A stretch of DNA of 64,000 bases, from NCBI RefSeq assembly GCF_001424125.1, contig NZ_LMQI01000003.1:443654-507653 (forward strand). The letters are read 5' to 3'. Below, in pieces: positions 1-64,000 of the stretch; within the stretch, counting starts at the first letter, position 1; each line of letters starts with the position of its first letter. Origin of the DNA: Cellulomonas sp. Leaf395 (GTDB taxonomy: Bacteria; Actinomycetota; Actinomycetes; Actinomycetales; Cellulomonadaceae). The notes beneath the pieces were generated by a model. That model was not told where the DNA came from, did not search any database, and saw only the letters and a list, made by a program, of their open reading frames with translations. The translations under genes and the position numbers were made by a program.

Positions 1-278
1 CCGTCGACGCCGGCGCGTTCGACGGGCTCCCCGACGGGACGACGAGCGGCGGCGCACAGCTCGTGTTCCTGGGCACGGGCGCGACCGCGGTGACGCGCTC
101 CCAGGAGCCGCTCGGACCGGAGGTCGACGGCCCCAGCTGGGCGCGGACCATGGTCGACCAGGTGGCCGACAAGATGGCTGCGTCCACGTTCCAGGCGACC
201 GCCAACGACCTGTGCGACCGCTGCCCGGTGCGGCGCTCGTGCCCGGTCCGCGGCGAGGGCGGACAGGTGGTCGCGTGA
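1..278 (+). CDS. adnA: AdnA-like helicase-nuclease subunit, C-terminal end (partial)
   Basis: Only the last 91 residues are present; the gene enters from the left edge with codons in phase from base 3. The tail contains C-x2-C-x5-C (CDRCPVRRSC), the arrangement of the last three cysteines that hold the 4Fe-4S cluster in AddB/AdnA-type RecB-family nuclease domains. The TGA at 276-278 overlaps the GTG start of the next gene (GTGA), indicating translational coupling to adnB. AdnAB is the actinobacterial counterpart of RecBCD/AddAB and resects double-strand breaks. The identity of the missing N-terminus is inferred from the Cys motif and the neighbour; it could be annotated simply as PD-(D/E)XK nuclease family protein. 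Confidence 0.8.
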   Translation, partial: VDAGAFDGLPDGTTSGGAQLVFLGTGATAVTRSQEPLGPEVDGPSWARTMVDQVADKMAASTFQATANDLCDRCPVRRSCPVRGEGGQVVA

Positions 279-3200
279 CGGGCGACCGGACCTTGTCCGC
301 GGCACAGATCGCTGCCCTCGTCGGGCAGCCGCCGCCGACCCCAGAGCAGCGCCTCGTGATCGAGGCGCCGCTCGGGCCGTCGCTCGTGGTGGCCGGTGCC
401 GGGTCGGGCAAGACGGAGACCATGGCCGCGCGGGTGGTCTGGCTGCTGGCCAACGGCATCGTCGAACCGGACCAGGTGCTCGGTCTGACGTTCACGCGCA
501 AGGCGGCCGGCGAGCTGGCGGAGCGGGTGCGCAAGCGCCTGCGCACCCTCGCGCGGGCGGCCGCAGCCGACGGCATCGAGCTCGGTGGGACCGTCGACGC
601 CGGACGCACGGACGGCCTGGCCGGCCTCGCGCGCCCGACCATCTCGACCTACAACTCCTACGCGGCGTCCCTGGTGTCCGACCACGCACTACGGCTCGGC
701 CTCGACCCGTCCGCGCGACTGCTCGGCGAGGCCGCGCAGTGGCAGCTGGCCTCCGAGGTCGTCGAGGCGTGGAGCGACGACCTCGACACCGACGCCGCGA
801 CCTCCACGGTGATCGAGGCGGTGCTCGCCCTGTCGGGTGCGCTGGACGAGCACCTGCTCGACGCGGCCCAGGCCCGGTCCGGGATCGAGGCGATCCTCGA
901 CGGGCTCGCCGCGACGCCACCGGGCACGCCGCCGCGCGAGCCGTACGCCGAGGTCAGGAAGCTGATGCGGTCCCTGGGGGAGCGGGTCCGCGTCCTCGAG
1001 CTCGTCGCCGAGTACCGCACCCGCAAGCGCGCCGCCGACGCGATCGACTTCGGCGACCAGGTCGCCCTCGCGGCCCGCCTCGCGCTCGACGTCCCCGAGG
1101 TCGGTGCCGGTGAGCGGCACCGGTTCCGGGTGGTGCTGCTCGACGAGTACCAGGACACCTCCTACGCCCAGCTCACGCTGCTCGGCGCGCTGTTCGGTGG
1201 CGGGCACCCGGTGACCGCCGTGGGAGACCCCCACCAGTCGATCTACGGGTGGCGGGGGGCGAGCGCGGGCGGTCTGGAGGGGTTCCCCACGTCCTTCCCG
1301 CAGGTCCACGACGACGGCAGCCGCTCGCCGGCCGACGTGCACCAGCTGTCGACCTCGTGGCGCAACGACCGCTTGATCCTCGCGGCGGCCAACCACGTCG
1401 CGGCACCGCTGCGTGCGTCCGCGACCCGGGTGGCGGTGCCGGTCCTCGCTGCCCGGCCCGGTGCCGACGAGGGTCGTGTGCACGCCCACGTCGCGGAGAC
1501 CGTCGAGGACGAGGCTCGCGCGGTCGCGCAGTTCGTCCGCGACCGGTGGCAGCCCGCCGGCCCGGGCCGCGACCGTGTCACCGCCGCGGTCCTGTGCCGG
1601 AAGCGGTCGCAGTTCGAGCCCCTGCGCCGAGCCCTGCGGGACGCGGGGCTGCCGGTCGAGGTGGTCGGACTCGGCGGGTTGCTCTCCGCGCCCGAGGTGG
1701 TCGACCTCGTGGCCCTGCTGCAGACCGCGCACGACCCGTCACGTGGAGACGCGCTCATGCGTCTGCTCACCGGCGCCCGCACGCGGCTCGGGGCGTCGGA
1801 CCTGCACGCGCTCGCGGCCTGGTCCGGCGAGCTGGCAGCACGTCACGGCGGTGGCACACGGACGCGGGGTCATGCCGTGCCGCTCGAGTCGGGTGCCGAC
1901 GTGGTCGTGGAGGCCGACGCGGTCGACGAGCGCAGCATCGTGGACGCCCTCGATGCGATCACGGAGCTCCCGGCTGACGGGTGGACGAGCCACGGCGGGC
2001 GGACCCTCAGTGCGGTCGGCCGTGCGCGGCTGGCGGACCTCGCGATGACGCTGCGGGCGCTGCGCGCGCACAGCTACCTCTCCGTGCCCGAGCTCGTCGG
2101 CGAGGCGGAGCGGTTGCTCGGGCTCGACATCGAGGTCGCAGCGCGCGCGCGGACGTCGCCGGGCCGAGCGCGCGCGCAGCTGGACGCGTTCCGGGACGTG
2201 GCCGTCGAGTTCGCCCGCTCCTCCGACCACCCGAACCTCGGCGGCTTCCTCGCCTGGCTCGAGGCGGCCGACACCCGCGAGAACGGCCTGGACATGCCCG
2301 TCTCCGAGCCTGATCCCGACGCGGTGCAGCTCATCACGGTGCACGCGGCCAAGGGCCTCGAGTGGGACGTCGTCGCGGTCGCCGGCCTGGTCGACGGCGG
2401 TCTGCCCGCCACGGCGACGCAGGGCAAGGACGGACCGAAGGACTCGGCGTGGCTGACCGGGCTCGGTTCGCTGCCGTACCCGCTGCGAGGCGACCGCCAC
2501 GACCTGCCCGTGTTCCCGTACTCCGGCGCGGAGGACCCCAAGGAGCTGGAGGAGCGGCGCAAGCAGTTCGTGCTCGAGGCGGGTGACCACCAGGTCGCCG
2601 AGGAACGCCGGCTCGCCTATGTCGCGCTGACTCGTGCCCGCTCCGACCTTCTCCTCACCGCGGCGTGGTGGGGTGATGGCACCCGCGTGCGGAAGGTCTC
2701 CGTGTTCCTCACCGAGCTCGCCGAGGCAGGGCTCGTCGAGACGGGTGGCTGGGACGAGGTGCCCGACGGGAGCGGCTCCAACCCTCGGGCCTCGCTGGTG
2801 CTCACGGCGACCTGGCCCGCGGACCCGTTCGGCGCCGAGGTCGGGCCGAGCCGCCGCACGCACGTCGAGGACGCGGCCGCCCGCGTGCGCGAGGCGATGG
2901 CGGCACACGACGAGCAACGGGCGACGGTCGCCTCCATCGACCACGTCGACCCCTCGGACACCGAGGACTCCCGCTCGGAGCGGGCGGCCGCGCACCCGTG
3001 GGAGGTGCTCGCCGACCGGCTGCTGGCCGAGCGCGAGCGGGTGCGGACACCGTCCGGCGAGGTGGAGCTCCCCGCACACCTGTCGGCATCCGCGCTGGTC
3101 AGGCTGGAAGGCGACCCCGAGGAGTTCGCGCAGCACCTGCGCCGACCGGTACCGGCCGAACCGTCCCCGCAGGCCCGCCGGGGCACGCGATTCCATGCGT

Positions 3201-3853
3201 GGGTGGAGGGCTGGTACGGCAGCGCCTCCCTGGTCGACGTCGATGCACTGCCGGGTGCCGACGACGACTCGGCGACCCTCGACCTGGACGAGCAGGCGCT
3301 CCGCGACGCATTCCTGGCGACGGAGTGGGCGAACAGGTCGCCCGTCGCGGTCGAGGTGGACATCGAGATCTCCGTCGACGGCTACGTTCTGCGCTCCCGC
3401 ATCGACGCGGTGTTCCCCGACCCGTCGCGCGGACCCGCGGCCGTGGGCGAGCAGCCGGCCGTGATCGTCGTCGACTGGAAGACGGGTGCACCGCCGAAGG
3501 ACGAGGCCACGCGGGCGTCGCGTGAGCTCCAGCTTGCCGTCTACCGGCTCGCGTGGTCGCGCTGGACAGGCACTCCGCTGGACCGGGTCCGCGCGGCGTT
3601 CTGCTACGTCGGTGTCGGCGCGACCGTGTTCCCGGACCGGCTGCTCGACGAGGTCGAGATCACCGAGCTGCTCCGCTCGGCGACGCGAGAGCAGGGTCCG
3701 CAGGGCGCTGGTGCCGTCGAACCGCGGCCCAACCGGCGCGGCTCGAGGACGAACACGCCCACCCGCCAGCGACGGGGGTGGGAAGGGACGAACCAGGTGC
3801 CGCCGCGACGGTCGACGCAGCCCGCTGCACCCACGCTCTTCGACGGCGACTGA
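275..3853 (+). CDS. adnB: UvrD/RecB-type ATP-dependent helicase-nuclease, AdnB-like
   Basis: A 1192-residue SF1A helicase fused to a RecB-family nuclease. Visible motifs are a Q-motif (TPEQ, about 22-25), Walker A GAGSGKT (about 41-47), the DExx box LLDEYQDT, motif III GDPHQSIYGWRGA, motif V HAAKGLEWD and motif VI VALTRAR. Near residue 1068 the nuclease core VDWKTG follows an upstream Asp-containing strand. Length and layout fit AdnB (about 1100 residues in mycobacteria). The GTG at 275 is chosen because it overlaps the adnA stop and starts the conserved N-terminus; the further upstream in-frame ATG (212) would only add residues read out of frame from adnA. Role: end resection of double-strand breaks in complex with AdnA, in the cytoplasm. 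The Arg/Pro-rich last 60 residues look disordered. Confidence 0.9.
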   Translation: MTGDRTLSAAQIAALVGQPPPTPEQRLVIEAPLGPSLVVAGAGSGKTETMAARVVWLLANGIVEPDQVLGLTFTRKAAGELAERVRKRLRTLARAAAADGIELGGTVDAGRTDGLAGLARPTISTYNSYAASLVSDHALRLGLDPSARLLGEAAQWQLASEVVEAWSDDLDTDAATSTVIEAVLALSGALDEHLLDAAQARSGIEAILDGLAATPPGTPPREPYAEVRKLMRSLGERVRVLELVAEYRTRKRAADAIDFGDQVALAARLALDVPEVGAGERHRFRVVLLDEYQDTSYAQLTLLGALFGGGHPVTAVGDPHQSIYGWRGASAGGLEGFPTSFPQVHDDGSRSPADVHQLSTSWRNDRLILAAANHVAAPLRASATRVAVPVLAARPGADEGRVHAHVAETVEDEARAVAQFVRDRWQPAGPGRDRVTAAVLCRKRSQFEPLRRALRDAGLPVEVVGLGGLLSAPEVVDLVALLQTAHDPSRGDALMRLLTGARTRLGASDLHALAAWSGELAARHGGGTRTRGHAVPLESGADVVVEADAVDERSIVDALDAITELPADGWTSHGGRTLSAVGRARLADLAMTLRALRAHSYLSVPELVGEAERLLGLDIEVAARARTSPGRARAQLDAFRDVAVEFARSSDHPNLGGFLAWLEAADTRENGLDMPVSEPDPDAVQLITVHAAKGLEWDVVAVAGLVDGGLPATATQGKDGPKDSAWLTGLGSLPYPLRGDRHDLPVFPYSGAEDPKELEERRKQFVLEAGDHQVAEERRLAYVALTRARSDLLLTAAWWGDGTRVRKVSVFLTELAEAGLVETGGWDEVPDGSGSNPRASLVLTATWPADPFGAEVGPSRRTHVEDAAARVREAMAAHDEQRATVASIDHVDPSDTEDSRSERAAAHPWEVLADRLLAERERVRTPSGEVELPAHLSASALVRLEGDPEEFAQHLRRPVPAEPSPQARRGTRFHAWVEGWYGSASLVDVDALPGADDDSATLDLDEQALRDAFLATEWANRSPVAVEVDIEISVDGYVLRSRIDAVFPDPSRGPAAVGEQPAVIVVDWKTGAPPKDEATRASRELQLAVYRLAWSRWTGTPLDRVRAAFCYVGVGATVFPDRLLDEVEITELLRSATREQGPQGAGAVEPRPNRRGSRTNTPTRQRRGWEGTNQVPPRRSTQPAAPTLFDGD

Positions 3854-3910
3854 GCCGACGCGGCGACGGGCAGGTGTGTGCGGAGACCCGTCCCGGGTCG
3901 GAGCCCGCCG

Positions 3911-4609
3911 TCAGTCCAGGAGCCGACTCCGCAGGCGAGCGAGCTCGTCGGCGGACATGCCGTGCGCGCTCAGGTAACCGGCGACGTCGAGCTCGGCCAG
4001 GAGCGCGCGCAGGTGGCCGGTCACCTCGGCCAACCGTGCATCGAGCTCGTCGTCGGTGCGTCCGGTCTCGTCGCCGAGACCGGCCCGCGCGTAGTCGTTC
4101 ATCGCGATGACCGCGGACGCGTAGTCCTCGACGATCGCGTCGTGCGGCACGCCGACGAGCGACAGGAGGAGTGCCGTGACGAGGCCGGTCCGGTCCCGAC
4201 CGGCCGAGCAGTGGATGACGACCGCACCGTCCGGCGCGTGCGCGACGGCGCGGAGGGCGTCGACGATCAGCTCCGGCCAGGCCTCGAGGTTCGCCTGGTA
4301 GTACTCCGGCGAGTCGAGCACGTCGCCCCACCGGGCCATGAAGTCGCGGTCCTCCCAGACCTCGACGGGGCGGTGGTGCCGCGTGACGCCCGTCGGCAGC
4401 GGCAGCGGCTCGATCTCGTGCGGGTTGCGCAGGTCGACGATCGTCCGCACCCCCGCGTCGACCAGCTCCGTCCAGCCCTGCTCGTCGAGGCCGTCCAGCC
4501 GCGGGGTCCGGAAGATGCGCCCGGGCCGGGTGGCAGCCGTGCCTGTGGGCAGGCCACCGAGGTCGCGCGCGTTGTGCAGACCGCCCCAGCGGACGGAGCG
4601 GTCCGTCAC
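3911..4609 (-). CDS. Tyrosine-protein phosphatase (Y_phosphatase3 family)
   Basis: A 232-residue cytosolic protein with the Cys-phosphatase signature HCSAGRDRTG (C-x5-R), followed by the family's GVPHDAIVEDY stretch. The N-terminal NARDLGG and the RTPRLDGL segment are typical of the PF13350 tyrosine/serine phosphatases (relatives of M. tuberculosis PtpB and of LipA-type enzymes). Its ATG (4607-4609) overlaps the TGA of the upstream phosphotransferase gene (ATGA), so the two are translationally coupled. The substrate cannot be read from sequence: phosphotyrosine or phosphoinositide activity are both known for the family. The gene points towards adnB and converges on it with 57 bases between the stops. 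Confidence 0.85.
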   Translation of the reverse strand: MTDRSVRWGGLHNARDLGGLPTGTAATRPGRIFRTPRLDGLDEQGWTELVDAGVRTIVDLRNPHEIEPLPLPTGVTRHHRPVEVWEDRDFMARWGDVLDSPEYYQANLEAWPELIVDALRAVAHAPDGAVVIHCSAGRDRTGLVTALLLSLVGVPHDAIVEDYASAVIAMNDYARAGLGDETGRTDDELDARLAEVTGHLRALLAELDVAGYLSAHGMSADELARLRSRLLD

Positions 4610-5541
4610 GCCATCAGTGATTCGACCTCGTCACGCGTGTGGGCGTCGAGGTCCTCGAGCATGGCGACGGCGTCGTCGATGATCTCGGCATCCTGGGTGC
4701 GCACGCCGTAGAGCAGCCACCGGGCGAGCGCGAGCTCGCCGGCGAGGAGCGCGCGGTCGGCCAGGTGCGGGTCCGTGAGCTCGGTCCGGCGCAGCTGGTA
4801 CGCCTCCATGATCGAGTCGGTGCTGTCCGGGTGGGCCACGACCAGGAGCCAGGCCAGGTCGTCGGCGGGGTCGGCGACGCACGCATCCCCCCAGTGCAGG
4901 ATGCCGGTGACCTTGTCGCCGCGAACCAGGACCCGCTCGCTGGTGAGGTCGCCGTGGATGACGGTCGGCCGGAAGCGCCAGAGGGCGACGTCCTCGAGCC
5001 GGTCCTCCCAGCGTCGCAGCAGCGTGGGCGGGACCTTCCCGGTGCGCGCCGCCTCGTCGACCTCGGCCTGGCGGCGCTTGCGGTACTCCCCGGCGTCGTA
5101 CGCGGGCAGGCCGGCGTTCTCGACGAGGCTGGTCGGGAGCTCGTGCACCGCGGCGAGCGCCCGACCCAGGTCGGCGGCGAGGCCAGGTCCGGGGGCGAGG
5201 CGGTCCAGCCGAAGCGGCTCGCCGGGGATCTCGCTGTGCACCGCCGCGCGCCCACCCTCGGGCAGGTGCGCGAACCCGACGGGCGCGGGGACGGCGAACG
5301 GGAGCGTGCCGCGCTCGACCTCGGCCGCGAGCATGCCCAGGAGCACGATCTCGGCTTCGAGCGCCGCGCCCGCCGCGGCGTGCTGCGGTGCGCGAACGAC
5401 CCAGCGGTTGCGGTGGGCGTCGATCACGACCGCCGTGTCGAAGTCGGACCCGTGCTGAGCGGGCCGCCGGACGTCGAAGGCGTCGAGACCCGGCACGGCG
5501 ACGGTCGCCAGCGCGGCCAGGGCGAGAGGGGATCGAACCAC
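4606..5541 (-). CDS. Aminoglycoside-phosphotransferase-fold (APH) family kinase
   Basis: A 311-residue kinase-like protein. Diagnostic pieces are FRPTVIHGDLTSERVLV (Brenner motif HGDL, with Ser where the usual Asn of HGDLxxxN would lie) and the downstream WGDACVADPADDLAWL, which supplies the metal-binding Asp. An N-terminal ATP-binding region with WVVRAPQH contains no obvious lysine of the usual context. GTG at 5541 is chosen because homologous sequence begins with VVRSPLALAALA; longer frames extend into the divergent nudC promoter region. It is divergent from nudC and coupled to the phosphatase gene. Proteins of this family beside nudC are often annotated as macrolide 2'-phosphotransferases; whether it modifies an antibiotic is unknown. 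Confidence 0.8.
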   Translation of the reverse strand: MVRSPLALAALATVAVPGLDAFDVRRPAQHGSDFDTAVVIDAHRNRWVVRAPQHAAAGAALEAEIVLLGMLAAEVERGTLPFAVPAPVGFAHLPEGGRAAVHSEIPGEPLRLDRLAPGPGLAADLGRALAAVHELPTSLVENAGLPAYDAGEYRKRRQAEVDEAARTGKVPPTLLRRWEDRLEDVALWRFRPTVIHGDLTSERVLVRGDKVTGILHWGDACVADPADDLAWLLVVAHPDSTDSIMEAYQLRRTELTDPHLADRALLAGELALARWLLYGVRTQDAEIIDDAVAMLEDLDAHTRDEVESLMA

Positions 5542-5693
5542 CCGCCCAGGATAGGCAGGCTGTGGACCTGTCCCGGTCGAGCCGCTCGGCGTGTCTTCGT
5601 CCGGTTGCTCCCGACCCGCTCGACCGTGCGCACCTCTGCGCACGGCTGCGCACGGCCGAGCGACACCGGGCGGCGCCGCGTACGGTGACCGGC

Positions 5694-6674
5694 GTGATCG
5701 TTCCGGATGACCTGCCGCTGTCCCGCTCCGGCGTCGACCGCGCCGCGCTGTTGCGTCTCGAGGACGGGTTCGTCGCTTCGGCGCTGGCCGACGACTCCAC
5801 CCGCGTGCTGCTCGTGTGCGACGGCGCGGTGGTGACGACCGGACGGTCGCGTGTCGCGCTGCTCAGGCCGTCGCAGGTGCCGGCGCTCGCGACGGACGAC
5901 GACGGCTGGCTCCTGCTCGGTCGCGGCGAGGCGGGCGAGACGTACCTGGCACGCCGGGTACCGGACCGCCGGCCGGCGCCCCGGGTCGGGGAGGCGTCCG
6001 ACATCCTGGTGCACGCGGCGCCGGCCAGTGCCGGACCCGCGCCCGTGCCCGCGCTTCCCGACGGGCTGGGGTGGACACCCCTGCGCGACATCGGCGCCGA
6101 CCTGACCGCGCACGAGGCGGGTCTGGCCACGACGGCCGTCGCGCTCGACGCCTGGCACGCCCGGCACCCGCGCTGCCCCCGCTGCGGCGGGAGGACGCGG
6201 GTCGCGCAGGCCGGCTGGACCCGGGTGTGCGTCGACGACGGCTCGGAGCACTACCCGCGCACCGACCCCGCGGTGATCATGGCCGTGGTCGACGACGACG
6301 ACCGGATCCTGCTCGGGCACGCCGCGCACTGGGCGGCCGGCCGATGGTCGACGCTCGCGGGCTTCGTGGAGGCGGGTGAGTCGCTCGAGAACGCCGTCCG
6401 CCGCGAGGTGGCCGAGGAGAGCGGGGTGGTCGTCGGCGACGTCTCCTACCGCGGGAGCCAGCCGTGGCCGTTCCCGGCGTCCTTGATGATCGGCTTCCGG
6501 GCGCGCGCGCGGTCCACGGACGTCACCCTCGACGGCGTCGAGCTGGCCGAGGCGCGATGGTTCTCCCGCGACGAGCTGGCCGACGCGATGCGGACGGGCA
6601 ACGTCATCCCGCCGGGGCGGGCGTCGATCGCGCGGGCGCTCGTGGAGGAGTGGTTCGGCGGTCCGCTCAGCTGA
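5694..6674 (+). CDS. nudC: NAD(+) diphosphatase / NADH pyrophosphatase (NudC family)
   Basis: A 326-residue Nudix hydrolase cleaving NADH/NAD to NMN(H) and AMP; family members also remove NAD caps from RNA. The N-terminal domain precedes a zinc-ribbon-like segment with C161-x2-C164 and C179, then a complete Nudix box at about 223-245 (G-x5-E-x7-REVAEESGV) and the NudC-specific SQPWPFP at 255-261. The fourth zinc-ligand position (residue 182), Cys in E. coli NudC, is Asp here. GTG 5694 starts the conserved N-terminus; an in-frame GTG at 5685 is an alternative. The 3' end overlaps the convergent mycoredoxin gene by 8 bases. Confidence 0.92.
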   Translation: MIVPDDLPLSRSGVDRAALLRLEDGFVASALADDSTRVLLVCDGAVVTTGRSRVALLRPSQVPALATDDDGWLLLGRGEAGETYLARRVPDRRPAPRVGEASDILVHAAPASAGPAPVPALPDGLGWTPLRDIGADLTAHEAGLATTAVALDAWHARHPRCPRCGGRTRVAQAGWTRVCVDDGSEHYPRTDPAVIMAVVDDDDRILLGHAAHWAAGRWSTLAGFVEAGESLENAVRREVAEESGVVVGDVSYRGSQPWPFPASLMIGFRARARSTDVTLDGVELAEARWFSRDELADAMRTGNVIPPGRASIARALVEEWFGGPLS

Positions 6675-6927
6675 GCCGGTCGCGGACCTGCGCGAGCGAC
6701 GGGTTCGTCGCCGCAGAGCCGTCGGGGAACACGACCGTGGGCACGGTCTGGTTGCCGCCGTTGAGGGACTCGACCAGCGACGCCGCGTCGGCGTGCTCCT
6801 CGATGTTGACCTCGGTGTAGCCGATCCCTGCCGAGTCGAGCTGTGTCTTCAGCCGGCGGCAGTAGCCGCACCACGTCGTGGAGTACATCGTGATGGTGCC
6901 GGCGTCGGGCAGGGTCTGCGTGGTCAT
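6667..6927 (-). CDS. mrx1: Mycoredoxin / glutaredoxin-like protein
   Basis: An 86-residue thioredoxin-fold protein with active site CGYC (C20, C23) after TMYSTTW, cis-Pro segment QTVPTVVF and a C-terminal helix. These are features of actinobacterial mycoredoxin-1, which reduces mycothiol mixed disulfides in the cytoplasm; the assignment to mycothiol rather than glutathione chemistry is from lineage. Start is the ATG at 6927; a longer reading would add an unconserved 17-residue tail. It is divergent from uvrD2 and converges on nudC with an 8-base overlap of coding ends. The same nudC-mrx1-uvrD2 order is known from mycobacteria. Confidence 0.9.
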   Translation of the reverse strand: MTTQTLPDAGTITMYSTTWCGYCRRLKTQLDSAGIGYTEVNIEEHADAASLVESLNGGNQTVPTVVFPDGSAATNPSLAQVRDRLS

Positions 6928-7087
6928 CGGTTCCTCGTGGTCGGGTCGGTGTCGGGCGAGGTCGTCGCCCGGGGACACTAACGCCGGTGCGCCCCGGGAT
7001 CATCCCCTGTCGCACGGACGGGTGACGGTCCCCGGTGTGCACAAAGGCGGCGACCGGGTGTCGGCAGGTGCTGAGAGACTGTGCCCG

Positions 7088-9088
7088 ATGTCCGCCGAAG
7101 CCCTCCTGGACGCCCTCGACCCCGAGCAGCGTGCCGTTGCCACCACCCTCCGGGGACCCGTGCGCGTGCTCGCCGGTGCGGGGACGGGCAAGACGCGCGC
7201 GATCACCCACCGCATCGCGTACGGCATCCAGGTGGGGGCCTACCGCCCGGCCAACGTGCTGGCCGTGACGTTCACCGCCCGAGCAGCGGGGGAGATGCGC
7301 ACACGCCTACGGCTGCTCGGCGCGTCCGGCGTCCAGGCGCGCACGTTCCACGCGGCCGCGCTGCGCCAGCTCGGGTTCTTCTGGCCCAAGGTCGTGGGCG
7401 GTCCGCCGCCGCGGATCCTCGAGCAGAAGGTCAAGCTCGTCGCGCACGCGGCTGCGCTGGTCGGTCTCGAGACGGATCGGGAGAGCGTGCGGGACCTGGC
7501 GTCCGAGATCGAGTGGGCCAAGGTCAGCCTGGTCACCGCGGACGACTACGCGAAGGCCGCCGCCGCGACGGACCGACCCGGCCCGGCTGGCATCGACCCG
7601 CAGTCCGTGGCACGCCTGATGGCGGCCTACGAGTCGGCCAAGGACCAGCAGGGCGTCATCGACTTCGAGGACGTGCTGCTCCTGCTCGCGGCCATGCTCG
7701 CCGAGCGGCGGGACGTCGCCGAGTCGATCCGGGAGCAGTACCAGCACTTCGTCGTCGACGAGTACCAGGACGTCAGTCCGCTCCAGCAGTACCTGCTCGA
7801 CCAGTGGCTGGGCGGCCGGCAGGAGCTGTGCGTCGTCGGCGACCCGAGCCAGACCATCTACTCGTTCGCCGGCGCGTCCTCCCACCACCTCACGTCGTTC
7901 ACCAGGACGTACCCGCGCGCGACCACGGTGGAGCTGGTCCGGGACTACCGCTCGACCCCGCAGGTGGTGTCCCTGGCCAACCACGTGATGCACGCGTCGC
8001 GCAAGGCCGGCGGACCGGCCCCGCTGGAGCTGCGCGCGCAACGGCCGGACGGACCGGACGTCTCCTACGTGACCTTTCCCGACGACGACGCCGAGGCCGC
8101 CGGCGTCACCGACGCGATCGCGACCCTGGTCCGCGGGGGCGTGGCGGCAGCCGACATCGCGGTGCTCTTCCGCACCAACGTGCAGTCCGAGGCGTTCGAG
8201 GCGGCACTGGCCGACCGGGGGATCGCGTACCAGGTGCGCGGGAACGCGCGCTTCTTCGCCCGCGCGGACGTGCGCAAGGCGATGGTCCTGCTGCGCGGCG
8301 GGGCTCGCGCGGCGGACCCGGGGACACCGATGCCGGAGTCCGTCCGGGACATTCTGCGCAGCGCGGGCTGGACCGACGCGCCGCCGGAGGGCAGGGGAGC
8401 GAGCCGCGAGCGCTGGGATGCGCTGCAAGCCCTCGTCTCGCTCGCCGACGCCCTCGCCGCAGCACCCGCGACGGGCGACGGGCCGCCCACCGTCTCCGAC
8501 CTCGTCGCGGAGCTCGACGAGCGCGCCGCGGCGCAGCATGCGCCGACCGTCGAGGGCGTGACCCTCGCGTCGCTGCACGCCGCCAAGGGCCTCGAGTGGG
8601 ACGCGGTGTTCCTCGTCGGTCTGTCCGACGGCCTCCTGCCGACCGTCCAGGCCCAGACGGATGCGGCCGTGGCTGAGGAACGGCGCCTGCTCTACGTCGG
8701 GATCACACGTGCCCGCGAGCACCTGCAGCTGTCGTACTCCCGAGCGCGCCACCCCCGGGCGCGCGCGAGCCGCGGGGTGTCCCGGTTCCTCACGGACCTG
8801 TGGCCCGACGAGCGCCGCCGGCCGGGTGTCCCGCGACGCGATCTCGACGCCCGTCAGCAGGCGGTGGTCGACGGCCTGACCGCGTGGCGGGACGCGCACG
8901 CGCGCGAGCTGCGTCGCCAACCCGCGTCCATCCTGACCAGCGCGACGATCCGCGCCATCGCGGAGCGGTGCCCGAGCACCCTCGAGGAGCTGGGCCGGAT
9001 CCGCGGCGTGGGTCCGATGACGCTCGCGGACGTCGGCGAGGACGTGCTGGCAATGGTCCGAGCCACGGTTCGCGAGCCTGCTCATTGA
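7088..9088 (+). CDS. uvrD2: ATP-dependent DNA helicase UvrD2 (SF1A helicase plus HRDC)
   Basis: A 666-residue 3'-5' helicase. Motifs in order: LDPEQRAVA Q-motif, Walker A GAGTGKT (30-36), DExx box VVDEYQDVSPLQ, motif III GDPSQTIYSFAGAS, motif V HAAKGLEWD, motif VI VGITRAR. A C-terminal HRDC domain of about 75 residues (from LDARQQAVVDGL to the end, containing RIRGVGPMTLADVG) is the mark of UvrD2 rather than UvrD1/PcrA. The tetracysteine motif reported between helicase and HRDC in mycobacterial UvrD2 is not visible here. ATG 7088 is used because it directly precedes the conserved start; upstream in-frame codons run into the divergent mycoredoxin promoter. Confidence 0.93.
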   Translation: MSAEALLDALDPEQRAVATTLRGPVRVLAGAGTGKTRAITHRIAYGIQVGAYRPANVLAVTFTARAAGEMRTRLRLLGASGVQARTFHAAALRQLGFFWPKVVGGPPPRILEQKVKLVAHAAALVGLETDRESVRDLASEIEWAKVSLVTADDYAKAAAATDRPGPAGIDPQSVARLMAAYESAKDQQGVIDFEDVLLLLAAMLAERRDVAESIREQYQHFVVDEYQDVSPLQQYLLDQWLGGRQELCVVGDPSQTIYSFAGASSHHLTSFTRTYPRATTVELVRDYRSTPQVVSLANHVMHASRKAGGPAPLELRAQRPDGPDVSYVTFPDDDAEAAGVTDAIATLVRGGVAAADIAVLFRTNVQSEAFEAALADRGIAYQVRGNARFFARADVRKAMVLLRGGARAADPGTPMPESVRDILRSAGWTDAPPEGRGASRERWDALQALVSLADALAAAPATGDGPPTVSDLVAELDERAAAQHAPTVEGVTLASLHAAKGLEWDAVFLVGLSDGLLPTVQAQTDAAVAEERRLLYVGITRAREHLQLSYSRARHPRARASRGVSRFLTDLWPDERRRPGVPRRDLDARQQAVVDGLTAWRDAHARELRRQPASILTSATIRAIAERCPSTLEELGRIRGVGPMTLADVGEDVLAMVRATVREPAH

Positions 9089-9128
9089 GCCCCACGGGCC
9101 TTGGCAGAAATTCGTCGAGGATTCTTCG

Positions 9129-9167
9129 TTAATTCGGTTGTCCGCCTCGCGAGCCCGGTCCTAGTCT
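9129..9167 (+). promoter_or_regulatory. whiB7 promoter with AT-rich element
   Basis: A TTGTCC -35 box (9138-9143) and TAGTCT -10 box (9162-9167) are separated by 18 bases. An AT-rich TTAATT (9129-9134) sits three bases upstream of the -35, the position where WhiB7 with sigma A contacts its own promoters in mycobacteria. The expected transcript start near 9174 gives a leader of about 390 nt before whiB7. Promoter boxes are read by eye; autoregulation is inferred from the family. Confidence 0.6.
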
Positions 9168-9232
9168 GTTCGACGTCCTTGTTGAGGGATCGCGCCGGAA
9201 GGCGAAGGTCCGACCGGAGGGGGGTGGGTGCA

Positions 9233-9424
9233 TTGACGAAGAACACGATGATCGAGACGCCGAGCGCGTACGCGTTCCTGCCGCGATCTGTCGCGCCCAT
9301 CACGTTCCGGTTCCAGGGGATCGCTCTGCCCATCGGCGGCGGTGCCTGGAAGGCCACCGGCGGGTCGAAGCGTCGCATCGCGACAGATCCCCGCACGCAC
9401 CTGACCCGGACTCCCATGATCTGA
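9233..9424 (+). CDS. whiB7 leader ORF (uORF), 63 codons
   Basis: A short ORF in the whiB7 leader whose third codon positions are almost all G or C (about 55 of 63), which supports real translation. A purine-rich GGAGGGGGG run (9216-9224) precedes a TTG start at 9233; GTG 9224 and ATG 9248 are in frame and possible. The peptide has no recognised domain (it runs ...PSAYAFLPRSVAPITFRF... to ...HLTRTPMI). Its stop (9422-9424) lies 17 bases before the terminator hairpin, and its last codons contain the 5' strand of a possible antiterminator. By analogy with whiB7/wblC leaders the act of translating it, not the peptide, probably matters: ribosome stalling by antibiotics would switch on whiB7. Confidence 0.65.
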   Translation: MTKNTMIETPSAYAFLPRSVAPITFRFQGIALPIGGGAWKATGGSKRRIATDPRTHLTRTPMI

Positions 9425-9455
9425 CCTCACATCGAGGCACAGGCCGCGGAGTCCG
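9407..9455 (+). promoter_or_regulatory. Candidate antiterminator helix of the whiB7 leader
   Basis: CGGACTCC (9407-9414, inside the last uORF codons) is perfectly complementary to GGAGTCCG (9448-9455, the middle of the terminator 5' arm). A ribosome at the uORF stop (9422-9424) would cover 9407-9414 and leave the terminator free to fold; a ribosome stalled further upstream would leave it open to pair and disrupt the terminator. The complementarity is directly visible; the switching model is inference consistent with known whiB7 attenuation. Confidence 0.55.
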
Positions 9456-9480
9456 AACTCGGACCCGCGGCCTTTCTGTT
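9442..9480 (+). terminator. Intrinsic terminator/attenuator upstream of whiB7
   Basis: GGCCGCGG (9442-9449), one bulged A, GTCCG, loop AACT, CGGAC and CCGCGGCC (9465-9472) form a 13-bp hairpin followed by TTTCTGTT. It lies between the uORF stop and the whiB7 start, so it would end transcription before whiB7 unless prevented. Confidence 0.8.
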
Positions 9481-9563
9481 CTCCCGATGAGTCGGGTGAA
9501 CGGGTTGGCAGTCGGTCCGGCACCGACGCAACACGCTCACCGCAAGGACATCAGGAGGCCATC

Positions 9564-9914
9564 GTGCGGCTCACGACGCTGCTCGACACGGTGAACCAGG
9601 GCGGATCCGGCCAGTGGCCCGTCACCGACAGCACTTCGACGACCCACGACCACCAGACGTTCGACCAGCTTGTCGCCGACTTCATCCCGTGCCGGTCCAA
9701 CGACCCCGAGCTCTGGTTCGCCGAGCGGACCGCCGAGGTCGAGCAGGCCAAGGCCCTGTGCCGTGAGTGCCCGCTGATGGAGGGGTGCCTGGCCGGCGCC
9801 ATCGAACGCGCCGAGCCGTGGGGCGTGTGGGGTGGCGAGGTGTTCGTCGGCGGTGTGGTGGTCGCGACCAAGCGTGGTCGTGGTCGCCCCCGGAAGAACG
9901 CAGCTCCGGCCTGA
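9564..9914 (+). CDS. whiB7: WhiB7 family transcriptional regulator
   Basis: A 116-residue iron-sulfur transcription factor that works with the primary sigma factor to activate intrinsic antibiotic-resistance genes. The four cluster cysteines are C43, C66, C69 and C75 (C-x22-C-x2-C-x5-C), followed by the GVWGGE turn (87-92) and an AT-hook KRGRGRPRK (103-111) that distinguishes WhiB7 from other Wbl proteins. GTG 9564 is preceded by AGGAGG with 6 bases between. The leader (about 9174-9563) contains uORF, terminator and a candidate antiterminator, so expression is probably controlled by attenuation plus autoactivation. Converges on the ThiF-like gene 24 bases downstream. Confidence 0.95.
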   Translation: MRLTTLLDTVNQGGSGQWPVTDSTSTTHDHQTFDQLVADFIPCRSNDPELWFAERTAEVEQAKALCRECPLMEGCLAGAIERAEPWGVWGGEVFVGGVVVATKRGRGRPRKNAAPA

Positions 9915-9938
9915 CAGGCGTGACCCGACGGCCGGGAC

Positions 9939-10958
9939 TCATCCCTGCGCGCTGACCAGCGACGCCGGGAGGGCGGTGCACCCGCACTCGGGGTGCACCG
10001 CCCACGTGCGTCTGCGGGGCACGGCATCCGGCAGGGCCACCTCGAACGTGGCTCCCGGTGCGAGACCGGTGGCGCGGTCCAGGTGCGAGAGCACCGCCGC
10101 GGTGCCGAGGCCGGCGCAGACCGCGGCGACCGGACCGGCCTCGTCCGCAACCCCGCCGGCGTGCAGCTGCGCGACGATCGTGGGCCACGACGCATCCACG
10201 TCCGCGCGGTGCAGATCGAGGCAGCGCAGGCACGGCCCTGCGCCGGGCACGACGAACGGTCCGACGACCGTGTCCGCCTCGCGGACGACGACGCCGAGGT
10301 GGGCGATGCCACCGGCGACGAGGCCCGGTCCTCGTCCCGGGTCCGCCACATCGTCCTCGACGAGAACCACGACGTCCGGTGTCCGGTCCGTCGCGGTGGA
10401 CACGTGCGGTGCGACATCCCTCAGCAGCCGAGCCGCCACGTGCTCGCGCACCGACCCCACGTCGGCCCACCGGTACCCGCACACGCCGACGTCCGTCGAG
10501 CGGACAGCCCGTCCGTCGTCCACGAGCAGGGTGCCGACCCCCGCTGCCGCGAGCCCGACGGCGATGCCGAGCCCCGTCGGTCCGAGCCCGAGGACCGCGA
10601 CCACCCGGTCCGCGCGCGCACGGACGACTCCGGCGCCGTCCCCGTCGGCACCCAGGAGGGACCACACTGCGGCATCGACGGCCGCGGGCCCGCGCAGGAC
10701 CGCGCGGGCCGGCCCGTCGGACGTGAGGCGCGCCCCGACCAGCGCATCGACGAGCGCGCGGACCCTGTCCGGGTCGACGTCCCGGCCCGCAGCCAGCTGT
10801 GCGACCTCGGTCAGGTCGGTGCGCGGGTCTAGGGACTGGAGCAGGTCCGCCTCGGCGGGGGTGAGGTCGGGGAGGCGGACGGCCCAGCGCGGGTCGGTGC
10901 CCACCTGGACCTCCGTGGCGGTGCGGCGCAGCACCCGCAGCCCGGCACGCAGTCGCAT
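9939..10958 (-). CDS. ThiF/MoeB/E1-like adenylyltransferase-fold protein
   Basis: A 339-residue protein whose middle carries an E1-like Rossmann nucleotide-binding region (VLGLGPTGLGIAVGLA, about residue 138) followed by LLVDDGRAVRSTDV, the expected Asp strand. A zinc site is likely from CLRC (about 246-249) and the C-terminal pair in PECGC (about 322-324), as in MoeB/ThiF proteins. The N-terminal 110 residues resemble the winged-helix/PqqD-like part of the cyclodehydratase-partner ThiF proteins. No precursor peptide, ubiquitin-like protein or YcaO gene is visible nearby, so the substrate is unknown. It appears at the corresponding place in the conserved actinobacterial gene order between whiB7 and the zincin gene. 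Confidence 0.72.
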   Translation of the reverse strand: MRLRAGLRVLRRTATEVQVGTDPRWAVRLPDLTPAEADLLQSLDPRTDLTEVAQLAAGRDVDPDRVRALVDALVGARLTSDGPARAVLRGPAAVDAAVWSLLGADGDGAGVVRARADRVVAVLGLGPTGLGIAVGLAAAGVGTLLVDDGRAVRSTDVGVCGYRWADVGSVREHVAARLLRDVAPHVSTATDRTPDVVVLVEDDVADPGRGPGLVAGGIAHLGVVVREADTVVGPFVVPGAGPCLRCLDLHRADVDASWPTIVAQLHAGGVADEAGPVAAVCAGLGTAAVLSHLDRATGLAPGATFEVALPDAVPRRRTWAVHPECGCTALPASLVSAQG

Positions 10959-11038
10959 GGAGCTCCCTTCAGGACGAGGGCGTCACTGTGGCAGCGCGGG
11001 CTGGTGCCTCGTGGCCGTCATCCACAGCCCCGGGCATG

Positions 11039-11073
11039 CCGAAGGGCACCGTCCGGACGGACGATGCCCTCGG
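11039..11073 (-). terminator. Hairpin terminator downstream of the DUF5679 gene
   Basis: CCGAAGGGCA...TGCCCTCGG arms with an inner self-complementary CGTCCGGACG lie 16-50 bases past the DUF5679 stop on the minus strand and upstream of the ThiF-like gene. There is no U-run, so strength is uncertain. Confidence 0.5.
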
Positions 11074-11088
11074 GCGACGCGGTAGAGC

Positions 11089-11247
11089 TCAGGCCTTGCC
11101 GAGGATGCGGTTGAGCTTCGTGCCGCAGACCGGACAGACGGCCTTGGCCATTCTCCGACCAGATTCGGAGACGACGACGTCACCCTCTGCCTGACGCTTC
11201 TCCTTGCACTTCACGCAGTAGAACTCGCCTGCATATGTCTCAGCCAT
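11089..11247 (-). CDS. Small zinc-ribbon protein, DUF5679
   Basis: A 52-residue protein with two CxxC pairs (C11/C14 and C38/C41) that would form one rubredoxin-like zinc site; the sequence between them is basic and polar. It matches the DUF5679 family, a widespread actinobacterial single-domain protein of unknown function. The ATG at 11247 follows a GGAGGCACC-type Shine-Dalgarno (AGGGAGG on the coding strand) at good spacing; no upstream in-frame start is plausible. It is divergent from the YgjP-like peptidase gene and lies upstream of the ThiF-like gene on the same strand, with a hairpin between them. Confidence 0.82.
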   Translation of the reverse strand: MAETYAGEFYCVKCKEKRQAEGDVVVSESGRRMAKAVCPVCGTKLNRILGKA

Positions 11248-11437
11248 GGTGCCTCCCTCGGTGTCCTGCACCGGACCGGGAAACCGCCGGCCGGCGGCCG
11301 GGCGTGGTGGTGCTGCCACGCCCGCGCGACTGTCACAGTAGTAGCCGAGGCTCCCACAGCCCGCGGAATCGTGCAGGACTCGCCGTGCGCCGACCCGTGA
11401 ACAGGGGCTCAATGGCGTTGCGCGCTAGCGTTCTTCC

Positions 11438-12163
11438 GTGCAGCCCACGCAGGACCTGTCGCAGGTCGAGATCCGCCGCTCACGCAAGCGCGTGCGCACG
11501 GTGACGGCCTGGCGCGAGGGCGAACGCACGATCGTGGCCATCCCCGCGCGGTTCACCCGGGCGCAGGAGCACGAGTGGGTGCGCCGCATGCTGGTCCGTC
11601 TCGCGGCGCAGGAGCGGCGTCGGCGACCGTCGGACGACGAGCTGATGTCCCGGGCCACGGAGCTGTCCGCCAAGTACCTCGGCGGGCGGGCGCGGCCGGC
11701 GACGGTGCGGTGGTCCACCAACCAGGGGCGGCGGTGGGGGTCGTGCACGCCGTCCGACAGCACCATCCGGATCTCCGACCGCGTGCGCGGCATGCCGCGC
11801 TGGGTGCTCGACTACGTGCTGCTGCACGAGCTGGCGCACCTGCTCCATGCCGGGCACGGACCGGAGTTCTGGGCGGAGCTCGACGCCTATCCGCGTACCC
11901 TGCGGGCGCGGGGGTTCCTCGAGGGGTATGCCTACGCCGCCGAGCGGGGCGCTCCGAAGCCGTCCGACGGGACGGACGACGACGAACAGACGGACGACGA
12001 GCGGACGGACGAGGTCGACGACGGGACGCCGGAACCGGACGACATCCTGGCTGACGAGGTGGACGTCGACGAGTTCGGGTCGGACGTCGGCGACGGAGAG
12101 CTCGGTCCGCTCGGTCAGCTCGAGCTGGAGCTCGACGGGCTGGGCTCCGAGCGCCAGAGCTGA
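11438..12163 (+). CDS. YgjP/SprT-like M48 metallopeptidase-fold protein
   Basis: A 241-residue protein whose core matches the YgjP/DUF45 family: RRWGSCTPSDSTIRIS then the zinc motif HELAHLLHAGH (H130, E131, H134, H140) and GPEFW. The N-terminal VEIRRSRKRVRTV strand is also typical. The last 75 residues are an acidic, low-complexity tail (runs of Asp/Glu/Thr) that is unlikely to be part of the catalytic fold. GTG 11438 is the only start that keeps the conserved N-terminus. Substrate unknown; related SprT proteins cut DNA-protein crosslinks but that cannot be claimed here. It converges on the zincin gene with 34 bases between stops. Confidence 0.85.
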   Translation: MQPTQDLSQVEIRRSRKRVRTVTAWREGERTIVAIPARFTRAQEHEWVRRMLVRLAAQERRRRPSDDELMSRATELSAKYLGGRARPATVRWSTNQGRRWGSCTPSDSTIRISDRVRGMPRWVLDYVLLHELAHLLHAGHGPEFWAELDAYPRTLRARGFLEGYAYAAERGAPKPSDGTDDDEQTDDERTDEVDDGTPEPDDILADEVDVDEFGSDVGDGELGPLGQLELELDGLGSERQS

Positions 12164-12197
12164 CGAGCGTCAGCTCACCGCGCGGGCGAGGCGCCGA

Positions 12198-13598
12198 TCA
12201 GGCCTTCGGGTCGGTGTTCGGGTCCTCGCCCAGGATCTCCGCCAGGGCCCGGTCCACCTCGGCGGCGTCGTCGACCGCGGTCGCCCGACGTGACGCGTAG
12301 CCGGCCGGGTCGTCGAGGTCCTCGGTGCTGGGCAGCAGGTCGGGGTGGTCCCACACGGCATCGCGTGCCGTCGCCCCGTTGTCGCGGGTGATCTGCGCCC
12401 ACAGCGCCGCCGCGTCGCGCAGGCGGCGCGGCCGCAGCTCGAGACCGACGAGGTTGGCGAACGTCTGCTCGGCGGGCCCCCCGGCGGCCCGGCGGCGGCG
12501 GATCATCTCGCGCAGCGCCATCGTGTGCGGCAGGTGGGGGAGCGCGGCCGTGGCCGTGACCTCGTCGACCCAGCCCTCGACGAGGGCCAGCGCCGTCTCC
12601 AGCCGCTCGAGCGCCGCCTTCTGCGCCGCCGTGGTGTGCGGTGCGAAGACGCCGCCCGACAATGCCTGCTGGAGTGCCGCGGTGTCGGTGACGTCGATCG
12701 AGCGCACGGCCTCCTCGAGCTGGTCGGCGTCGATGGTGATGCCGCGTGCGTAGGCCTCCACCGTGGCGAGCAGGTGGGCGCGCAGCCACGGCACGTGCGT
12801 GAACAGGCGGGTGGCCGCGGCCTCGCGCAGGGCGAGGAAGAGCCGGACCTCGTCCGCCGGCGCGTCGAGCCCGTCGGCGAACGCGTCGACGTTGGCGGCC
12901 ACGAGCGCCGGGGTGGGTCGATCGAGGAGCGGGAGACCGATGTCGGTGGTGCCGAAGACCTCGTGCGCGAGTGTTCCGGCCGCCTGGCCCACCTGCATGC
13001 CGAAGACGGCGGACCCGAGCTGGCGCAGGAGCTGGCCGGGCTCGATCCCGCCGGGCAGCGCCAAGCCCTCCGGCGAGCCCTCGGGCAGGGCGCCGCCCAG
13101 CGCCCCGACGAGCGCGACCGAGAGCGAGGACGCCACCGGCTCGGTGAGCGTGCGCCACGTCGGCAGGGTCGCCTCGACCCACTCCGCTCGGCTCCAGGCC
13201 CGCGGGCTGCCCGTCGACGGCGGCAGGTCCGTAGCTGCGTCCAGCCAGAGCTCGGCGACGGCGAGGGCGTCGAGCACCTGGCGCGTCTGTGCCGTCGACA
13301 GGGACGGGTCTCCTCCGGCGGCTGCCTGCTGCCGGGCGAGGTCGTGCGCCATCTGCCAGTTGACCGGGTCGTCCCCGGACGCGGCCAGCAGGGCCTGGAT
13401 CTGCGCGAACACCTGCTGCAGTGCCGCAGGGTCGTCGGGGAGCCCGGATGCGGCCGCCATCGCGCCGGGATCGAAGCCGCGCTCCTGCAGCTCACGGATC
13501 GCCTCGTCGGCGCCGTCGCCCAGCATCGCGCGCATCACCTGTTCCCAGGCGGGCACGCCACCATCGGCTCCCGGGACAGCGGAGTTGTCGGGGCTCAC
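12198..13598 (-). CDS. Zinc-dependent metalloprotease family protein, DUF2342 (zincin_2)
   Basis: A 466-residue protein of the actinobacterial family once named coenzyme F420 biosynthesis-associated protein (DUF2342). Family landmarks include AAGTLAHEVFGTTDIGLPLL, HVPWLRAHLLATVEAYARGI and LALVEGWVDEV. A textbook HExxH is not visible, so protease activity rests on the family name only. GTG 13598 has a strong AGGAGG six bases upstream and is preferred to a longer start. It lies at the position of Rv3195 in the mycobacterial gene order and is divergent from the epimerase-like gene. Confidence 0.8.
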   Translation of the reverse strand: MSPDNSAVPGADGGVPAWEQVMRAMLGDGADEAIRELQERGFDPGAMAAASGLPDDPAALQQVFAQIQALLAASGDDPVNWQMAHDLARQQAAAGGDPSLSTAQTRQVLDALAVAELWLDAATDLPPSTGSPRAWSRAEWVEATLPTWRTLTEPVASSLSVALVGALGGALPEGSPEGLALPGGIEPGQLLRQLGSAVFGMQVGQAAGTLAHEVFGTTDIGLPLLDRPTPALVAANVDAFADGLDAPADEVRLFLALREAAATRLFTHVPWLRAHLLATVEAYARGITIDADQLEEAVRSIDVTDTAALQQALSGGVFAPHTTAAQKAALERLETALALVEGWVDEVTATAALPHLPHTMALREMIRRRRAAGGPAEQTFANLVGLELRPRRLRDAAALWAQITRDNGATARDAVWDHPDLLPSTEDLDDPAGYASRRATAVDDAAEVDRALAEILGEDPNTDPKA

Positions 13599-13663
13599 GT
13601 GGACCTCCTGCGACGATAGGGCCGGCTGCGAACCACGGTAACCGCGCAGCACAGGAACGAGGG

Positions 13664-14761
13664 ATGGTGGGCGAGCAGATTCGCTCAGGGCGCAGCACCC
13701 GACGTGATGACGACCTGTCGACGGGGCCGGCCGACGCGGCGCGACCCGACGAGCCGGCCGACGAGGTGATCATCGTCGGCCGCGGACCCATCGCGTCCGC
13801 CGTCGCCGCCGCATGGGGCGAGAACGTGCGGACGGTCGACGAGCTCCCGGTCGACAGCCCGCAGGACGCGCTGGTCGGTGCCACGGTCGTGGTGCTCGTC
13901 GCGCACGCGGGCGATCTGGTCGGCTCGCCGGCCAAGAGCCGTCGAGAACGAGAGGCGGCCGTCGTCGCGCACACGCAACGAGTCGTGGGCGCCGCGCGAG
14001 CGGTCGGTGCCCGGCACGTGGTGGCGATCGGGTCCGCTGTCGTGCACGGCGCGTGGGCCGACCGTCCCGTCATCCACGACGTCGACCCGCTCCCGCGCGC
14101 GGACGAGGCGGCCCGCGACGGGCTGGTCGGTGACCTCCTGGCCGCCGAGGCCGTGCTCGAGCGCGCTCGGCGACGCAAGGCCCCGCTCGTCACGGTGCTG
14201 CGTCCGGCGGCGGTGGTCGGGGTCGGGATCGACACCTTCGTCACGCGGCACTTCGAGGCGCCACGCCTGCTGACGGTGCGCGGCGCGGTCCGGCAGTGGC
14301 AGTTCCTGCACGTCGAGGACCTCGCCGCCGCAGCGCAGTTCGCCGTGGCGCACCGGTTGGCCGGAGTCCTCACCGTCGGGGCGGACGACGTGCTCGAGCC
14401 GGCCGACGTCGAGGCGGCGGCCGGGATGAGGCGGGTCGAGCTGGCCGCGGCGACCGCGTTCGGCACCGCCGAGCGGCTGCACCGCGTGGGGGTGCTGCCG
14501 GCTCCTGCGTCCGAGCTCGCGTTCGTCGTCTATCCGTGGACCGTCGCGACCGACCGGCTGCGCGAGGCGGGCTGGGCCCCGCGCTGGTCGAGTGCGGCGT
14601 GCCTGGACGTGCTGCTCGAGGGCGTCCAGGGCCGCGTCGCCGTGGCCGGGCGACGCGTCGGCACCCGGGACGCGGCGGCGCTCGGCGCGGCAGGGGCGGC
14701 GGTGGCTCTCATCGGCACCGCGGCCGTGTGGCGCCAGGCGCGGGCCCGGCGGCGGCCGTGA
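13664..14761 (+). CDS. NAD-dependent epimerase/dehydratase-like protein with C-terminal membrane segment
   Basis: A 365-residue extended-SDR-like protein. After a charged 30-residue N-terminus comes a Rossmann strand VIIVGRGPIASAVAAAW with G-x-G-x2-A spacing, a substrate-side segment (TVLRPAAVVGVG, QWQFLHVEDLA) characteristic of atypical NAD(P)-binding SDRs, and a final hydrophobic stretch (ALGAAGAAVALIGTAAVW) followed by RQARARRRP that suggests a C-terminal membrane anchor with inside-positive end. ATG 13664 is preceded by GAACGAGGG. It runs towards pdzLon. The canonical Tyr-x3-Lys catalytic pair is not obvious, so enzymatic activity is uncertain. Confidence 0.68.
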   Translation: MVGEQIRSGRSTRRDDDLSTGPADAARPDEPADEVIIVGRGPIASAVAAAWGENVRTVDELPVDSPQDALVGATVVVLVAHAGDLVGSPAKSRREREAAVVAHTQRVVGAARAVGARHVVAIGSAVVHGAWADRPVIHDVDPLPRADEAARDGLVGDLLAAEAVLERARRRKAPLVTVLRPAAVVGVGIDTFVTRHFEAPRLLTVRGAVRQWQFLHVEDLAAAAQFAVAHRLAGVLTVGADDVLEPADVEAAAGMRRVELAAATAFGTAERLHRVGVLPAPASELAFVVYPWTVATDRLREAGWAPRWSSAACLDVLLEGVQGRVAVAGRRVGTRDAAALGAAGAAVALIGTAAVWRQARARRRP

Positions 14762-14820
14762 ACGGCGAGTGCCCCGAGACGGGTGCCTGGACGGCTGCCG
14801 GGACGGGGGATGATGTGGGC

Positions 14821-15927
14821 GTGCTCGACCAGCCCACCTCACCGTCCGACGTCGACGACGACCAGGGTGAGCCCGACCGCATCAGCCCTCGGTCGCTCAC
14901 CCTCTCCGTGGGGATGATGGTCACCGCACTGCTTCTCGCGGTCCTCGTGGTGATGCCCGTGCCGTACGCCATCAGCAGCCCGGGGCCCACCCGTGACGTG
15001 CTGGGCGAGCACGACGGCACCCCGCTCATCCAGATCTCCGGCGCGGAGACGTTCGACTCGACCGGCGAGCTGCGACTGACCACCGTGTCGGGCACCGGCG
15101 GTCCCGGGTACCCGTCGAGCGTCGTGGGAGTCCTGCAGGGCTGGTTGTCGCAGTGGTCGGTGGTCCAGCCGGTCGAGCTGCTCTACCCGCCGGACCGGAC
15201 GCAGGACGAGATCGACGAGTCGAACACCGCCGAGATGGTCTCCTCGCAGGAGAACGCGACTGTCGCAGCGCTCACCGAGCTGGGCTACGACGTCCCGGCG
15301 TCGCTCGTCGTCGCCGGCACGGTCGAGGGCTCCGACGCGGAGGGCAAGGTCGAGGAGGGAGACGTCATCGTCGCTCTCGACGGCACCGCGGTGCCCGACT
15401 ACCAAGGCCTCATCGGGATGCTGGGCGAGGTCGAGGCCGGGGACACCGTGACGCTCACGGTGCGTCGGCACGGTGAGCCGGTCGACATCCCGATCGTGAC
15501 GACAGCGAAGGACGACGGTGGCGCGCAGATCGGGGTGTTCATCGACCCGGCGTTCGACATGCCGGTGGACGTGACCGTCAGCATCGACGACATCGGAGGT
15601 CCCAGCGCGGGGACCATGTTCGCGCTCGGCATCGTCGACAAGATGACGCCGGAGGACGAGGCGAACGGCAAGGACATCGCCGGGACCGGCACGATGGACG
15701 TCACCGGCGAGGTCGGCCCCATCGGCGGCATCCGCCAGAAGCTCGCCGGCGCGACGCGCGACGGGGCGACGTGGTTCCTGGCCCCGGCCGCGAACTGCGA
15801 CGAGGTCGTCGACCACGTGCCGGACGGTCTGCGCGTGGTCCGCATCGAGACCCTGCACGAGGCCCGCGAGGCGATCACGGCGATCGGTGCCGGCACGGCC
15901 GACGACCTGCCGACCTGCACGAGCTAG
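14821..15927 (+). CDS. PDZ/Lon-type membrane serine protease (YlbL family)
   Basis: A 368-residue protein with a cytoplasmic N-terminus, one transmembrane helix (about 29-50), a PDZ domain (about 155-240, around GKVEEGDVIVALDG) and a C-terminal Lon-protease domain with catalytic Ser262 in GGPSAGTMFA and Lys307 in GGIRQKLAGA, 45 residues apart as expected for the Lon dyad. The catalytic part lies outside the membrane. GTG 14821 and GTG 14815 are both possible. Corresponds to Rv3194c in mycobacteria. Homologues in Bacillus (YlbL) take part in checkpoint recovery after DNA damage; a role here next to repair genes is only suggestive. Confidence 0.9.
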   Translation: MLDQPTSPSDVDDDQGEPDRISPRSLTLSVGMMVTALLLAVLVVMPVPYAISSPGPTRDVLGEHDGTPLIQISGAETFDSTGELRLTTVSGTGGPGYPSSVVGVLQGWLSQWSVVQPVELLYPPDRTQDEIDESNTAEMVSSQENATVAALTELGYDVPASLVVAGTVEGSDAEGKVEEGDVIVALDGTAVPDYQGLIGMLGEVEAGDTVTLTVRRHGEPVDIPIVTTAKDDGGAQIGVFIDPAFDMPVDVTVSIDDIGGPSAGTMFALGIVDKMTPEDEANGKDIAGTGTMDVTGEVGPIGGIRQKLAGATRDGATWFLAPAANCDEVVDHVPDGLRVVRIETLHEAREAITAIGAGTADDLPTCTS

Positions 15928-15934
15928 CGGCGAG

Positions 15935-16489
15935 CTACTCGAGGGTCGACCGCACCGCGGCGACGAGCCCGGGCACCAGGTCCGGTCCCTGGCCGACCTG
16001 CTCGGCGGTGTCGTTCGCGCGGCTGCGCACCGTGCACCAGGACGGGCCGTCGCGCAGCGCACCGACGACGAGCCTCACGTCCTGACGCTCGGGGTGGCCG
16101 AGCAGGTACTCCAGCGCGGCGTCGGTGTCCTGCGGCATCGACTCCTCAGCGGCGGGCGGGAGCACCACCCGTTCGACGGTGACCGCCATCCCGTCCACCG
16201 TCGACGGCCACGACAGCCCGGCGAGCAGCGTCTCGAGGTCCGGAGCGCCGGGCAGCTCCTCCTGCTCGACCGACGTGAGGTGCCACGGCTGCGACCGGGC
16301 GGACGTCAGGACGGACGGGTCGAGCTGGGCGGCGAGCCCGGGCTCGGTGCGCAGCATGTCCTGTGTCCGGACCAGCGCGAACACCCGCACCGGACCGTCC
16401 CACCCGGCCTGGGCGACGTGATGCTCGATCTCGCGGACGGAGTCGGCCAGCGCAGCGAGCGCTGCTGGTTCCAGGTTTGGTTCACTCAC
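15935..16489 (-). CDS. PPA1309 family protein (unknown function)
   Basis: A 184-residue soluble protein with no signal peptide or membrane segment. The segments IEHHVAQAGWDGPVRVFALV and the C-terminal RDGPSWCTVRSRA are recognised as typical of the PPA1309 family of actinobacterial proteins, whose function is not known. ATG 16489 starts the conserved SEPN-type N-terminus. It is divergent from the UPF0182 gene, a neighbourhood often kept in actinobacteria, and converges on pdzLon with 7 bases between the stops. Confidence 0.8.
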   Translation of the reverse strand: MSEPNLEPAALAALADSVREIEHHVAQAGWDGPVRVFALVRTQDMLRTEPGLAAQLDPSVLTSARSQPWHLTSVEQEELPGAPDLETLLAGLSWPSTVDGMAVTVERVVLPPAAEESMPQDTDAALEYLLGHPERQDVRLVVGALRDGPSWCTVRSRANDTAEQVGQGPDLVPGLVAAVRSTLE

Positions 16490-16636
16490 AGGCTCATCGT
16501 CCCATTCCTGTGGGAACCTGTGCCTCGACCGGCACGTTCTCCCGTGCGAGTGGCGTGCGCCCTGCGCTCGTCGCCGGCACGGTCGCGACGCGCCGACCTG
16601 TGCTCACCTGTTGCCGACGACGAGGACTGCCACGCC

Positions 16637-19633
16637 GTGACTTTCGGAAGCCCGCCGCCCCGCCCGAGCCCGGCGCGTCCGCGCCGACGCGGAGCGCTCG
16701 CCCCCACGCTCGTCGTCCTCGGGGTGCTCGTCGTCGTCGTGCTGATCCTGGCCCAGGTGTGGACCGAGGTCCTCTGGTTCCAGCAGCTCGGGTTCGGCAA
16801 CGTGATCCGCACCGAGTGGGGCACCCGCGCGATCTTGTTCGTGCTCGGCTTCCTCGTGATGGGCGGCGCCGTCTACTGGAGCCTCAACTTCGGGTACCGC
16901 TCGCGTCCCGTGTACGCGCCGTCCACGCAGGAGCAGGCGAACCTCGACCAGTACCGCGAGGCCATCGAGCCCCTGCGCCGGCTGGTCATGATCGTCGGAC
17001 CGGCCGTCCTCGGACTCTTCGCCGGTGCGGCGGCCTCCCAGCAGTGGCAGACGATCCAGCTGTGGATGCACGGGGGATCGGTCGGGAAGACCGACCCCCA
17101 GTACGGCATCGACCTGGGCTTCTACCTGTTCACGCTGCCCGGCCTGCGGTTCGTGGTCTCGTTCCTCATGGCGGTTGTCGTGCTGTCCGGGATCGGCGCC
17201 CTGGCCACCCAGTACCTCTACGGGGGTCTGCGGGTGGGCGGTCAGCGTGGCGGAGCCCCTCGGACCACGAAGGCCGCGCGCGTCCAGCTGTCGGTGATCG
17301 CGGCCGTGCTCATGCTGCTCATCGCCGCGAGCTACTGGCTGGACCGGTTCTCCATCCTCACCAAGACGGGCCGCAAGTTCGCCGGCGCCTCGTTCACCGA
17401 CGTCCACGCCGTCATCCCGTCGAAGGCGATCCTGGCGGGCATCGCGATCTTCGTCGCGGTCATGTTCATCGTCACCGCGATCCGTGGCAACTGGCGGCTT
17501 CCCGCCATCGGCGTCGGTCTGATGGTGGTGGCGGCCGTGGCCGTGGGCGGCGTCTACCCGGCCGTGGTCCAGCGCTTCCAGGTGCAGCCCAACCAGCAGG
17601 ACGCCGAGGCGGACTACATCCAGCGCAACATCGGCGCCACCCTCGACGCGTACGACCTCGAGGACGTCGAGAAGACCGACTACAACGCCGAGGTCACGGC
17701 GGAGGCGGGAGCTCTGCGCTCCGACGCCGACACCACCGCCTCCATCCGTCTCCTCGATCCGCAGATCGTCAGCCCGTCGTTCAAGCAGCTCGAGCAGATC
17801 CGCGCGTTCTACGACTTCCCCGACTCGCTGTCCGTCGACCGGTACGAGGTCGACGGCGTGAGCCGCGACACCGTGATCGCGGTGCGCGAGCTCTCGCTCG
17901 AGGGCCTGGACGCGCAGCAGCGCAACTGGACCAACGACGCCACCGTCTACACCCACGGGTTCGGCGTCGTCGCGGCGTACGGAAACACGACCGCCGGCCG
18001 CGGAGCACCCAACTTCTGGGAGGGCGGCATCCCGTCGACGGGGGAGATGGGCGAGTACGAGCCGCGCATCTACTTCAGCCCGAAGGCCCCGCTCTACTCG
18101 ATCGTCGGAGCCCCCGAAGGCACCCGGGCGTGGGAGCTGGACTACCCGGCCGACGACTCGGAGGGCGCGGTCAACAGCACGTTCCCGACGCAGGACGTCT
18201 CCGCGGGCCCGTCGATCGGCAACCCGCTGACCAAGCTCCTCTACGCGCTGAAGTTCGGCTCCGAGCAGATCCTCTTCTCGGATCGCGTGACCAGCGACTC
18301 GCAGATCCTCTACGAGCGTGACCCCCGCGACCGCGTCCAGAAGGTCGCCCCGTACCTCACGCTCGACGGCCGTGCGTACCCCGCGGTGGTCGACGGTCGC
18401 GTCAAGTGGATCGTCGACGGCTACACGACGTCGGACCAGTACCCCTACTCCGAGCCGAAGTCGCTCGACGACGCCACGACGGACTCGTTGACCGAGTCCT
18501 CCGAGACCATCCAGGCGCTCCAGCCGAAGACCGCGAACTACATCCGCAACTCGGTGAAGGCCACGGTCGACGCCTACGACGGCTCGGTCACGCTGTACGC
18601 CTGGGACGCCGAGGACCCGATCCTCAAGGCGTGGGACTCGGTGTTCCCGTCGACGATCGAGCCGCTGTCCTCCATCAAGGGCAGCCTCATGAGCCACCTG
18701 CGCTACCCCGAGGACCTGTTCAAGGTGCAGCGCAGCCTGCTCGCCCGGTACCACGTGACCGATGCCGGCCAGTTCTTCTCCGGCAACGACTTCTGGGCCA
18801 ACCCGAACGACCCGACCAGCAGCGTCGCCGTCCCGCAGCCGCCGTACTACCTGACGCTGCGGATGCCCGACCAGGACGAGGCCAGCTTCTCGCTGATGTC
18901 GTCGTTCATCCCGACGGGTACCAACGCCCGCAACGTGCTGACCGGGTACCTGGCGGTCGACGCAGAGGCCGGCAACGAGGACGGGAAGCCGTCCGAGGAC
19001 TACGGCAAGATGCGCCTGCTCGAGCTGCCACGCGACTCGACCGTGCCCGGACCCGGTCAGGTGAACAACAACTTCGTCGCCGACCCGGACGTGTCCAACG
19101 AGCTCAACATCCTCGGCCGCGGCGACTCGCAGGTGGTCCGCGGCAACCTGCTGACCCTGCCCATGGGCGGCGGTCTGCTGTACGTGCAGCCGGTGTACGT
19201 GCAGGCCCGCTCCGGGACCACGTTCCCGCTGCTGCAACGCGTGCTCGTGGCGTTCGGTGACGACATCGGGTTCGCGGACACCCTCGACGGTGCCCTGGAC
19301 CAGGTGTTCGGCGGGGACTCGGGCGCAGACGCCGGCGACGCCGGGACCGATCCCGACGCGGGCACACCTCCGACGGACGAGCCGACCGACGGGGCGACGG
19401 ACGCACCGACCGCGGAACCGACCGAGGCACCCACCGAGCCCGGGACCGACACCGGCACGGACGCGACCGCCCGCGCCGACCTCGACCGCGCGCTGCAGCA
19501 GGCCAAGGAAGCCATCGCCGACAGCCAGTCCGCCCTGGCACGCAACGACTTCGCCGCCTACGGCGAGGCGCAGCAGCGGCTCGACCAGGCCGTCCAGGCT
19601 GCACTCGAGGCAGAGGCCCGGCTCGGCGAATGA
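16637..19633 (+). CDS. UPF0182 family large integral membrane protein
   Basis: A 998-residue protein of the UPF0182 (COG1615) family, matching Rv3193c of M. tuberculosis in length and position. The N-terminal third has about seven transmembrane helices (first at 23-40, then FVLGFLVMGGAVYWSLNF and others up to about 300), followed by a large, probably extracytoplasmic, domain with several family blocks (NFWEGGIPSTGEMGEYEPRI, DGRVKWIVDGYTTSDQYPYS, LTLRMPDQDEASFSLMS). Residues about 890-950 form an Asp/Thr/Pro/Glu-rich linker and the end is a short coiled-coil-like helix. GTG 16637 is chosen as the start of the family N-terminus. Function unknown. A perfect 16-bp hairpin follows the stop. Confidence 0.9.
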   Translation: MTFGSPPPRPSPARPRRRGALAPTLVVLGVLVVVVLILAQVWTEVLWFQQLGFGNVIRTEWGTRAILFVLGFLVMGGAVYWSLNFGYRSRPVYAPSTQEQANLDQYREAIEPLRRLVMIVGPAVLGLFAGAAASQQWQTIQLWMHGGSVGKTDPQYGIDLGFYLFTLPGLRFVVSFLMAVVVLSGIGALATQYLYGGLRVGGQRGGAPRTTKAARVQLSVIAAVLMLLIAASYWLDRFSILTKTGRKFAGASFTDVHAVIPSKAILAGIAIFVAVMFIVTAIRGNWRLPAIGVGLMVVAAVAVGGVYPAVVQRFQVQPNQQDAEADYIQRNIGATLDAYDLEDVEKTDYNAEVTAEAGALRSDADTTASIRLLDPQIVSPSFKQLEQIRAFYDFPDSLSVDRYEVDGVSRDTVIAVRELSLEGLDAQQRNWTNDATVYTHGFGVVAAYGNTTAGRGAPNFWEGGIPSTGEMGEYEPRIYFSPKAPLYSIVGAPEGTRAWELDYPADDSEGAVNSTFPTQDVSAGPSIGNPLTKLLYALKFGSEQILFSDRVTSDSQILYERDPRDRVQKVAPYLTLDGRAYPAVVDGRVKWIVDGYTTSDQYPYSEPKSLDDATTDSLTESSETIQALQPKTANYIRNSVKATVDAYDGSVTLYAWDAEDPILKAWDSVFPSTIEPLSSIKGSLMSHLRYPEDLFKVQRSLLARYHVTDAGQFFSGNDFWANPNDPTSSVAVPQPPYYLTLRMPDQDEASFSLMSSFIPTGTNARNVLTGYLAVDAEAGNEDGKPSEDYGKMRLLELPRDSTVPGPGQVNNNFVADPDVSNELNILGRGDSQVVRGNLLTLPMGGGLLYVQPVYVQARSGTTFPLLQRVLVAFGDDIGFADTLDGALDQVFGGDSGADAGDAGTDPDAGTPPTDEPTDGATDAPTAEPTEAPTEPGTDTGTDATARADLDRALQQAKEAIADSQSALARNDFAAYGEAQQRLDQAVQAALEAEARLGE

Positions 19634-19640
19634 CCTGGTC

Positions 19641-19677
19641 CCGGCCGGTGGTGGTGACGTACACCACCACCGGCCGG
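19641..19677 (+). terminator. Perfect hairpin terminator after the UPF0182 gene
   Basis: CCGGCCGGTGGTGGTG (19641-19656) and its exact complement (19662-19677) enclose a 5-base loop ACGTA, 7 bases after the stop. No T-run follows. Being a perfect palindrome it could work in both directions. Confidence 0.75.
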
Positions 19678-19688
19678 GGTCCGGGGAT

Positions 19689-19717
19689 TTGGTCCCCCCT
19701 GAGGGGTGAGGTAGGTT
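19689..19717 (+). promoter_or_regulatory. Promoter of the initiator tRNA gene
   Basis: TTGGTC (19689-19694) and TAGGTT (19712-19717) are separated by 17 bases, placing the transcript start near 19724, a few bases before the tRNA 5' end at 19729. Read by eye from the boxes and their position. Confidence 0.5.
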
Positions 19718-19728
19718 GTAACCACCGA

Positions 19729-19802
19729 CGCGGGGTGGAGCAGCTCGGTAGCTCGCTGGGCTCATAACCCAGAGGTCGCAGGTTCAAATCCTGCCCCCGC
19801 TA
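19729..19802 (+). tRNA. Initiator tRNA-fMet (CAT)
   Basis: The cloverleaf folds fully: acceptor CGCGGGG, D-arm with GCTCGGTAGCTC, anticodon stem CTGGG/CCCAG with loop CTCATAA (anticodon CAT), T-arm GCAGGTTCAAATCCTGC and acceptor 3' strand CCCCGCT then A. The unpaired C1 x T72 end and the three consecutive G-C pairs of the anticodon stem are the hallmarks of an initiator rather than elongator methionine tRNA. The CCA end is not encoded exactly (CAC follows). Confidence 0.95.
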
Positions 19803-19809
19803 CACAGAA

Positions 19810-19845
19810 GACGAAGGCCCGGACCGGATGGTCCGGGCCTTCGTC
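19810..19845 (+). terminator. Terminator of the tRNA gene
   Basis: A perfect 16-bp stem (19810-19825 with 19830-19845) around the loop GGAT begins 7 bases after the tRNA. It lacks a clear T-run but its position and perfection support a terminator, possibly shared with the convergent LigD-type gene. Confidence 0.75.
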
Positions 19846-19907
19846 GTGTGAGCGATCGACCGACGGCGGGGACCCATCCGCGTCCGATCACGCGTTCCCC
19901 GGTCGGC

Positions 19908-20873
19908 TCACCCGTCGTCGTCCGGGGGTGCCGGGGCGCCCTCGCGTTCATCGCGCTCGGCCCAGGCCAGCAGCGGCGCCAGGTCGAACACCGCGTCGTC
20001 GATGCCGGCATGCAGGTCGCCGAGCTCGGCAAAGCGGGCGGGGACCGTGTGCAGGGTGCAGTCGCGGGGGTCGACGTCGTCGATCTCGTCCCAGCGCAGC
20101 GGCGTCGACACGGTGGCTTCGGGGGTCCCGCGCACCGAGTAGGCCGAGGCGATCGTGTGGTCGCGGGCGTTCTGGTTGTAGTCGACGAACACGAGCGAGG
20201 GGTCGCGGTCGCGCCGCCACCACGCGGTGGTGACATCGTCGGGCGCCCGACGCTCCACCTCGCGCGCGAACGCGAGCGCCGCGCGTCGCACGTCGGCGAA
20301 GCCGTGGTCGGGACGGATGCGGACGTACACGTGCAGGCCGGAGCCGCCGGAGGTCTTGGGCCAGCCGACGGCGCCCAGCTCGTCCAGGACCTCGTGCGCG
20401 ACGTGCGCCACGCGCCGCACCCGGTCGAAGGGGCAGTCCGGCATCGGGTCCAGGTCGATGCGCCACTCGTCGGGTCGTTCGGTGTCGGCCCGGCGACTGT
20501 TCCACGGATGGAACTCGACGGTCGACATCTGCACCGCCCAGATCACGTGGGCCAGCTCGGTGACGCACAGCTCATCGGCGGTGCGGCCGTAGCGCGGGAA
20601 GTAGAGCTCCACCGTCTCCATCCACGGCGGAGCCCCACGCGGCAACCGCTTCTGGTGCACCTTCTCTCCGGCGACGCCCGTCGGGTAGCGGTGCAGCATG
20701 CAGGGGCGCTCCCGCAGCGCACGCACGATCCCGTCACCCACGGCGAGGTAGTAGCTCGCTAGGTCGAGCTTGGTCGCCCCGCTGGCGGGGAAGTAGATGC
20801 GGTCGGGGTTGGAGAGCCGCACGGTGCGGGACCCGACCTCGAGCTCGACGGCGGGTGAGTGGTCCGGGGCCAT
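19908..20873 (-). CDS. LigD-type polymerase/primase domain protein, stand-alone
   Basis: A 321-residue protein consisting of the archaeo-eukaryotic primase-like polymerase domain of LigD. It has the KLDLASYY start motif, LHRYPTGVAGEKVHQKR, the divalent metal motif RIDLDPMP (D140, D142), FHPWNSR and SGGSGLHVYVR. No ligase or phosphoesterase domain is attached and no Ku gene lies in the window. Such stand-alone PolDom proteins fill gaps in end joining or in base-excision repair in mycobacteria. ATG 20873 begins just before the conserved strand VELEVGSRTVRLSNPDR. It converges on the tRNA terminator. Confidence 0.9.
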   Translation of the reverse strand: MAPDHSPAVELEVGSRTVRLSNPDRIYFPASGATKLDLASYYLAVGDGIVRALRERPCMLHRYPTGVAGEKVHQKRLPRGAPPWMETVELYFPRYGRTADELCVTELAHVIWAVQMSTVEFHPWNSRRADTERPDEWRIDLDPMPDCPFDRVRRVAHVAHEVLDELGAVGWPKTSGGSGLHVYVRIRPDHGFADVRRAALAFAREVERRAPDDVTTAWWRRDRDPSLVFVDYNQNARDHTIASAYSVRGTPEATVSTPLRWDEIDDVDPRDCTLHTVPARFAELGDLHAGIDDAVFDLAPLLAWAERDEREGAPAPPDDDG

Positions 20874-21001
20874 ACCTCATTCAAGCGCGCTGGGTGCCTC
20901 CGGGCCGAAGGGCGGCGTGCTGCGCCACGCGTGAGGCCGATCAAGCGTCGGCGGGACGGACCGCTCGCGCGATCCGCCCCGCCGTTCGGGGAACTCCTAC
21001 G

Positions 21002-24000
21002 TCACGACCACTGGTCGATCAACGCGTGCGCCGTGTACCGCAGTCGTCGATCGGCCTCGTCGGAGATCCGGCTCCCGGGCGGCGGCGACTCCAGCCGGTC
21101 GACGAACCGCTCGAGCTGCTGGACGACCGCGTCGGTCAGGCCCAGGTCCGCGAGCTGCTGAGCCGTGCGCAGGTGCACGTCGAGCACCGAGAGTCCTGGT
21201 CCGGACACGTCGCCGGACGCCAGGAAGGAGTCCAGCTCCGCGCGCAGGTCGGCGAGGGTCGCCTTGGCGGCCTCGACCCGCACATCGTGCAGCATCACGG
21301 TGTTGTTGGTGGTGGTGCCGCTGCCGGCATAGTCGTAGGACGAGCTCCCGGTGTTGTTGATGCGGAACCCGAAGCCACCGGCGGCGTTGTAACGCAGGTC
21401 CCCGGTGTCATCGGTCCACGAGATGTCGACCTCGTTGGTGAGGCCCTGCGCGATCTGCAGAGGGGTCCTCGCCGACTCCGTCGAGGCCTTCACCCGGAGG
21501 GTGGCGCCGGTGACCGACACGTTGATCGTGCTCTTCGGCATGGCCGCGGCCGTCCGCACCGGTTCGGTCAGCGGGGTCTGGGTGTCGCCGTCGTACTCGT
21601 AGAGCGTCCACATCGTCGCGTTGGAGCCGCCGGCGGCGGTGCGCTCCACCCGCAGCCCGTACCCCGTGCGGGCCGCCGCGTCGTACTTGACGTAGATGTC
21701 CATGAACTGACCGTTGCCACCGAACCCCTGCCCCTCGACCTTGCTCGTCGAGTAGTCCAGGTCGAGCGACATGTCGCGGTAGCCGCTGTCCTGGCCGAAG
21801 ACCATCCTGGTACCCGACGTGCGGGAGTTGTTCTGCAGGCCCCAGATCCTGTCCGTGCCGTTGGTGCCGATGCCCCATCCCCACGGCACGGCCGTCCCGG
21901 TGACGCGGTCGAAGAACCACCGACCCGTGGTGGTGGCATGGTCCTCGTCGGTGATGTGCACGTTCTTGAAGTCGGTGGACAAGGACGTCGTCGTGACGTC
22001 GGCCGCGGTGACCGCACGTGTGGTGCGCACGGTCACGGGCGAGCCGGCGGCGCTGAACTCGTACTTCGGGGTGATCACGGCGCGCAGGTAGTGCCCGACG
22101 TCGTACTTGTCGAGCGGGTAGGCCGTGAAGGGGTCGTCGACGAAGTAGCCGTCAGCGTCGTTGCGCATCGTGCCGATGTGCACGCCGTCGGTGGTGTCGG
22201 GGCCGGTCTCGCGGTACCAGTCGATGACGGAGGTGTCCTGGTACCCGAGCTGGTCCAGCGTGTAGGCGAGCGACGCCAGGTTCTCGCTGACGGTGATGGA
22301 GGTTGCGGACACGACGGGCGCGTCGACCGGGACCGGGCGGATGCGCAGCGTCGCACCGGCCGAGATCCCGCTCGGGAGGGTCGCTGTCGCGATGGTCTCG
22401 ATGATCGCGCCGGTGTTGTTCGGCTTCGCGGTGAGCGTGAGGCCGCCCGTCGTGGCATCGACGGTGCCGTCCAGGAGGCCTGCGTCGTAGTCCCAGACGA
22501 CGTCTCCTAGGTCGACGGAGTCGATCGGAGCCGGAGCAGGGGTCAGGACGGCCCTGTTCGTGTCGCCCGTCTGGGCGGAGTACATCGTCTTCCCCGTGGC
22601 ACCGACGACGAACCGGTACGGCAGGTTCGCGTAGGGCTCCCACTGGGCGTCGTACTGCCCCTTGGGGTCCCACCCGTCGTCACCCTTGAGCAGGTTGTAC
22701 ACGTTGTACTCGTCGCCGACCTTGAAGGCGTCCAGGGCGCCGCCGGCCAAGGAGACCGAGGTCTGCGGCTCGGACGGGCTGATGACGAGCGGTGCACCGG
22801 CGTCACCGATCGTGTTGTTCGACACGAAGTGCCGAGCATCCTCACGCACCACGTTCTCCCACTCGACGGACTCGACCCGGCCGGTGAACCGGGTGTCGAC
22901 GACGGCGAAGAGGGCGTTCGCCTGCGGTCCGATCGCGTTGGACTGCTTGGCCAGGTAGAGGTCCGTACTGGTCATCTGCGGCATGCCGACCATCGTGCTG
23001 CCGAGCAGGACGGTGATGCCGCCGTTGTTGGCACCGCTGAACGACGGGTGGTTGCCGAAGAGGTGGAAGGTGCAGTTCTCGTAGACGATGGTGTCGCCGG
23101 AGAAGATCGAGTCGTCGGTCAGCTGGAAGAAGCTGTCCAGGAAGTACGCGCGGACGGGTTGCAGGGTGTACATCATGTTGAGGTACCCGACGAACCGCAT
23201 GTTCTCGAAGTACAGCCGGTCCGGCGCCCCGGTGCCGTGGGCACGCGTCAGCACCTCGGCATGGTTCTTGGAGTCGAGACGCTTCACGATGCTCTGCGAC
23301 GGGTCGCGCGGGTAGACCAGATCCTCCTGCGCGTAGTTCGCGATGGTGATGTTCTCGCTGTGGAACCCGGAGGAGATGCCGAGGGTGTACCAGCTCCCGT
23401 TCGCGCCCAGGCCGGTCTCGCCGCCTTCTCCGCGGTTGCCGGCGATGATCGTGTCCGTCGCGTCCTGCGTCAGTCCGAGGAACGAGGCGTCCTCGCCCAG
23501 GATGCTGAGGCCGATGTTCGGACCCGCGATGACGCCTCCTTCCCGGTACGTGCGGTCGGTCCAGTACACGCCGGGCGCCACGTACACCGTCGTGCCCGCG
23601 GGCAGGGTGAGCACGCGCTCGTCGTCGGAGAGTGTTCCCAGGGTCTGGAGCGTGGACGCGACGTAGGGGCTCTCCAGCTCTTCTGGGGAGGCGTAGGCGT
23701 TCAGGAGGCGATGCGTCTCGTCGACCTGGACCCACTTGGCGTGCAGCGTCATGGAGTCCTGTGCGGTGCCGTTGAGGAAGTCCCACATGTGGCCGGTGGC
23801 GGCTGCGTCGGTGTACCAGCCCACGAACACCGACCCGTCTCTGGTGGGCCGCTCCGGGACCTGGAGCGTGGCGCCGGGCTGCACGTGCTGAGGGTCGACC
23901 GGTGTGCCGCCGTCGGACTCGAAGGTCACCACCACCTCACTGTCGGCGGCGGCACTGGTTTCTGTGACGGCGGAGGTGGCCGCCGGCGTGGCGGCTGCCG

Positions 24001-24076
24001 CCGGGGCCGCGACGCCGAACAGGGACAGGCCGACGGCCAGCGCGAGCGTGACGTGCAGGGTCGATCCGTGCCGCAT
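21002..24076 (-). CDS. Secreted pectinesterase-like beta-helix protein with InlB repeat and FIMAH domain
   Basis: A 1024-residue secreted protein: signal peptide (1-29, ending APAAAA), InlB/Listeria-Bacteroides repeat (about 48-115, ending LHAKW), a right-handed beta-helix region (about 130-420) resembling CE8 pectinesterases, Ig-like or linker parts, a jelly-roll-like domain (about 680-920, from TTSLSTDFKNVHI) and a C-terminal FIMAH-type helical domain (about 934-1024). CE8-like pieces are FENMRFVGYLNMMY (297-303, where CE8 has GQDTLY) and LTDDSIFSG (319-327, where CE8 has a DFIFG block). The first catalytic Asp position is Asn300, so methylesterase activity is doubtful; the second Asp (D322) is kept. 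AAGGAG precedes ATG 24076. Probably acts on pectin with the upstream pectate lyase. Confidence 0.7.
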   Translation of the reverse strand: MRHGSTLHVTLALAVGLSLFGVAAPAAAATPAATSAVTETSAAADSEVVVTFESDGGTPVDPQHVQPGATLQVPERPTRDGSVFVGWYTDAAATGHMWDFLNGTAQDSMTLHAKWVQVDETHRLLNAYASPEELESPYVASTLQTLGTLSDDERVLTLPAGTTVYVAPGVYWTDRTYREGGVIAGPNIGLSILGEDASFLGLTQDATDTIIAGNRGEGGETGLGANGSWYTLGISSGFHSENITIANYAQEDLVYPRDPSQSIVKRLDSKNHAEVLTRAHGTGAPDRLYFENMRFVGYLNMMYTLQPVRAYFLDSFFQLTDDSIFSGDTIVYENCTFHLFGNHPSFSGANNGGITVLLGSTMVGMPQMTSTDLYLAKQSNAIGPQANALFAVVDTRFTGRVESVEWENVVREDARHFVSNNTIGDAGAPLVISPSEPQTSVSLAGGALDAFKVGDEYNVYNLLKGDDGWDPKGQYDAQWEPYANLPYRFVVGATGKTMYSAQTGDTNRAVLTPAPAPIDSVDLGDVVWDYDAGLLDGTVDATTGGLTLTAKPNNTGAIIETIATATLPSGISAGATLRIRPVPVDAPVVSATSITVSENLASLAYTLDQLGYQDTSVIDWYRETGPDTTDGVHIGTMRNDADGYFVDDPFTAYPLDKYDVGHYLRAVITPKYEFSAAGSPVTVRTTRAVTAADVTTTSLSTDFKNVHITDEDHATTTGRWFFDRVTGTAVPWGWGIGTNGTDRIWGLQNNSRTSGTRMVFGQDSGYRDMSLDLDYSTSKVEGQGFGGNGQFMDIYVKYDAAARTGYGLRVERTAAGGSNATMWTLYEYDGDTQTPLTEPVRTAAAMPKSTINVSVTGATLRVKASTESARTPLQIAQGLTNEVDISWTDDTGDLRYNAAGGFGFRINNTGSSSYDYAGSGTTTNNTVMLHDVRVEAAKATLADLRAELDSFLASGDVSGPGLSVLDVHLRTAQQLADLGLTDAVVQQLERFVDRLESPPPGSRISDEADRRLRYTAHALIDQWS

Positions 24077-24126
24077 CTGCGCACTCCTTTTTCGCTGTGG
24101 AACTGGTGGTGGACATGTGGCAGCAC

Positions 24127-24180
24127 GTCGGCGCAGCGCCGACTCACAAGGGCCGACGCCGGCTGGCGCCGGCCCTTGTG
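24127..24180 (-). terminator. Tandem hairpins between pectate lyase and pectinesterase-like genes
   Basis: Reading the minus strand after the pectate lyase stop there is first a long stem (24145-24180: CACAAGGGCCG with CGGCCCTTGTG, inner CGCC/GGCG, loop of 4), then a second perfect stem (24127-24143: GTCGGCG with CGCCGAC). They lie 11 bases past the stop and 50 before the next start, so the two pectin genes may be only partly cotranscribed. Confidence 0.65.
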
Positions 24181-24190
24181 CCGCGAACCT

Positions 24191-26413
24191 TCAGCCGTTG
24201 ACGGTGGAGGTCTGCGACCAGTCACCCGCGCCGGCAGAGTTGAGGGCTCTCACCCTGAATGCGTACGACGCGTCCTCGTCGCCGGTGACCTGGGCAAGGA
24301 TGCTGCGCAGGTTGGCGAACTGATCCAGATCCTGCGTGACGAACGTCTGTGGTCTGGCGCTCGCGGACACCGTGGCGATGGTCTGCCACTGCCCGTTCCC
24401 ACCGTCCCACTGGATCTCGTACGACTCCGCCAGGGGGTCGTCGGCAACCCAGTCGACGGTGAACGTGCCCTCGTAGACGACGACCTTCGGCTCGGGGATG
24501 AACGAGCCGCCTACGGACAGCACCTGGCCATTGACGACCACGCTGGCGATCGAGGGCGCCATCGGGACCGCATGCGGTGCAGGAGCATGCATCGCGCCGG
24601 CGTAGGACTCGATCTCCGCCCGCAGCTCTGCCACCAGCGCCGCGTTCGTGGTGCGCCAGACACCGCCGGAGCTCGGTCGGAAGGACCAGTCCAGCTGGGC
24701 GGGCGGATTGGTCGTCATGTTCGGGTTCGTCGTCGTCGATCCCTCGGCCACCGTCACCCCGATGTCGAGCTTCGGGTCGAAGTTGCGCTCCGACGCCTCG
24801 TCCAGGACGTTCGGCTCGAGGCCGAGCGCCGCCTGCCTCAGTGACTGCAGATCCCTGGTGGTGAGGCCCGGCATGTAGTCCGACGGACTCCTCATCTGGT
24901 CGATGTTCGCGGGGAAGTCACCGTGCGTGGCGACCTCCCGCGTCACGATGAATCCAGGTGCGTCACCGAAGAAGTGGTTGAACCCCGCGTTGGCTGTGGG
25001 CGACTCGTCGGGGCCCGCAACGTAGTCGATCGCCTGGTGACCTCGGGCGTGACCCTGCCGGCTCCGGAGGAACGGGAAGTTCACGTTGTCGAAGATGTTG
25101 CCTTCCGCCCAGATCGTGGCGTTGTGTGCGGCTCCGATGCCGTACCCGGTGTGGCGGTCGAGGAGAACGTCGTGGTACGGATGCCCCTGAATGTTGTCGT
25201 AAAGGTTGTTGAACGCGTGGACCCTCCCGTTGCGAACACGAGGAGTCCTTTCATCGGTGCCCTGGAACCAGTTGTGGTGCAAGGTGCCGTAGTGGGCACT
25301 GATGGAGCCGGTGCCACCGCCGACCAGCATCACTTTGCTGCTCCCGGCGTAGTGGTTGTAGGCCACCGTGTAGTTTCGCGCGTTGTTGACGATATCCGTA
25401 GCCCCGTCGCCCTTTGCCTGGTCGGGGTCGGTGTTCGGGATGTTGAGGAACTTGTTCTGTCCGTAGCCGAACGTGTTGTTGTGCACCCACACGTTGGACG
25501 CCCTAACACCGGTGCCACCGCCATGGACCTCGACCGCGTCGTCGAAGAACTGGTCGAACGTCAGATTCTTGAGCTCCACGTTGTGCGCGCCGCCCGTCGA
25601 GATTCCCCAGCCGTAGATCACCGCATCGGGACCGACGCCCTCGAGGGTCACGTTGCCGTTCCCCGCACCGATAGTGAGCTTGCGGTTGTTGTTGAACGCC
25701 CCTGGGGGTACCTGGGCACCCGCCACGTCGGGGGTGGCGGCGACACGGTCGAACGCGCCGACCGTGCCGAGGAACCGGACGATCAGTGGAGTCCGCTGGT
25801 TTGCAGAACCCTCCCTGCCTGTGGCGAACAGATCGGCCGGCATGGTGGAGCTCATGTCCTCGTGCGTCACGTACACGATCTTGGCGGCGGGATCCACGCG
25901 GCCGTCGGGCAGGTAGCCGCCGACTGCACCGTCGAGCGCGAACTCGTGAGTGCCTTCAAAGCTGTTGACGTTCGACGGGACGAAAGCAGCGCCTTCTCGA
26001 GGGAATGCGCGAGTCTCCAGGTCCTTGAAGGTATGGACGACGGTCGACCCGTCGGCGCTGCGGATCTGGATCTCATACCGGCCCCGGGGCAGACCCGGTA
26101 CGTCCGCCCGCCATGTGCCACGGTGATCGTCGACCTCGCGAACCAGTGGACTGTCGACTTCCTCCCAGTCGGCGAGCCAGCCCGCGAGGGGCGTGCCGTC
26201 CCGCCAGTCGTAGGCGCCCGTCGTCCTGACGTAAGCCCGGTACCCGTCGTCACCTGGATTCTCCGTCCAGGTGGCGAACGCGGACTCGAACCAGGTGCCG
26301 CTCTGCTTGGCGCCGTCGGCCGGCAATGCATTCGCCCCCGACGCGAGCGACACCACAACGGTGATCGCCAGCAAGAATGCGGCCAGGGCGTTGGTCCTCT
26401 TTGTCGTCGTCAC
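24191..26413 (-). CDS. Secreted pectate lyase, PL1 family, with C-terminal Fn3-like domain
   Basis: A 740-residue secreted protein. Residues 1-29 form a signal peptide (cleavage after GANA). About 37-135 is a beta-sandwich-like module, then a parallel beta-helix (about 140-560) with PL1 landmarks: FDQFFDDAVEVHGG and NVWVHNNTFG (calcium-binding strands), AYNHYAGSSKVMLVG, LHHNWFQGTDERTPRVRNGRVHAFNN with the catalytic RxPxxR (R389, P391, R394). The last 95 residues are a fibronectin-III-like domain ending DWSQTSTVNG. It cleaves polygalacturonate by beta-elimination outside the cell. GTG 26413 follows GAAGGG. The coding strand is visibly less GC-rich at third positions than neighbours, which may mean recent transfer. 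A LacI-type palindrome lies 125 bases upstream. Confidence 0.92.
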   Translation of the reverse strand: MTTTKRTNALAAFLLAITVVVSLASGANALPADGAKQSGTWFESAFATWTENPGDDGYRAYVRTTGAYDWRDGTPLAGWLADWEEVDSPLVREVDDHRGTWRADVPGLPRGRYEIQIRSADGSTVVHTFKDLETRAFPREGAAFVPSNVNSFEGTHEFALDGAVGGYLPDGRVDPAAKIVYVTHEDMSSTMPADLFATGREGSANQRTPLIVRFLGTVGAFDRVAATPDVAGAQVPPGAFNNNRKLTIGAGNGNVTLEGVGPDAVIYGWGISTGGAHNVELKNLTFDQFFDDAVEVHGGGTGVRASNVWVHNNTFGYGQNKFLNIPNTDPDQAKGDGATDIVNNARNYTVAYNHYAGSSKVMLVGGGTGSISAHYGTLHHNWFQGTDERTPRVRNGRVHAFNNLYDNIQGHPYHDVLLDRHTGYGIGAAHNATIWAEGNIFDNVNFPFLRSRQGHARGHQAIDYVAGPDESPTANAGFNHFFGDAPGFIVTREVATHGDFPANIDQMRSPSDYMPGLTTRDLQSLRQAALGLEPNVLDEASERNFDPKLDIGVTVAEGSTTTNPNMTTNPPAQLDWSFRPSSGGVWRTTNAALVAELRAEIESYAGAMHAPAPHAVPMAPSIASVVVNGQVLSVGGSFIPEPKVVVYEGTFTVDWVADDPLAESYEIQWDGGNGQWQTIATVSASARPQTFVTQDLDQFANLRSILAQVTGDEDASYAFRVRALNSAGAGDWSQTSTVNG

Positions 26414-26537
26414 TATCAGCCCTTCGTGCTGGGGGCAGGCTCCGCTTCATTGCGGTGACCTCATCGTCACGCAATGGACCCATGTGCCAAAGCAGCGTCG
26501 CGGTGGCACACGGTGGGACACGCCTTCACAATGGTCG

Positions 26538-26549
26538 GAAAGCGCTTTC
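26538..26549 (-). promoter_or_regulatory. LacI-type operator palindrome upstream of the pectate lyase
   Basis: GAAAGCGCTTTC is a perfect 12-bp palindrome with the central CG step seen in operators of LacI-family sugar repressors. It lies 125 bases before the pectate lyase start. A second imperfect inverted repeat, GTCAAGG-TCTA-CTTTGAC, is at 26578-26595. The sequences are visible; repression by an unlinked LacI-family protein is inference. Confidence 0.6.
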
Positions 26550-26595
26550 GCAGAAACTAGCGCGACGCCCAGCCAGAGTCAAGGTCTACTTTGAC

Positions 26596-26894
26596 CCCAC
26601 CTACAGATCGCCCGGCGAGCCGCGCAATGAGCTCAGGAGTAGCCGCCCCGTTTGCCTCGACGTCGGACGGCGGGTTCCAGGTGCACGGCTGCAACGAGCT
26701 GTCGACACCAGGGACCTGCGGGCAGAAGAAGGATCGTCCCGATCCGGGCCAGACCATGGCCGTGCAGGTGGACGACGAGCCGCTCGTCGAGGAGCAGTGC
26801 CGCGCGAGCGAACTCGGTGTCGTCGCCCCGGACGGAGCAGCCGGTCGTGCCGAGTCGCGCTCCGTCGGTCCGCCGAGGTCCCGCGGCCCAGGCG
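26596..26894. other. Intergenic region without a supportable gene
   Basis: Between the SulP stop and the pectate lyase control region, reading frames on both strands are short, start badly and show no known motif. The sequence is lower in GC and may be a decayed coding remnant, but no parent family can be named. Confidence 0.4.
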
Positions 26895-28565
26895 CTACGC
26901 GGCCGTCGCGTCGTCGACGAGCGGGTATCCGGCGCGGCGCACGTGGTCACGGGCGTGCGCGACGGCGGCGGGGAGGTCGTCGAACAGGTGCTCGTGGTGG
27001 CGCAGCGCGTCGAGCACGCCGACGGTGCGGAACAGCTCGACGTGCCCGTCGCGCACGCCCTTGATGAGCACGGTGACGTGGCGGGCCTCGAGCTGTTGCA
27101 CGATCTCGCTGAGCACGTGCGCGCCGGTGGCGTCGACGAGCTCGAGCTGTGACATGCGCAGGATGACGACGGTCACCCCGTCGAGCCCCGTGACCTCGTC
27201 GAGCACCCGGTCGGCGGCGGCGAAGAAGAGGGGACCGTCGATGCGGATGATGGCGATCTGCTCGTCGCCGCGCTCGGGAACGCCCGGCACCGGCTCGCGT
27301 GCGACGCCCGCCGCGCGTGCGAGGCCGCGCAGGGCGAACGCGCCCGCGACGACGACGCCGATGCCGACGGCGACGATGAGGTCGACCGAGACGGTGACGA
27401 CGGCCGTGACGACGAACGCGGCGGCGTCGGCGCGGGTCGAGCGCAGGATCGACCGGGCCGTCGCGACGTGCACCATGCGCACGGCCGTCACCATCAGCAC
27501 GCCGGAGAGCGCGGCCAGGGGGATGTGGGCGACCGGGCCGGCGACGACGAGGACCACGGCGAGCAGGACGAGGGCGTGCGCCACCGCCGAGACCCGGGTC
27601 CGCGCGCCGGAGCGGACGTTGACCGCCGTGCGGGCGATCGCCCCGGTGGCCGGCATGCCGCCGAACAGTCCCGCGGCGAGCGATGCCAGACCTTGGCCGA
27701 GCAGCTCGCGGTCGGGGTCGTACGCGCCGGTGTCGGTCAGGGATGCGGCGACCCGTGCGGACAGCAGCGACTCGATGGCCGCCAGCGCTGCGATGGTGAG
27801 CGCCGCGGGCAGGAGCACCTGCATGGTCGCCGGGTCCAGCTGCGGGATCGACGGGGCGGGCAACGTGTGCGGCAGGGCGCCGATCGTCGCGAGCGGGGCG
27901 TGCAGGGCCTGCGCCGCGAGGGTCGCGAGGACGATGCCGACGAGCGATCCGGGGATCCCCGGGCGCCACCGGGGGAGCAGCAGCATGCAGGTGGCCACGA
28001 TCCCCACGGTGGCGAGCGACCACACGAGCGTGGCGGGATCGGCGTGCACCAACGAGGAGAGCGTGGACGCGACGATGGAGGTGTGCGGTCCCGACTGCCC
28101 TCCGGCGCCGGTCAGGGCGGGGACCTGCTGCAGGAAGATGATGACGGCGATCCCGAGCGTGAAGCCCTCGATGACGGGCCACGGGATGAACGACACGGCC
28201 CGGCCCAGCCGGGCGATCCCCGCGACGACGACCATCACCCCGGCGAGGAGCGTCACGAGCGCGATGGCCCCGACCCCGTGCGTCGCGACGATCGGCGCCA
28301 GGACGACGACCATCGCGCCGGTCGGTCCGGAGACCTGGACGTGCGAGCCGCCGAACACGGCGGCGACCACTCCGGCGACGATCGCGGTGATGAGCCCGGC
28401 TTCGGCGCCGGCGCCGGACGCGATGCCGAAACCGAGCGCCAACGGGAGCGCGACGATGCCGACGGTGAGGCCCGCGAGCAGGTCGGTGCGCCACGAGCGC
28501 GGCAGCTCGGCGTAGTCGGAGCGGCCCGGGAGCAGGCGCCGGACGTCCGCCCACAGACCCGTCAT
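26895..28565 (-). CDS. SulP family inorganic anion transporter with STAS domain
   Basis: A 556-residue membrane protein with the SulP N-terminal block (LLAGLTVGIVALPLALGFGIASG), the FGGSHVQVSGPTGAM signature and 10-12 hydrophobic helices to about residue 410, followed by a C-terminal cytosolic STAS domain (about 430-540; ILRMSQLELVDATGAHVLSEIV). Family members carry sulfate, bicarbonate or other anions; which one is not readable here. Its ATG overlaps the stop of the upstream ArsR gene (ATGA), so regulator and transporter form one translationally coupled unit. Confidence 0.9.
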   Translation of the reverse strand: MTGLWADVRRLLPGRSDYAELPRSWRTDLLAGLTVGIVALPLALGFGIASGAGAEAGLITAIVAGVVAAVFGGSHVQVSGPTGAMVVVLAPIVATHGVGAIALVTLLAGVMVVVAGIARLGRAVSFIPWPVIEGFTLGIAVIIFLQQVPALTGAGGQSGPHTSIVASTLSSLVHADPATLVWSLATVGIVATCMLLLPRWRPGIPGSLVGIVLATLAAQALHAPLATIGALPHTLPAPSIPQLDPATMQVLLPAALTIAALAAIESLLSARVAASLTDTGAYDPDRELLGQGLASLAAGLFGGMPATGAIARTAVNVRSGARTRVSAVAHALVLLAVVLVVAGPVAHIPLAALSGVLMVTAVRMVHVATARSILRSTRADAAAFVVTAVVTVSVDLIVAVGIGVVVAGAFALRGLARAAGVAREPVPGVPERGDEQIAIIRIDGPLFFAAADRVLDEVTGLDGVTVVILRMSQLELVDATGAHVLSEIVQQLEARHVTVLIKGVRDGHVELFRTVGVLDALRHHEHLFDDLPAAVAHARDHVRRAGYPLVDDATAA

Positions 28566-28933
28566 CGAGACAGTGCGGGCAGGCCCGCGACGTCGTCGAG
28601 CCTGGCGCCGTCGGTGGTCACGATGTCCACGAGCAGTCGACGGGCGACCGCGAGCAGCTCGGCGACCTCGGGGTGCGCGAGTCGGTAGTGGACGTGGCTC
28701 GCGCGCCGGTCGGACTCGACGAGGCGGTGGCGGCGCAGGACGGCCAGGTGCTGGGACAGGTGGGACGGCTCGAGGCCGGTCTGCGCCTGGAGCTCGGCGA
28801 CGGTGTGCTCCGCGCCGTCGGCGAGCAGCTCGAGAAGGCGGATCCGCAGCGGGTGCGACAGACCCTTGAACAGGCCCGCCTTGACCTCGTAGAGGGGGCG
28901 CTGACTGCGGGAGTACGGCTGACTGTGCGGCAT
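28562..28933 (-). CDS. ArsR-family winged-helix regulator
   Basis: A 123-residue winged-helix repressor: FKGLSHPLRIRLLELLADG, recognition helix LEPSHLSQHLAVLRRHRLVE, wing RRASHVHYRL. It contains no cysteine, so metal sensing of the ArsR/SmtB type is unlikely; a non-metal or redox-independent ligand is expected. The start ATG 28933 sits inside a perfect inverted repeat TGATGA-AA-TCATCA, a likely autoregulatory operator. It is coupled to the SulP transporter gene, as in many actinobacteria where this pair occurs. A longer start (28978) is possible but would place the repeat within the gene. Confidence 0.85.
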   Translation of the reverse strand: MPHSQPYSRSQRPLYEVKAGLFKGLSHPLRIRLLELLADGAEHTVAELQAQTGLEPSHLSQHLAVLRRHRLVESDRRASHVHYRLAHPEVAELLAVARRLLVDIVTTDGARLDDVAGLPALSR

Positions 28934-28946
28934 GATGAAATCATCA
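28933..28946 (-). promoter_or_regulatory. Inverted repeat at the arsR start codon
   Basis: TGATGA (28933-28938), two A, TCATCA (28941-28946): a perfect 6-2-6 repeat overlapping the first base of the arsR start codon on the minus strand. Position and symmetry suit an ArsR dimer blocking its own operon; not tested. Confidence 0.5.
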
Positions 28947-28982
28947 TATCGCGTCGCTGCACGCTTGCCGACGACCATGGGC

Positions 28983-30095
28983 TCACCGCCGCGCTGAGCC
29001 CGCCACCGGTCCGAGTGCGTCTGGCGTGCCCAGGACCTGGCGCTCGGCCCGGGCGACGAAGGGTGACGTCATGGCCCGGACGAGCGCACCGTAGCCGAGG
29101 CGGAAGCGGAGCTCGTCGCCGACCGTGATCGGGTGGTCGCCGACGTCGAGGACCAGGTGGTCGCTGCTCATCCCGAGCACGACCATCCCCGGCGGCGGGA
29201 GGAGGCCGTCGAGATCGACGTCCTGGCGGCCGAGGGCCACGATCGCCTGGCGACGGGATCCCCCGCCGACGCGGGCCGGCGGTTCGCCGTAGGCGGCCTG
29301 CGCCTGGTCTCCCCAGGGACGGGCGGGCTTGTCGGCGATCTCGATGACCTCGCCGACCAGCGCGAAGGCTTTCGTGCTCAGGCCGTCGATCGGCGCGCGA
29401 CGGAGGGGCTCGGTGCCGAGCAGGATCGCCTCGCCGAGGCGCAGCTCGTTGGTGCGATCGAGCCGGGTCGTCGTCAGTGCCCAGTCCAGGTTGGCGGAGT
29501 TGCCGCTGGAGACGACGTCGAGAGCGAGGCGGTGGTGCGCCTCGGTCCGGTCGACGAGCCGGTGCAGCACGCCCATGTTCGCGTCATCGGGCACGACCCC
29601 GTTCTGGCACGCCAGGTTGGCGCCCAGGCCGCGCAGCCGGAGCGACGGCGACTCCAGCACGACCTGGACCGCTGCCGCCACGTCGTCGACGGCGATGCCT
29701 TCGCGCAGGTCGCCGAGCTCGACCATCAGGATCACGTCGTGGCGGAGCCCTGCGTGCGTCGCGGCTGCGTCGAGGGCGGCGATGACGGCGGGTTCGGTGT
29801 TGAGGCTGGCGGTCGCGGTGCGGACCACGTGTGCCGCCTGGCTGAGCATGGGTGAGCGGATCAGGGTGCGCGGCACCGCTCCGTCTACGTCGGTCAGGCG
29901 AGCAAGGTTCTCGACCCGGGAGTCACCCAGGCCGACGGCTCCGCCGCGGAGCATCGCGGCAGCGACCCCGGGCGAGCCGAGGGTCGCTTTGGTGACCCCG
30001 AGGACCCGGACGTCGCGCGCGGCCAACCGGTCCACCAGGACGCGGGTGTTGTGCTCGACCAGATCGAGGTCGATCTCGATCCGTGGGGCGCTCAC
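28983..30095 (-). CDS. Alanine-racemase-fold PLP enzyme, predicted amino-acid racemase (COG3457)
   Basis: A 370-residue fold-type III PLP protein. The N-terminus IEIDLDLVEHNTRVL leads to the PLP lysine in VLGVTKATLG (Lys36); GLGANLACQNG, VVSSGNSANLDWA and ELRLGEAILLGTEPL are family blocks of the ornithine/alanine racemase group (YhfX/Orr-like). It is coupled by an ATGA overlap to the upstream DUF1611 gene, so the two proteins probably serve one pathway. Substrate is not readable; a D/L-amino-acid interconversion is the natural inference. The stop lies 50 bases before the ArsR start. Confidence 0.85.
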   Translation of the reverse strand: MSAPRIEIDLDLVEHNTRVLVDRLAARDVRVLGVTKATLGSPGVAAAMLRGGAVGLGDSRVENLARLTDVDGAVPRTLIRSPMLSQAAHVVRTATASLNTEPAVIAALDAAATHAGLRHDVILMVELGDLREGIAVDDVAAAVQVVLESPSLRLRGLGANLACQNGVVPDDANMGVLHRLVDRTEAHHRLALDVVSSGNSANLDWALTTTRLDRTNELRLGEAILLGTEPLRRAPIDGLSTKAFALVGEVIEIADKPARPWGDQAQAAYGEPPARVGGGSRRQAIVALGRQDVDLDGLLPPPGMVVLGMSSDHLVLDVGDHPITVGDELRFRLGYGALVRAMTSPFVARAERQVLGTPDALGPVAGSARR

Positions 30096-31273
30096 CCACG
30101 GATCGACGTGTGGGGTGCTGCCTTCGGTGCGAGATCGGGGAACGCGCGCAGGACCATGTCGACCAGGTCCTGGCCGGGCCGGGTCAGCGGGTCGGTGACG
30201 GGGAGGCCGAGGTCCTCCCGGTGGTCGTCGATGGACTGGTCGAGCTCGGCAGCGGTCATCGACTCGTGGTTGATGGTCACACCGATCACCCGGGTGTCGG
30301 CGAACGCCTCGATCAGCGCGATCTCGCTGGCCACGGTCGGCATCGGCATCATCGGGAAGTCCCCGAGCACCTGGCGCTTCGGGGCGTGCTGCACGATCAC
30401 GCCCTGGGGGCGGCTGCCGCGGAGGATGTGTCCCGACGTCAGGTAGGCCGGGTGGCTGAGCGAGCCCTGCCCCTCGACGACGATCACGTCGGGGTCCTCG
30501 CCCTCGAACGCGGCGACGACCTGGTGCTCGACCTCGCCGGAGCAGAACTGCGGGACGAGGGCGTCCAGGGCGACGCCGTACTTGCCGCCCTGGATCAGGG
30601 TCGTCTGGCCGGTTCCGACCATGACGGCCTTGATCCCCTGAGCGTTCAGGGCCTGGACCAGCAGCGTCGCCGTGGTCCGCTTGCCGATGGCGCCGTCGGT
30701 ACCCAGCACCGCGATCCGGGGGCAGGTCACGTCGAAGATCCGACCGGAGAACAGGTGCAGGTCCCGCGTGTCCTTCGGGCGGCGCACGTCGGTGATGGTC
30801 ACCCCGGCGAGCAGGGCGGCGGCGACGAACTCGGCGTCGTCGTTGAGGAACTCGTGCAGGCCGTTGATGACGTGCATGCCGCGGGCGATGCCGTCGAGCA
30901 GCACGATCCGCTGCGCTTCGGACAACAGTCCGTCGGCCGGTGCGAGGCCGCAGATCAGGTAGTCAGGGACCGGGCCGGCGTGGGCGACGGCCTCGCTCAG
31001 CGTGGCGACGATGGGGATGCCGTTCGGGGTCCCGTCGAGGAACGTCCCGGCGTCTGCGCCCGCGCACCTGCTGTCGATGACGCTGAGGATCTCGTACTTC
31101 TCCGAGTGCCGGACCAGACCGTTGCCGGTCTTGCCGTCCTGCTCCCCGAACTGGCCTTCGCAGTAGACGACCGCGGTCGTGCCGACCGGGAGGGCGAAGG
31201 GCTCGGCCGGAACGGCCTCGGCGAGCTCCTGCCAGGCGTGCAGCGGCGACGAGCTGTTGGTGAGCGCAGACAT
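30092..31273 (-). CDS. DUF1611 family protein (DgcN-like P-loop protein)
   Basis: A 393-residue protein with an N-terminal Rossmann-like half (to about 170) and a C-terminal P-loop half with GTDGAIGKRT (191-200), VIVVEGQGSLSHPAYL and VIVQHAPKR, the layout of DUF1611/COG3367. A characterised member, DgcN, is an N-acetyltransferase for D-glutamate whose partner is a racemase of another fold; the pairing here with an alanine-racemase-fold enzyme suggests a related D-amino-acid route. ATG 31273 is preceded by AGAGGGACC, which is embedded in a hairpin. Enzymatic function is inferred only from the family and neighbour. Confidence 0.8.
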   Translation of the reverse strand: MSALTNSSSPLHAWQELAEAVPAEPFALPVGTTAVVYCEGQFGEQDGKTGNGLVRHSEKYEILSVIDSRCAGADAGTFLDGTPNGIPIVATLSEAVAHAGPVPDYLICGLAPADGLLSEAQRIVLLDGIARGMHVINGLHEFLNDDAEFVAAALLAGVTITDVRRPKDTRDLHLFSGRIFDVTCPRIAVLGTDGAIGKRTTATLLVQALNAQGIKAVMVGTGQTTLIQGGKYGVALDALVPQFCSGEVEHQVVAAFEGEDPDVIVVEGQGSLSHPAYLTSGHILRGSRPQGVIVQHAPKRQVLGDFPMMPMPTVASEIALIEAFADTRVIGVTINHESMTAAELDQSIDDHREDLGLPVTDPLTRPGQDLVDMVLRAFPDLAPKAAPHTSIRG

Positions 31274-31279
31274 GTGGTC

Positions 31280-31299
31280 CCTCTGAGAAGGCTCAGAGG
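31280..31299 (-). promoter_or_regulatory. Perfect hairpin covering the DUF1611 ribosome-binding site
   Basis: On the minus strand CCTCTGAG-CCTT-CTCAGAGG forms an 8-bp perfect stem ending 6 bases before the ATG. The AGAGG of the 3' arm is the Shine-Dalgarno sequence, so the folded form would hide it. It could also be a protein operator. Confidence 0.5.
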
Positions 31300-31695
31300 A
31301 GGCGACGGGATCGTGGCCGGGCGATGAGCCCAACGGTCAACGAGTGGTCTGCACTGAGTGCCGGCAAGGTTGCCGACAGCCCGAGGGTAGCCGCTCGTCA
31401 CCGACACACGTGCATCGCGGCCGGCGAACGCCGCCTGTGCTTCGATCGACGCACGCCCGAGGACGCCGCCCGCCCTCACCTCAGACGAAGGATGCATCGC
31501 GATGACAGAGACGCTCGTCCTCCCGTTCGGGGCTGCCCCCGTGCCGTCGAGCGACGCTGATGTCGAACGTCGGGTCACGCCTCTGCTGGCGTCGCGCAGC
31601 CAAGCGTCCGAGGTCTCGGCGGTGTCCGTGCCGCGGCTGAGATCGACGGTGCCGACATCGCGTCCCTCCGGCGTCGACGCCACCGGTGTCACGGT
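31300..31695. other. Long leader/intergenic region upstream of the DUF1611 operon
   Basis: About 400 bases between the molybdopterin oxidoreductase stop and the DUF1611 leader hairpin hold no supportable gene. There is an inverted repeat CGGCAA-GG-TTGCCG at 31362-31375. The minus strand from about 31405 to 31341 carries a GACGAG...CGGCAACC...GTGC pattern loosely like SAM-I/SAM-IV riboswitch cores, but the outer stems do not fit well. Confidence 0.35.
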
Positions 31696-33975
31696 TCACG
31701 ACCTCGGGCCGGGGAGCTTCTCCAGCCGCACGACGATGGCCTTCGACACCGGGGTGTTGCTGCCGAGGGCGGTGCTGGCCAGCGGGATCAGCACGTTCGC
31801 CTCGGGGAAGTACGCGGCGGCGCAGCCTCGTGAGGTCGGGTAGAGCACGACGCGGTAGTCGCGGAGCGACCGGTCGGGTTCGCCGGGCCACTCGCTGTGG
31901 ATGTCGACGCGGTCGTTGTCCGCGAGGCCCAGCTCGAGGAGGTCGTCCGGGTTCACGAAGACGACGTCACGCCCCCCGCGGATGCCCCGGTAGCGGTCGT
32001 TGAGGCTGTACATCGTGGTGTTGAACTGGTCGTGGGAGCGGATGGTCTGCAGGATGAGCCGGCCGGGCGGGCACTCGACGGGGACGAGCTGGTTGACCGT
32101 GAGCATGGCCTTGCCGGTCGCCGTCGGGAAGGTCCGGGAGTCCCGCGGGCCGTTGGGCAGGACGAAACCTCCGGAGCGACGGACCTGTCGGTTGAAGTCG
32201 CCGAACCCGGGCACGACGCGGGAGATCGCGTCGCGGATGGTGTCGTAGTCGCGCTCGAAGCCGGCCCAGTCGATGGGACCGTCGTCGCCGAAGACCGCGC
32301 GCGCGAGCCGCGTGACGATGGAGACCTCCGACAGGAGCATGTCCGAGACGGGTGGCAGGGGTCCGTGGGTCGCGTGGACCGCGCAGACGGAGTCCTCCAC
32401 GGAGACGAACTGCGGACCGGTCTCCTGGAGGTCGACGTCGGTGCGCCCGAGCGTCGGCAGGATGAGCGCTTCGGCACCGGTGACCACGTGCGAGCGGTTG
32501 AGCTTGGTGGACACCTGCACGGTCAGGTCGGTCCCGCGCATCGCGGCCTCGGCCGCCGCGGTGTCGGATATGGCCGCGACGAGGTTGCCGCCGAGCGCGA
32601 ACCAGACCTTGATCTCGCCCCGCTGCATCGCCTGGATCGACTGCACGGAGTCGAGACCGTGCCTGCGCGGCGGTTCGAACGAGAACTCGGCGCCCAGGGC
32701 GTCGAGGAAGCTGTCGGGCATCCGCTCCCAGATGCCCATGGTGCGGTCGCCCTGCACGTTGCTGTGCCCGCGGATCGGGGAGGCGCCGGCGCCGGGCTTG
32801 CCGATGTTCCCGCGGAGCAGGAGGAGGTTGATGATCTCCTTGATGGTGTCGACGCCTTTGCGGTGCTGCGTCAGGCCCATGGCCCACGTGATGATCACGC
32901 GGTCGGCGGCGAGGTAGCGGTCGGCCAGCTGGTCCATCTCCTCGACGCTCAGGCCGGTGGCCGTGAGCACCTCGTGCTCGTCGAGCGTGGCGAGGTGGGA
33001 CCGGAGCTCGTCGAGACCTAGCGTGTGCTCCGCGAGGAACTCGTGGTCGAGCACGGTCCCCGGGTGACGGTCCTCCGCCTCCAGGACGCGCCGCGAGATC
33101 CACTGCAGCAGGGCCATGTCGCCGCCGCTGCGGATCTGCAGGAACTGGTCGGCCAGGTCGCTCCCGCGGCCGAGGATCCCGCGGACGGTCTGCGGGTTCT
33201 TGTAGCGGCGCAGCGCTGCCTCCGGCAGCGGGTTGACAGAGACGATCGTGGCGCCGTGCCGCTTGGCGTCCTCGAGCGCGGTCAGCATGCGGGGGTGGTT
33301 CGTGCCCGGGTTCTGCCCCATGACGATGATCAGGTCGGACGCCGCGAAGTCGTCGTAGGCGATGGTCGACTTCCCGATGCCGACGGTGGCGAGCATCGCG
33401 GTGCCCGTCGACTCGTGGCACATGTTGGAGCAGTCGGGCAGGTTGTTGGTGCCGAAGGCGCGCACGAACAGCTGGTAGACGAACGCCGTCTCGTTGGCCG
33501 TGCGGCCGCTGGTGTAGAACGCGGCCTGGTCCGGCGACTCGAGCCCGCGCAGCGTGTCCGCGATCAGCTGGAACGCGTCGACCCAGCTGATGGGGACGTA
33601 GTGGTCGCTGCCGGCGGCCTTGTGGACCGGCTCGACGAGCCTGCCCTGCTGGCCCAGCCAGTACTCGGACCTCTGCAGCAGGTCCGTGAGGGAGTGCTCC
33701 GCCCAGAACGTCGTCGGGACCGTCGCCGTGGTGGCCTCCCACGCGACCGCGCGGGCGCCGTTCTCGCAGAACTCGACCCGCCCGCGGTGGGCCGGGTCCG
33801 GCCACGCGCAGCTCATGCAGTCGAAGCCGTCCTTCTGGTTCACCTTGGTGAGCAGCTTCAGCGCACGGCTCGGGCCGAGTCCGTCGAGCACGTAGCCCAT
33901 GGCACTGACGACGGAGGGAAGCCCGACGGCCCACGCCTCGGGTGGACGGACGGTCAGGCGAGGGTCGCGAGCCAT
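31696..33975 (-). CDS. FdhF/YdeP-type molybdopterin oxidoreductase
   Basis: A 759-residue protein of the family named oxidoreductase alpha (molybdopterin) subunit. Landmarks are FDCMSCAWPDP near the N-terminus (an incomplete Fe-S Cys set typical of YdeP), CSNMCHESTGTA, MGQNPGTNHPRML, RGHSNVQGDRTMGIW and the C-terminal cofactor-binding RSHDQFNTTMYSLNDRYRG. It should bind bis-MGD in the cytoplasm; no signal peptide is visible. Its ATG (33973-33975) shares one base with the fdhD stop (TGATG), so it is translated directly after fdhD. Formate oxidation is not proven: no small Fe-S subunit or NADH-linked subunits are encoded nearby. Confidence 0.88.
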   Translation of the reverse strand: MARDPRLTVRPPEAWAVGLPSVVSAMGYVLDGLGPSRALKLLTKVNQKDGFDCMSCAWPDPAHRGRVEFCENGARAVAWEATTATVPTTFWAEHSLTDLLQRSEYWLGQQGRLVEPVHKAAGSDHYVPISWVDAFQLIADTLRGLESPDQAAFYTSGRTANETAFVYQLFVRAFGTNNLPDCSNMCHESTGTAMLATVGIGKSTIAYDDFAASDLIIVMGQNPGTNHPRMLTALEDAKRHGATIVSVNPLPEAALRRYKNPQTVRGILGRGSDLADQFLQIRSGGDMALLQWISRRVLEAEDRHPGTVLDHEFLAEHTLGLDELRSHLATLDEHEVLTATGLSVEEMDQLADRYLAADRVIITWAMGLTQHRKGVDTIKEIINLLLLRGNIGKPGAGASPIRGHSNVQGDRTMGIWERMPDSFLDALGAEFSFEPPRRHGLDSVQSIQAMQRGEIKVWFALGGNLVAAISDTAAAEAAMRGTDLTVQVSTKLNRSHVVTGAEALILPTLGRTDVDLQETGPQFVSVEDSVCAVHATHGPLPPVSDMLLSEVSIVTRLARAVFGDDGPIDWAGFERDYDTIRDAISRVVPGFGDFNRQVRRSGGFVLPNGPRDSRTFPTATGKAMLTVNQLVPVECPPGRLILQTIRSHDQFNTTMYSLNDRYRGIRGGRDVVFVNPDDLLELGLADNDRVDIHSEWPGEPDRSLRDYRVVLYPTSRGCAAAYFPEANVLIPLASTALGSNTPVSKAIVVRLEKLPGPRS

Positions 33976-34823
33976 CAGGCGTGCACCCGCGCCTGCACGC
34001 TGACGCGCTCCGGCTTGGAGTACACGACCATCGACGACCCCCGCAGGAAGCCGACGAGCGTGATCCCGGACTCGTCCGCGAGGTCGACGGCCAGGGACGA
34101 CGGCGCGGAGACGGCGGCGAGGACGGGGATGCCCGCCATGAGCGCCTTCTGGGTGAGCTCGAACGACGCGCGACCGGAGACCATGAGCACGGTGCCGCGC
34201 AGCGGCAGGCGGCCGTTGGTCAGCGCCCACCCGACGACCTTGTCGACGGCGTTGTGGCGACCGACGTCCTCGCGCAGCACGAGGAGCTCACCCGTCGCGC
34301 CGTCGAACAGTCCGGCGGCGTGCAGCCCGCCTGTCCGGTCGAACACCTCCTGGCGCTCACGGAGCAGGTCGGGGAAGGTCGCCAGGAGGTCGGCGGGCAG
34401 GACGAGACCGTCGTCGTCGACCGTCCAGTGCGAGTGCGTACGAACGGCGTCGATGCTGGACTTGCCACAGAGTCCGCACGACGACGTCGTGTAGAAGGAG
34501 CGCTCGAGGGACGGGTCCGGTGCGGGGACGTCCTGGGCGAGCGTGACGTCGAGGACGTTGTAGGTGTTCACGCCCTCGTCGGTCGCGCCGGCGCAGTACC
34601 GCGCCGCGACGACGTGCCCGGTGGCCGTGACGACGCCTTCCGACACGAGGAATCCCCCAGCCAGCTCCACGTCGTGGCCCGGAGTCCTCATGGTGACGGC
34701 GAGCGAGCGTCCGTCGACGCGGATCTCGAGGGGCTCCTCGGCGGCGAGGACGTCCTCGGCCCGGCGAGCGCCGCCGTCGAGGTCGATCCGCGTCACCCGT
34801 CGACGGACCGCGATTCTCTGCAT
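33975..34823 (-). CDS. fdhD: Formate dehydrogenase accessory sulfurtransferase
   Basis: A 282-residue FdhD protein that passes sulfur from the cysteine desulfurase to the molybdenum cofactor of formate-dehydrogenase-like enzymes. The sulfur-carrying loop CGLC (C116, C119) is present in [10 protein letters not shown]; other family blocks are [43 protein letters not shown] and [13 protein letters not shown]. It is the first gene of a two-gene unit with the molybdopterin oxidoreductase, which is then its likely client. ATG 34823 begins the conserved N-terminal strand. Confidence 0.95.
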
Positions 34824-34895
34824 GCCCCACTATCGCGCGTCGCCAGGCTCGCCGGGGGAGGGTCGCCGCGTCGCCGGCACAGCCGGAGGGCGGTG

Positions 34896-35684
34896 TCAGG
34901 AGTCCAGCGCGACGTCTCTGCTGGCGAACTCCACCACGGCGGCGGCGGTCCCCTCGGCGGCGGTGTGCTGGACGAGGTGGCGATGACCCGGGATCTCGAC
35001 GAGCGACCCGTCCGCGGCGACGGCGGTCAGCTCGTCGCACCACCCCCGTCGGGCGATGGGGTCGTCGGTGCCGCGGATCACGAGGGTCGGCGCGACGACG
35101 TCCCGCAGGCGCTCGTCGGTCCGGTACGCCAGCAGCGGCGTCAGCTCGGTGAAGTACCAGCGCGGACCGCACCGCACGTAGTCCCTGAACGTCAGCGCGT
35201 TGCCCGACGGCGGCTCCTTGAGCGCGTCGCGTGCCAGGTCGAGGACCTGGAGGTGGGGTCGTGCGCGGCGGGGGTCGATGGCGGGGCCGATGAGCACCAG
35301 GCGCGCGACGAGCGCGGGTCGTCGTGCGGCGAGCTCCGTCACGAACTGGGCGCCCATGGAGTGGCCGACGAGCACCGCGGCGGACACGCCGAGAGCGTCG
35401 AGCGCGCCGCCGAGCGCCGCTGCGCCGTCGGCGATGGACATGCGCTCCGAGGGTCGCCTCGTGCCGCCGAACCCGGGCAGGTCGACGGAGTGCACCGTGC
35501 CCGACTGCGCCAGCGCGCCGTGCAGCCGCGCGAGGTATCGGTGGGACATCCCGATGCCGTGCACGAGGACGAACACGGGCTCACCGGGCGCGCGGTACGA
35601 GCTCTGAACCGTGAGCTCGTACCCTCCGACGTCGACGGTCCGGGTGACGCTCGTGGGCTGGGCGTTCGTCGCGGGGTGGGTCAT
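34896..35684 (-). CDS. Alpha/beta hydrolase
   Basis: A 262-residue alpha/beta-hydrolase-fold protein: oxyanion strand VFVLVHGIGMSHRYLA, nucleophile elbow GHSMGAQ, acid region RGTDDPIARR and catalytic His in PGHRHLVQH. It resembles the MhpC/BioH-like small hydrolases; the substrate is unknown. ATG 35684 is chosen because upstream residues are Arg/Pro-rich read-through without similarity. No signal peptide, so cytoplasmic. It lies 72 bases upstream of fdhD on the same strand and is divergent from the DUF1330 gene. Confidence 0.88.
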   Translation of the reverse strand: MTHPATNAQPTSVTRTVDVGGYELTVQSSYRAPGEPVFVLVHGIGMSHRYLARLHGALAQSGTVHSVDLPGFGGTRRPSERMSIADGAAALGGALDALGVSAAVLVGHSMGAQFVTELAARRPALVARLVLIGPAIDPRRARPHLQVLDLARDALKEPPSGNALTFRDYVRCGPRWYFTELTPLLAYRTDERLRDVVAPTLVIRGTDDPIARRGWCDELTAVAADGSLVEIPGHRHLVQHTAAEGTAAAVVEFASRDVALDS

Positions 35685-35817
35685 CGGTCTCCGGTCGCCG
35701 AGGGCAGCCCGGTCGAGGGGCCGCCTCAGTATGCGGGCGAGAGGGCGCCGCAGCCTGCCGTCACCTCCTCCAGCCGTTGCTCGACCAGGGCGAGGGCGAC
35801 GCGTGAGGATGGTCCAC

Positions 35818-36108
35818 ATGACCGCCTACTGGATCAACACGTTCCGCTCGATCAGTGACCACGAGCGAGTCGAGCGGTATGCCGAGCTGGCTGCTCCGGT
35901 GATGCGGGCGGCAGGTGGCCGGTTCCTCGCCCGTGGCCTTCCAGCCACCGCGTTCGAGTCGGGACTTGTCGAGAGAACCACGCTCATCGAGTTCGACAGC
36001 GTGTCGGATGCGGAGGCGGCGTACCTCAGTCCCGCTTATCAGCAGGCGCTCGAGGTGCTCGGCGACGCGGCGGTCCGCGACATCCGCATCATCGAGGGCA
36101 CCACGTGA
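35818..36108 (+). CDS. DUF1330 family protein
   Basis: A 96-residue ferredoxin-like (dimeric alpha/beta barrel) protein. Typical DUF1330 features are the initial AYWI strand, YAELAAPVMRAAGGRFLARG and LIEFDSVSDAEAAYLSPAYQQAL. ATG 35818 is preceded by GAGGA at suitable spacing; ATG 35809 is in frame and possible. Function of the family is unknown. It is followed, 115 bases later, by the YyaL gene on the same strand. Confidence 0.85.
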   Translation: MTAYWINTFRSISDHERVERYAELAAPVMRAAGGRFLARGLPATAFESGLVERTTLIEFDSVSDAEAAYLSPAYQQALEVLGDAAVRDIRIIEGTT

Positions 36109-36222
36109 CGCGTCCCGCCGAATGACCCCGTGCGCAGCGACACCAGAGTCACTCCGGTGCGCGGCCACCGCGGGTGGACGTCTGGGGTCGACGCGTCCCG
36201 GGTTCCGGCGGAGGCTGGGTCG

Positions 36223-38250
36223 GTGCCCAACCGCCTCGCGTCCGCGACGAGTCCGTACCTGCTCCAGCACGCCGACAACCCGGTCGACTGGGTCGAGTGG
36301 GGTGACGCGGCCTTCGCGGCAGCGGCCGGACGGAGCGTGCCGGTGCTGGTCTCGGTCGGGTACGCGGCGTGCCACTGGTGCCACGTCATGGCGCACGAGT
36401 CGTTCGAGGACCCGGCGACCGCGGCGTTCATGAACGAGCACTTCGTGTGCGTGAAGGTGGACCGCGAGGAGCGGCCCGACGTCGACGCCGTCTACATGGC
36501 GGCGACGCAGGCGATGACGGGGTCCGGCGGCTGGCCGATGACCGTGTTCACGACACCGACGGGGGAGCCGTTCTTCTGCGGCACGTATTTCCCGCCGCGC
36601 CGGGTGCGGGGGATGCCGTCGTTCATGGAGGTCCTGGCGAGCGTCGCGGCGGCGTGGACCACGCGCCGGGACGAGGTGGAGGCGAGCGCCGGGATCATCG
36701 CGGAGGCGCTCGCCGAGCGACCAGGCGGTCCGGCGGAGCCGGTCGTCGGGTACGAGGAGGTCGTGGACCGCGCCCTCGCGGGACTGGTGACCACCTTCGA
36801 CCCCCGTGGTGGCTTCGGGGGCGCCCCGAAGTTCCCGCCGTCGATGGTGCTGGAGTGGCTGCTGCGCCACCATGCGCGCACGGGGGACGTGCGGGCGCTC
36901 GGGATGGCGGAGGCGACGCTCGACGCGATGGCTCGCGGCGGGATGTACGACCAGCTGGCCGGCGGGTTCGCCCGTTACTCGGTCGACGCGGCGTGGGTGG
37001 TGCCGCACTTCGAGAAGATGCTCTACGACAACGCGCTCCTGCTGCGGGTGTACGTGCACTGGTGGCGGGCGACGGGGTCGTCGCTCGCGCACCGCGTCGC
37101 GACCGAGACCGCGCAGTGGATGCTCGACGAGCTGCGCACGGTCGAGGGCGGGTTCGCGTCGTCGCTCGATGCGGACAGCGAGGGGCGTGAGGGTGCGTTC
37201 TACGCCTGGAGCCCCGCGCAGCTGCGGGCGGTGCTGGGCGACGACGACGGGGACTGGGCTGCGGACGTCCTCGGCGTGAGCGACGAGGGCACGTTCGAGC
37301 ACGGGACGTCCGTGCTCCAGCGCCGCGCCGATCCGGAGGACACCGGTCGGCTCGACGACGTGCGCCGGCGGCTCCGGACGGACCGGGAACGGCGACCGCG
37401 CCCCGCGCGCGACGACAAGGTCGTCTCCGGGTGGAACGGCCTGGCGGTCGCGGCGTTGGCCGAGGCCGGTGCGCTGCTGGGCCGACCCGAGCAGCTCGAC
37501 GCGGCGGCGACGGCAGCTCGCTTGGTGCTCGAGACGCACGTGCGCCGTGCGCAGGACGGGTCGGCGCGGTTGGTGCGGGCCTCGCGCGACGGCGTGGCCG
37601 GAACGGCGCCCGGCGTGCTGGAGGACTACGCGCACGTCGCCGAGGGCCTTCTCACCCTCAGCGCGGTCACGGGCGACCCGGCGTGGTTCGAGGCTGCCGG
37701 GGAGCTGCTGGAGACGGTGCTGGTGCACTTCGCCGCCGCGGACGGTGGCCTGCGGGACACGGCCGACGACGAGACCGACGCCGTCGTCGGGCGGATCCGC
37801 GTCCTGCAGGACCCTGCCGACGGCCCTACGCCGTCCGGTCCGGCGGCGGCATCGGGGGCGCTCCTGACGTTCGCCGCGCTGACCGGGTCGCTACGGCACC
37901 GGGAGGCCGCCGACCGGGCCCTGCAGGGTCCCCTCCGGCTCGCGGCGCGCTACGCCAGGGCGGCCGCCGGGGCGCTCGCGGTGGTCGAGGCTCTCCTCGA
38001 CGGACCGCGGGAGGTCGCCGTCGTCGGGAACCGGGACGATCCGGCGACCCGCGCCCTGCACGCCGCGGCGCTGCGATCGACGGCCCCGGGGCTGGTGGTC
38101 GCGACGGGCGAGCCCGGCGGCGACGGTCCGGCGCTGCTCCACGACCGCCCGCTCGTCGGCGGCGTCCCCGCCGCCTACGTGTGCCGCGGATTCGTGTGCG
38201 ACCTGCCGACCACGCGCCCGGACGCGCTCGCCCGTCAGCTCGGGCGGTGA
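36223..38250 (+). CDS. Thioredoxin-domain/glycosidase-like protein, YyaL family
   Basis: A 675-residue protein of the YyaL/SPATA20 family. The N-terminal thioredoxin-like domain begins [22 protein letters not shown] in the usual way and carries ACHWCHVM (C50, C53), [10 protein letters not shown] and GGWPMTVF. The rest is an alpha/alpha-barrel resembling N-acylglucosamine 2-epimerase/glycoside hydrolase folds ([59 protein letters not shown]). Length is normal. GTG 36223 is the conserved family start. Biochemical role is unknown; cytoplasmic. Confidence 0.92.
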
Positions 38251-38545
38251 GCCGAAGCCGTCCGACATCTGAGATTGCTTGACAGCATGTGGACGAGTCC
38301 GCACACTCGTGACATGTCCACCACCAGCATCGTGCGATCCGTCGACGTCATGTCGACGCGCCGGTGTCTGTGTCGAATGTGTCTCTGAGGACTTCGTCCT
38401 CCCGGTCCGTGCAGCTCTGAGGAGCTCCCCGCAGGCGTGCAGCCGTGGGTAGGACCTGACCCGCCGCCCTGCGGCGCAGCCCGACACCGTCCCCTGAGGC
38501 GGTGCGGACCGACAGTGACATCGCACGACACAGATGGAGCATGAC
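38251..38545. other. Intergenic region with promoter-like elements
   Basis: A TTGACA at 38279-38284 is followed after 17 bases by the weak -10 CACACT, and an inverted repeat ACGAGT-CCGCAC-ACTCGT (38293-38310) overlaps this spacer. It could drive the 84-residue hypothetical gene. No convincing ORF or RNA is seen in the rest. Confidence 0.35.
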
Positions 38546-38800
38546 GTGCCGAACCGCACCCGTATCGACCTTCTCCCGATCCAGGAGGCCGTCGCGACCG
38601 CCTCCCCGAGCGCCTGGCGCGACGGGCTCGTGGTCTCCCGCGAACCCGACGCGATCACGGTCGCCCTGCTGGACGGGGGCGCGACCGTCCTGGCGACCAG
38701 GGCGGCGCCCGCGATCGGGGAGCCCGTCGCGGTGCACCTGGTCGCCGAGGTGGTGGCCCTGGGGGGCGCCTGGTACTCGGCGCGCCCCGTCGTCAGCTAG
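38546..38800 (+). CDS. Hypothetical protein, 84 residues
   Basis: A small protein with no family that can be named. It begins with a polar stretch (PNRTRIDLLPIQEA) and then alternates short hydrophobic strands (DGLVVSREPDAITVALLDGGATVL, VAVHLVAEVVALGGAWYSARP), suggesting a small beta-rich fold; no signal peptide, membrane helix or cysteine. GTG 38546 is chosen because GGAG lies 6 bases upstream; ATG 38534 in frame would add four residues. Codon use is host-like. It converges on the copper-protein gene with 11 bases between the stops. Confidence 0.6.
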   Translation: MPNRTRIDLLPIQEAVATASPSAWRDGLVVSREPDAITVALLDGGATVLATRAAPAIGEPVAVHLVAEVVALGGAWYSARPVVS

Positions 38801-38811
38801 GCGTTCTGCAT

Positions 38812-39216
38812 CTAGGCGCTCTGCATCGAGGACATCGCCGCCCGGCAGGCGTCGACCATCGCCGTGCACGCCGAGGCGCAGATCCGGCAGTGCTCGGACA
38901 TGTCGGCGTGCATCGAGCACTCCGCTGCGCAGGCCTCGCCCATCGCCATGCACGCCGTCATCATCGAGGTCATCACGCCCATGTCGTAGCCGGCCGGGCG
39001 CATCATCATCCGCATCATCGTCATGGCGACGTCTGCGGTGCTCATACACATGGAGGCACATCGCCCCATACCCTCGCCGGCGTCCGCGTCGGCGCACATC
39101 GTGGCTGCCATCGAGGCCGCCGAGCACGCCTCGATGCAGTCCTGCATCATCGGCATCTGCATGCCGGTCGTCCCCGCCATCGGCATGGACTTCATCATGT
39201 CGGCCATCATGCTCAT
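38812..39216 (-). CDS. Four-helix-bundle copper-binding protein (Csp family)
   Basis: A 134-residue protein with 12 cysteines and 33 methionines. The cysteines fall mostly at 3-4-residue spacing along predicted helices (C27/C31, C53/C57, C96/C100, C110/C113/C117/C124), the pattern of Csp copper-storage proteins (DUF326) in which Cys line a four-helix tube that holds many Cu(I) ions. No Tat or Sec signal is visible, so it is probably cytosolic like Csp3. The Met-rich N-terminus (residues 1-24) is unusually dense. GAAGG precedes the ATG. Divergent from a WYL regulator, which may control it. Confidence 0.85.
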   Translation of the reverse strand: MSMMADMMKSMPMAGTTGMQMPMMQDCIEACSAASMAATMCADADAGEGMGRCASMCMSTADVAMTMMRMMMRPAGYDMGVMTSMMTACMAMGEACAAECSMHADMSEHCRICASACTAMVDACRAAMSSMQSA

Positions 39217-39389
39217 CGGTGATCGCCCTTCGTTGTCGTCTGCTGGACCCTGGCCCGATCGACGTTACGCCGGGCCTCACCCGCCACGCCATGGTCGACG
39301 CCCTGCCGACCAGAGCCGGGGCGTTCCGTGCGAGCCGGTGTGGTCGTAGGGTCCGACTCGGACGGGTCGCGACCGGGACGGGGGTCGGC

Positions 39390-40355
39390 ATGCTCGGGGA
39401 CCGGAACCCGACGGCTCGCGCGCTGACCGTTCTCGAGCTCATCCAGGGCAGCCCCGGCATCACCGCCGACCGCCTCGCGGAGGGGCTCGGTGTCTCGGAG
39501 CGGGCCGCCCGGCGCTACGTGGCAACTCTGCGCGAGGCCGACATCCCCATCGTGTCGGTGCGTGGGCCGTACGGCGGCTACCGCGTCGGCCGCGGCCTGC
39601 GACCGCCGCCGCTGGTCTTCACGGCCGCCGAGGCGCTGGCGCTCGTCATGGCGGCGCTCGACGGCCATCACGACGCCGACGACCCGAGCGCCCCGGTGGG
39701 CAGTGCCCTGGGCAAGATCGTCCGGTCGCTCCCTGCCTCGGTGGCGGAGCCCGTGCGAGCGGTGCGGGAAGGCGCGGACCCGGTGCCCGACGGGAACGCT
39801 CCGCGGCCGGACCCGGCGACGACGGCCGCGCTCGTCCAGGCCTGCGCGTCGCACCGGAGCGTGCGGCTGGCGTACCGGTCGGAGAACGGGAACGCCTGGG
39901 ACACCGTGGCCGACCCGTGGGCCGTCGTCGTGCGGCACGGCCGCTGGTACCTGCTCTGCTACTCGCACACTGCCGTCGCGCGCCGCGACTACCGCGTGGA
40001 TCGGGTGGGCGCCGTCGAGGAGCTGGCCGAGACCTTCACGCCCCCCGCGGACCTCGACCCGGTCGCGGAGATCGAGGCGCACCTGGCACAGGGATGGGAG
40101 TTCGACGTCGTCGTCGACGTCCACGCCCCGGCGCACCGCGCTTGTGCGTGGCTGCCCCGAGACCTGGGGCGGCTCGAGCCGCTGGACGGCTCGTCGTGCA
40201 GGCTCGTCGGGACGACGAGCAACCCCTACCGGATCGCCGAGCGACTCGCCGCGGTGCCGGTGCCGATCCGGATTCTCGGAGGCCCGGAGCTGCGCGCGAC
40301 CGTGCGCTCGCTCGGACGCCGCATGCTGGCGGCGACCGAGGACCATGAGCCCTGA
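39390..40355 (+). CDS. YafY-type HTH and WYL-domain transcriptional regulator
   Basis: A 321-residue regulator: N-terminal winged helix (PTARALTVLELIQGSPGITADRLAEGLGVSERAARRYVATLREADIP), central segment, WYL domain (about 150-235, with SVRLAYRS, WYLLCYSH, DYRVDRVG) and a C-terminal WCX-type extension. WYL domains bind nucleic-acid or nucleotide ligands. ATG 39390 is the start of the conserved HTH region. It is divergent from the copper-protein gene (173 bases apart) and converges on the DinB-like gene with 3 bases between the stops. Confidence 0.88.
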   Translation: MLGDRNPTARALTVLELIQGSPGITADRLAEGLGVSERAARRYVATLREADIPIVSVRGPYGGYRVGRGLRPPPLVFTAAEALALVMAALDGHHDADDPSAPVGSALGKIVRSLPASVAEPVRAVREGADPVPDGNAPRPDPATTAALVQACASHRSVRLAYRSENGNAWDTVADPWAVVVRHGRWYLLCYSHTAVARRDYRVDRVGAVEELAETFTPPADLDPVAEIEAHLAQGWEFDVVVDVHAPAHRACAWLPRDLGRLEPLDGSSCRLVGTTSNPYRIAERLAAVPVPIRILGGPELRATVRSLGRRMLAATEDHEP

Positions 40356-40358
40356 GCC

Positions 40359-40946
40359 TCAGGCGTCGCGGATCCAGGTGAGTTGCGCACCGATCGCGGG
40401 CCGCCAGCCGGGGGGCGGGTCCTCACCGACGCGGCCGTCGACGTCCTCACGGATCAGGTCGGCGTGACCGGCGTGGCGGCCGTACTCCTGGATGAGGTCG
40501 AGCAGCAGGCGACGCAGGCTCACGTGGTTCCCGGCGTCGTCCCCGTCCTCGACGAGCTGGTCCAGCCCGCCGTCGGCGAGCGCTGACTCCAGACGGTCGC
40601 GTGAGCGGGCGACGGCGTCGTCCCACGTGGCGTACAGCTGCACCGGCGGATCGTCCCCGGCGGACAGCAGCTTGCTGTGGTTCTCGCCCCAGGTCTCGGG
40701 CTTCCACATGGGTCCGGGGTGCCGGCCGGCGAGCTTCCAGGTGAAGGTGGTGTCCTCCACCGCGGCGAGGTGCTTGAGGAGGCCGCCCAGCGTGAGGGTC
40801 GAGGAGCCGACGCGGTGGGCCAGGCCGGCGCTGTCGAGGCCGTCCGCCTTCCAGCGGAAGGTGGTGCGCAGCAGGTCGAGGGAGCCGACGAGGTGCTCGA
40901 GCTCGGATGCTGCCAGCGGGGTGTACCAGGGTTCGGTCGTCGTCAC
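40359..40946 (-). CDS. DinB/DUF664 family protein
   Basis: A 195-residue four-helix-bundle protein of the DinB/YfiT group. LLRTTFRWKADGLDSAGLAHR, TLGGLLKHLAAVEDTTFTW and LLLDLIQEYGRHAGHADLIREDVDGR contain the three histidines expected for the metal site (H59, H164 and H167, by the position of the LLKH and YGRHAGH motifs). Members are thiol-dependent transferases, in actinobacteria often mycothiol-linked; the substrate is unknown. ATG 40946. It lies 42 bases downstream of the AraC gene stop in opposite context: both are on the minus strand, with the AraC gene upstream. Confidence 0.82.
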   Translation of the reverse strand: MTTTEPWYTPLAASELEHLVGSLDLLRTTFRWKADGLDSAGLAHRVGSSTLTLGGLLKHLAAVEDTTFTWKLAGRHPGPMWKPETWGENHSKLLSAGDDPPVQLYATWDDAVARSRDRLESALADGGLDQLVEDGDDAGNHVSLRRLLLDLIQEYGRHAGHADLIREDVDGRVGEDPPPGWRPAIGAQLTWIRDA

Positions 40947-40988
40947 GGGAACGACCGTAGAGACGGTTCCGGACGGAACGCGTCCGGT

Positions 40989-41963
40989 TCAGCCGATCGC
41001 GGCGAGGTGGCCCACGGGTGCCCGACGGCTGTGGCCGGGGGAGACGCCGACCTCCCGCTTGTACGCCCGGCTGAACGATGCCTCCGAGTCGTACCCGAGC
41101 TCGGCGGCTACCTCGCGCACCGTCGCACGTCCGTAGCCGAGCCGGTCGGCCGCGACGTGCATCCGGACGCGCGTGACGTACTGCATCGCCGGCTCGCCGA
41201 CGATGTCCGTGAACCGTGCGGAGAACGCGGACCGGGACATCGCCGCCTCGTGCGCCATGGTCGCGACGGTCCACGGTCGGCCAGGCTCGCGGTGCACGGC
41301 GGTGATCGCGGCACCGAGCTGCGGGTCGCGCATCGCGCCGAGCCAGCCGGTGGTGACCTGCTGGGCATCCAGCCAGGTGCGGATCGACTGGATCACGAGG
41401 ATGTCGGCCAGCCGGGTGGTGATGGCCGCGCCCCCGGGTCGGGCGTGGGTCAGCTCCTCGGTCGTGAGGGCGAGCATGGCCGCCATCCACGTCCCGCCCT
41501 GCCGACTGTCGACGTGCACGACCGAGGGCAGCAGCTCCAGCAGGAGCCGGGACGCGGACCCGTCGACGGAGAGCACGCCGCAGATCAGCTCCACCCGGGC
41601 GCCGATGCCCCGGTGGCGCAGGACGGTGTAGTTCGGGCTGAGGAACTCCTGCGGCAGCTCGTCGACCCGGCCCAGCGACGGCACCCCCGGGGCGCTGCGC
41701 AGCAGGTGGCCTCGTCCGTGCGGGACGAGCGCGAGGTCTCCCGGGACCAGCCGCACGGGCGGCGAGCCCTCGACCTCGACCCAGGCCTCACCGACCGTCA
41801 CCACGTGGAAGCTGACGCAGTCGCCGAACGCGGGCATCTCGACCGCCCACGGGCCGTCCGCCTCGGTGCGGCTGTAGAAGACGCCGGTGACGCGCAGGTG
41901 GTGCAAGGCCTCGCCGACGGGGTCGATCGGGGTCCAGGGCAGGTCGACGACACTCTGCGACAT
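40989..41963 (-). CDS. AraC-family regulator with cupin sensor domain
   Basis: A 324-residue regulator. The N-terminal cupin-like domain (about 1-180; SFHVVTVGEAWVEVEG, LVPGDLALVPHGRGHLL) precedes two helix-turn-helix units (about 215-315; WTVATMAHEAAMSRSAFSARFTDIVGEPAMQYVTRVRM and TVREVAAELGYDSEASFSRAYKREVGVSPGHSRR). This is the cupin_6/AraC arrangement frequently placed opposite an oxidoreductase gene. It is divergent from the NAD(P)-binding protein gene (113 bases between starts), its likely target. Confidence 0.9.
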   Translation of the reverse strand: MSQSVVDLPWTPIDPVGEALHHLRVTGVFYSRTEADGPWAVEMPAFGDCVSFHVVTVGEAWVEVEGSPPVRLVPGDLALVPHGRGHLLRSAPGVPSLGRVDELPQEFLSPNYTVLRHRGIGARVELICGVLSVDGSASRLLLELLPSVVHVDSRQGGTWMAAMLALTTEELTHARPGGAAITTRLADILVIQSIRTWLDAQQVTTGWLGAMRDPQLGAAITAVHREPGRPWTVATMAHEAAMSRSAFSARFTDIVGEPAMQYVTRVRMHVAADRLGYGRATVREVAAELGYDSEASFSRAYKREVGVSPGHSRRAPVGHLAAIG

Positions 41964-42076
41964 GAGTCCTCCCTGGATGATCTGCCATGAAATGTCGACG
42001 ACTCATCATAGACCGTCCAGATCGCGACTGGTGGGGTGGAACCACAAGCTCCACATCGCATCGAAGGAGACAGATC

Positions 42077-42742
42077 ATGAAGGTTCTCGTCGTCGGAGCG
42101 ACGGGCGGCTCCGGCCGTGCCGCCGTCACCGAGCTGGTCAGCCGTGGGCACGACGTCACCGCGCTCTCGCGGCACGCGTCGTCGCTGCCCGGGGTCCGAG
42201 GGATCGACGGAGACGCCACCGACGCGGCCACGGTCGACCGGCTCGTCCAGGGCCAGGACGCCGTCGTCGTGACGCTCGGCATCAGCGAGAGCGCGGTCCG
42301 GGTGCGCCTGCGCGGGCCGTCGGGCACGCCGCTCGACATCCGGTCGCGCGGCACCCGGACGGTGCTGGCGGCCATGCGCCGGCACGGGGTGCGCAAGGTG
42401 GTGGTGCAGACGTCCTACGGCGTCGGGCCCACGAGCGAGACCCTCCCGCTGGCCAATCGCCTGATCTTCGCGCTGCTGCTGCGCCCGCAGATCGCGGACA
42501 CCGAGCGCCAGGGCACCGAGCTGCGTGCGAGCGGGCTCGACTGGGTCGAGGTCCAGCCGGTCACCCTCACCGACGAGCCGTGGGCGGGTCTGCCGACGAC
42601 GTCGACCGACGGCTCGATCGACGGCACGCGCGTCTCCCGCGCGCAGGTCGGCTGGTTCCTCGCGCAGGCGGTCGAGGACCCGTCGCTGACGCGGCAGACC
42701 GTCTCTGTGTCCGCCGGGGCGGCGGTCCCGGTCACAGTCTGA
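42077..42742 (+). CDS. NAD(P)-binding protein, atypical SDR (NmrA-like)
   Basis: A 221-residue Rossmann protein: MKVLVVGATGGSGRAAV (GxxGxxG) at the N-terminus, QDAVVVTLGIS, KVVVQTSYGVGPTS and a late VEVQPVTLTDEP strand. The set fits the NAD(P)H-binding (PF13460) atypical SDR family without a Tyr-Lys catalytic pair, used as redox sensors or flavin-reductase-like proteins. AAGGAG lies 7 bases before ATG 42077. It is divergent from the AraC gene and its last 11 bases overlap the convergent GH95 gene. Confidence 0.87.
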   Translation: MKVLVVGATGGSGRAAVTELVSRGHDVTALSRHASSLPGVRGIDGDATDAATVDRLVQGQDAVVVTLGISESAVRVRLRGPSGTPLDIRSRGTRTVLAAMRRHGVRKVVVQTSYGVGPTSETLPLANRLIFALLLRPQIADTERQGTELRASGLDWVEVQPVTLTDEPWAGLPTTSTDGSIDGTRVSRAQVGWFLAQAVEDPSLTRQTVSVSAGAAVPVTV

Positions 42743-45008
42743 GCGAGTGGGCCTCGCCGGCGCGCAGGTCGACCGGCTGGGTGGTGCCGTCGTGGCGGAG
42801 CAGGACGGTCGTGTCCCGGTCCGCCACGAGGTGCGCCGCGGTGAGCGTGTGCGCGTCCCACGCGACGTCGACCGTGACCCCGCCGCGCGCCCGCAGCCCC
42901 CGCACGGACCCGGACGGCCAGGACGCCGGGAGGGTGGGCAGCAGGTGGATCTCGCGCAGCGGGCCGACCGTGCGGTGCGACTGGAGCAGGAGCTCGGCCA
43001 CGCCCGCGGTGAAGCCCAGGTTGCCGTCCACCTGGAACGGGGGATGGGCACAGAACAGGTTGGGGTAGACGCCGGCGCCCTGGGGTCCGGCCGGGCGCAG
43101 GAACGCGTCGATCATGGCGGTCGCGCCCTCGGGGTCGCGCAGGCGCGCGCGCAGGTTCAGGCGCCAGGCGAGGGACCAGCCGGTGGAGTCGGGGCCGCGC
43201 GCGTCGAGCGTGGCCAGGGCGGCACGAGCGAGGTCCGGTGCCTGGTCGGGGTCGATCGACGTGCCCGGGTGGACGCGGAACAGGTGGCTCTGGTGGCGGT
43301 GCTCCGGCTCGGCCTCGATGACGTCCTCGCGCCACTCCGCGAGCCGGCCGTCCGGCGCCACGCGTTCCGCGGGCAGACGCTCGAGCGCCCGCGCCGCCTC
43401 GACGAGCAGGTCCGACGGTCCGCCGAGCCGCACGACGTTCTCCAGCAGGTCACGGGCCAGGGCCAGGTCCGCGGTGGTCGACGTCGTCACCGACGCGGGT
43501 AGTCCGTCCGGTGCGACGAACGTGTTCTCCGGCGACGTCGCCGGGCGGGTGCCGAGCGTGCCGTCGGGGAGCTCGACAAACCAGTCGAGGACGAACCGCG
43601 CGGCGCCGAGCAGGACGGACCTGTCGGGCTCGTCGCCGGTGAAGTCGTGGTGGTCCACCAGGTGCCGGGCGAGCCAGGCACCGCCGAACGGCCAGAACGC
43701 CCAGGACGGGTCGCTGGTGCCGTCGCCCACCGGTTCCGCGAATGCCCACGCGTCCGAGTTGTGGTGCGCGGTCCAGCCACGCAGCCTGTACACCTCGGTC
43801 GCGGTGCGGGCGCCCGACGCGGCGAGCTCACCGATCCAGCGCAGCAGCGGCTCGTGACACTCCGCGAGGTTGGTGCTCAGGGCGGGCCAGTAGTTCATCT
43901 CGGTGTTGATGTTGAGCGTGTAGTCGCACGACCACGGCGGCTGCACGGCGTCGTTCCAGATCCCCTGGAGGGTCATCGGCAGGGTTCCCGGGCGTGAGCC
44001 GGCGACCATCAGGTACCGCCCGTACTGGAACGCGAGCGCGGCCAGGCCGGGGTCGGGCTCGCCCGAGGCGTTCCGGCGCAACCGCTCGTCCGTGGGCAGC
44101 CCGGTTGCCGCCGTCGGCCCGAGATCGAGAGCGACCCGGCCGACCAGGTCGGCATGGTCGGCGACGTGCTCGTCGCGCAGGATCTCCGCTCCGCGCGCCG
44201 CGGCGGTCGCTGCCGTGGCCGCCGCCTGGGCGCGCAGCGCGGCCGCGTCGCCGTGCATAGGAGCGGTGGCACCGGCGTAGTCGGTCGCGGTCGCGAGGAC
44301 GAGGGTCGCCCAGGTCGCGTCGCGCAGCCGGAGGCCGTCCGGGCCGGCGTCCACGACACCGTCCGTGACCACCTCGAGCGCCACGGCCGCCGTGATGCTG
44401 GTCCCGGGACGGCGGTCCCGGACCACCTGCGCACCGGCGACGTAGTCGGGCGGAGCGTCCGACGGCAGGCGCAGCGTGGCCGACCAGCGGGAGCCCTCCC
44501 CGGTCGGCTCGTCGAGCGGGTGCTCCGACGTGACCCGGACACCCCACGGTCCACCGGTCCACGTGCGGTGCACGACGAGCACGGACGCGGGCCGGCTGAC
44601 GAACGCCTCCTGCGCGCCGGACGCCCAGGACTGCCCCGCGACGCCCTCGTCGAGCCGGAGCCAGCGGGTGTACTCGTCCACCGAGCGGACGTCCCGCTGC
44701 TCCAGCCAGAGGTCGACCAGCGGCTGGTACGCCTGCACGAAGCCGCCCTGCAGCCGCTGCACCTGCCGCTCCGCGTCGCGCACGTCCGCCCGCTCGAGCG
44801 CGTCACGGGCCGCGGCCAGCGCGGCGGGTCCGTCGGGCGCGGAGGAGGAGCGTGGTGCTCCCGACCAGCACGTGTCGTCGTTGAGCTGCAGCCGTTCGAG
44901 GCCGACACCGCCGAAGACCATCGCGCCCAGCCGGCCGTTGCCGAGCGGGAGGGCGTCCGTCCAGAGGTCCGCCGGGGCGTCGTAGCGCAGGGTGGTCTCG
45001 GTCGTCAC
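42732..45008 (-). CDS. Glycoside hydrolase family 95 (alpha-L-fucosidase/galactosidase)
   Basis: A 758-residue protein covering a complete GH95: N-terminal beta-domain beginning ADLWTDALPLGNGRLGAMVFGG, an (alpha/alpha)6 barrel with LNINTEMNYWP (about 363-373, the Asn pair of the catalytic machinery), a Glu-containing EPEHRHQSHLF block (about 563) and QVDGNLGF (about 657, with the second catalytic-site Asp), then a C-terminal beta-domain. GH95 members remove alpha-1,2-L-fucose or alpha-L-galactose from plant xyloglucan or rhamnogalacturonan by inversion. No signal peptide is visible, so it would act inside on imported oligosaccharides. Convergent overlap of 11 bases with the preceding gene. 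Confidence 0.92.
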   Translation of the reverse strand: MTTETTLRYDAPADLWTDALPLGNGRLGAMVFGGVGLERLQLNDDTCWSGAPRSSSAPDGPAALAAARDALERADVRDAERQVQRLQGGFVQAYQPLVDLWLEQRDVRSVDEYTRWLRLDEGVAGQSWASGAQEAFVSRPASVLVVHRTWTGGPWGVRVTSEHPLDEPTGEGSRWSATLRLPSDAPPDYVAGAQVVRDRRPGTSITAAVALEVVTDGVVDAGPDGLRLRDATWATLVLATATDYAGATAPMHGDAAALRAQAAATAATAAARGAEILRDEHVADHADLVGRVALDLGPTAATGLPTDERLRRNASGEPDPGLAALAFQYGRYLMVAGSRPGTLPMTLQGIWNDAVQPPWSCDYTLNINTEMNYWPALSTNLAECHEPLLRWIGELAASGARTATEVYRLRGWTAHHNSDAWAFAEPVGDGTSDPSWAFWPFGGAWLARHLVDHHDFTGDEPDRSVLLGAARFVLDWFVELPDGTLGTRPATSPENTFVAPDGLPASVTTSTTADLALARDLLENVVRLGGPSDLLVEAARALERLPAERVAPDGRLAEWREDVIEAEPEHRHQSHLFRVHPGTSIDPDQAPDLARAALATLDARGPDSTGWSLAWRLNLRARLRDPEGATAMIDAFLRPAGPQGAGVYPNLFCAHPPFQVDGNLGFTAGVAELLLQSHRTVGPLREIHLLPTLPASWPSGSVRGLRARGGVTVDVAWDAHTLTAAHLVADRDTTVLLRHDGTTQPVDLRAGEAHSLRL

Positions 45009-45071
45009 GGGTCTCCAGAGCCGCCGGAAGGACCGCCGCCGAGGTGGCGACGGTCCTTCCAGGAGCGTAGA

Positions 45072-47339
45072 TCAGGGCGTCGTGATGACCGGCTGAGCAG
45101 GCATCGTGAACGGCGTGCCCAGGAAGAACCCGGTGTGCGGCGGCTGGTTGTAGGCCGTGTTCTGCCACGCGATCGCGACCCGGTACGTCTTGTCGTGCAG
45201 CAGGGTCCACACCCGCGTCGTCGTGACGGTCGGTGTCGCGTAGATGCGCAGCGCAGACTCGTCGGTCTTCGCCCAGATGACCTCTTCGCGCCAGTCGCCG
45301 AACAGGTCGCCGGAGAGCACCGGGGTGGACTTGGTGCCGTTGTTCGACCGCACGTCGGCGCCGGTCAGCAGACGGGTGTCGCCGCCGGTCCCGTACTTGT
45401 CGATGCGCGTCCCGTCGAGCAGCTCGCGCGACGTGTCCCCGTCCCAGTACGCCAGGAAGTTGGTGCTGCTGGGCTTGCGGCCGATGGTCTGACCGGACGT
45501 GTTGCGCATCTGGGAGTCCGACGACGACCACGACTCGGCACCGGGGCTGCCCGACCAGATGTCGGCGGACACCCCTCGACCGTTGTCGCCGGCGGCCGGG
45601 GTGCTCCACAGGATCTGGCCCGTGCGCGCGTCGGCCATCCAGGAGTCCGGCTGCGTCGAGCTCTCCGTGACCTTGTAGTACTCGAGGCCGGGACGGCTCG
45701 GGATCAGGTCGCCCACGTGCCCGGCGTCACCGTGACCGGTGCGGTTGTTCCACAGTCCTCGGCCGTCGTCGTCGATGGCGGCGGCGCCGTAGAGGATCTC
45801 CTGCTTGCCGTCCCCGTCGACGTCCGCGACCGACAGCGAGTGGTTGCCCTGCCCGGCGTACGTGCTGTTGCCGGTGGTGGAGCTGTTCGAGTCGAACGTC
45901 CACCGCCGGGTCAGCTGGCCGTTGCGGTAGTCCCAGGCCACGACGACGGCGCGGGTGTAGTAGCCGCGGGCCATGATGATCGACGGCCGCTGCCCGTCCA
46001 GGTACGCGGTCCCGGCCAGGAACCGGTCGACGCGGTTGCCGTAGCTGTCACCCCAGCTGGAGACCGTGCCGCGCGCCGGGACGTAGTTCGTGGTCGCCCC
46101 GATCGCGCCGGTCTGACCCGTGAACACCGTGAAGTACTCGGGCCCGGCCAGGATGTAGCCGGAGGAGTTGCGGTAGTCGGCGTTGGCGTCGCCGATGACC
46201 TGCCCGGTGCCGGAGCGTGTGCCGTCCGCGGTCTTCATCGCGACCTCGGCCTTGCCGTCCCCGTCGTAGTCGTAGACCTGGAACTGTGTGTAGTGCGCAC
46301 CGGCCCGGATGTTGCGGCCCAGGTCGATCCGCCACAGGCGGGTGCCGTTCAGCTTGTACGCGTCGATGTACACGTTGCCCGTCACACCGGACTGCGAGTT
46401 GTCCTTCGCGTTGGTCGGGTCCCACTTCAGGACGACCTCGAGCTGGCCGTCACCGTCCAGGTCGCCGACGCTGCCGTCGTTGGCCACGTAGTCGCCGCTG
46501 GGCTTCTGGATGGGGACGTCGAGGTAGCCGTTGCCGAACGTCAGCGAGGTGCCTGACGCCGCCTGCTCGGAGCCGTTGACGACGGCACGGACCGTGTAGG
46601 TTGCGCTCGCGGACGCGCCGGGGTCGAGGTAGTTGGTCGAGTCGGTGATCGGGCCGGCGATCTTGGTGCCGCCGCGGTAGACGTTGAACCCAGTGCCGGC
46701 TGCCTCCGTCCCGAGCAGCCGCCACTGGACCAGGTTGTTGCTGCCCGAGCGCACGCTGATCAGGCCGCGGTCGAGCTCCTCCGCCTGCCACGCCCCGGCA
46801 GCCGGGGTGGTGCTGGTCGGCGGCGGGGTCGCTGTCGGGGTGGCCGTCGCCGTGGCCGTGGGGGTGGCGGTCGGCGTGCTCGTGGCGGAGCTGGTCGGGG
46901 TCGCCGTGGGGCTGGTCGTCGGCGTCGTCGTGCCACCGGTGCACGCGGTGCCGTTGAGCGCGAAGCTCGTCGGCACCGGGTTGCTGCTCGACCACGTGCC
47001 GTTGAACCCGAAGGACGTGCTCGCGCCCGATGTGATCCCGCCGTTGTAGGAGACGTTCGTGGCGGTCACCTGGGAGCCGCTCTGCGACGTCGTCGCGTTC
47101 CACGACTGGATGACGGTCTGCCCGCCACCGAACGACCACGTGAGCGTCCAGCCGGTGACGGCGTCCCCGAGGTTGGTGATCTTCACGTCCGCCCCGAAAC
47201 CGGCGCCCCACTGGTTGGTGACCGTGTAGTCGACGCGGCACCCTGCCGCGGCGGTCGCGGGCTGGGCGACGGCGACGCCGATGCCGGTGGCCAGGGTGGC
47301 TGCCATCAGCCACGGGATCGTTCGGCGGGGATGGGACAT
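45072..47339 (-). CDS. Secreted rhamnogalacturonan lyase, CBM2-PL11
   Basis: A 755-residue secreted enzyme: signal peptide (1-32), CBM2 cellulose-binding module (33-133, with flanking cysteines C34 and C133 and surface tryptophans), a Thr/Pro/Ala-rich linker (about 135-180), then a PL11 rhamnogalacturonan lyase domain (about 185-755) with TFGNGYLDVPIQKP, NDGSVGDLDGDGQLEVVLKWDP, YDYDGDGKAEVAMKTADGT and GHGDAGHVGDLIPSRPGLE. Repeated DxDxDG loops bind calcium. It cuts the RG-I backbone by beta-elimination while the CBM2 anchors it to cellulose. Start at ATG 47339 gives a perfect signal peptide; a longer reading is Arg-rich. A palindrome lies 100 bases upstream. Confidence 0.95.
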   Translation of the reverse strand: MSHPRRTIPWLMAATLATGIGVAVAQPATAAAGCRVDYTVTNQWGAGFGADVKITNLGDAVTGWTLTWSFGGGQTVIQSWNATTSQSGSQVTATNVSYNGGITSGASTSFGFNGTWSSSNPVPTSFALNGTACTGGTTTPTTSPTATPTSSATSTPTATPTATATATPTATPPPTSTTPAAGAWQAEELDRGLISVRSGSNNLVQWRLLGTEAAGTGFNVYRGGTKIAGPITDSTNYLDPGASASATYTVRAVVNGSEQAASGTSLTFGNGYLDVPIQKPSGDYVANDGSVGDLDGDGQLEVVLKWDPTNAKDNSQSGVTGNVYIDAYKLNGTRLWRIDLGRNIRAGAHYTQFQVYDYDGDGKAEVAMKTADGTRSGTGQVIGDANADYRNSSGYILAGPEYFTVFTGQTGAIGATTNYVPARGTVSSWGDSYGNRVDRFLAGTAYLDGQRPSIIMARGYYTRAVVVAWDYRNGQLTRRWTFDSNSSTTGNSTYAGQGNHSLSVADVDGDGKQEILYGAAAIDDDGRGLWNNRTGHGDAGHVGDLIPSRPGLEYYKVTESSTQPDSWMADARTGQILWSTPAAGDNGRGVSADIWSGSPGAESWSSSDSQMRNTSGQTIGRKPSSTNFLAYWDGDTSRELLDGTRIDKYGTGGDTRLLTGADVRSNNGTKSTPVLSGDLFGDWREEVIWAKTDESALRIYATPTVTTTRVWTLLHDKTYRVAIAWQNTAYNQPPHTGFFLGTPFTMPAQPVITTP

Positions 47340-47438
47340 GGCGTGCCTCCAGCAATGTGGCGGCCGACGTCGGCGTCGGTCGGGCTCGGAACGAGCCCGG
47401 AGCGACGCTAGAGGCGCAGCCGGTGCGCGCACCACGAG

Positions 47439-47450
47439 TGAAACATTTCA
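47439..47450 (-). promoter_or_regulatory. Palindrome upstream of the rhamnogalacturonan lyase
   Basis: TGAAACATTTCA (5-2-5 inverted repeat) lies 100 bases before the lyase start, next to GGACAACGCTTACC, a half-conserved form of the LacI-type operator GGTAAGCGCTTACC. Either could be the control site; neither is proven. Confidence 0.35.
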
Positions 47451-47462
47451 GATGGACAACGC

Positions 47463-47834
47463 TTACCGCGGTGATTCGCCCGCCACCAGCTGCGCTGCGT
47501 GACCTTCGACGACGAGCCCCTCGGAGAAGACGAGGACCTCGTCGACCAGCCCACCAGCCTGGTTGCGGTACGTGAGGACGAGCACGCCCACCCCGGCGTA
47601 CACGCGCTCCACGGTGAAGTGCAGGTCGGGCATCAGCCGCAGCCCTTCCGTCCAGTACGCACGCAGGGCGTCCTTGCCGCGGACCACCCCGCCGCTCGCC
47701 GGCACCACCCGGGCCGCCGTGGGGGACGTGAACACCACGTCGTCGTGGAAGTGCGCCAGGACGGCGTCGACGTCGTGGGCGTTCCACGCCGCGACCCAGG
47801 CGGCGCTGAAGGCGAGGGGTTCGGGCAGGCTCAT
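47463..47834 (-). CDS. SnoaL/NTF2-like protein
   Basis: A 123-residue cone-fold protein: AAWVAAWNAHDVDAVLAHFHDDVVFTSP at the start, GKDALRAYWTEGLRLMPDLHFTVERVY in the middle and DEVLVFSEGLVVEGHAAQLV at the end, matching SnoaL-like polyketide-cyclase/NTF2 proteins. It is a single domain without a signal peptide. The catalytic role in this family varies from none to cyclase or isomerase, so no reaction is claimed. ATG 47834. It is divergent from the kinase gene. Confidence 0.8.
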   Translation of the reverse strand: MSLPEPLAFSAAWVAAWNAHDVDAVLAHFHDDVVFTSPTAARVVPASGGVVRGKDALRAYWTEGLRLMPDLHFTVERVYAGVGVLVLTYRNQAGGLVDEVLVFSEGLVVEGHAAQLVAGESPR

Positions 47835-47908
47835 CCCGGCAGTGTGGCACCGGGATTCGCCCGGTCCCCGGATGCGGGTGCCACCACGTGCGCCTACCGT
47901 CGGATCCC

Positions 47909-49063
47909 ATGCTGGAACATGTCCGCGAGGCGCTTCCGCACTCGTCCGAGCCGGACGAGCGCCCCCTCCTGGGCGGCCGCTACCGGCTCGACGAGGTCCT
48001 GGGGCGCGGCGGCATGGCCACCGTGCACCGGGCGCACGACCTGCTGCTCGAGCGCGACGTCGCCGTCAAGGTGTTCCCCGCGGTCCTCGACGGGACCGAC
48101 GAGATCTTGCGCAACCGCGCCGAGATCCGGGTGCTGGCCACGCTCAGCCACCCGGGCCTGGTCACGTTGCACGACGCCGGGACCGTGCACGGCGACGACG
48201 GGTCCGAGCAGGTGTACCTCGTGATGGAGCTGGTCGAGGGACCGACGCTCGCGGAGCGGCTCCGGGACGGGCCGCTCGACGTGGAGCAGACCGCGCGAGT
48301 CGGTCGGGACGTCGCCGAGGCGCTCGCGACCGTGCACGAGCAGGACATCGTCCACCGCGACATCAAGCCCGCGAACATGCTGCTGACCAGCGCAGGGGCG
48401 CTCGACGCCACGCGCGGCGGAGCTGACCCCGCGGTCAAGCTCGCCGACTTCGGCATCGCACGGCTGGCGGGGGCCACCCGGCTGACGATGACCGGCATGA
48501 CGCTCGGCACGATGAGCTACCTCAGCCCCGAGCAGGCCACCGGTAGCGAGCTGGGCCCGGCGAGCGACGTGTACGGGCTCGGCCTGGTGCTGCTGGAGTG
48601 CGTGACAGGGCGGCCCGCCTTCACCGGCACCATGGCGGAGGTGGCGACCGCGCGCCTGATCGCGGCGCCCGACGTGCCCGTCGACCTCGACCCCCGGCTC
48701 GGTGACCTGCTGTCGCGGATGACGCGGATGGCGCCGCACGAGCGGCCCGACGCAAGGGAGGTGGCGCGGGAGCTGTCGGCGATCCTGGCGGTCGCGTCGG
48801 GGGAGACCCTCGTGCTGCCCGCCGCGGAGAGCCCCACGGTGGCGAGCCCTTCCCTCGAGAGCCCCGACACACCGTCGCGTCCGCGTCGGTGGGCCCGGCC
48901 CGCGCTCGTCGGCGGTGCGGTCGTCCTGCTGCTCGGTGGCACGTTGCTGGTCGGACAGCTCGCGGCCGACGGTCAGACCCCGGCCGCCCCGCCGTCGTAC
49001 CCGACCGTCGACGGTCCGCTGGGCGAGTCCCTCACGCAGCTGCAAGAGAGCGTCGAACCATGA
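47909..49063 (+). CDS. Serine/threonine protein kinase, membrane-anchored
   Basis: A 384-residue Hanks-type kinase: glycine loop LGRGGMATVHRA, ATP-binding Lys54 (VAVKVF), HRDIKPAN (H149-D151), DFG (180-182), GTMSYLSPEQ activation segment. Residues about 315-335 are a Ser/Pro/Thr linker, then one transmembrane helix (about 337-360, LVGGAVVLLLGGTLLVG) and a short outer tail of about 25 residues, with no PASTA repeats. ATG 47909 is preferred; GTG 47888 is in frame. The stop overlaps the ATG of the lipoprotein gene (ATGA), so the two are coupled. Substrate unknown. Confidence 0.92.
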   Translation: MLEHVREALPHSSEPDERPLLGGRYRLDEVLGRGGMATVHRAHDLLLERDVAVKVFPAVLDGTDEILRNRAEIRVLATLSHPGLVTLHDAGTVHGDDGSEQVYLVMELVEGPTLAERLRDGPLDVEQTARVGRDVAEALATVHEQDIVHRDIKPANMLLTSAGALDATRGGADPAVKLADFGIARLAGATRLTMTGMTLGTMSYLSPEQATGSELGPASDVYGLGLVLLECVTGRPAFTGTMAEVATARLIAAPDVPVDLDPRLGDLLSRMTRMAPHERPDAREVARELSAILAVASGETLVLPAAESPTVASPSLESPDTPSRPRRWARPALVGGAVVLLLGGTLLVGQLAADGQTPAAPPSYPTVDGPLGESLTQLQESVEP

Positions 49064-49548
49064 GCCGCCCGGTCAGGTGGACCGCCGTCGTGCTCGGCGT
49101 CGCGCTGGTGTGCGCGGGTTGCGGCAGCGCGCCCGAGCTGGCAGTCGACCGTGCGCAGTCGCTCCAGACGTCGGTGCTCGGCGTCACCCAGGCCGCCAGC
49201 GAGGCGCAGTGGGCGGACGCCCAGTCCCTCCTGGTAGCGACGCGGGTGGCGCTCGACGACGGTGTGGACGCGCGCGAGGTCTCGGCGGAGCGGTACCGCG
49301 AGATCGACGCCGCTCTCGACCGGGTGGCGGCCGAGCTGGCGGCGTCGCAGGCCGCCGCTGACCAGGCCGCGGCCGAGCAGGCGGCAGCGGAGCAGGCGGC
49401 GGCGCAGGCAGCGGCGGCGCAGGCTGCGGCGGAACGGGCTGCGGCGGAACAGGCGGCGGCGGAGCAGGTCGCACCCGCCGGACCCGCGAAGGCTCCACCG
49501 GCCAAGGGCGAGGGCAAGGGCGAGGGCAAGGGCAAGGGGGACAAGTAG
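49060..49548 (+). CDS. Putative lipoprotein with Ala/Gln/Glu-rich coiled coil
   Basis: A 162-residue protein translationally coupled to the kinase. The N-terminus is a signal sequence ending in CAGC (Cys20), an acceptable though not ideal lipobox. Residues about 22-100 are helical (LAVDRAQSLQTSVLGVTQAASEAQWADAQSLL). About 103-138 consist of Ala/Gln/Glu repeats (AAADQAAAEQ, AAAQAAAAQ) and the last 15 residues are a Gly/Lys/Glu repeat (KGEGKGEGKGKGDK). No family is recognised. It would sit on the outer face of the membrane, where the kinase's short outer tail also lies. Coding use is host-like; the alanine run is GCG/GCC-rich. Confidence 0.78.
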   Translation: MSRPVRWTAVVLGVALVCAGCGSAPELAVDRAQSLQTSVLGVTQAASEAQWADAQSLLVATRVALDDGVDAREVSAERYREIDAALDRVAAELAASQAAADQAAAEQAAAEQAAAQAAAAQAAAERAAAEQAAAEQVAPAGPAKAPPAKGEGKGEGKGKGDK

Positions 49549-49656
49549 GCCGCCCGCTCAGGGTCAGGTCCGGGCGATCACCGATGCGGGCGGGAGGTCC
49601 GCAGGAGCATCCTGGGGGAGTCCGGCCGCTCGGGTCGGGGCGAGAGGAGCACGACC

Positions 49657-49908
49657 ATGGGCAGGATCCACGACGGCATGGCTCGACAGGGGCTGGTCCG
49701 GCCGGTCGACGGCCGTCTGCTGGGCGGCGTGTGCGCCGGACTCGGTCGGCGGTTCGGCATCGCGCCCGTCACCGCACGGGTCCTGTTCGTCCTCGTCCTG
49801 TTCGTCCTGCCCGGCAGCCAGCTGCTGATCTATCCACTGCTGTGGCTGCTCATGCCGACCGAGCACCGGGCGTCGACCCCGACGGGCGCGGTCCCCGGTC
49901 GGTACTGA
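49657..49908 (+). CDS. PspC domain protein
   Basis: An 83-residue protein with one PspC domain: RPVDGRLLGGVCAGLGRRFGIAPVTARVLFVLVLF then a hydrophobic segment (VLPGSQLLIYPLLWLLMP) that spans the membrane, and a short tail. PspC proteins couple envelope stress sensing to the phage-shock response; in actinobacteria many small PspC proteins have no defined partner. GAGGAG lies 8 bases before ATG 49657. No other psp gene is seen here. Confidence 0.88.
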   Translation: MGRIHDGMARQGLVRPVDGRLLGGVCAGLGRRFGIAPVTARVLFVLVLFVLPGSQLLIYPLLWLLMPTEHRASTPTGAVPGRY

Positions 49909-49963
49909 GTCCCGGCATCCGCACGAGTGCCACGACGGACGGCTCGGTGGCAGGCTGGGCGGC

Positions 49964-51343
49964 ATGACGGCACGGTGGCCGACGTTCGCGCCGGCGCTCG
50001 ACCGCGCGACGCACCACGCGCGCGAGTGGCTGATGTCCCTGGCCGAGCGGCCGGTGCATCCGAGCGCCCGTCCCGACGAGCTGGCGGCGGTCCTGGGCGG
50101 ACCGCTCCTCGACGGACCGACCGCGCCCGAGACGGTCGTCGACGAGCTCGCCACCGGGATCGAGCCCGGGCTGGTGGGGATGCCGTCCGGCCGGTTCTTC
50201 GGCTGGGTCATCGGAGGCACGCACCCTGCCGCGCTCGCGGCGGACTGGCTGACGGGAGCATGGGACCAGAACGCGGCGATGCGCCACTCGATGCCGGGCG
50301 TCGTGGCGGTGGAGGACGCGGCGGCCGCGTGGGCGCTCGACCTGCTCGGTCTCCCTCCCGGCGCTGACGTCGGGTTCGTCACCGGCGCCACCATGGCCAA
50401 CTTCACCGGGCTCGCGGCGGCCCGGCAGCACGTCCTCACCGAAGCGGGCTGGGACGTCACCCGCGACGGGCTCGCGGGCGGCCCGCGCGTGCGGGTGCTC
50501 GTCGGGGCGGAGCGACACGAGACCCTCGACCTCGCACTGCGCTACCTCGGGCTCGGGACGCCGACGGCGGTCGCTGCCGACGACCAGGGCCGGCTCGTCG
50601 TCGACGACCTCCAGCGCGCGCTGGCCGAGGGAAAAGCACCGACGATCGTCTGCCTCCAGGCGGGCAACCTGCACTCGGGCGCGTTCGATCCGCTGGCGGA
50701 CGCCATCGAGCTCGCGCACCGCCACGGCGCATGGGTCCACATCGACGGTGCCTTCGGTCTGTGGGCGGCGGCGTCGCCACGGTTGCGGCACCTGGTCGCC
50801 GGACTTGAGCGCGCCGACTCGTGGGCCACCGACGCCCACAAGACCCTGAACGTGCCGTACGACTGCGGACTGGCGATCGTCTCGCGTCCCGAGCCGCTGC
50901 GCCGTGCGTTCGGCATGCGTGCTGAGTACTTCGCGACCTTCAGCGGGCCGGGTGACCCGTTGGAGAAGGTGCCCGAGCTGTCCCGACGCGCTCGCGGCGT
51001 CCCGGTGTGGGCGGTCCTGCGGTCACTGGGTCGCAGCGGGGTCGAGGACCTCGTGGACGGCCTGGTCGCGAACGCCCGGGCGATCGCCGACGGGATCGCC
51101 ACGATCGACGGCGCCGAGATCGTCAACGACGTCGTGTTCACCCAGGTGTGCGTCGCGTTCGGCTCCGACGAGCGCACCCGTGCGGTCACCGCCCGCGTGC
51201 TTGCCGACGGGGTGACCTGGATGTCGGGGTCCCGGTGGCAGGGCCGTGACGTGCTGCGGGTGTCGGTCAGCAACTGGTCGACGGACGCCGAGGACGTCGC
51301 ACGCTCGGTCGACGCCGTCCGGCGGGCGGCGTCGACCGACTGA
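49964..51343 (+). CDS. Pyridoxal-dependent group II decarboxylase family protein
   Basis: A 459-residue PLP enzyme of the glutamate/aromatic-amino-acid decarboxylase group. GFVTGATMANFTGLAAAR contains the cofactor phosphate-binding loop, HIDGAFGLW the PLP-stacking Asp, and TDAHKTLN the internal-aldimine Lys. Active-site context around QAGNLHSGAFDPL is conserved. Which amino acid it decarboxylates is not readable; the family also contains plain aminotransferase-like relatives. ATG 49964 starts the family N-terminus. It runs in the same direction as the PspC gene and converges on the DUF4349 gene with 17 bases between stops. Confidence 0.88.
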   Translation: MTARWPTFAPALDRATHHAREWLMSLAERPVHPSARPDELAAVLGGPLLDGPTAPETVVDELATGIEPGLVGMPSGRFFGWVIGGTHPAALAADWLTGAWDQNAAMRHSMPGVVAVEDAAAAWALDLLGLPPGADVGFVTGATMANFTGLAAARQHVLTEAGWDVTRDGLAGGPRVRVLVGAERHETLDLALRYLGLGTPTAVAADDQGRLVVDDLQRALAEGKAPTIVCLQAGNLHSGAFDPLADAIELAHRHGAWVHIDGAFGLWAAASPRLRHLVAGLERADSWATDAHKTLNVPYDCGLAIVSRPEPLRRAFGMRAEYFATFSGPGDPLEKVPELSRRARGVPVWAVLRSLGRSGVEDLVDGLVANARAIADGIATIDGAEIVNDVVFTQVCVAFGSDERTRAVTARVLADGVTWMSGSRWQGRDVLRVSVSNWSTDAEDVARSVDAVRRAASTD

Positions 51344-51360
51344 CGACGTGTGAGGCCAGG

Positions 51361-52419
51361 TCAGCGCGGCTGGTGCTGGTCCGGGTCGACGGGCGGCGCG
51401 ACCGGCCCCGTCGGCGGGTCGAACGGGAAGCCGGGACCGGCCACCAGCGGCTGCACCGTCGCCGGTCCGCGCCACCGCCGGGTCCAGCGCACCGCGGCCA
51501 CGACGAGCGCCGCGATGGCGCCGCCGAAGGCGAGCCAGGGGAGGAGCACCCCGAGGACGATGGCGATCCCCGAGGCGACCGCGACGACGGAGCTCCAGCC
51601 CGTCGCGAGTCCCTCGACGAACGACTGGGGGCCGGTCGGCGGCTCGACGGGCGCCGGCGGGGCGACGTAGGGCGGCAGGTCCGGGCCGACGATCGCGACG
51701 TGGATCGTGGACAGCGACACCTGCTCGGCGATCGCGGCGCGCTGCGACCGCAGCTGCTCCAGGCCGGCCTCGCGCTCGGTGAGGGCGTTCTCCGCGACGA
51801 CGATCTCGTCGTGCGTCGTCGCGGTGGCCAGCAGGTTGGTCATGCGGTCGACGGAGAGCTCCATCGCGTGGATGCGGGCGTCCAGGTCCTGCGCGGCCCC
51901 GGTCACGTCCTTCTTGGTCAGGTTCACCGACTCCACCTCACCGAGCTCGCGCAGGGCGACCAGCGTCGGGGACACCGCGGCTGCGGGGAGCCGGATGGTC
52001 AGGGTGGCGGTGCCGATCTCTGTGTCGGTGGCGGCCTTCTCGGCCCGGTCGTCGACGCGGCCGGCGGCGTCCTCGGTGAGCCGCACGATGGCGTCGGCGG
52101 CGACCCGCGGGTTCTCCACCGCCATCGCGACGTCCCCGGTCTGGATGACCTGACGGTTCGCGTCGACGGTGCTGGCCGCGGGTGCGACGGAGCCGTCCGC
52201 GTCCTGCGCGACGCCTGTGCCTGCGTCGGTGCCGCCCTCGTCGGCGCCGACGGCACCCTGGTCGGTGCCGCTCTCGTACTGGTCGGTGGCTGCGTCGCCA
52301 CCGTCGGCGCCGGCACTGCAGCCGCCGAGGCCGGCGGCGAGGGCGATGACGCCGGCGACCACCAGGCGGGTGGTCCGGGCGCGGACGGTCGGGGCGGGGT
52401 GGCGCGTCGTCGGCTTCAT
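51361..52419 (-). CDS. DUF4349 lipoprotein
   Basis: A 352-residue lipoprotein: signal sequence with lipobox LGGC (about residues 30-33), a long Asp/Gly/Thr/Ala-rich linker (to about 85), then a DUF4349 domain (about 88-245) with RQVIQTGDVAMAVENPR, LTIRLPAAAVSPTLVALRELGEVESVNLTKKDVTGAAQDLDARI and a coiled coil, then two hydrophobic segments (about 275-310) and a Pro-rich end. DUF4349 proteins are bacterial envelope proteins of unknown function. ATG 52419. It lies downstream of alkA on the same strand with 118 bases between. Confidence 0.88.
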   Translation of the reverse strand: MKPTTRHPAPTVRARTTRLVVAGVIALAAGLGGCSAGADGGDAATDQYESGTDQGAVGADEGGTDAGTGVAQDADGSVAPAASTVDANRQVIQTGDVAMAVENPRVAADAIVRLTEDAAGRVDDRAEKAATDTEIGTATLTIRLPAAAVSPTLVALRELGEVESVNLTKKDVTGAAQDLDARIHAMELSVDRMTNLLATATTHDEIVVAENALTEREAGLEQLRSQRAAIAEQVSLSTIHVAIVGPDLPPYVAPPAPVEPPTGPQSFVEGLATGWSSVVAVASGIAIVLGVLLPWLAFGGAIAALVVAAVRWTRRWRGPATVQPLVAGPGFPFDPPTGPVAPPVDPDQHQPR

Positions 52420-52537
52420 GGCCGTGACCGTAGGGCTGCGGGGGATGCTGCGGGTTGCCTGTGACTCAACTGTGACGGCATCGGCGTGGGCGGGACCGAA
52501 TCGTGACCGTGCCGTCACCGGACCGCGTTCGCGCTGC

Positions 52538-53377
52538 TCAGAGGGCGTACGCCGTCGAGGTCCAGAGGTGGACGGACGCGTAGGCGCGCAGCGGGCGCCA
52601 CCGTTCGGCCAGCCGGGTGACGTCCGCCGCGGACCCCGCACCGAGGGCCCGGCGCAGCACGAGGTCCCCGACGGGCATCGCGTCGCGGTCGCCGAGCACG
52701 CGCAGCGCGAGGTAGTCGGCGGTCCACGGACCGATCCCGGGGAGGGCGAGGAGATCCCTGCGGACGTCCGGTGAACCGGGGGCGCCGAGGACCAGACCGT
52801 CGGCACAGGCGCGCGCGAGGGCGTGCAGGGTCCGGGCGCGGGAGTGGGTGATCCGAACGACGCTCTGCAGCTCCACCGGGTCGACCGCCGCGAGCCGGTC
52901 CGGTGTCGGGTACATGGTCAGGCCGCCCGGTCCGGGGCTGCCGTAGGCGGCGGCCAGCCGACCCCCGAACGTCCGGGCCGCGGCGAGCGACACCTGCTGG
53001 CCGAGCACGGTCGTCACGGCGGCCTCGAAGCCGTCGGGGTGACCCAAGATCCGCAGCCGAGGGCGGGCCCGGACGAGCGGCCCGAGGACGGCGTCTTCTC
53101 CGAAGGCGCCGAGCACCGTGTCGAGATCGTCGGCGAGGCCGAACCACGAGGAGGCCAGCGCCTCGAGCTCTGCCTCCGACCCGGCCGTGGAGCGCACCGA
53201 GATCCGGTCCGGACCGAGCGTCGCCTCCACGAGCGCCGGTCCGGCGCCGAGCCGCACGATCCGACGCACGACGCCGGCGTCCACGGTCTCGACCCCGGGA
53301 ACCGCGTGGGCGGCCAGCGAGGCGAGCGCCGGGACAGCATCGAACGGCCGGTGCAGGACGAGGGCGGTGGCGCGCAC
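52538..53377 (-). CDS. alkA: DNA-3-methyladenine glycosylase II (AlkA family)
   Basis: A 279-residue HhH-GPD glycosylase. The N-terminal AlkA_N-like part includes RATALVLHRPFDAVPALASLAAHAVPG and the C-terminal domain has VTTVLGQQVSLAAARTFGGRLA, the helix-hairpin-helix LPGIGPWTADYLALRVL and the catalytic Asp in AMPVGDLVLRRAL. It removes alkylated bases in base-excision repair. GTG 53377 is preferred; a TTG 14 codons upstream is in frame but its extension is not conserved. The upstream 304 bases are AT-richer (53400-53460) and suggest a promoter. No Ada domain is fused. Confidence 0.9.
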   Translation of the reverse strand: MRATALVLHRPFDAVPALASLAAHAVPGVETVDAGVVRRIVRLGAGPALVEATLGPDRISVRSTAGSEAELEALASSWFGLADDLDTVLGAFGEDAVLGPLVRARPRLRILGHPDGFEAAVTTVLGQQVSLAAARTFGGRLAAAYGSPGPGGLTMYPTPDRLAAVDPVELQSVVRITHSRARTLHALARACADGLVLGAPGSPDVRRDLLALPGIGPWTADYLALRVLGDRDAMPVGDLVLRRALGAGSAADVTRLAERWRPLRAYASVHLWTSTAYAL

Positions 53378-53616
53378 AGGTCCGACGGTAGCGGCGTCAC
53401 CTGCTGGACGCTTTACCAAGTCAATGTATTCACATGGAAAGGATGCGCCCAGCGCGTGGCAGTGCTAGAAAGGTTCCAGCTGATCGTTCCGGGAGCCCGG
53501 GCCGACCAGCCGGTCGCAAGATGGGCCATGCTGCCGAGGGTCACGGCGAGAGCCGGACCGCCCGTGAGGGTTCAGGGAGCGCGCCAAGCCTCGTGCCGGC
53601 GAGACGCCTCTCCGTG

Positions 53617-53649
53617 GCGCCCCGTCCCCGAGAACAGGGGACGGGGCGC
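53617..53649 (+). promoter_or_regulatory. Perfect hairpin upstream of mscS
   Basis: GCGCCCCGTCCCC (53617-53629) and its exact complement (53637-53649) enclose a 7-base loop, ending 32 bases before the mscS start. The rest of the gap 53378-53616 shows only weak boxes (for example TAGAAA at 53467-53472) and no gene. The hairpin could attenuate mscS or bind a regulator. Confidence 0.45.
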
Positions 53650-53681
53650 ACCTGCGTCCGGGCACTGCCTACGCTGAGGAC

Positions 53682-55001
53682 GTGCCCCCTCACCAGCTGC
53701 CCGGCGCCGTCGACGAGACCGCGGCGGGCGGAGTCCAGGGCTTCGTCGTCCCGACGGTCTCTCTCCTGGCCGCCATCGTCGTCGCCTACCTCACCGCGAC
53801 GCTCCTCGCCGTCCTGGTCCGGCGGCTCGCGCGCCGCTCGGCGGTCGCGGCGGACCTCACGCGGCGCTCGCGCAAGCCCATGCGGGCTGTCCTGCTCGTC
53901 GTCGCGGTCTGGATCGCGCTGCGCCTGAGCACCGACCCGGCGGACTGGACGCGGACCGCCGAGCACGTCCTGCTGATCGCCCTCATCGTCACCGTGGCCT
54001 GGCTGATCGGCAGCCTCGCGTTCGTGCTCGAGGACGCCGCCGTGCAGCGGTACCGGATCGACGTCGCCGACAACCGGCACGCCCGCCGCGTCCGCACGCA
54101 GGTCCAGGTGCTGCGGCGCATCACGGTCGCGGTCCTCGTGCTCTGCGCGATCGCGGCGATCCTGCTGACGTTCCCGTCGGCCCGGGCGCTCGGCGCGAGC
54201 CTGCTGGCGTCCGCAGGCCTCATCTCGATCGTCGCCGGGCTGGCGGCGCAGAGCTCTCTGGCGAACGTGTTCGCCGGGGTCCAGCTGGCCTTCACCGACG
54301 CGATCCGGGTGGACGACGTGGTCGTCGTGGACGACCAGTGGGGACGCATCGAGGAGATCACGCTCACGTACGTCGTCGTGCACATCTGGGACGACCGCCG
54401 ACTGATCCTGCCGTCCACCTACTTCACGACGACGCCGTTCGAGAACTGGACCCGCCGCGCGGCCGACCTGCTGGGCACCGTCGAGCTCGACGTCGACTGG
54501 GAGGTCCCGGTCGAGGCGATGCGCACGGAGCTGACACGGCTGCTCCAGAACACCGACCTGTGGGACCGCCGCGTCGGCATCCTCCAGGTCACGGACGCGG
54601 TCGGCGGCATGGTCCGCATCCGCGCGCTGGCCAGCGCCGTCGACGCTCCCACCCTGTTCGACCTGCGCTGCTACGTGCGCGAGGAGCTGGTGGGCTGGCT
54701 CCAGCGGGAGGCGCCGCAGAGCCTGCCCAAGACCCGGTGGGAGGGCAGCATGCCCACGCTCACGCCGCCGTCGGGGCGCCGTGCCGCCCCTCCGGACTCC
54801 CCGACGTCAGTCCTGCCGGTGCCGCGTGCGTGGTCCCCGGACGACACGCACGTCCTGCCCGCCAGCGGGCAGGACGCCCGCCTCTTCACCGGGAGCATCG
54901 ACGCCCTGGAACGGTCCCGGCACTTCTCCGGGCCCGGGCAGGACGTCATCGACGAGCGTGAGCAGGCCGCGGACGAGCACGGCGAGGGGCAGCGGCCCTG
55001 A
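53682..55001 (+). CDS. Small-conductance mechanosensitive channel (MscS family)
   Basis: A 439-residue channel: three or four transmembrane helices in the first 160 residues, the pore-lining TM3 with SLLASAGLISIVAGLAAQSSLANVFAGVQLAFTDAIRVDDVVVV, then the beta-domain (WGRIEEITLTYVVVHIWDDRRLILPSTYF) and a C-terminal region that is longer and more disordered than in E. coli MscS. It protects cells from osmotic downshock. GTG 53682 follows GAGGAC. Function is well supported by the TM3/beta signature; gating partner unknown. Confidence 0.93.
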   Translation: MPPHQLPGAVDETAAGGVQGFVVPTVSLLAAIVVAYLTATLLAVLVRRLARRSAVAADLTRRSRKPMRAVLLVVAVWIALRLSTDPADWTRTAEHVLLIALIVTVAWLIGSLAFVLEDAAVQRYRIDVADNRHARRVRTQVQVLRRITVAVLVLCAIAAILLTFPSARALGASLLASAGLISIVAGLAAQSSLANVFAGVQLAFTDAIRVDDVVVVDDQWGRIEEITLTYVVVHIWDDRRLILPSTYFTTTPFENWTRRAADLLGTVELDVDWEVPVEAMRTELTRLLQNTDLWDRRVGILQVTDAVGGMVRIRALASAVDAPTLFDLRCYVREELVGWLQREAPQSLPKTRWEGSMPTLTPPSGRRAAPPDSPTSVLPVPRAWSPDDTHVLPASGQDARLFTGSIDALERSRHFSGPGQDVIDEREQAADEHGEGQRP

Positions 55002-55028
55002 TCCAGCCGGTCACGCCGGAGCTGCTTC

Positions 55029-55613
55029 GTGGACCGGCTCGTGCAGCTCGTCGCCACCCGTGACGGGAGGGTGCGCGTCATCGTCGACGGCGCACCGTCG
55101 ACGCGGCCCGACGCCCTCGCCGACGCTCTCGTCGACCCGTTGCGGGCGCTCGGTCGGCCTGTGGTCAGGGTGCACGCCCACGACTTCCTGCGCCCTGCCT
55201 CCGTGCGGTTCGAGCACGGGCGGCACGATCCCGACGCCTACCTGGAGGACCGGCTGGACGCGGGTGCGCTCGCGCGTGAGGTGCTCGACCCGTTCGCCGC
55301 GCAGGGCCGCTTCCTGCCGACGTTGTGGGACGCCGCCGCCGACCGGTCGACCCGGGCAGGGTTCGTGGACGCACCGCAGCGAGCCGTCCTGGTGCTCGAC
55401 GGGAGCCTCCTGCTCGGACGGTGGCTGGACGCCGAGCTCACCGTGCACCTGACGGTCCGGCCGGCGACCCTCACGCGCCGGACACCGGCGGAGGACCGCT
55501 GGACGCTCCCGGCGTTCTCGCGCTACGACGAGGAGACGGAGCCGACGCAGCTGGCTGACGCCGTCGTCCACGTGGACGACCCCCGCCACCCCGCCCTGGA
55601 CGTCCGCGGGTGA
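55029..55613 (+). CDS. Uridine-kinase-like protein lacking a P-loop
   Basis: A 194-residue protein resembling uridine kinase/phosphoribulokinase-type proteins along its whole length: VRVIVDGAPSTRPDALADAL at the position of the Walker A loop, VVRVHAHDFLRPASVRFEHGRHDPDAYLEDRLDAGALAREVL (nucleoside-side region) and VLVLDGSLLLGRWLDAELTVHL. The expected GxxGxGK[ST] is absent (the GKS is replaced by residues of GAPSTRPD), so nucleotide phosphorylation by the usual route is unlikely. It may be a pseudoenzyme or use another phosphoryl donor. GTG 55029 lies 27 bases after the mscS stop. Confidence 0.72.
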   Translation: MDRLVQLVATRDGRVRVIVDGAPSTRPDALADALVDPLRALGRPVVRVHAHDFLRPASVRFEHGRHDPDAYLEDRLDAGALAREVLDPFAAQGRFLPTLWDAAADRSTRAGFVDAPQRAVLVLDGSLLLGRWLDAELTVHLTVRPATLTRRTPAEDRWTLPAFSRYDEETEPTQLADAVVHVDDPRHPALDVRG

Positions 55614-55665
55614 GCCGGTGATGACACCCATGGCGGGTTCGATTGTGATCGTCTGGTCGGCGCCG

Positions 55666-56619
55666 TCACGTCGTGACGGCCGCCGTGACCCGGTCCGCCA
55701 GGCGGTGCATGGCGTCGGCCAGCTCGGGTGGTCCGACCACACGGAGGGGCACGCCGAACATCGCGAACCTCGAGGCGACGCCGTCCCAGGACCAGGCGCT
55801 CAGGACGGCGCGGCAGCGGTCGTCGCCGAGAGGCTCGACGAGGGCGTCCCGGCCGGCCCACCGAGCGACCTCGGACGCAGCCATGTCCACATCGGCCTCG
55901 CCGCGGCAGGGCCACGGGTCGACGCTGCTGAACTGCGCGGCGACGTAGGCGGCGACGTCGGTCGCGGGCAGCGGGCGCGGTGCGAACCGCGGACCTGACC
56001 CGGTCTTCGGGGTCATCCGGTCGACGCGGTAGGTGCGCCAGTCTTCGCGGTCGAGGTCGTAGCCGACCAGGTACCAGCGGCCACCCCAGGTGACCAGGTG
56101 GTGGGCCTCGGCACGCCGGGGGAGCCGGGTGTCGCTGCCGCCCTCGTAGTCGAACCGGAGCACCTCGCGTGCACGCACAGCCGTGCCCACCGTCAGCAGC
56201 ACCTGCTGGTCGACCTGCGGGCGGTTGCCGCCGCGCGTGACGGCGGTGACCTGGAGCGCGTCGGCTGCGGCGCGCAGCCGGGCGGGCATGACCTGGCGGA
56301 GCGTCGCGAGCGCCCGCACGGCGGCCTCGTCGACCCCGGCCACGCCGGTGGACGCGGTCTGCAGGGCGACGACGAGGGCGACCGCCTGCTCGTCGTCGAG
56401 CAGGAGCGGCGGCATCTGGGTGCCGGCGTCGAGCCGGTACCCGCCGTCGGGTCCCTTGCTCGCGTGCACGGGGTAGCCGAGCTCGCGCAGGCGGTCGACG
56501 TCGCGGCGGACGGTCCGCGGGCTCACGCCGAGCCGGTCCGCGAGCGCCTCGCCCGGCCAGTCGCGGCGAGCCTGCAGCAGCGACAGGAGTGCCAGGAGGC
56601 GCGACGACGGCGTGGACAT
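55666..56619 (-). CDS. HTH and WYL-domain transcriptional regulator
   Basis: A 317-residue YafY-type regulator. N-terminal HTH (RLLALLSLLQARRDWPGEALADRLGVSPRTVRRDVDRLRELGYPV), then ASKGPDGGYRLDAGTQMPPLLLDDEQ, a WYL domain (VLRFDYEGG, WYLVGYDLDREDWRTYRVDRM) and a WCX-type tail. It is divergent from the ABC exporter genes with 86 bases between starts, which hold a strong inverted repeat; it probably controls that exporter and itself. ATG 56619. Confidence 0.9.
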   Translation of the reverse strand: MSTPSSRLLALLSLLQARRDWPGEALADRLGVSPRTVRRDVDRLRELGYPVHASKGPDGGYRLDAGTQMPPLLLDDEQAVALVVALQTASTGVAGVDEAAVRALATLRQVMPARLRAAADALQVTAVTRGGNRPQVDQQVLLTVGTAVRAREVLRFDYEGGSDTRLPRRAEAHHLVTWGGRWYLVGYDLDREDWRTYRVDRMTPKTGSGPRFAPRPLPATDVAAYVAAQFSSVDPWPCRGEADVDMAASEVARWAGRDALVEPLGDDRCRAVLSAWSWDGVASRFAMFGVPLRVVGPPELADAMHRLADRVTAAVTT

Positions 56620-56638
56620 GTGCTCAGCATGCCACGAA

Positions 56639-56663
56639 GTAGCGGACAGGAACTGACCGCTAT
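56639..56663. promoter_or_regulatory. Operator between WYL regulator and ABC exporter
   Basis: GTAGCGGACAG-GAA-CTGACCGCTAT is an 11-3-11 inverted repeat with two mismatches (core TAGCGG/CCGCTA), overlapping the TATACC that could serve as a -10 box at 56661-56666. It is the only clear repeat between the divergent genes. Confidence 0.6.
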
Positions 56664-56705
56664 ACCCGAGAGGCTTGCGCTGTACCCACTCGACGAGGGA
56701 GAGCC

Positions 56706-57701
56706 ATGATCCAGACCCGAGGACTCACCAAGGACTTCGTGGTGAGCAGTACCGAGACCGTGCACGCCGTGCGGGGGATCGACCTCGACATCGCCCCCGG
56801 CGAGCTCGTCGCGGTGCTCGGCCCGAACGGCGCCGGCAAGTCGACCACGATGCGCATGCTGACCACCCTGATCCGACCGACGTCCGGCACCGCGACGGTC
56901 GCCGGCGTCGACGTCGTCGCGGAACCGGCCACCGTGCGTCGGCACATCGGCTACGTCGGGCAGGGCAACGGAGCCGGGCACCAGCAGCGCGCGGCCGACG
57001 AGCTGACGATGCAGGGCCAGGTCTACGGGCTGGACAGGACGGCGGCACGGCTGCGCACGGCCGAGCTGCTGGACGCGCTCGACCTGGCCGCGCTGGCCAA
57101 GCGCAAGGTGTCGGACCTGTCCGGCGGCCAACGGCGGCGGCTCGACGTCGCGCTGGGCCTCGTGCACGCGCCACGCCTGCTGTTCCTGGACGAGCCGACC
57201 ACCGGGCTCGACCCGCACAACCGGGCCAACCTCTGGGAGCACATCTCCCGGCTGCGCGCCGAGCACGAGATGACGATCGTGCTCACCACGCACTACCTCG
57301 ACGAGGCCGACACGATGGCCGAGCGTGTCGTGGTGGTCGACCACGGGCAGGTCATCGCCGACGACACCGCGGACGGGCTCAAGCGCACGCTCGCCGGCGA
57401 CAGGGTGGTGCTCACGGTCGCGGTGGGCGGGACGGCGGCGCGGGTGGCGTCGATCGTCGAGGCTCTGCCCGGTGCCCGGGACGTGACCGTCGCAGGCGAC
57501 CGGGTGGAGGCGCGGGTGCCCGACGCCGGAGCGGCCGTGCCCGCGCTGGTCCTCGCCGCGTCCGGCGCCGGAGCGCCCTTGCTCGAGGCGCTCGCCGTGC
57601 GACCCACGCTCGACGACGTCTTCCTGGCCCTCACCGGCCGCAGCCTGCGCGACGAGGGATCGCGCGCCACCGATTCAGCCACCGAGGAGGCCGCAGCATG
57701 A
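56706..57701 (+). CDS. ABC transporter ATP-binding protein, DrrA-like
   Basis: A 331-residue nucleotide-binding subunit: Walker A GPNGAGKST (39-47), Q-loop, signature SGGQRRRLDVALGL, Walker B LLFLDEPTTGLDPHNR and H-loop TTHYLDEAD, followed by a C-terminal DUF4162-like extension (about 240-320) seen in daunorubicin-resistance ATPases. Its TGA overlaps the permease ATG (ATGA); AGGAGG lies 7 bases before that ATG within the gene. With the permease it forms a two-component exporter. The substrate is unknown; export of drugs, lipids or peptides are all possible for this family. Confidence 0.93.
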   Translation: MIQTRGLTKDFVVSSTETVHAVRGIDLDIAPGELVAVLGPNGAGKSTTMRMLTTLIRPTSGTATVAGVDVVAEPATVRRHIGYVGQGNGAGHQQRAADELTMQGQVYGLDRTAARLRTAELLDALDLAALAKRKVSDLSGGQRRRLDVALGLVHAPRLLFLDEPTTGLDPHNRANLWEHISRLRAEHEMTIVLTTHYLDEADTMAERVVVVDHGQVIADDTADGLKRTLAGDRVVLTVAVGGTAARVASIVEALPGARDVTVAGDRVEARVPDAGAAVPALVLAASGAGAPLLEALAVRPTLDDVFLALTGRSLRDEGSRATDSATEEAAA

Positions 57702-58516
57702 GCACCGCCACCGTCGACGCCCCGACCCGCACGCTGACCCCCGTCCGCCGGTCCTGGATCTCGGACGTCCGCCTCGTCATGACCCGCGAGCTGCGGCCCG
57801 TGGCCCGGGAGCCGTTCTCCGTCGTGTTCGGACTGATCCAGCCGCTCGTGTTCCTCGGCCTGTTCGGACCGTTGCTGGTCGGCTCGGTCGGGGAGTCCGG
57901 GGGCCTGAGCTCCGCGGACGTGTGGCAGTGGTTCGTCCCGTCGATCCTGGTGATGACGACCCTCTTCGGCACGTCCACCACCGGGTCCAACCTCCAGTTC
58001 GAGATGCAGACCGGGGCGCACGAGCGCCTGCTGGTGACGCCTCTGTCGCGGTCGTCGCAGCTGGTCGGGCGCTCGCTGAAGGAGATGGTGCCGCTGGTCG
58101 CGCAGGCGATCATCCTCGTCCTGGTGATGCTGCCGTTCGGCTTCCGGGTCGACCCCGTCGGGGCACCGATCGGCCTGGCGATGCTCGCGGTGCTGGGTGT
58201 CGGGCTGGGGTCGCTGAGCTACGCGCTGGCGATCGCGGTCCGCAAGCAGGAGTGGATGTTCTGGGTCGTGCAGCAGACCGTGCTGTTCCCCCTGCTGATC
58301 CTGTCCGGGATGCTCCTGCCGCTGGAGACCGGGCCGCAGTGGATGAAGGTCGCCTCGGCGTTCGACCCGCTGCGGTGGGTGGTCGAGGCCGAGCGAGCGC
58401 TGTTCGCCGGCGACCTGACCAGCAGCGCCGTGGCGGCGGGCTGGCTCGCGGCGATCCTCACCGCCGTCGTCGGGCTGACCGTCGGGGTGCGGACCCTGCT
58501 GCGCAGCACCGACTGA
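57698..58516 (+). CDS. ABC transporter permease, DrrB-like
   Basis: A 272-residue ABC-2 type permease with six predicted transmembrane helices after a cytosolic N-terminus (about 1-40, VTRELRPVAREPFSVVFGLIQPLVFLGLF). Family blocks are FVPSILVMTTLFGTS, ERLLVTPLSRSSQLVGRSLKEM, MLAVLGVGLGSLSYALAIAVRKQEWMF and FPLLILSGMLLPLETGPQWMKVASAFDPLRWVVEAERALF. Directly coupled to the ATPase gene by ATGA. Probably under the upstream WYL regulator. Confidence 0.92.
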   Translation: MSTATVDAPTRTLTPVRRSWISDVRLVMTRELRPVAREPFSVVFGLIQPLVFLGLFGPLLVGSVGESGGLSSADVWQWFVPSILVMTTLFGTSTTGSNLQFEMQTGAHERLLVTPLSRSSQLVGRSLKEMVPLVAQAIILVLVMLPFGFRVDPVGAPIGLAMLAVLGVGLGSLSYALAIAVRKQEWMFWVVQQTVLFPLLILSGMLLPLETGPQWMKVASAFDPLRWVVEAERALFAGDLTSSAVAAGWLAAILTAVVGLTVGVRTLLRSTD

Positions 58517-58601
58517 GCTCGCACCTCACATCGCCCGTCCGGGGCGCGTCTTCTCCTCGAGGGCGCGCGACGGGCGGGCGATGTCAGTGGGTGGGGGAAT
58601 G

Positions 58602-59150
58602 ATGACGACCATGACCGTCCAGGATCTCGGGCTTCTCGAGGACGTGCGTGTGGTGCACACGGTGGTTCCGTCGCCGCTCGGCCCCATCACGCTGGTCGCC
58701 CACGACGGAGCGCTGTCCGCGCTGCTCCTCCCGAGCTCGAAGTACGAGGCCGTGCAGGGACCGTTCGGGGAGCGTGCCGACGACGAGTTCGACGAGGTGC
58801 AGACGCAGCTCGACGAGTACTTCGCCGGGACACGCACCGAGTTCGACCTCCCGCTGCACCTCGTCGGGACCGCGTTCCAGGTCCGCGTGTGGGAGGGGCT
58901 GCAGCGCATCCCGTTCGGGCAGACGCGGTCCTACGGCGATCTCGCCGCGGAGATCGGGCTCGATCCGCGGACGTCGTCACGGGCCGTCGGGGCAGCCAAC
59001 GGGCGCAACCGGATCGCGATCGTCGTGCCGTGCCACCGGGTGATCGGGGCGGACGGGTCGCTGACCGGGTTCGCCGCCGGGCTCGACCGCAAGCGTTTCC
59101 TGCTCGGGCACGAGGCGAAGGGCCGGCCGCGCGAGCACCTGCTGTTCTGA
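58602..59150 (+). CDS. ogt: Methylated-DNA-protein cysteine methyltransferase (Ogt type)
   Basis: A 182-residue O6-alkylguanine transferase. The active-site PCHRV (acceptor Cys144) is within AIVVPCHRVIGADGSLTGFAAGLDRKRFLLGHE; the DNA-binding helix GQTRSYGDLAAEIGLDPRTSSRAVGAANGRN is complete, and the N-terminal half (VVPSPLGPITLVAHDGALSALLL) is normal. It transfers the alkyl group to its own cysteine. Start at ATG 58602 is chosen; ATG 58581, 58599 and 58611 are in frame and the poor Shine-Dalgarno context (GTGGGGGA) makes the choice uncertain. It converges on the PRC-like gene. Confidence 0.92.
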   Translation: MTTMTVQDLGLLEDVRVVHTVVPSPLGPITLVAHDGALSALLLPSSKYEAVQGPFGERADDEFDEVQTQLDEYFAGTRTEFDLPLHLVGTAFQVRVWEGLQRIPFGQTRSYGDLAAEIGLDPRTSSRAVGAANGRNRIAIVVPCHRVIGADGSLTGFAAGLDRKRFLLGHEAKGRPREHLLF

Positions 59151-59185
59151 CCCCGGGCGGTGACGCGGTGCTCTGTGCGCAGGCG

Positions 59186-59557
59186 TCACGTGGCCCGGTG
59201 CAGGTCCGGGCGCTGCGAGGGTCGACCGGGCAGCTCAGGGGAGAGCCGCCGGAAGCCCTCGCGCAGCCGGACCGCGCCGGGCTCGACCGCGATCACGTCC
59301 TGCCAGCGCACCAGGAACGTCCCACGGTGGCGCCACCGGAGCCACCGCGCCAGCAGGGCAGGGGAGCGCACCTCGGTCCGCTCGTAGCCCAGGAAGGACG
59401 TGCCGGTCCGTGGGCTGACCAGCAGCTCGTGCAAGCGCGGTGCGGCCAGCGTCCCGTCCGGCGGACCGTCGAGCACGAACCGGACGTCCACCACGAAGCC
59501 CAGCGGCTCGTCGGCGGGTCCGCGCACCGGGGCGTCGAGCAGGTCACCCAGGATCAT
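59186..59557 (-). CDS. PRC-barrel-like hypothetical protein
   Basis: A 123-residue protein with MILGDLLDAPVRGPADEPLGFVVDVRFVLDG, which resembles the first strands of PRC-barrel domains (beta strand, turn, beta strand with Gly). Then LHELLVSPRTGTSFLGYERTEVRSPALLARWLRWRHRGTFLVRWQDV and a basic tail. The PRC assignment is by impression of the strand pattern, not a firm motif. No signal peptide. The lipoprotein gene lies 57 bases upstream on the same strand, so both may form one unit. Confidence 0.62.
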   Translation of the reverse strand: MILGDLLDAPVRGPADEPLGFVVDVRFVLDGPPDGTLAAPRLHELLVSPRTGTSFLGYERTEVRSPALLARWLRWRHRGTFLVRWQDVIAVEPGAVRLREGFRRLSPELPGRPSQRPDLHRAT

Positions 59558-59614
59558 GGCGACCTCCCGGCAGCCGTCCGATCACGTGGTCCCGGACCCA
59601 GCGCTCGGTCCAGG

Positions 59615-59824
59615 TCACGTGACCGCCGCGCTGGTCCCGTCGTCGCCCAGGAGCTCCGTGGCCAGCGTGGCGGTGCCGACCGCCGACGAGGCCTGCTCGA
59701 GCGGGGCGGTGAGCGCCCGCGCCTCGTCGACGGTCGTGGCGGGCGAGCCGACGGCGCACCCGGCCGCAACCGCGACCGCGGCCACACCGGCGACACGCCC
59801 CAGCAGCACGCGTATGACCCGCAT
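59615..59824 (-). CDS. Small putative lipoprotein, 69 residues
   Basis: A 69-residue protein beginning with a positively charged and hydrophobic stretch (RVIRVLLGRVAGVAAVAVAA) that ends in the lipobox AAGC (Cys23), then a short Ala/Thr-rich polar part. It is too short to hold a known domain, and could be the lipidated anchor of a partner or a shortened gene. ATG 59824 is the only start in frame that keeps the signal sequence. Codon use is host-like. Confidence 0.55.
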   Translation of the reverse strand: MRVIRVLLGRVAGVAAVAVAAGCAVGSPATTVDEARALTAPLEQASSAVGTATLATELLGDDGTSAAVT

Positions 59825-59922
59825 GGACGCATCGTGGCTCGCCGCACGCGCGGGCGCGCGTCGACAGGGATGCGGGGAGCGCCAACTGGTGCGAGCGTGG
59901 GCGTCGTGGACGGGGAGCGCGC

Positions 59923-60948
59923 ATGAGGGTCGTCGTGGTCGGTGCCAGCGGCAACGTGGGCACGGCCCTGCTGCGGCGGTTCGTCGACGACGGCACCGTG
60001 ACCTCGGTGGTGGGCGTGGCGCGCCGGGCGCCGCGCAGCACCCCACCGGCTCCGTACGGCGTGGCGACGTGGGTGGCGTGCGACATCGCCGACGCGGGCG
60101 CGGGAGAGACGCTGGCGGCCGCGTTCGCCGGTGCCGACGCGGTCGTCCAGCTGGCGTGGGCGATCCAGCCCAGCCACGACCGCCGCCGGCTGCACGACGT
60201 GAACGTCGCGGGGACCCGCCGGGTGCTCGACGCGGCCCGGCGGGCGGGAGTGCCGCACGTGGTCGTCGCCTCCAGCGTCGGTGCGTACTCGCCCGCGCCC
60301 GACGACGTGCCGCGAGGTGAGGGCTGGGCGACGGACGGCGTGCGGTCGTCGTCGTACAGCGTCGACAAGGCTTCCGTGGAGCGGGTGCTCGACGAGGTCG
60401 AGGCCGCGTACCCCGACCTCGCGATCGCCCGGCTGCGGCCGTCGTTGGTGTTCCAGCGCGCCGCGGGGCACGAGATCTCGCGCTACTTCCTCGGCCCGTG
60501 GGTGCCGAAGCGGGCGCTCGGCGGGCACCTCTCGGCACTGCCGTGGCCGCAGGGTCTGCGCCTGCAGGTGGTGCATGCCGACGATGTCGCCTCGGCGTTC
60601 CGCGAGGCTGTGGTGCGTCGGGTGCGTGGTCCGTTCAACATCGCCGCCCCCGACGTGCTGCGGGGGCAGGATCTTGCCGACGTCGTGTCCCACGGGCGGC
60701 TGGTCGAGGTGCCGGTGGCGCAGGCCCGGGCAGCCGTCGCGGTCGGGTGGCACGCGCGCGCGGTGCCCGTGGGCCCGGGCTGGCTGGACATGGCACTGGC
60801 CGCGCCGCTCCTCGACACCTCGCGCGCGCGGCGCGAGCTCGACTGGCGGCCCACCCGGTCCGGTATCGACACCGTCCGAGAGCTTCTCGCGGGGATCGCG
60901 TCCGGCGCCGGGACGGCGAGCCCGCCGCTGCGGCCGCGCCGCCGCTGA
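59923..60948 (+). CDS. NAD-dependent epimerase/dehydratase family protein
   Basis: A 341-residue extended SDR: VVVVGASGNVGTALL (GxxGxxG), DAVVQLAWAIQPSHD, ASSVGAYSP, SSSYSVDKASVERVL (Tyr-x3-Lys in YSVDK) and LRPSLVFQR, LQVVHADDVASAF. All catalytic elements of the family are in place. The nucleotide-sugar or other substrate is not readable. ATG 59923 has only a weak purine-rich GGGGAGCGC upstream. It is the first of a run of plus-strand genes ending in the ThrE gene. Confidence 0.9.
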   Translation: MRVVVVGASGNVGTALLRRFVDDGTVTSVVGVARRAPRSTPPAPYGVATWVACDIADAGAGETLAAAFAGADAVVQLAWAIQPSHDRRRLHDVNVAGTRRVLDAARRAGVPHVVVASSVGAYSPAPDDVPRGEGWATDGVRSSSYSVDKASVERVLDEVEAAYPDLAIARLRPSLVFQRAAGHEISRYFLGPWVPKRALGGHLSALPWPQGLRLQVVHADDVASAFREAVVRRVRGPFNIAAPDVLRGQDLADVVSHGRLVEVPVAQARAAVAVGWHARAVPVGPGWLDMALAAPLLDTSRARRELDWRPTRSGIDTVRELLAGIASGAGTASPPLRPRRR

Positions 60949-60966
60949 GCCTGGCATCCTCGACGC

Positions 60967-61473
60967 ATGACCGATCCCCTCGCCGAGCGGCACGTCTACG
61001 GCCGCCGCGACGCCCCGATCACCGTGCTCGAGTTCGGTGACCTCGAGTGCCCGTACTGCCGCGCGGCGGCCCCCGCGCTGCGGCAACTCGTCGACACCTC
61101 CGAGGGACGGGTCCGGCTGGTGTGGCGGCACTTCCCCCTCTTCGAGGTGCACCCGTACGCACTGTCCGCGGCGCTCGCAGCGGAGGCGGCCGGCGTCGAG
61201 GGCAGGTTCTGGGAGATGCACGACGAGCTGATGAGCCATCAGGACCGGCTGGCCGAGCCGGACCTGCGTCGGGCGGCCGAGGCGCTCGGTCTCGATCCGG
61301 CCGCGGTCGCGGGCGACGACGCCCAGGTCCATGCCCCTGCCGTCTCTGCCGACTACGCGGCGGGCATCGAGGCGGGTGTGCGGGGCACCCCCACCGTCTT
61401 CGTCGACGGGACGAGGTTCCACGGGAAAGTGACGCTGGAGCGGCTGCGCGAGGCCGTCGGGGCGATCGCGTGA
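60967..61473 (+). CDS. Thioredoxin-fold DsbA-like oxidoreductase (Thioredoxin_4)
   Basis: A 168-residue DsbA-type protein with LEFGDLECPYCRAAAPAL (C28, C31), inserted helical domain and cis-Pro loop GVRGTPTVFVDG. There is no signal peptide, so it is cytosolic, unlike most DsbA homologues; it resembles the cytoplasmic DsbA family used in actinobacteria for disulfide or arsenate/FrnE-like reactions. The stop overlaps the next GTG (GTGA), so the SDR is translationally coupled. Spacing from the epimerase gene is 18 bases, suggesting a shared operon. Confidence 0.9.
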   Translation: MTDPLAERHVYGRRDAPITVLEFGDLECPYCRAAAPALRQLVDTSEGRVRLVWRHFPLFEVHPYALSAALAAEAAGVEGRFWEMHDELMSHQDRLAEPDLRRAAEALGLDPAAVAGDDAQVHAPAVSADYAAGIEAGVRGTPTVFVDGTRFHGKVTLERLREAVGAIA

Positions 61474-62258
61474 GGACGGCGCTGGTCACCGGTGCCGGGC
61501 GGGGGATCGGGCGCGGCATCGCCCTCGGCCTGGCGCGCGCGGGGTACGCGGTCGGCCTCGTGGGTCGGACGCGCGCACACCTGGACGCCGTGGCCGAGGA
61601 GATCAGCGGTGACGTGTGCGTCGCTGCCGCCGACCTGGTCGATGCCACCGCGGTGCTCGACGCCGTGGCGCGCGTCGAGGAGGAGCTCGGCGGGATCGGG
61701 CTCCTGGTGAACAACGCCGGGGTCATCGAGCGTGCGGAGCTGCCGTTCGTCGAGGACGACGTCGAGGACTCGTGGCGGGTGATCGAGGCGAACGTGCGCG
61801 GGCCGCTGCTGGTCACGCACGCGGTGCTGCCGGGGATGCTCGCGCGCGGCGACGGCCGGGTGCTGAACATGAACTCCGGCGCCGGTCACCGGGCGATGAC
61901 CGCCTACACCGGCTACGCGATCAGCAAGGGCGCGCTCGGCCGCTTCACCACGCAGCTGCACGCGCAGTACCACGACCAGGGAGTCCGGGTGCTCGACCTG
62001 GCCCCCGGGCACGTCGAGACGGCGATGACCACCTCGATGGCGATGCATGAGGGCCGGACCGAGTGGACGCCGGTCGAGGCCGTCGCCGAGCTGGTCCGGG
62101 CGTTCGGCGACGGGGAGCTGGACGCGCTCTCGGGCAGGTTCGTGCGCGCGGGGACGGACACGGTCTCGTCGCTGCTCGAAGCCCTGCCGCAGATCCTCGC
62201 CACCGACGCACGCACCCTGCGCCTCGGCGCGTACGGCGACGCGGACCCGGTCGCGTGA
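61470..62258 (+). CDS. Short-chain dehydrogenase/reductase
   Basis: A 262-residue classical SDR: TALVTGAGRGIGRGIALGLA (TGxxxGxG), LLVNNAG, catalytic Ser in NMNSGAGH, and YTGYAISKGAL (Tyr-x3-Lys). C-terminal to about 215 lies a family-typical region with LAPGHVETAMTTSMA. The GTG start at 61470 overlaps the stop of the DsbA-like gene; the stop overlaps the ThrE start (TGATG). Substrate unknown. Genes from 59923 to the window end are closely spaced and probably one transcript. Confidence 0.9.
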   Translation: MRTALVTGAGRGIGRGIALGLARAGYAVGLVGRTRAHLDAVAEEISGDVCVAAADLVDATAVLDAVARVEEELGGIGLLVNNAGVIERAELPFVEDDVEDSWRVIEANVRGPLLVTHAVLPGMLARGDGRVLNMNSGAGHRAMTAYTGYAISKGALGRFTTQLHAQYHDQGVRVLDLAPGHVETAMTTSMAMHEGRTEWTPVEAVAELVRAFGDGELDALSGRFVRAGTDTVSSLLEALPQILATDARTLRLGAYGDADPVA

Positions 62259-64000
62259 TGGAGCAGGGTCGTGGCGTCATGACGGTCGGTGCGGTGCCGA
62301 CCCCGGGAAGCACCGAGGCCGCCGCGGCCCCGACCGACACCGCCCCGCCGCCCCCGGAGCCGACGGCCGCGACCACCGACCAGCCCACCACGCCCTCGCC
62401 CACACCGACCCCGGAGCCGACGGCGACCCCGACGTCCCCCGCGGAGCCGGTGGTGACCCCGACCGAGGAGCCCTCGGCCACACCCTCGCCGGCCCCCGTA
62501 CCGACCGAGACGGTCGTGGTGGAGGTGCCGTGGACCCAGGAACCCGCGGTCACCGGCTCGACGATCCCGCTCGGCGCGATCATCACGGCCCTGCTCGTCC
62601 TCGTGGTCGCGACCACCGCCCTGGTCGTGCTGTTCCGGCGCAACCGCGGGCCCCGGACGGGGGTGGTCGCGCCCGCCCTCCTCGACGACCCCGCGCCGCC
62701 GACGGCACCGGTCGCCATGGTCCGCCCGGCCGGCTCGGTCGGCTCGGTCGGCGACAGCGCCGTCGCGATCCCCGAGGCGCCCGACGAGACCGTCGCCACC
62801 ATCCGGTTCCTCATGGTGCTCGGCCAGGCGATGATCGACTCGAGCGCTCCGGTGGTCCAGGTGACGCGCACCCTCGAGCGGGTCGCGGCCATCAACGGCG
62901 CCTCGGACGTCGAGGTGATCGCGCTGCCCACGGCGCTGCTCGTCTCCGTGCCCGGGGGCACGACGACCCAGACGGCCGCCTCGTCGGCGGGCTTCCGACA
63001 GCTGCGGCTGCACCAGGTGCAGGACGTGCTCGACGTCGCCGACGCCGCCGAGTCCGGGAGGGTCGGCCCGCTCGAGGGCGCCGAGCAGATCGAGACCGCC
63101 GTCAGTGCACCACCGCTGTACGACGCGCGGGTGCGCATCCTCGGGTACGTCGGCGTCTCCACGGGCCTGGCGATGATCCTTGGCGGCAGCCTCGTCGACG
63201 TCCTGGTCGCAGCCCTGCTCGGCGTGGGGATCGCGTGCCTGCAGGTGGCCACCGTCCGCCTGCCGGCCGCGTACCAGGCACTCGTGGTGCTGAGCTGCGC
63301 GTTCGCCGTGTCGGTCGCGGTGTTCCTCCTGTCCCGCACCGGGATCGGGATCGGGACGCTCGCGCCACTGGTCGCGCCGCTGGTGACCTTCCTGCCCGGC
63401 GCCCTGCTCACGACGGCCGCGATCGACCTGGCCACCCGGCAGATGATCGCGGGATCCGCGCGGCTCGCCGCCGGGGTCATGCAGCTCGTGCTCCTGGCGC
63501 TCGGGATCACGGGAGCCGCGGCGCTCGTGGGCGTCCCCGCGACCGAGATCGGCTCCACCGCCTCCCAGCTGCTCGGCTGGGCGGGTCCGTGGATCGGTGT
63601 CCTCGTGTTCGGCACGGGTGTGGTGTTCCACCACTGTGCTCGCCGGCCCGCGCTGCCGTGGATCCTGCTCGTGCTGGTCGTCGCCTACGCCGGTCAGGTG
63701 GTGGGCGGGCTGTTCTTCGGCGGGGTGTTCTCGGCGTTCATCGGCGCGCTCCTCATGACCCCCGTGGCGATGCTCGCGGCGACCCGACCGACCGGTCCGC
63801 CCGCGCTCGTCGGGTTCCTGCCCGGGTTCTGGCTGCTGGTGCCCGGGGCGCTCGGGCTGGTCGGGGTCACGTCGATGCTGGGGGACAAGGCGGCGGCGCT
63901 CACCACCGTCGTCAACGCCGGGACGACCATGGTCGCGATCTCGCTCGGGGTGCTCGCGGGCATCGCGCTCGGCTCCGCGATCGCGCGGCGGGCGGGGGTT
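62258..64000 (+). CDS. ThrE-type threonine/serine exporter with Thr/Pro-rich N-terminal extension (partial)
   Basis: Cut by the window end; 581 codons are present. Residues about 14-85 are Thr/Pro/Ala/Glu-rich, then a single transmembrane helix (IPLGAIITALLVLVVATTALVVLF) followed by RRNR. From about 165 the conserved ThrE cytosolic domain starts (ETVATIRFLMVLGQAMIDSSAPVVQVTRTLERVAAINGASDVEVIALPTALLVS), then repeated transmembrane helices with GIGIGTLAPLVAPLVTFLPGALLTTAAIDLA and a second ThrE_2-like half near the end. C. glutamicum ThrE exports L-threonine and L-serine; the N-terminal extension is not part of that protein as I know it. ATG 62258 overlaps the SDR stop (TGATG); ATG 62279 is in frame. 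Confidence 0.85.
   Translation, partial: MEQGRGVMTVGAVPTPGSTEAAAAPTDTAPPPPEPTAATTDQPTTPSPTPTPEPTATPTSPAEPVVTPTEEPSATPSPAPVPTETVVVEVPWTQEPAVTGSTIPLGAIITALLVLVVATTALVVLFRRNRGPRTGVVAPALLDDPAPPTAPVAMVRPAGSVGSVGDSAVAIPEAPDETVATIRFLMVLGQAMIDSSAPVVQVTRTLERVAAINGASDVEVIALPTALLVSVPGGTTTQTAASSAGFRQLRLHQVQDVLDVADAAESGRVGPLEGAEQIETAVSAPPLYDARVRILGYVGVSTGLAMILGGSLVDVLVAALLGVGIACLQVATVRLPAAYQALVVLSCAFAVSVAVFLLSRTGIGIGTLAPLVAPLVTFLPGALLTTAAIDLATRQMIAGSARLAAGVMQLVLLALGITGAAALVGVPATEIGSTASQLLGWAGPWIGVLVFGTGVVFHHCARRPALPWILLVLVVAYAGQVVGGLFFGGVFSAFIGALLMTPVAMLAATRPTGPPALVGFLPGFWLLVPGALGLVGVTSMLGDKAAALTTVVNAGTTMVAISLGVLAGIALGSAIARRAGV

What the first reader, a model, noticed from the sequence alone, without database searches (positions are those of the whole stretch)
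9129..9563. Complete ribosome-controlled attenuator in front of whiB7
The leader holds a promoter with an AT-rich element, a well-biased 63-codon uORF, a 13-bp terminator hairpin with a T-run, and an 8-base sequence inside the last uORF codons (CGGACTCC, 9407-9414) exactly complementary to the terminator 5' arm (9448-9455). A ribosome at the uORF stop would mask the first strand and let the terminator form; stalling upstream would free it and favour read-through into whiB7. uORF-dependent whiB7 attenuation is known in mycobacteria and Streptomyces; the particular uORF peptide and geometry here are specific to this sequence.
Basis: partly seen in the sequence, partly recalled or inferred. Interest (0 to 1): 0.72.

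Follow-up and report, generated by a model that had tools for sequence, protein, structure and literature searches.

The report
Ribosome-controlled switch in front of whiB7
In this soil bacterium (a Cellulomonas) the antibiotic-resistance regulator whiB7 sits behind an RNA on/off switch that appears to be read by the ribosome, a known type of control, and its leader also carries a short sequence, kept almost unchanged in close relatives, that looks like a stopping place for RNA polymerase.

Summary
The leader of a true whiB7 (9564-9914) holds a 63-codon uORF, a terminator hairpin (9441-9473, one bulged A) and CGGACTCC (9407-9414), complementary to the terminator's 5' arm (9448-9455). The genus is Cellulomonas, judged from named relatives. 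All 77 whiB7 leaders examined there show a uORF and this hairpin. Where the arm differs, the upstream strand differs with it: own pairing beat all 20,000 permutations over 23 arm types, although a fixed-alignment count was null. Ribosome-dependent attenuation of whiB7/wblC is published, so this is a new member of a known kind, and its geometry is not specific to this sequence. It fits the RNA polymerase pause consensus. A match 60-135 nt after the uORF start occurs in 74 of 77 genus, 24 of 39 family and 40 of 68 class leaders, against 4-19% in most control stretches and 19-38% just before the start. A pause that lets the ribosome catch up is the likeliest reading; untested.

The parts
9129..9167 (+). 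promoter-like region: AT-rich TTAATT (9129-9134), 3 nt, -35-like TTGTCC (9138-9143), 18 nt, -10-like TAGTCT (9162-9167)
   Evidence: read; TTG-N16..19-TANNNT upstream of the uORF in 76 of 77 genus leaders (chance rate not computed); transcription start not measured
9216..9222 (+). Shine-Dalgarno-like GGAGGGG of the uORF
   Evidence: an SD-like motif scored at least 4 precedes the called uORF in 74 of 77 genus leaders (the caller picks the start with the best SD)
9233..9424 (+). uORF, 63 codons, TTG start, TGA stop; in-frame alternatives GTG 9224 and ATG 9248
   Evidence: uORF called near the terminator arm in 77 of 77 genus leaders
9311..9331 (+). pause-consensus-like element TTCCAGGGGATCGCTCTGCCC; predicted RNA 3' end (-1) at T9327, +1 at G9328, G-11/G-10 at 9317/9318, T-3 at 9325
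   Evidence: nucleotide-level freeze; 74 of 77 genus leaders; only exact match to CCAGGGGNNNGSTSTGYCC in the genome
9407..9414 (+). antiterminator 5' strand CGGACTCC, inside the last uORF codons
9425..9437 (+). small hairpin CCTC-loop-GAGG directly after the uORF stop, at the tip of the antiterminator
   Evidence: the 42 nt before the arm fold moderately better than shuffles in the genus, mean z -1.0, 33 of 77 with z below -1
9441..9455 (+). terminator 5' arm (bulged A9450); 9448-9455 is also the antiterminator 3' strand
   Evidence: terminator pairs covary on 67 genus rows, 0 of 500 shuffles as high on four of five measures, 33 of 500 on the fifth
9460..9480 (+). terminator 3' arm (9460-9473) and T-run
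9564..9914 (+). whiB7, 116 aa, GTG start, AGGAGG at 9553-9558, C-terminal RGRPRK AT-hook
   Evidence: Pfam Whib E 1.1e-15; 77 of 81 genus genomes, own included, have it at E <= 1e-20

Best explanation
This is a ribosome-sensing transcription attenuator of whiB7. RNA polymerase starts near 9174 (inferred) and transcribes the uORF. It probably pauses at 9327 (inferred) until a ribosome that has started at 9233 catches up. If translation is unhindered, the ribosome reaches the stop codon at 9422-9424 and covers 9407-9414; the arm 9448-9455 is then free to pair with 9460-9473 and transcription ends in the T-run. If ribosomes are slowed by an antibiotic or by lack of charged tRNA, or lag behind, 9407-9414 pairs with 9448-9455 as soon as it is made, the terminator is delayed, and polymerase reads into whiB7. 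The sequence features, their conservation and the pairing are shown by computation; start site, ribosome stalling, pausing and read-through are inferred.
For: Terminator and antiterminator both fold far better than shuffles. The antiterminator dominates while the transcript ends between about 9455 and 9467 and is abolished by covering 9405-9437. Own strand and arm pair better than in any of 20,000 permutations across 23 arm types (up to 12 leaders averaged per type), and the true match is the best of all 120 arrangements of the 5 genus arm types. Against shuffled upstream sequence the own pairing is stronger in 74 of 77 genus and 169 of 184 leaders overall. A uORF is called and the hairpin seen in 77 of 77 genus leaders. 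Terminator pairs covary. Of 30 further leaders not identical to earlier ones, 28 have a pairing of -8 kcal/mol or better. The same mechanism is reported for whiB7/wblC: review PMC11550727 (passages), PMC4128351 (passages), PMC13236596 (passages), PMC12421871 (passages).
Against: Position by position on a genus alignment the antiterminator shows no covariation beyond shuffles: 80.0% of cells paired against 79.2% shuffled, 62 of 500. The arm is nearly invariant there (68 of 77 GGAGTCC) and bulged variants misalign; the slid-register controls (28-51% paired) do favour the structure. At equilibrium the terminator wins (P 0.98) with or without a ribosome and is 9.3 kcal/mol more stable than the enforced antiterminator, so read-through needs kinetic trapping. 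Leaders with a GGAACCC arm (41 of 184) give no support for the same pairing, mean rank 0.50. The fold-based terminator finder missed 21 of 189 leaders, 6 of them in the genus (L034-L037, L088, L091), although a hairpin is visible there. No expression data for this organism.
Confidence: 0.88

Rival explanations
1. A plain constitutive leader: the terminator only lowers whiB7 expression, and the uORF is an incidental open frame of a G+C-rich genome with no sensing role.
For: Long open frames are common in such DNA (one search lists 59 of at least 30 aa overlapping 6 kb); the peptide is not under purifying selection, dN/dS 0.76-1.44 in 10 comparisons; the uORF caller looks for the best SD and a stop near the arm, so part of the regularity is built in.
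Against: Stops cluster 20-24 nt (IQR) before the arm within a 74-nt search range, in a set whose uORFs differ widely in length; compensatory strand/arm changes.
Confidence: 0.05
2. Arrest-peptide control: the conserved-looking LAPT...FQG.AVP stretch of the uORF peptide stalls ribosomes with drug, as in erm leaders.
For: The consensus LAPT...FQG.AVP recurs in the genus and an FQG-like core is seen in several distant uORFs.
Against: The freeze is in nucleotides: third base T at the fifth codon of the element in 75 of 77 leaders while the residue varies (Ala, Gly, Thr, Ser and others), against 11% T elsewhere in these uORFs; Gly codon GGG in 71 of 74. Core columns differ at amino-acid sites at least as much as at silent ones, pN 0.42 against pS 0.35. 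A protein search with the peptide matched only 13 of 60 genus genomes.
Confidence: 0.08
3. The 9311-9331 element is an internal in-frame translation start (AGGGG as SD, NTG as start), giving a second, shorter uORF product.
For: AGGGG lies 6 nt upstream of GTG/CTG in the genus consensus; T 0.92 and G 0.99 at the relevant positions.
Against: C stands at the first base in 15 of 46 distinct genus elements, giving mostly CTG, a poor start; NTG is broken by C at the middle base in 4 of 46 genus, 2 of 11 family and 2 of 23 class elements while G+1 stays in 7 of these 8; it does not explain T-3 or the following CC.
Confidence: 0.08
4. The 9311-9331 element is an RNA structure or a protein-binding site rather than a polymerase pause.
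For: RNAalifold finds one weak pairing, GGG with CCC, at -2.5 against a column-shuffled mean of -0.02; the CC at +3/+4 is conserved beyond the pause consensus; an upstream block (9290-9301, GTCGCGCCCATC here) is also conserved; M. tuberculosis pause sites showed no strong consensus (PMC10937400, passage).
Against: Only three pairs around a ten-nt loop; the invariant T-3 and G+1 lie in the loop and are unexplained by it.
Confidence: 0.3

Closest known systems
uORF-mediated attenuation of whiB7/wblC (Lee, Lee and Roe 2022, Mol Microbiol 117:179, not held, seen only as cited; review PMC11550727 and Dinan 2014 PMC4128351, passages)
   Same: Same gene, uORF, intrinsic terminator after the uORF, ribosome position choosing terminator or antiterminator.
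   Different: Mapped in a Cellulomonas; antiterminator strand inside the last uORF codons supported by compensatory changes; a conserved pause-like element not mentioned in the passages read (Lee 2022 itself could not be read).
Amino-acid attenuators with leader pauses (trpL, hisL; PMC9291695 and PMC12288461, passages)
   Same: Leader ORF, alternative hairpins, a pause site within the leader; hisL carries the DNA pause consensus in its leader peptide ORF. That a ribosome at the stop favours the terminator in trp is recalled.
   Different: No run of one amino acid as sensor; here the pause would depend on sequence, with no conserved upstream hairpin found.
Antibiotic-responsive leaders vmlR (ABCF) and tlrB of Bacillus (PMC12288461, passages)
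   Same: Antibiotic-dependent leader control in which a leader pause takes part; in tlrB it gives time to translate a short leader peptide.
   Different: Those pauses are NusG-dependent with a TTNTTT motif; here the motif is of the G-10 Y-1 G+1 type.

Membership tests
whiB7/wblC uORF attenuator | downstream gene is whiB7/wblC (WhiB domain plus AT-hook) | tested here: met
   Pfam Whib E 1.1e-15, C-terminal RGRPRK; that the AT-hook marks whiB7 is recalled, and PMC10432532 has it in its title (listing)
whiB7/wblC uORF attenuator | translated uORF in the leader | tested here: inconclusive
   uORF with SD in relatives; translation itself not measured
whiB7/wblC uORF attenuator | intrinsic terminator between uORF and gene | tested here: met
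   hairpin visible in 77 of 77 genus leaders, 71 of 77 by the stricter finder
whiB7/wblC uORF attenuator | competing antiterminator blocked by a ribosome at the uORF stop | tested here: met
   (computation only); alignment-based count null
whiB7/wblC uORF attenuator | autoregulated promoter with an AT-rich box 3 nt upstream of -35 (GAAAWY in Streptomyces, PMC7157823 passage) | tested here: inconclusive
   TTAATT 3 nt upstream of TTGTCC: AT-rich, 4 of 6 positions fit GAAAWY
whiB7/wblC uORF attenuator | induction by ribosome-targeting antibiotics or amino-acid starvation | not testable with these tools
   needs expression data
amino-acid (trp/his type) attenuator | run of codons for one regulatory amino acid | tested here: not met
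   the longest run in the 63-codon peptide is three Gly codons
RNA polymerase elemental pause site | G-10 Y-1 G+1 | tested here: met
   T9327 G9328 with G9318; without selecting on those positions, 46 of 46 distinct genus elements have T-3, Y-1 and G+1
RNA polymerase elemental pause site | measured polymerase dwell | not testable with these tools
   needs in vitro transcription or NET-seq

The most novel reading that the evidence does not exclude
whiB7 leaders across much of the class carry a built-in RNA polymerase pause inside the uORF, about 90 nt after its start codon. It is kept as nucleotides while the peptide drifts, and it synchronises polymerase with the first ribosome so that the attenuator measures ribosome speed itself rather than a particular codon or drug. 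That would explain how one leader senses many unrelated translation inhibitors.
Probability: 0.45. Interest if true: 0.62.

Novelty: new member of a known kind. Interest (0 to 1): 0.42.

Why it matters
It shows that the whiB7 attenuator is kept across Cellulomonas and much of its family with compensatory evolution of the antiterminator, which gives a comparative set for finding and dissecting such switches in harmless soil actinobacteria. If the pause-like element is real, it is a specific site that makes an open question testable: how one leader responds to many chemically unrelated translation inhibitors. An eLife paper states that antibiotic-induced stalling in the whiB7 uORF has not been tested (PMC12121999, passage).

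Tried and rejected
Conserved arrest peptide: suggested, rejected because the conservation is at third codon positions. Conserved hairpin in the element: only GGG/CCC. Covariation on a fixed alignment: null for the antiterminator; an alignment-free permutation test was then made. The first regular expression for the element was off by one and found it in 0 of 77 genus leaders, corrected. Rfam: two matches, both far below the gathering score. One terminator arm (L090) was placed wrongly by the script and used so in the genus counts and alignment; repaired. The uORF caller gave a bonus to frames that fit a peptide pattern; recounted without the bonus, one start changed and the counts stayed 74 of 77, 24 of 39 and 40 of 68. 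uORF calls for L090 and L095-L097 look doubtful in the alignment. Two duplicate loci (L104, L106) were dropped; five loci without a terminator arm (L154, L155, L164, L171, L181) of 189 were left out of the 184-leader counts; 6 of 80 named loci gave no terminator in the quick finder, and 44 of the other 74 were identical to earlier leaders and not recounted.

Full report
What is there. The window lies in a Cellulomonas-like genome: the closest named relatives of the protein are Cellulomonas sp. Leaf334 and C. humilata at 97% identity. Window 9564-9914 encodes a 116-aa WhiB protein with a C-terminal RGRPRK AT-hook, i.e. whiB7. A UvrD/HRDC helicase lies upstream (6878-9088) and beyond it, on the minus strand, a short protein with a CGYC motif that looks like mycoredoxin (6667-6978); recalled, not tested: the same order is known around whiB7 of mycobacteria.

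Leader anatomy. The terminator has 14 pairs with one bulged A; MFE -29.4, z -6.1. The antiterminator formed before the 3' arm is transcribed (9400-9457) has MFE -23.8, z -3.65, and is one nested stem that also contains a small hairpin just after the uORF stop. In a growing transcript (from 9340) the antiterminator reaches probability 0.88 at 3' end 9455 and 0.97 at 9467, then the terminator takes over by 9473; with 9405-9437 covered as by a ribosome at the stop, the antiterminator never forms and the terminator does. At full length the terminator wins at equilibrium whatever the ribosome does, so antitermination has to be kinetic.

Conservation. 81 genomes of the genus were searched and 77, the own one included, have whiB7 at E <= 1e-20; all 77 leaders were taken. 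The hairpin is visible in each (74 by a pattern, in some of which the pattern caught a later stretch while the hairpin stands in the printed flank, and 3 in a variant form); a stricter fold-based finder has 71 of 77. A uORF is called in each, ending a median of 23 nt before the arm, IQR 20-24, within a search range of 62 nt before to 12 nt after the arm's start. The family and class sets give 107 further leaders with a located arm, 39 and 68. The upstream strand follows the arm: GGAGTCC with GGACTCC (most), GGAATCC with GGATTCT (L029), GGAAGCC with GGGCTTC (L085, L086), GGACTCC with bulged GGAGTCC-like strands (L093, L095-L097), GGACCCC with GGGGTCC in distant relatives. Over 23 arm types the true pairing is stronger than all 20,000 permutations, and in the genus alone it is the best of 120. 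The fixed-alignment count was null for the antiterminator and strong for the terminator, both on 67 distinct rows of which one (L090) was misplaced. The 41 GGAACCC leaders do not fit this pairing: there the antiterminator must differ or be absent.

The uORF is kept as a frame, not as a peptide. dN/dS against ten relatives is 0.76-1.44, nine of ten at 1.0 or above, and a protein search with the peptide matched 13 of 60 genus genomes. The one recurrent motif, LAPT...FQG.AVP, is a nucleotide element. In 75 distinct genus uORFs the Gly codon is GGG in 71 of 74, Ala GCT in 40 of 40, Val GTG in 42 of 42. The third base of the fifth element codon is T in 75 of 77, against 11% T among 4,346 other uORF codons. 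Elements found by matching only CCAGGG and the later CC (at least 7 of 8 letters) show T-3, Y-1 and G+1 in 46 of 46 distinct genus sequences; T-3, Y-1 and G+1 each in 22 of 23 in the class; and in 10, 10 and 11 of 11 in the family. Y-1 is a middle codon base and could also reflect a small or hydrophobic residue; T-3 and G+1 are third bases and cannot. G-10 Y-1 G+1 is the pause consensus described in PMC9291695 and PMC12288461 (passages); the extension to G-11, T-3 and G-2 is recalled.

Counts and controls for the element. A match GG-N6-T-N-Y-G ends 60-135 nt after the uORF start in 74 of 77 genus, 24 of 39 family and 40 of 68 class leaders and in 21 of 30 further named leaders. Controls: 5 of 41 coding-like ORFs of the window, 17% expected from their density; 4.3% expected from whiB7 coding sequence and 13.6% from the rest of the uORFs; and neighbouring windows of the same leaders: just before the start 29 of 77, 10 of 39 and 13 of 68; in the first 75 nt 7, 7 and 4; at +140 to +215 9, 6 and 11. 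By similarity to the whole genus consensus (13 or more of 18 positions) the element is seen in 75 of 77 genus, 17 of 39 family and 16 of 68 class leaders, against 5 of 184 shuffled ones. In the genus it lies a median of 91 nt after the start (IQR 88-94), while its distance to the terminator varies (IQR 97-138): it is tied to the start of translation. An exact match to the extended pattern occurs only here in the genome; matches with up to two mismatches are no commoner than the reversed control, 53 against 65.

Mechanism. The known model for whiB7/wblC fits the parts (PMC11550727, PMC4128351, PMC13236596, passages seen). The added element is best read as a polymerase pause that lets the ribosome catch up, as in trp and his leaders. 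Against it: in M. tuberculosis no strong consensus was found around pause sites (PMC10937400, passage); the match is missing in 15 of 39 family and 28 of 68 class leaders; and the CC at +3/+4 and an upstream conserved block are not explained by the pause consensus. Literature: the searches listed 25 of 70, 15 of 76, 4 of 4, 15 of 28, 6 of 6, 8 of 17 and 1 of 1 papers; none of those listed describes such an element in its title or in the start of its abstract. Lee 2022 could not be read, so whether it is in print remains open.

Verdict. The attenuator is real by comparative evidence and ordinary in kind: a new member of a published class. The pause-like element is the part worth a specialist's time.

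Noticed in passing
window 9971-10003: A strong G+C-rich inverted repeat (GGGCGGTGCACCC ... GGGGTGCACCGCCC) without a T-run lies beyond the 3' end of whiB7, inside the 3' end of the convergent ThiF-domain gene (9939-10958, minus strand); seen by eye.
   Followed up: no
window 6667-9914: Gene order glutaredoxin-like CGYC protein (minus strand), UvrD/HRDC helicase, whiB7; from memory the same neighbourhood surrounds whiB7 in mycobacteria.
   Followed up: no
window 9099-9120: A weak terminator-like hairpin (7 pairs) between the helicase gene and the whiB7 promoter.
   Followed up: no
window 9290-9301: A second nucleotide-level conserved block in the uORF (GTCGCGCCCATC here, genus consensus about CTCGCGCCCACC; Ala codon never GCC in 63, Pro CCC in 61 of 65), about 26-37 nt upstream of the predicted pause; unexplained.
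   Followed up: partly
L124-L149 and other class leaders with arm GGAACCC: The terminator is nearly identical across many of these distant leaders, but the upstream strand does not match its arm as it does here, so their antiterminator is probably built differently.
   Followed up: partly
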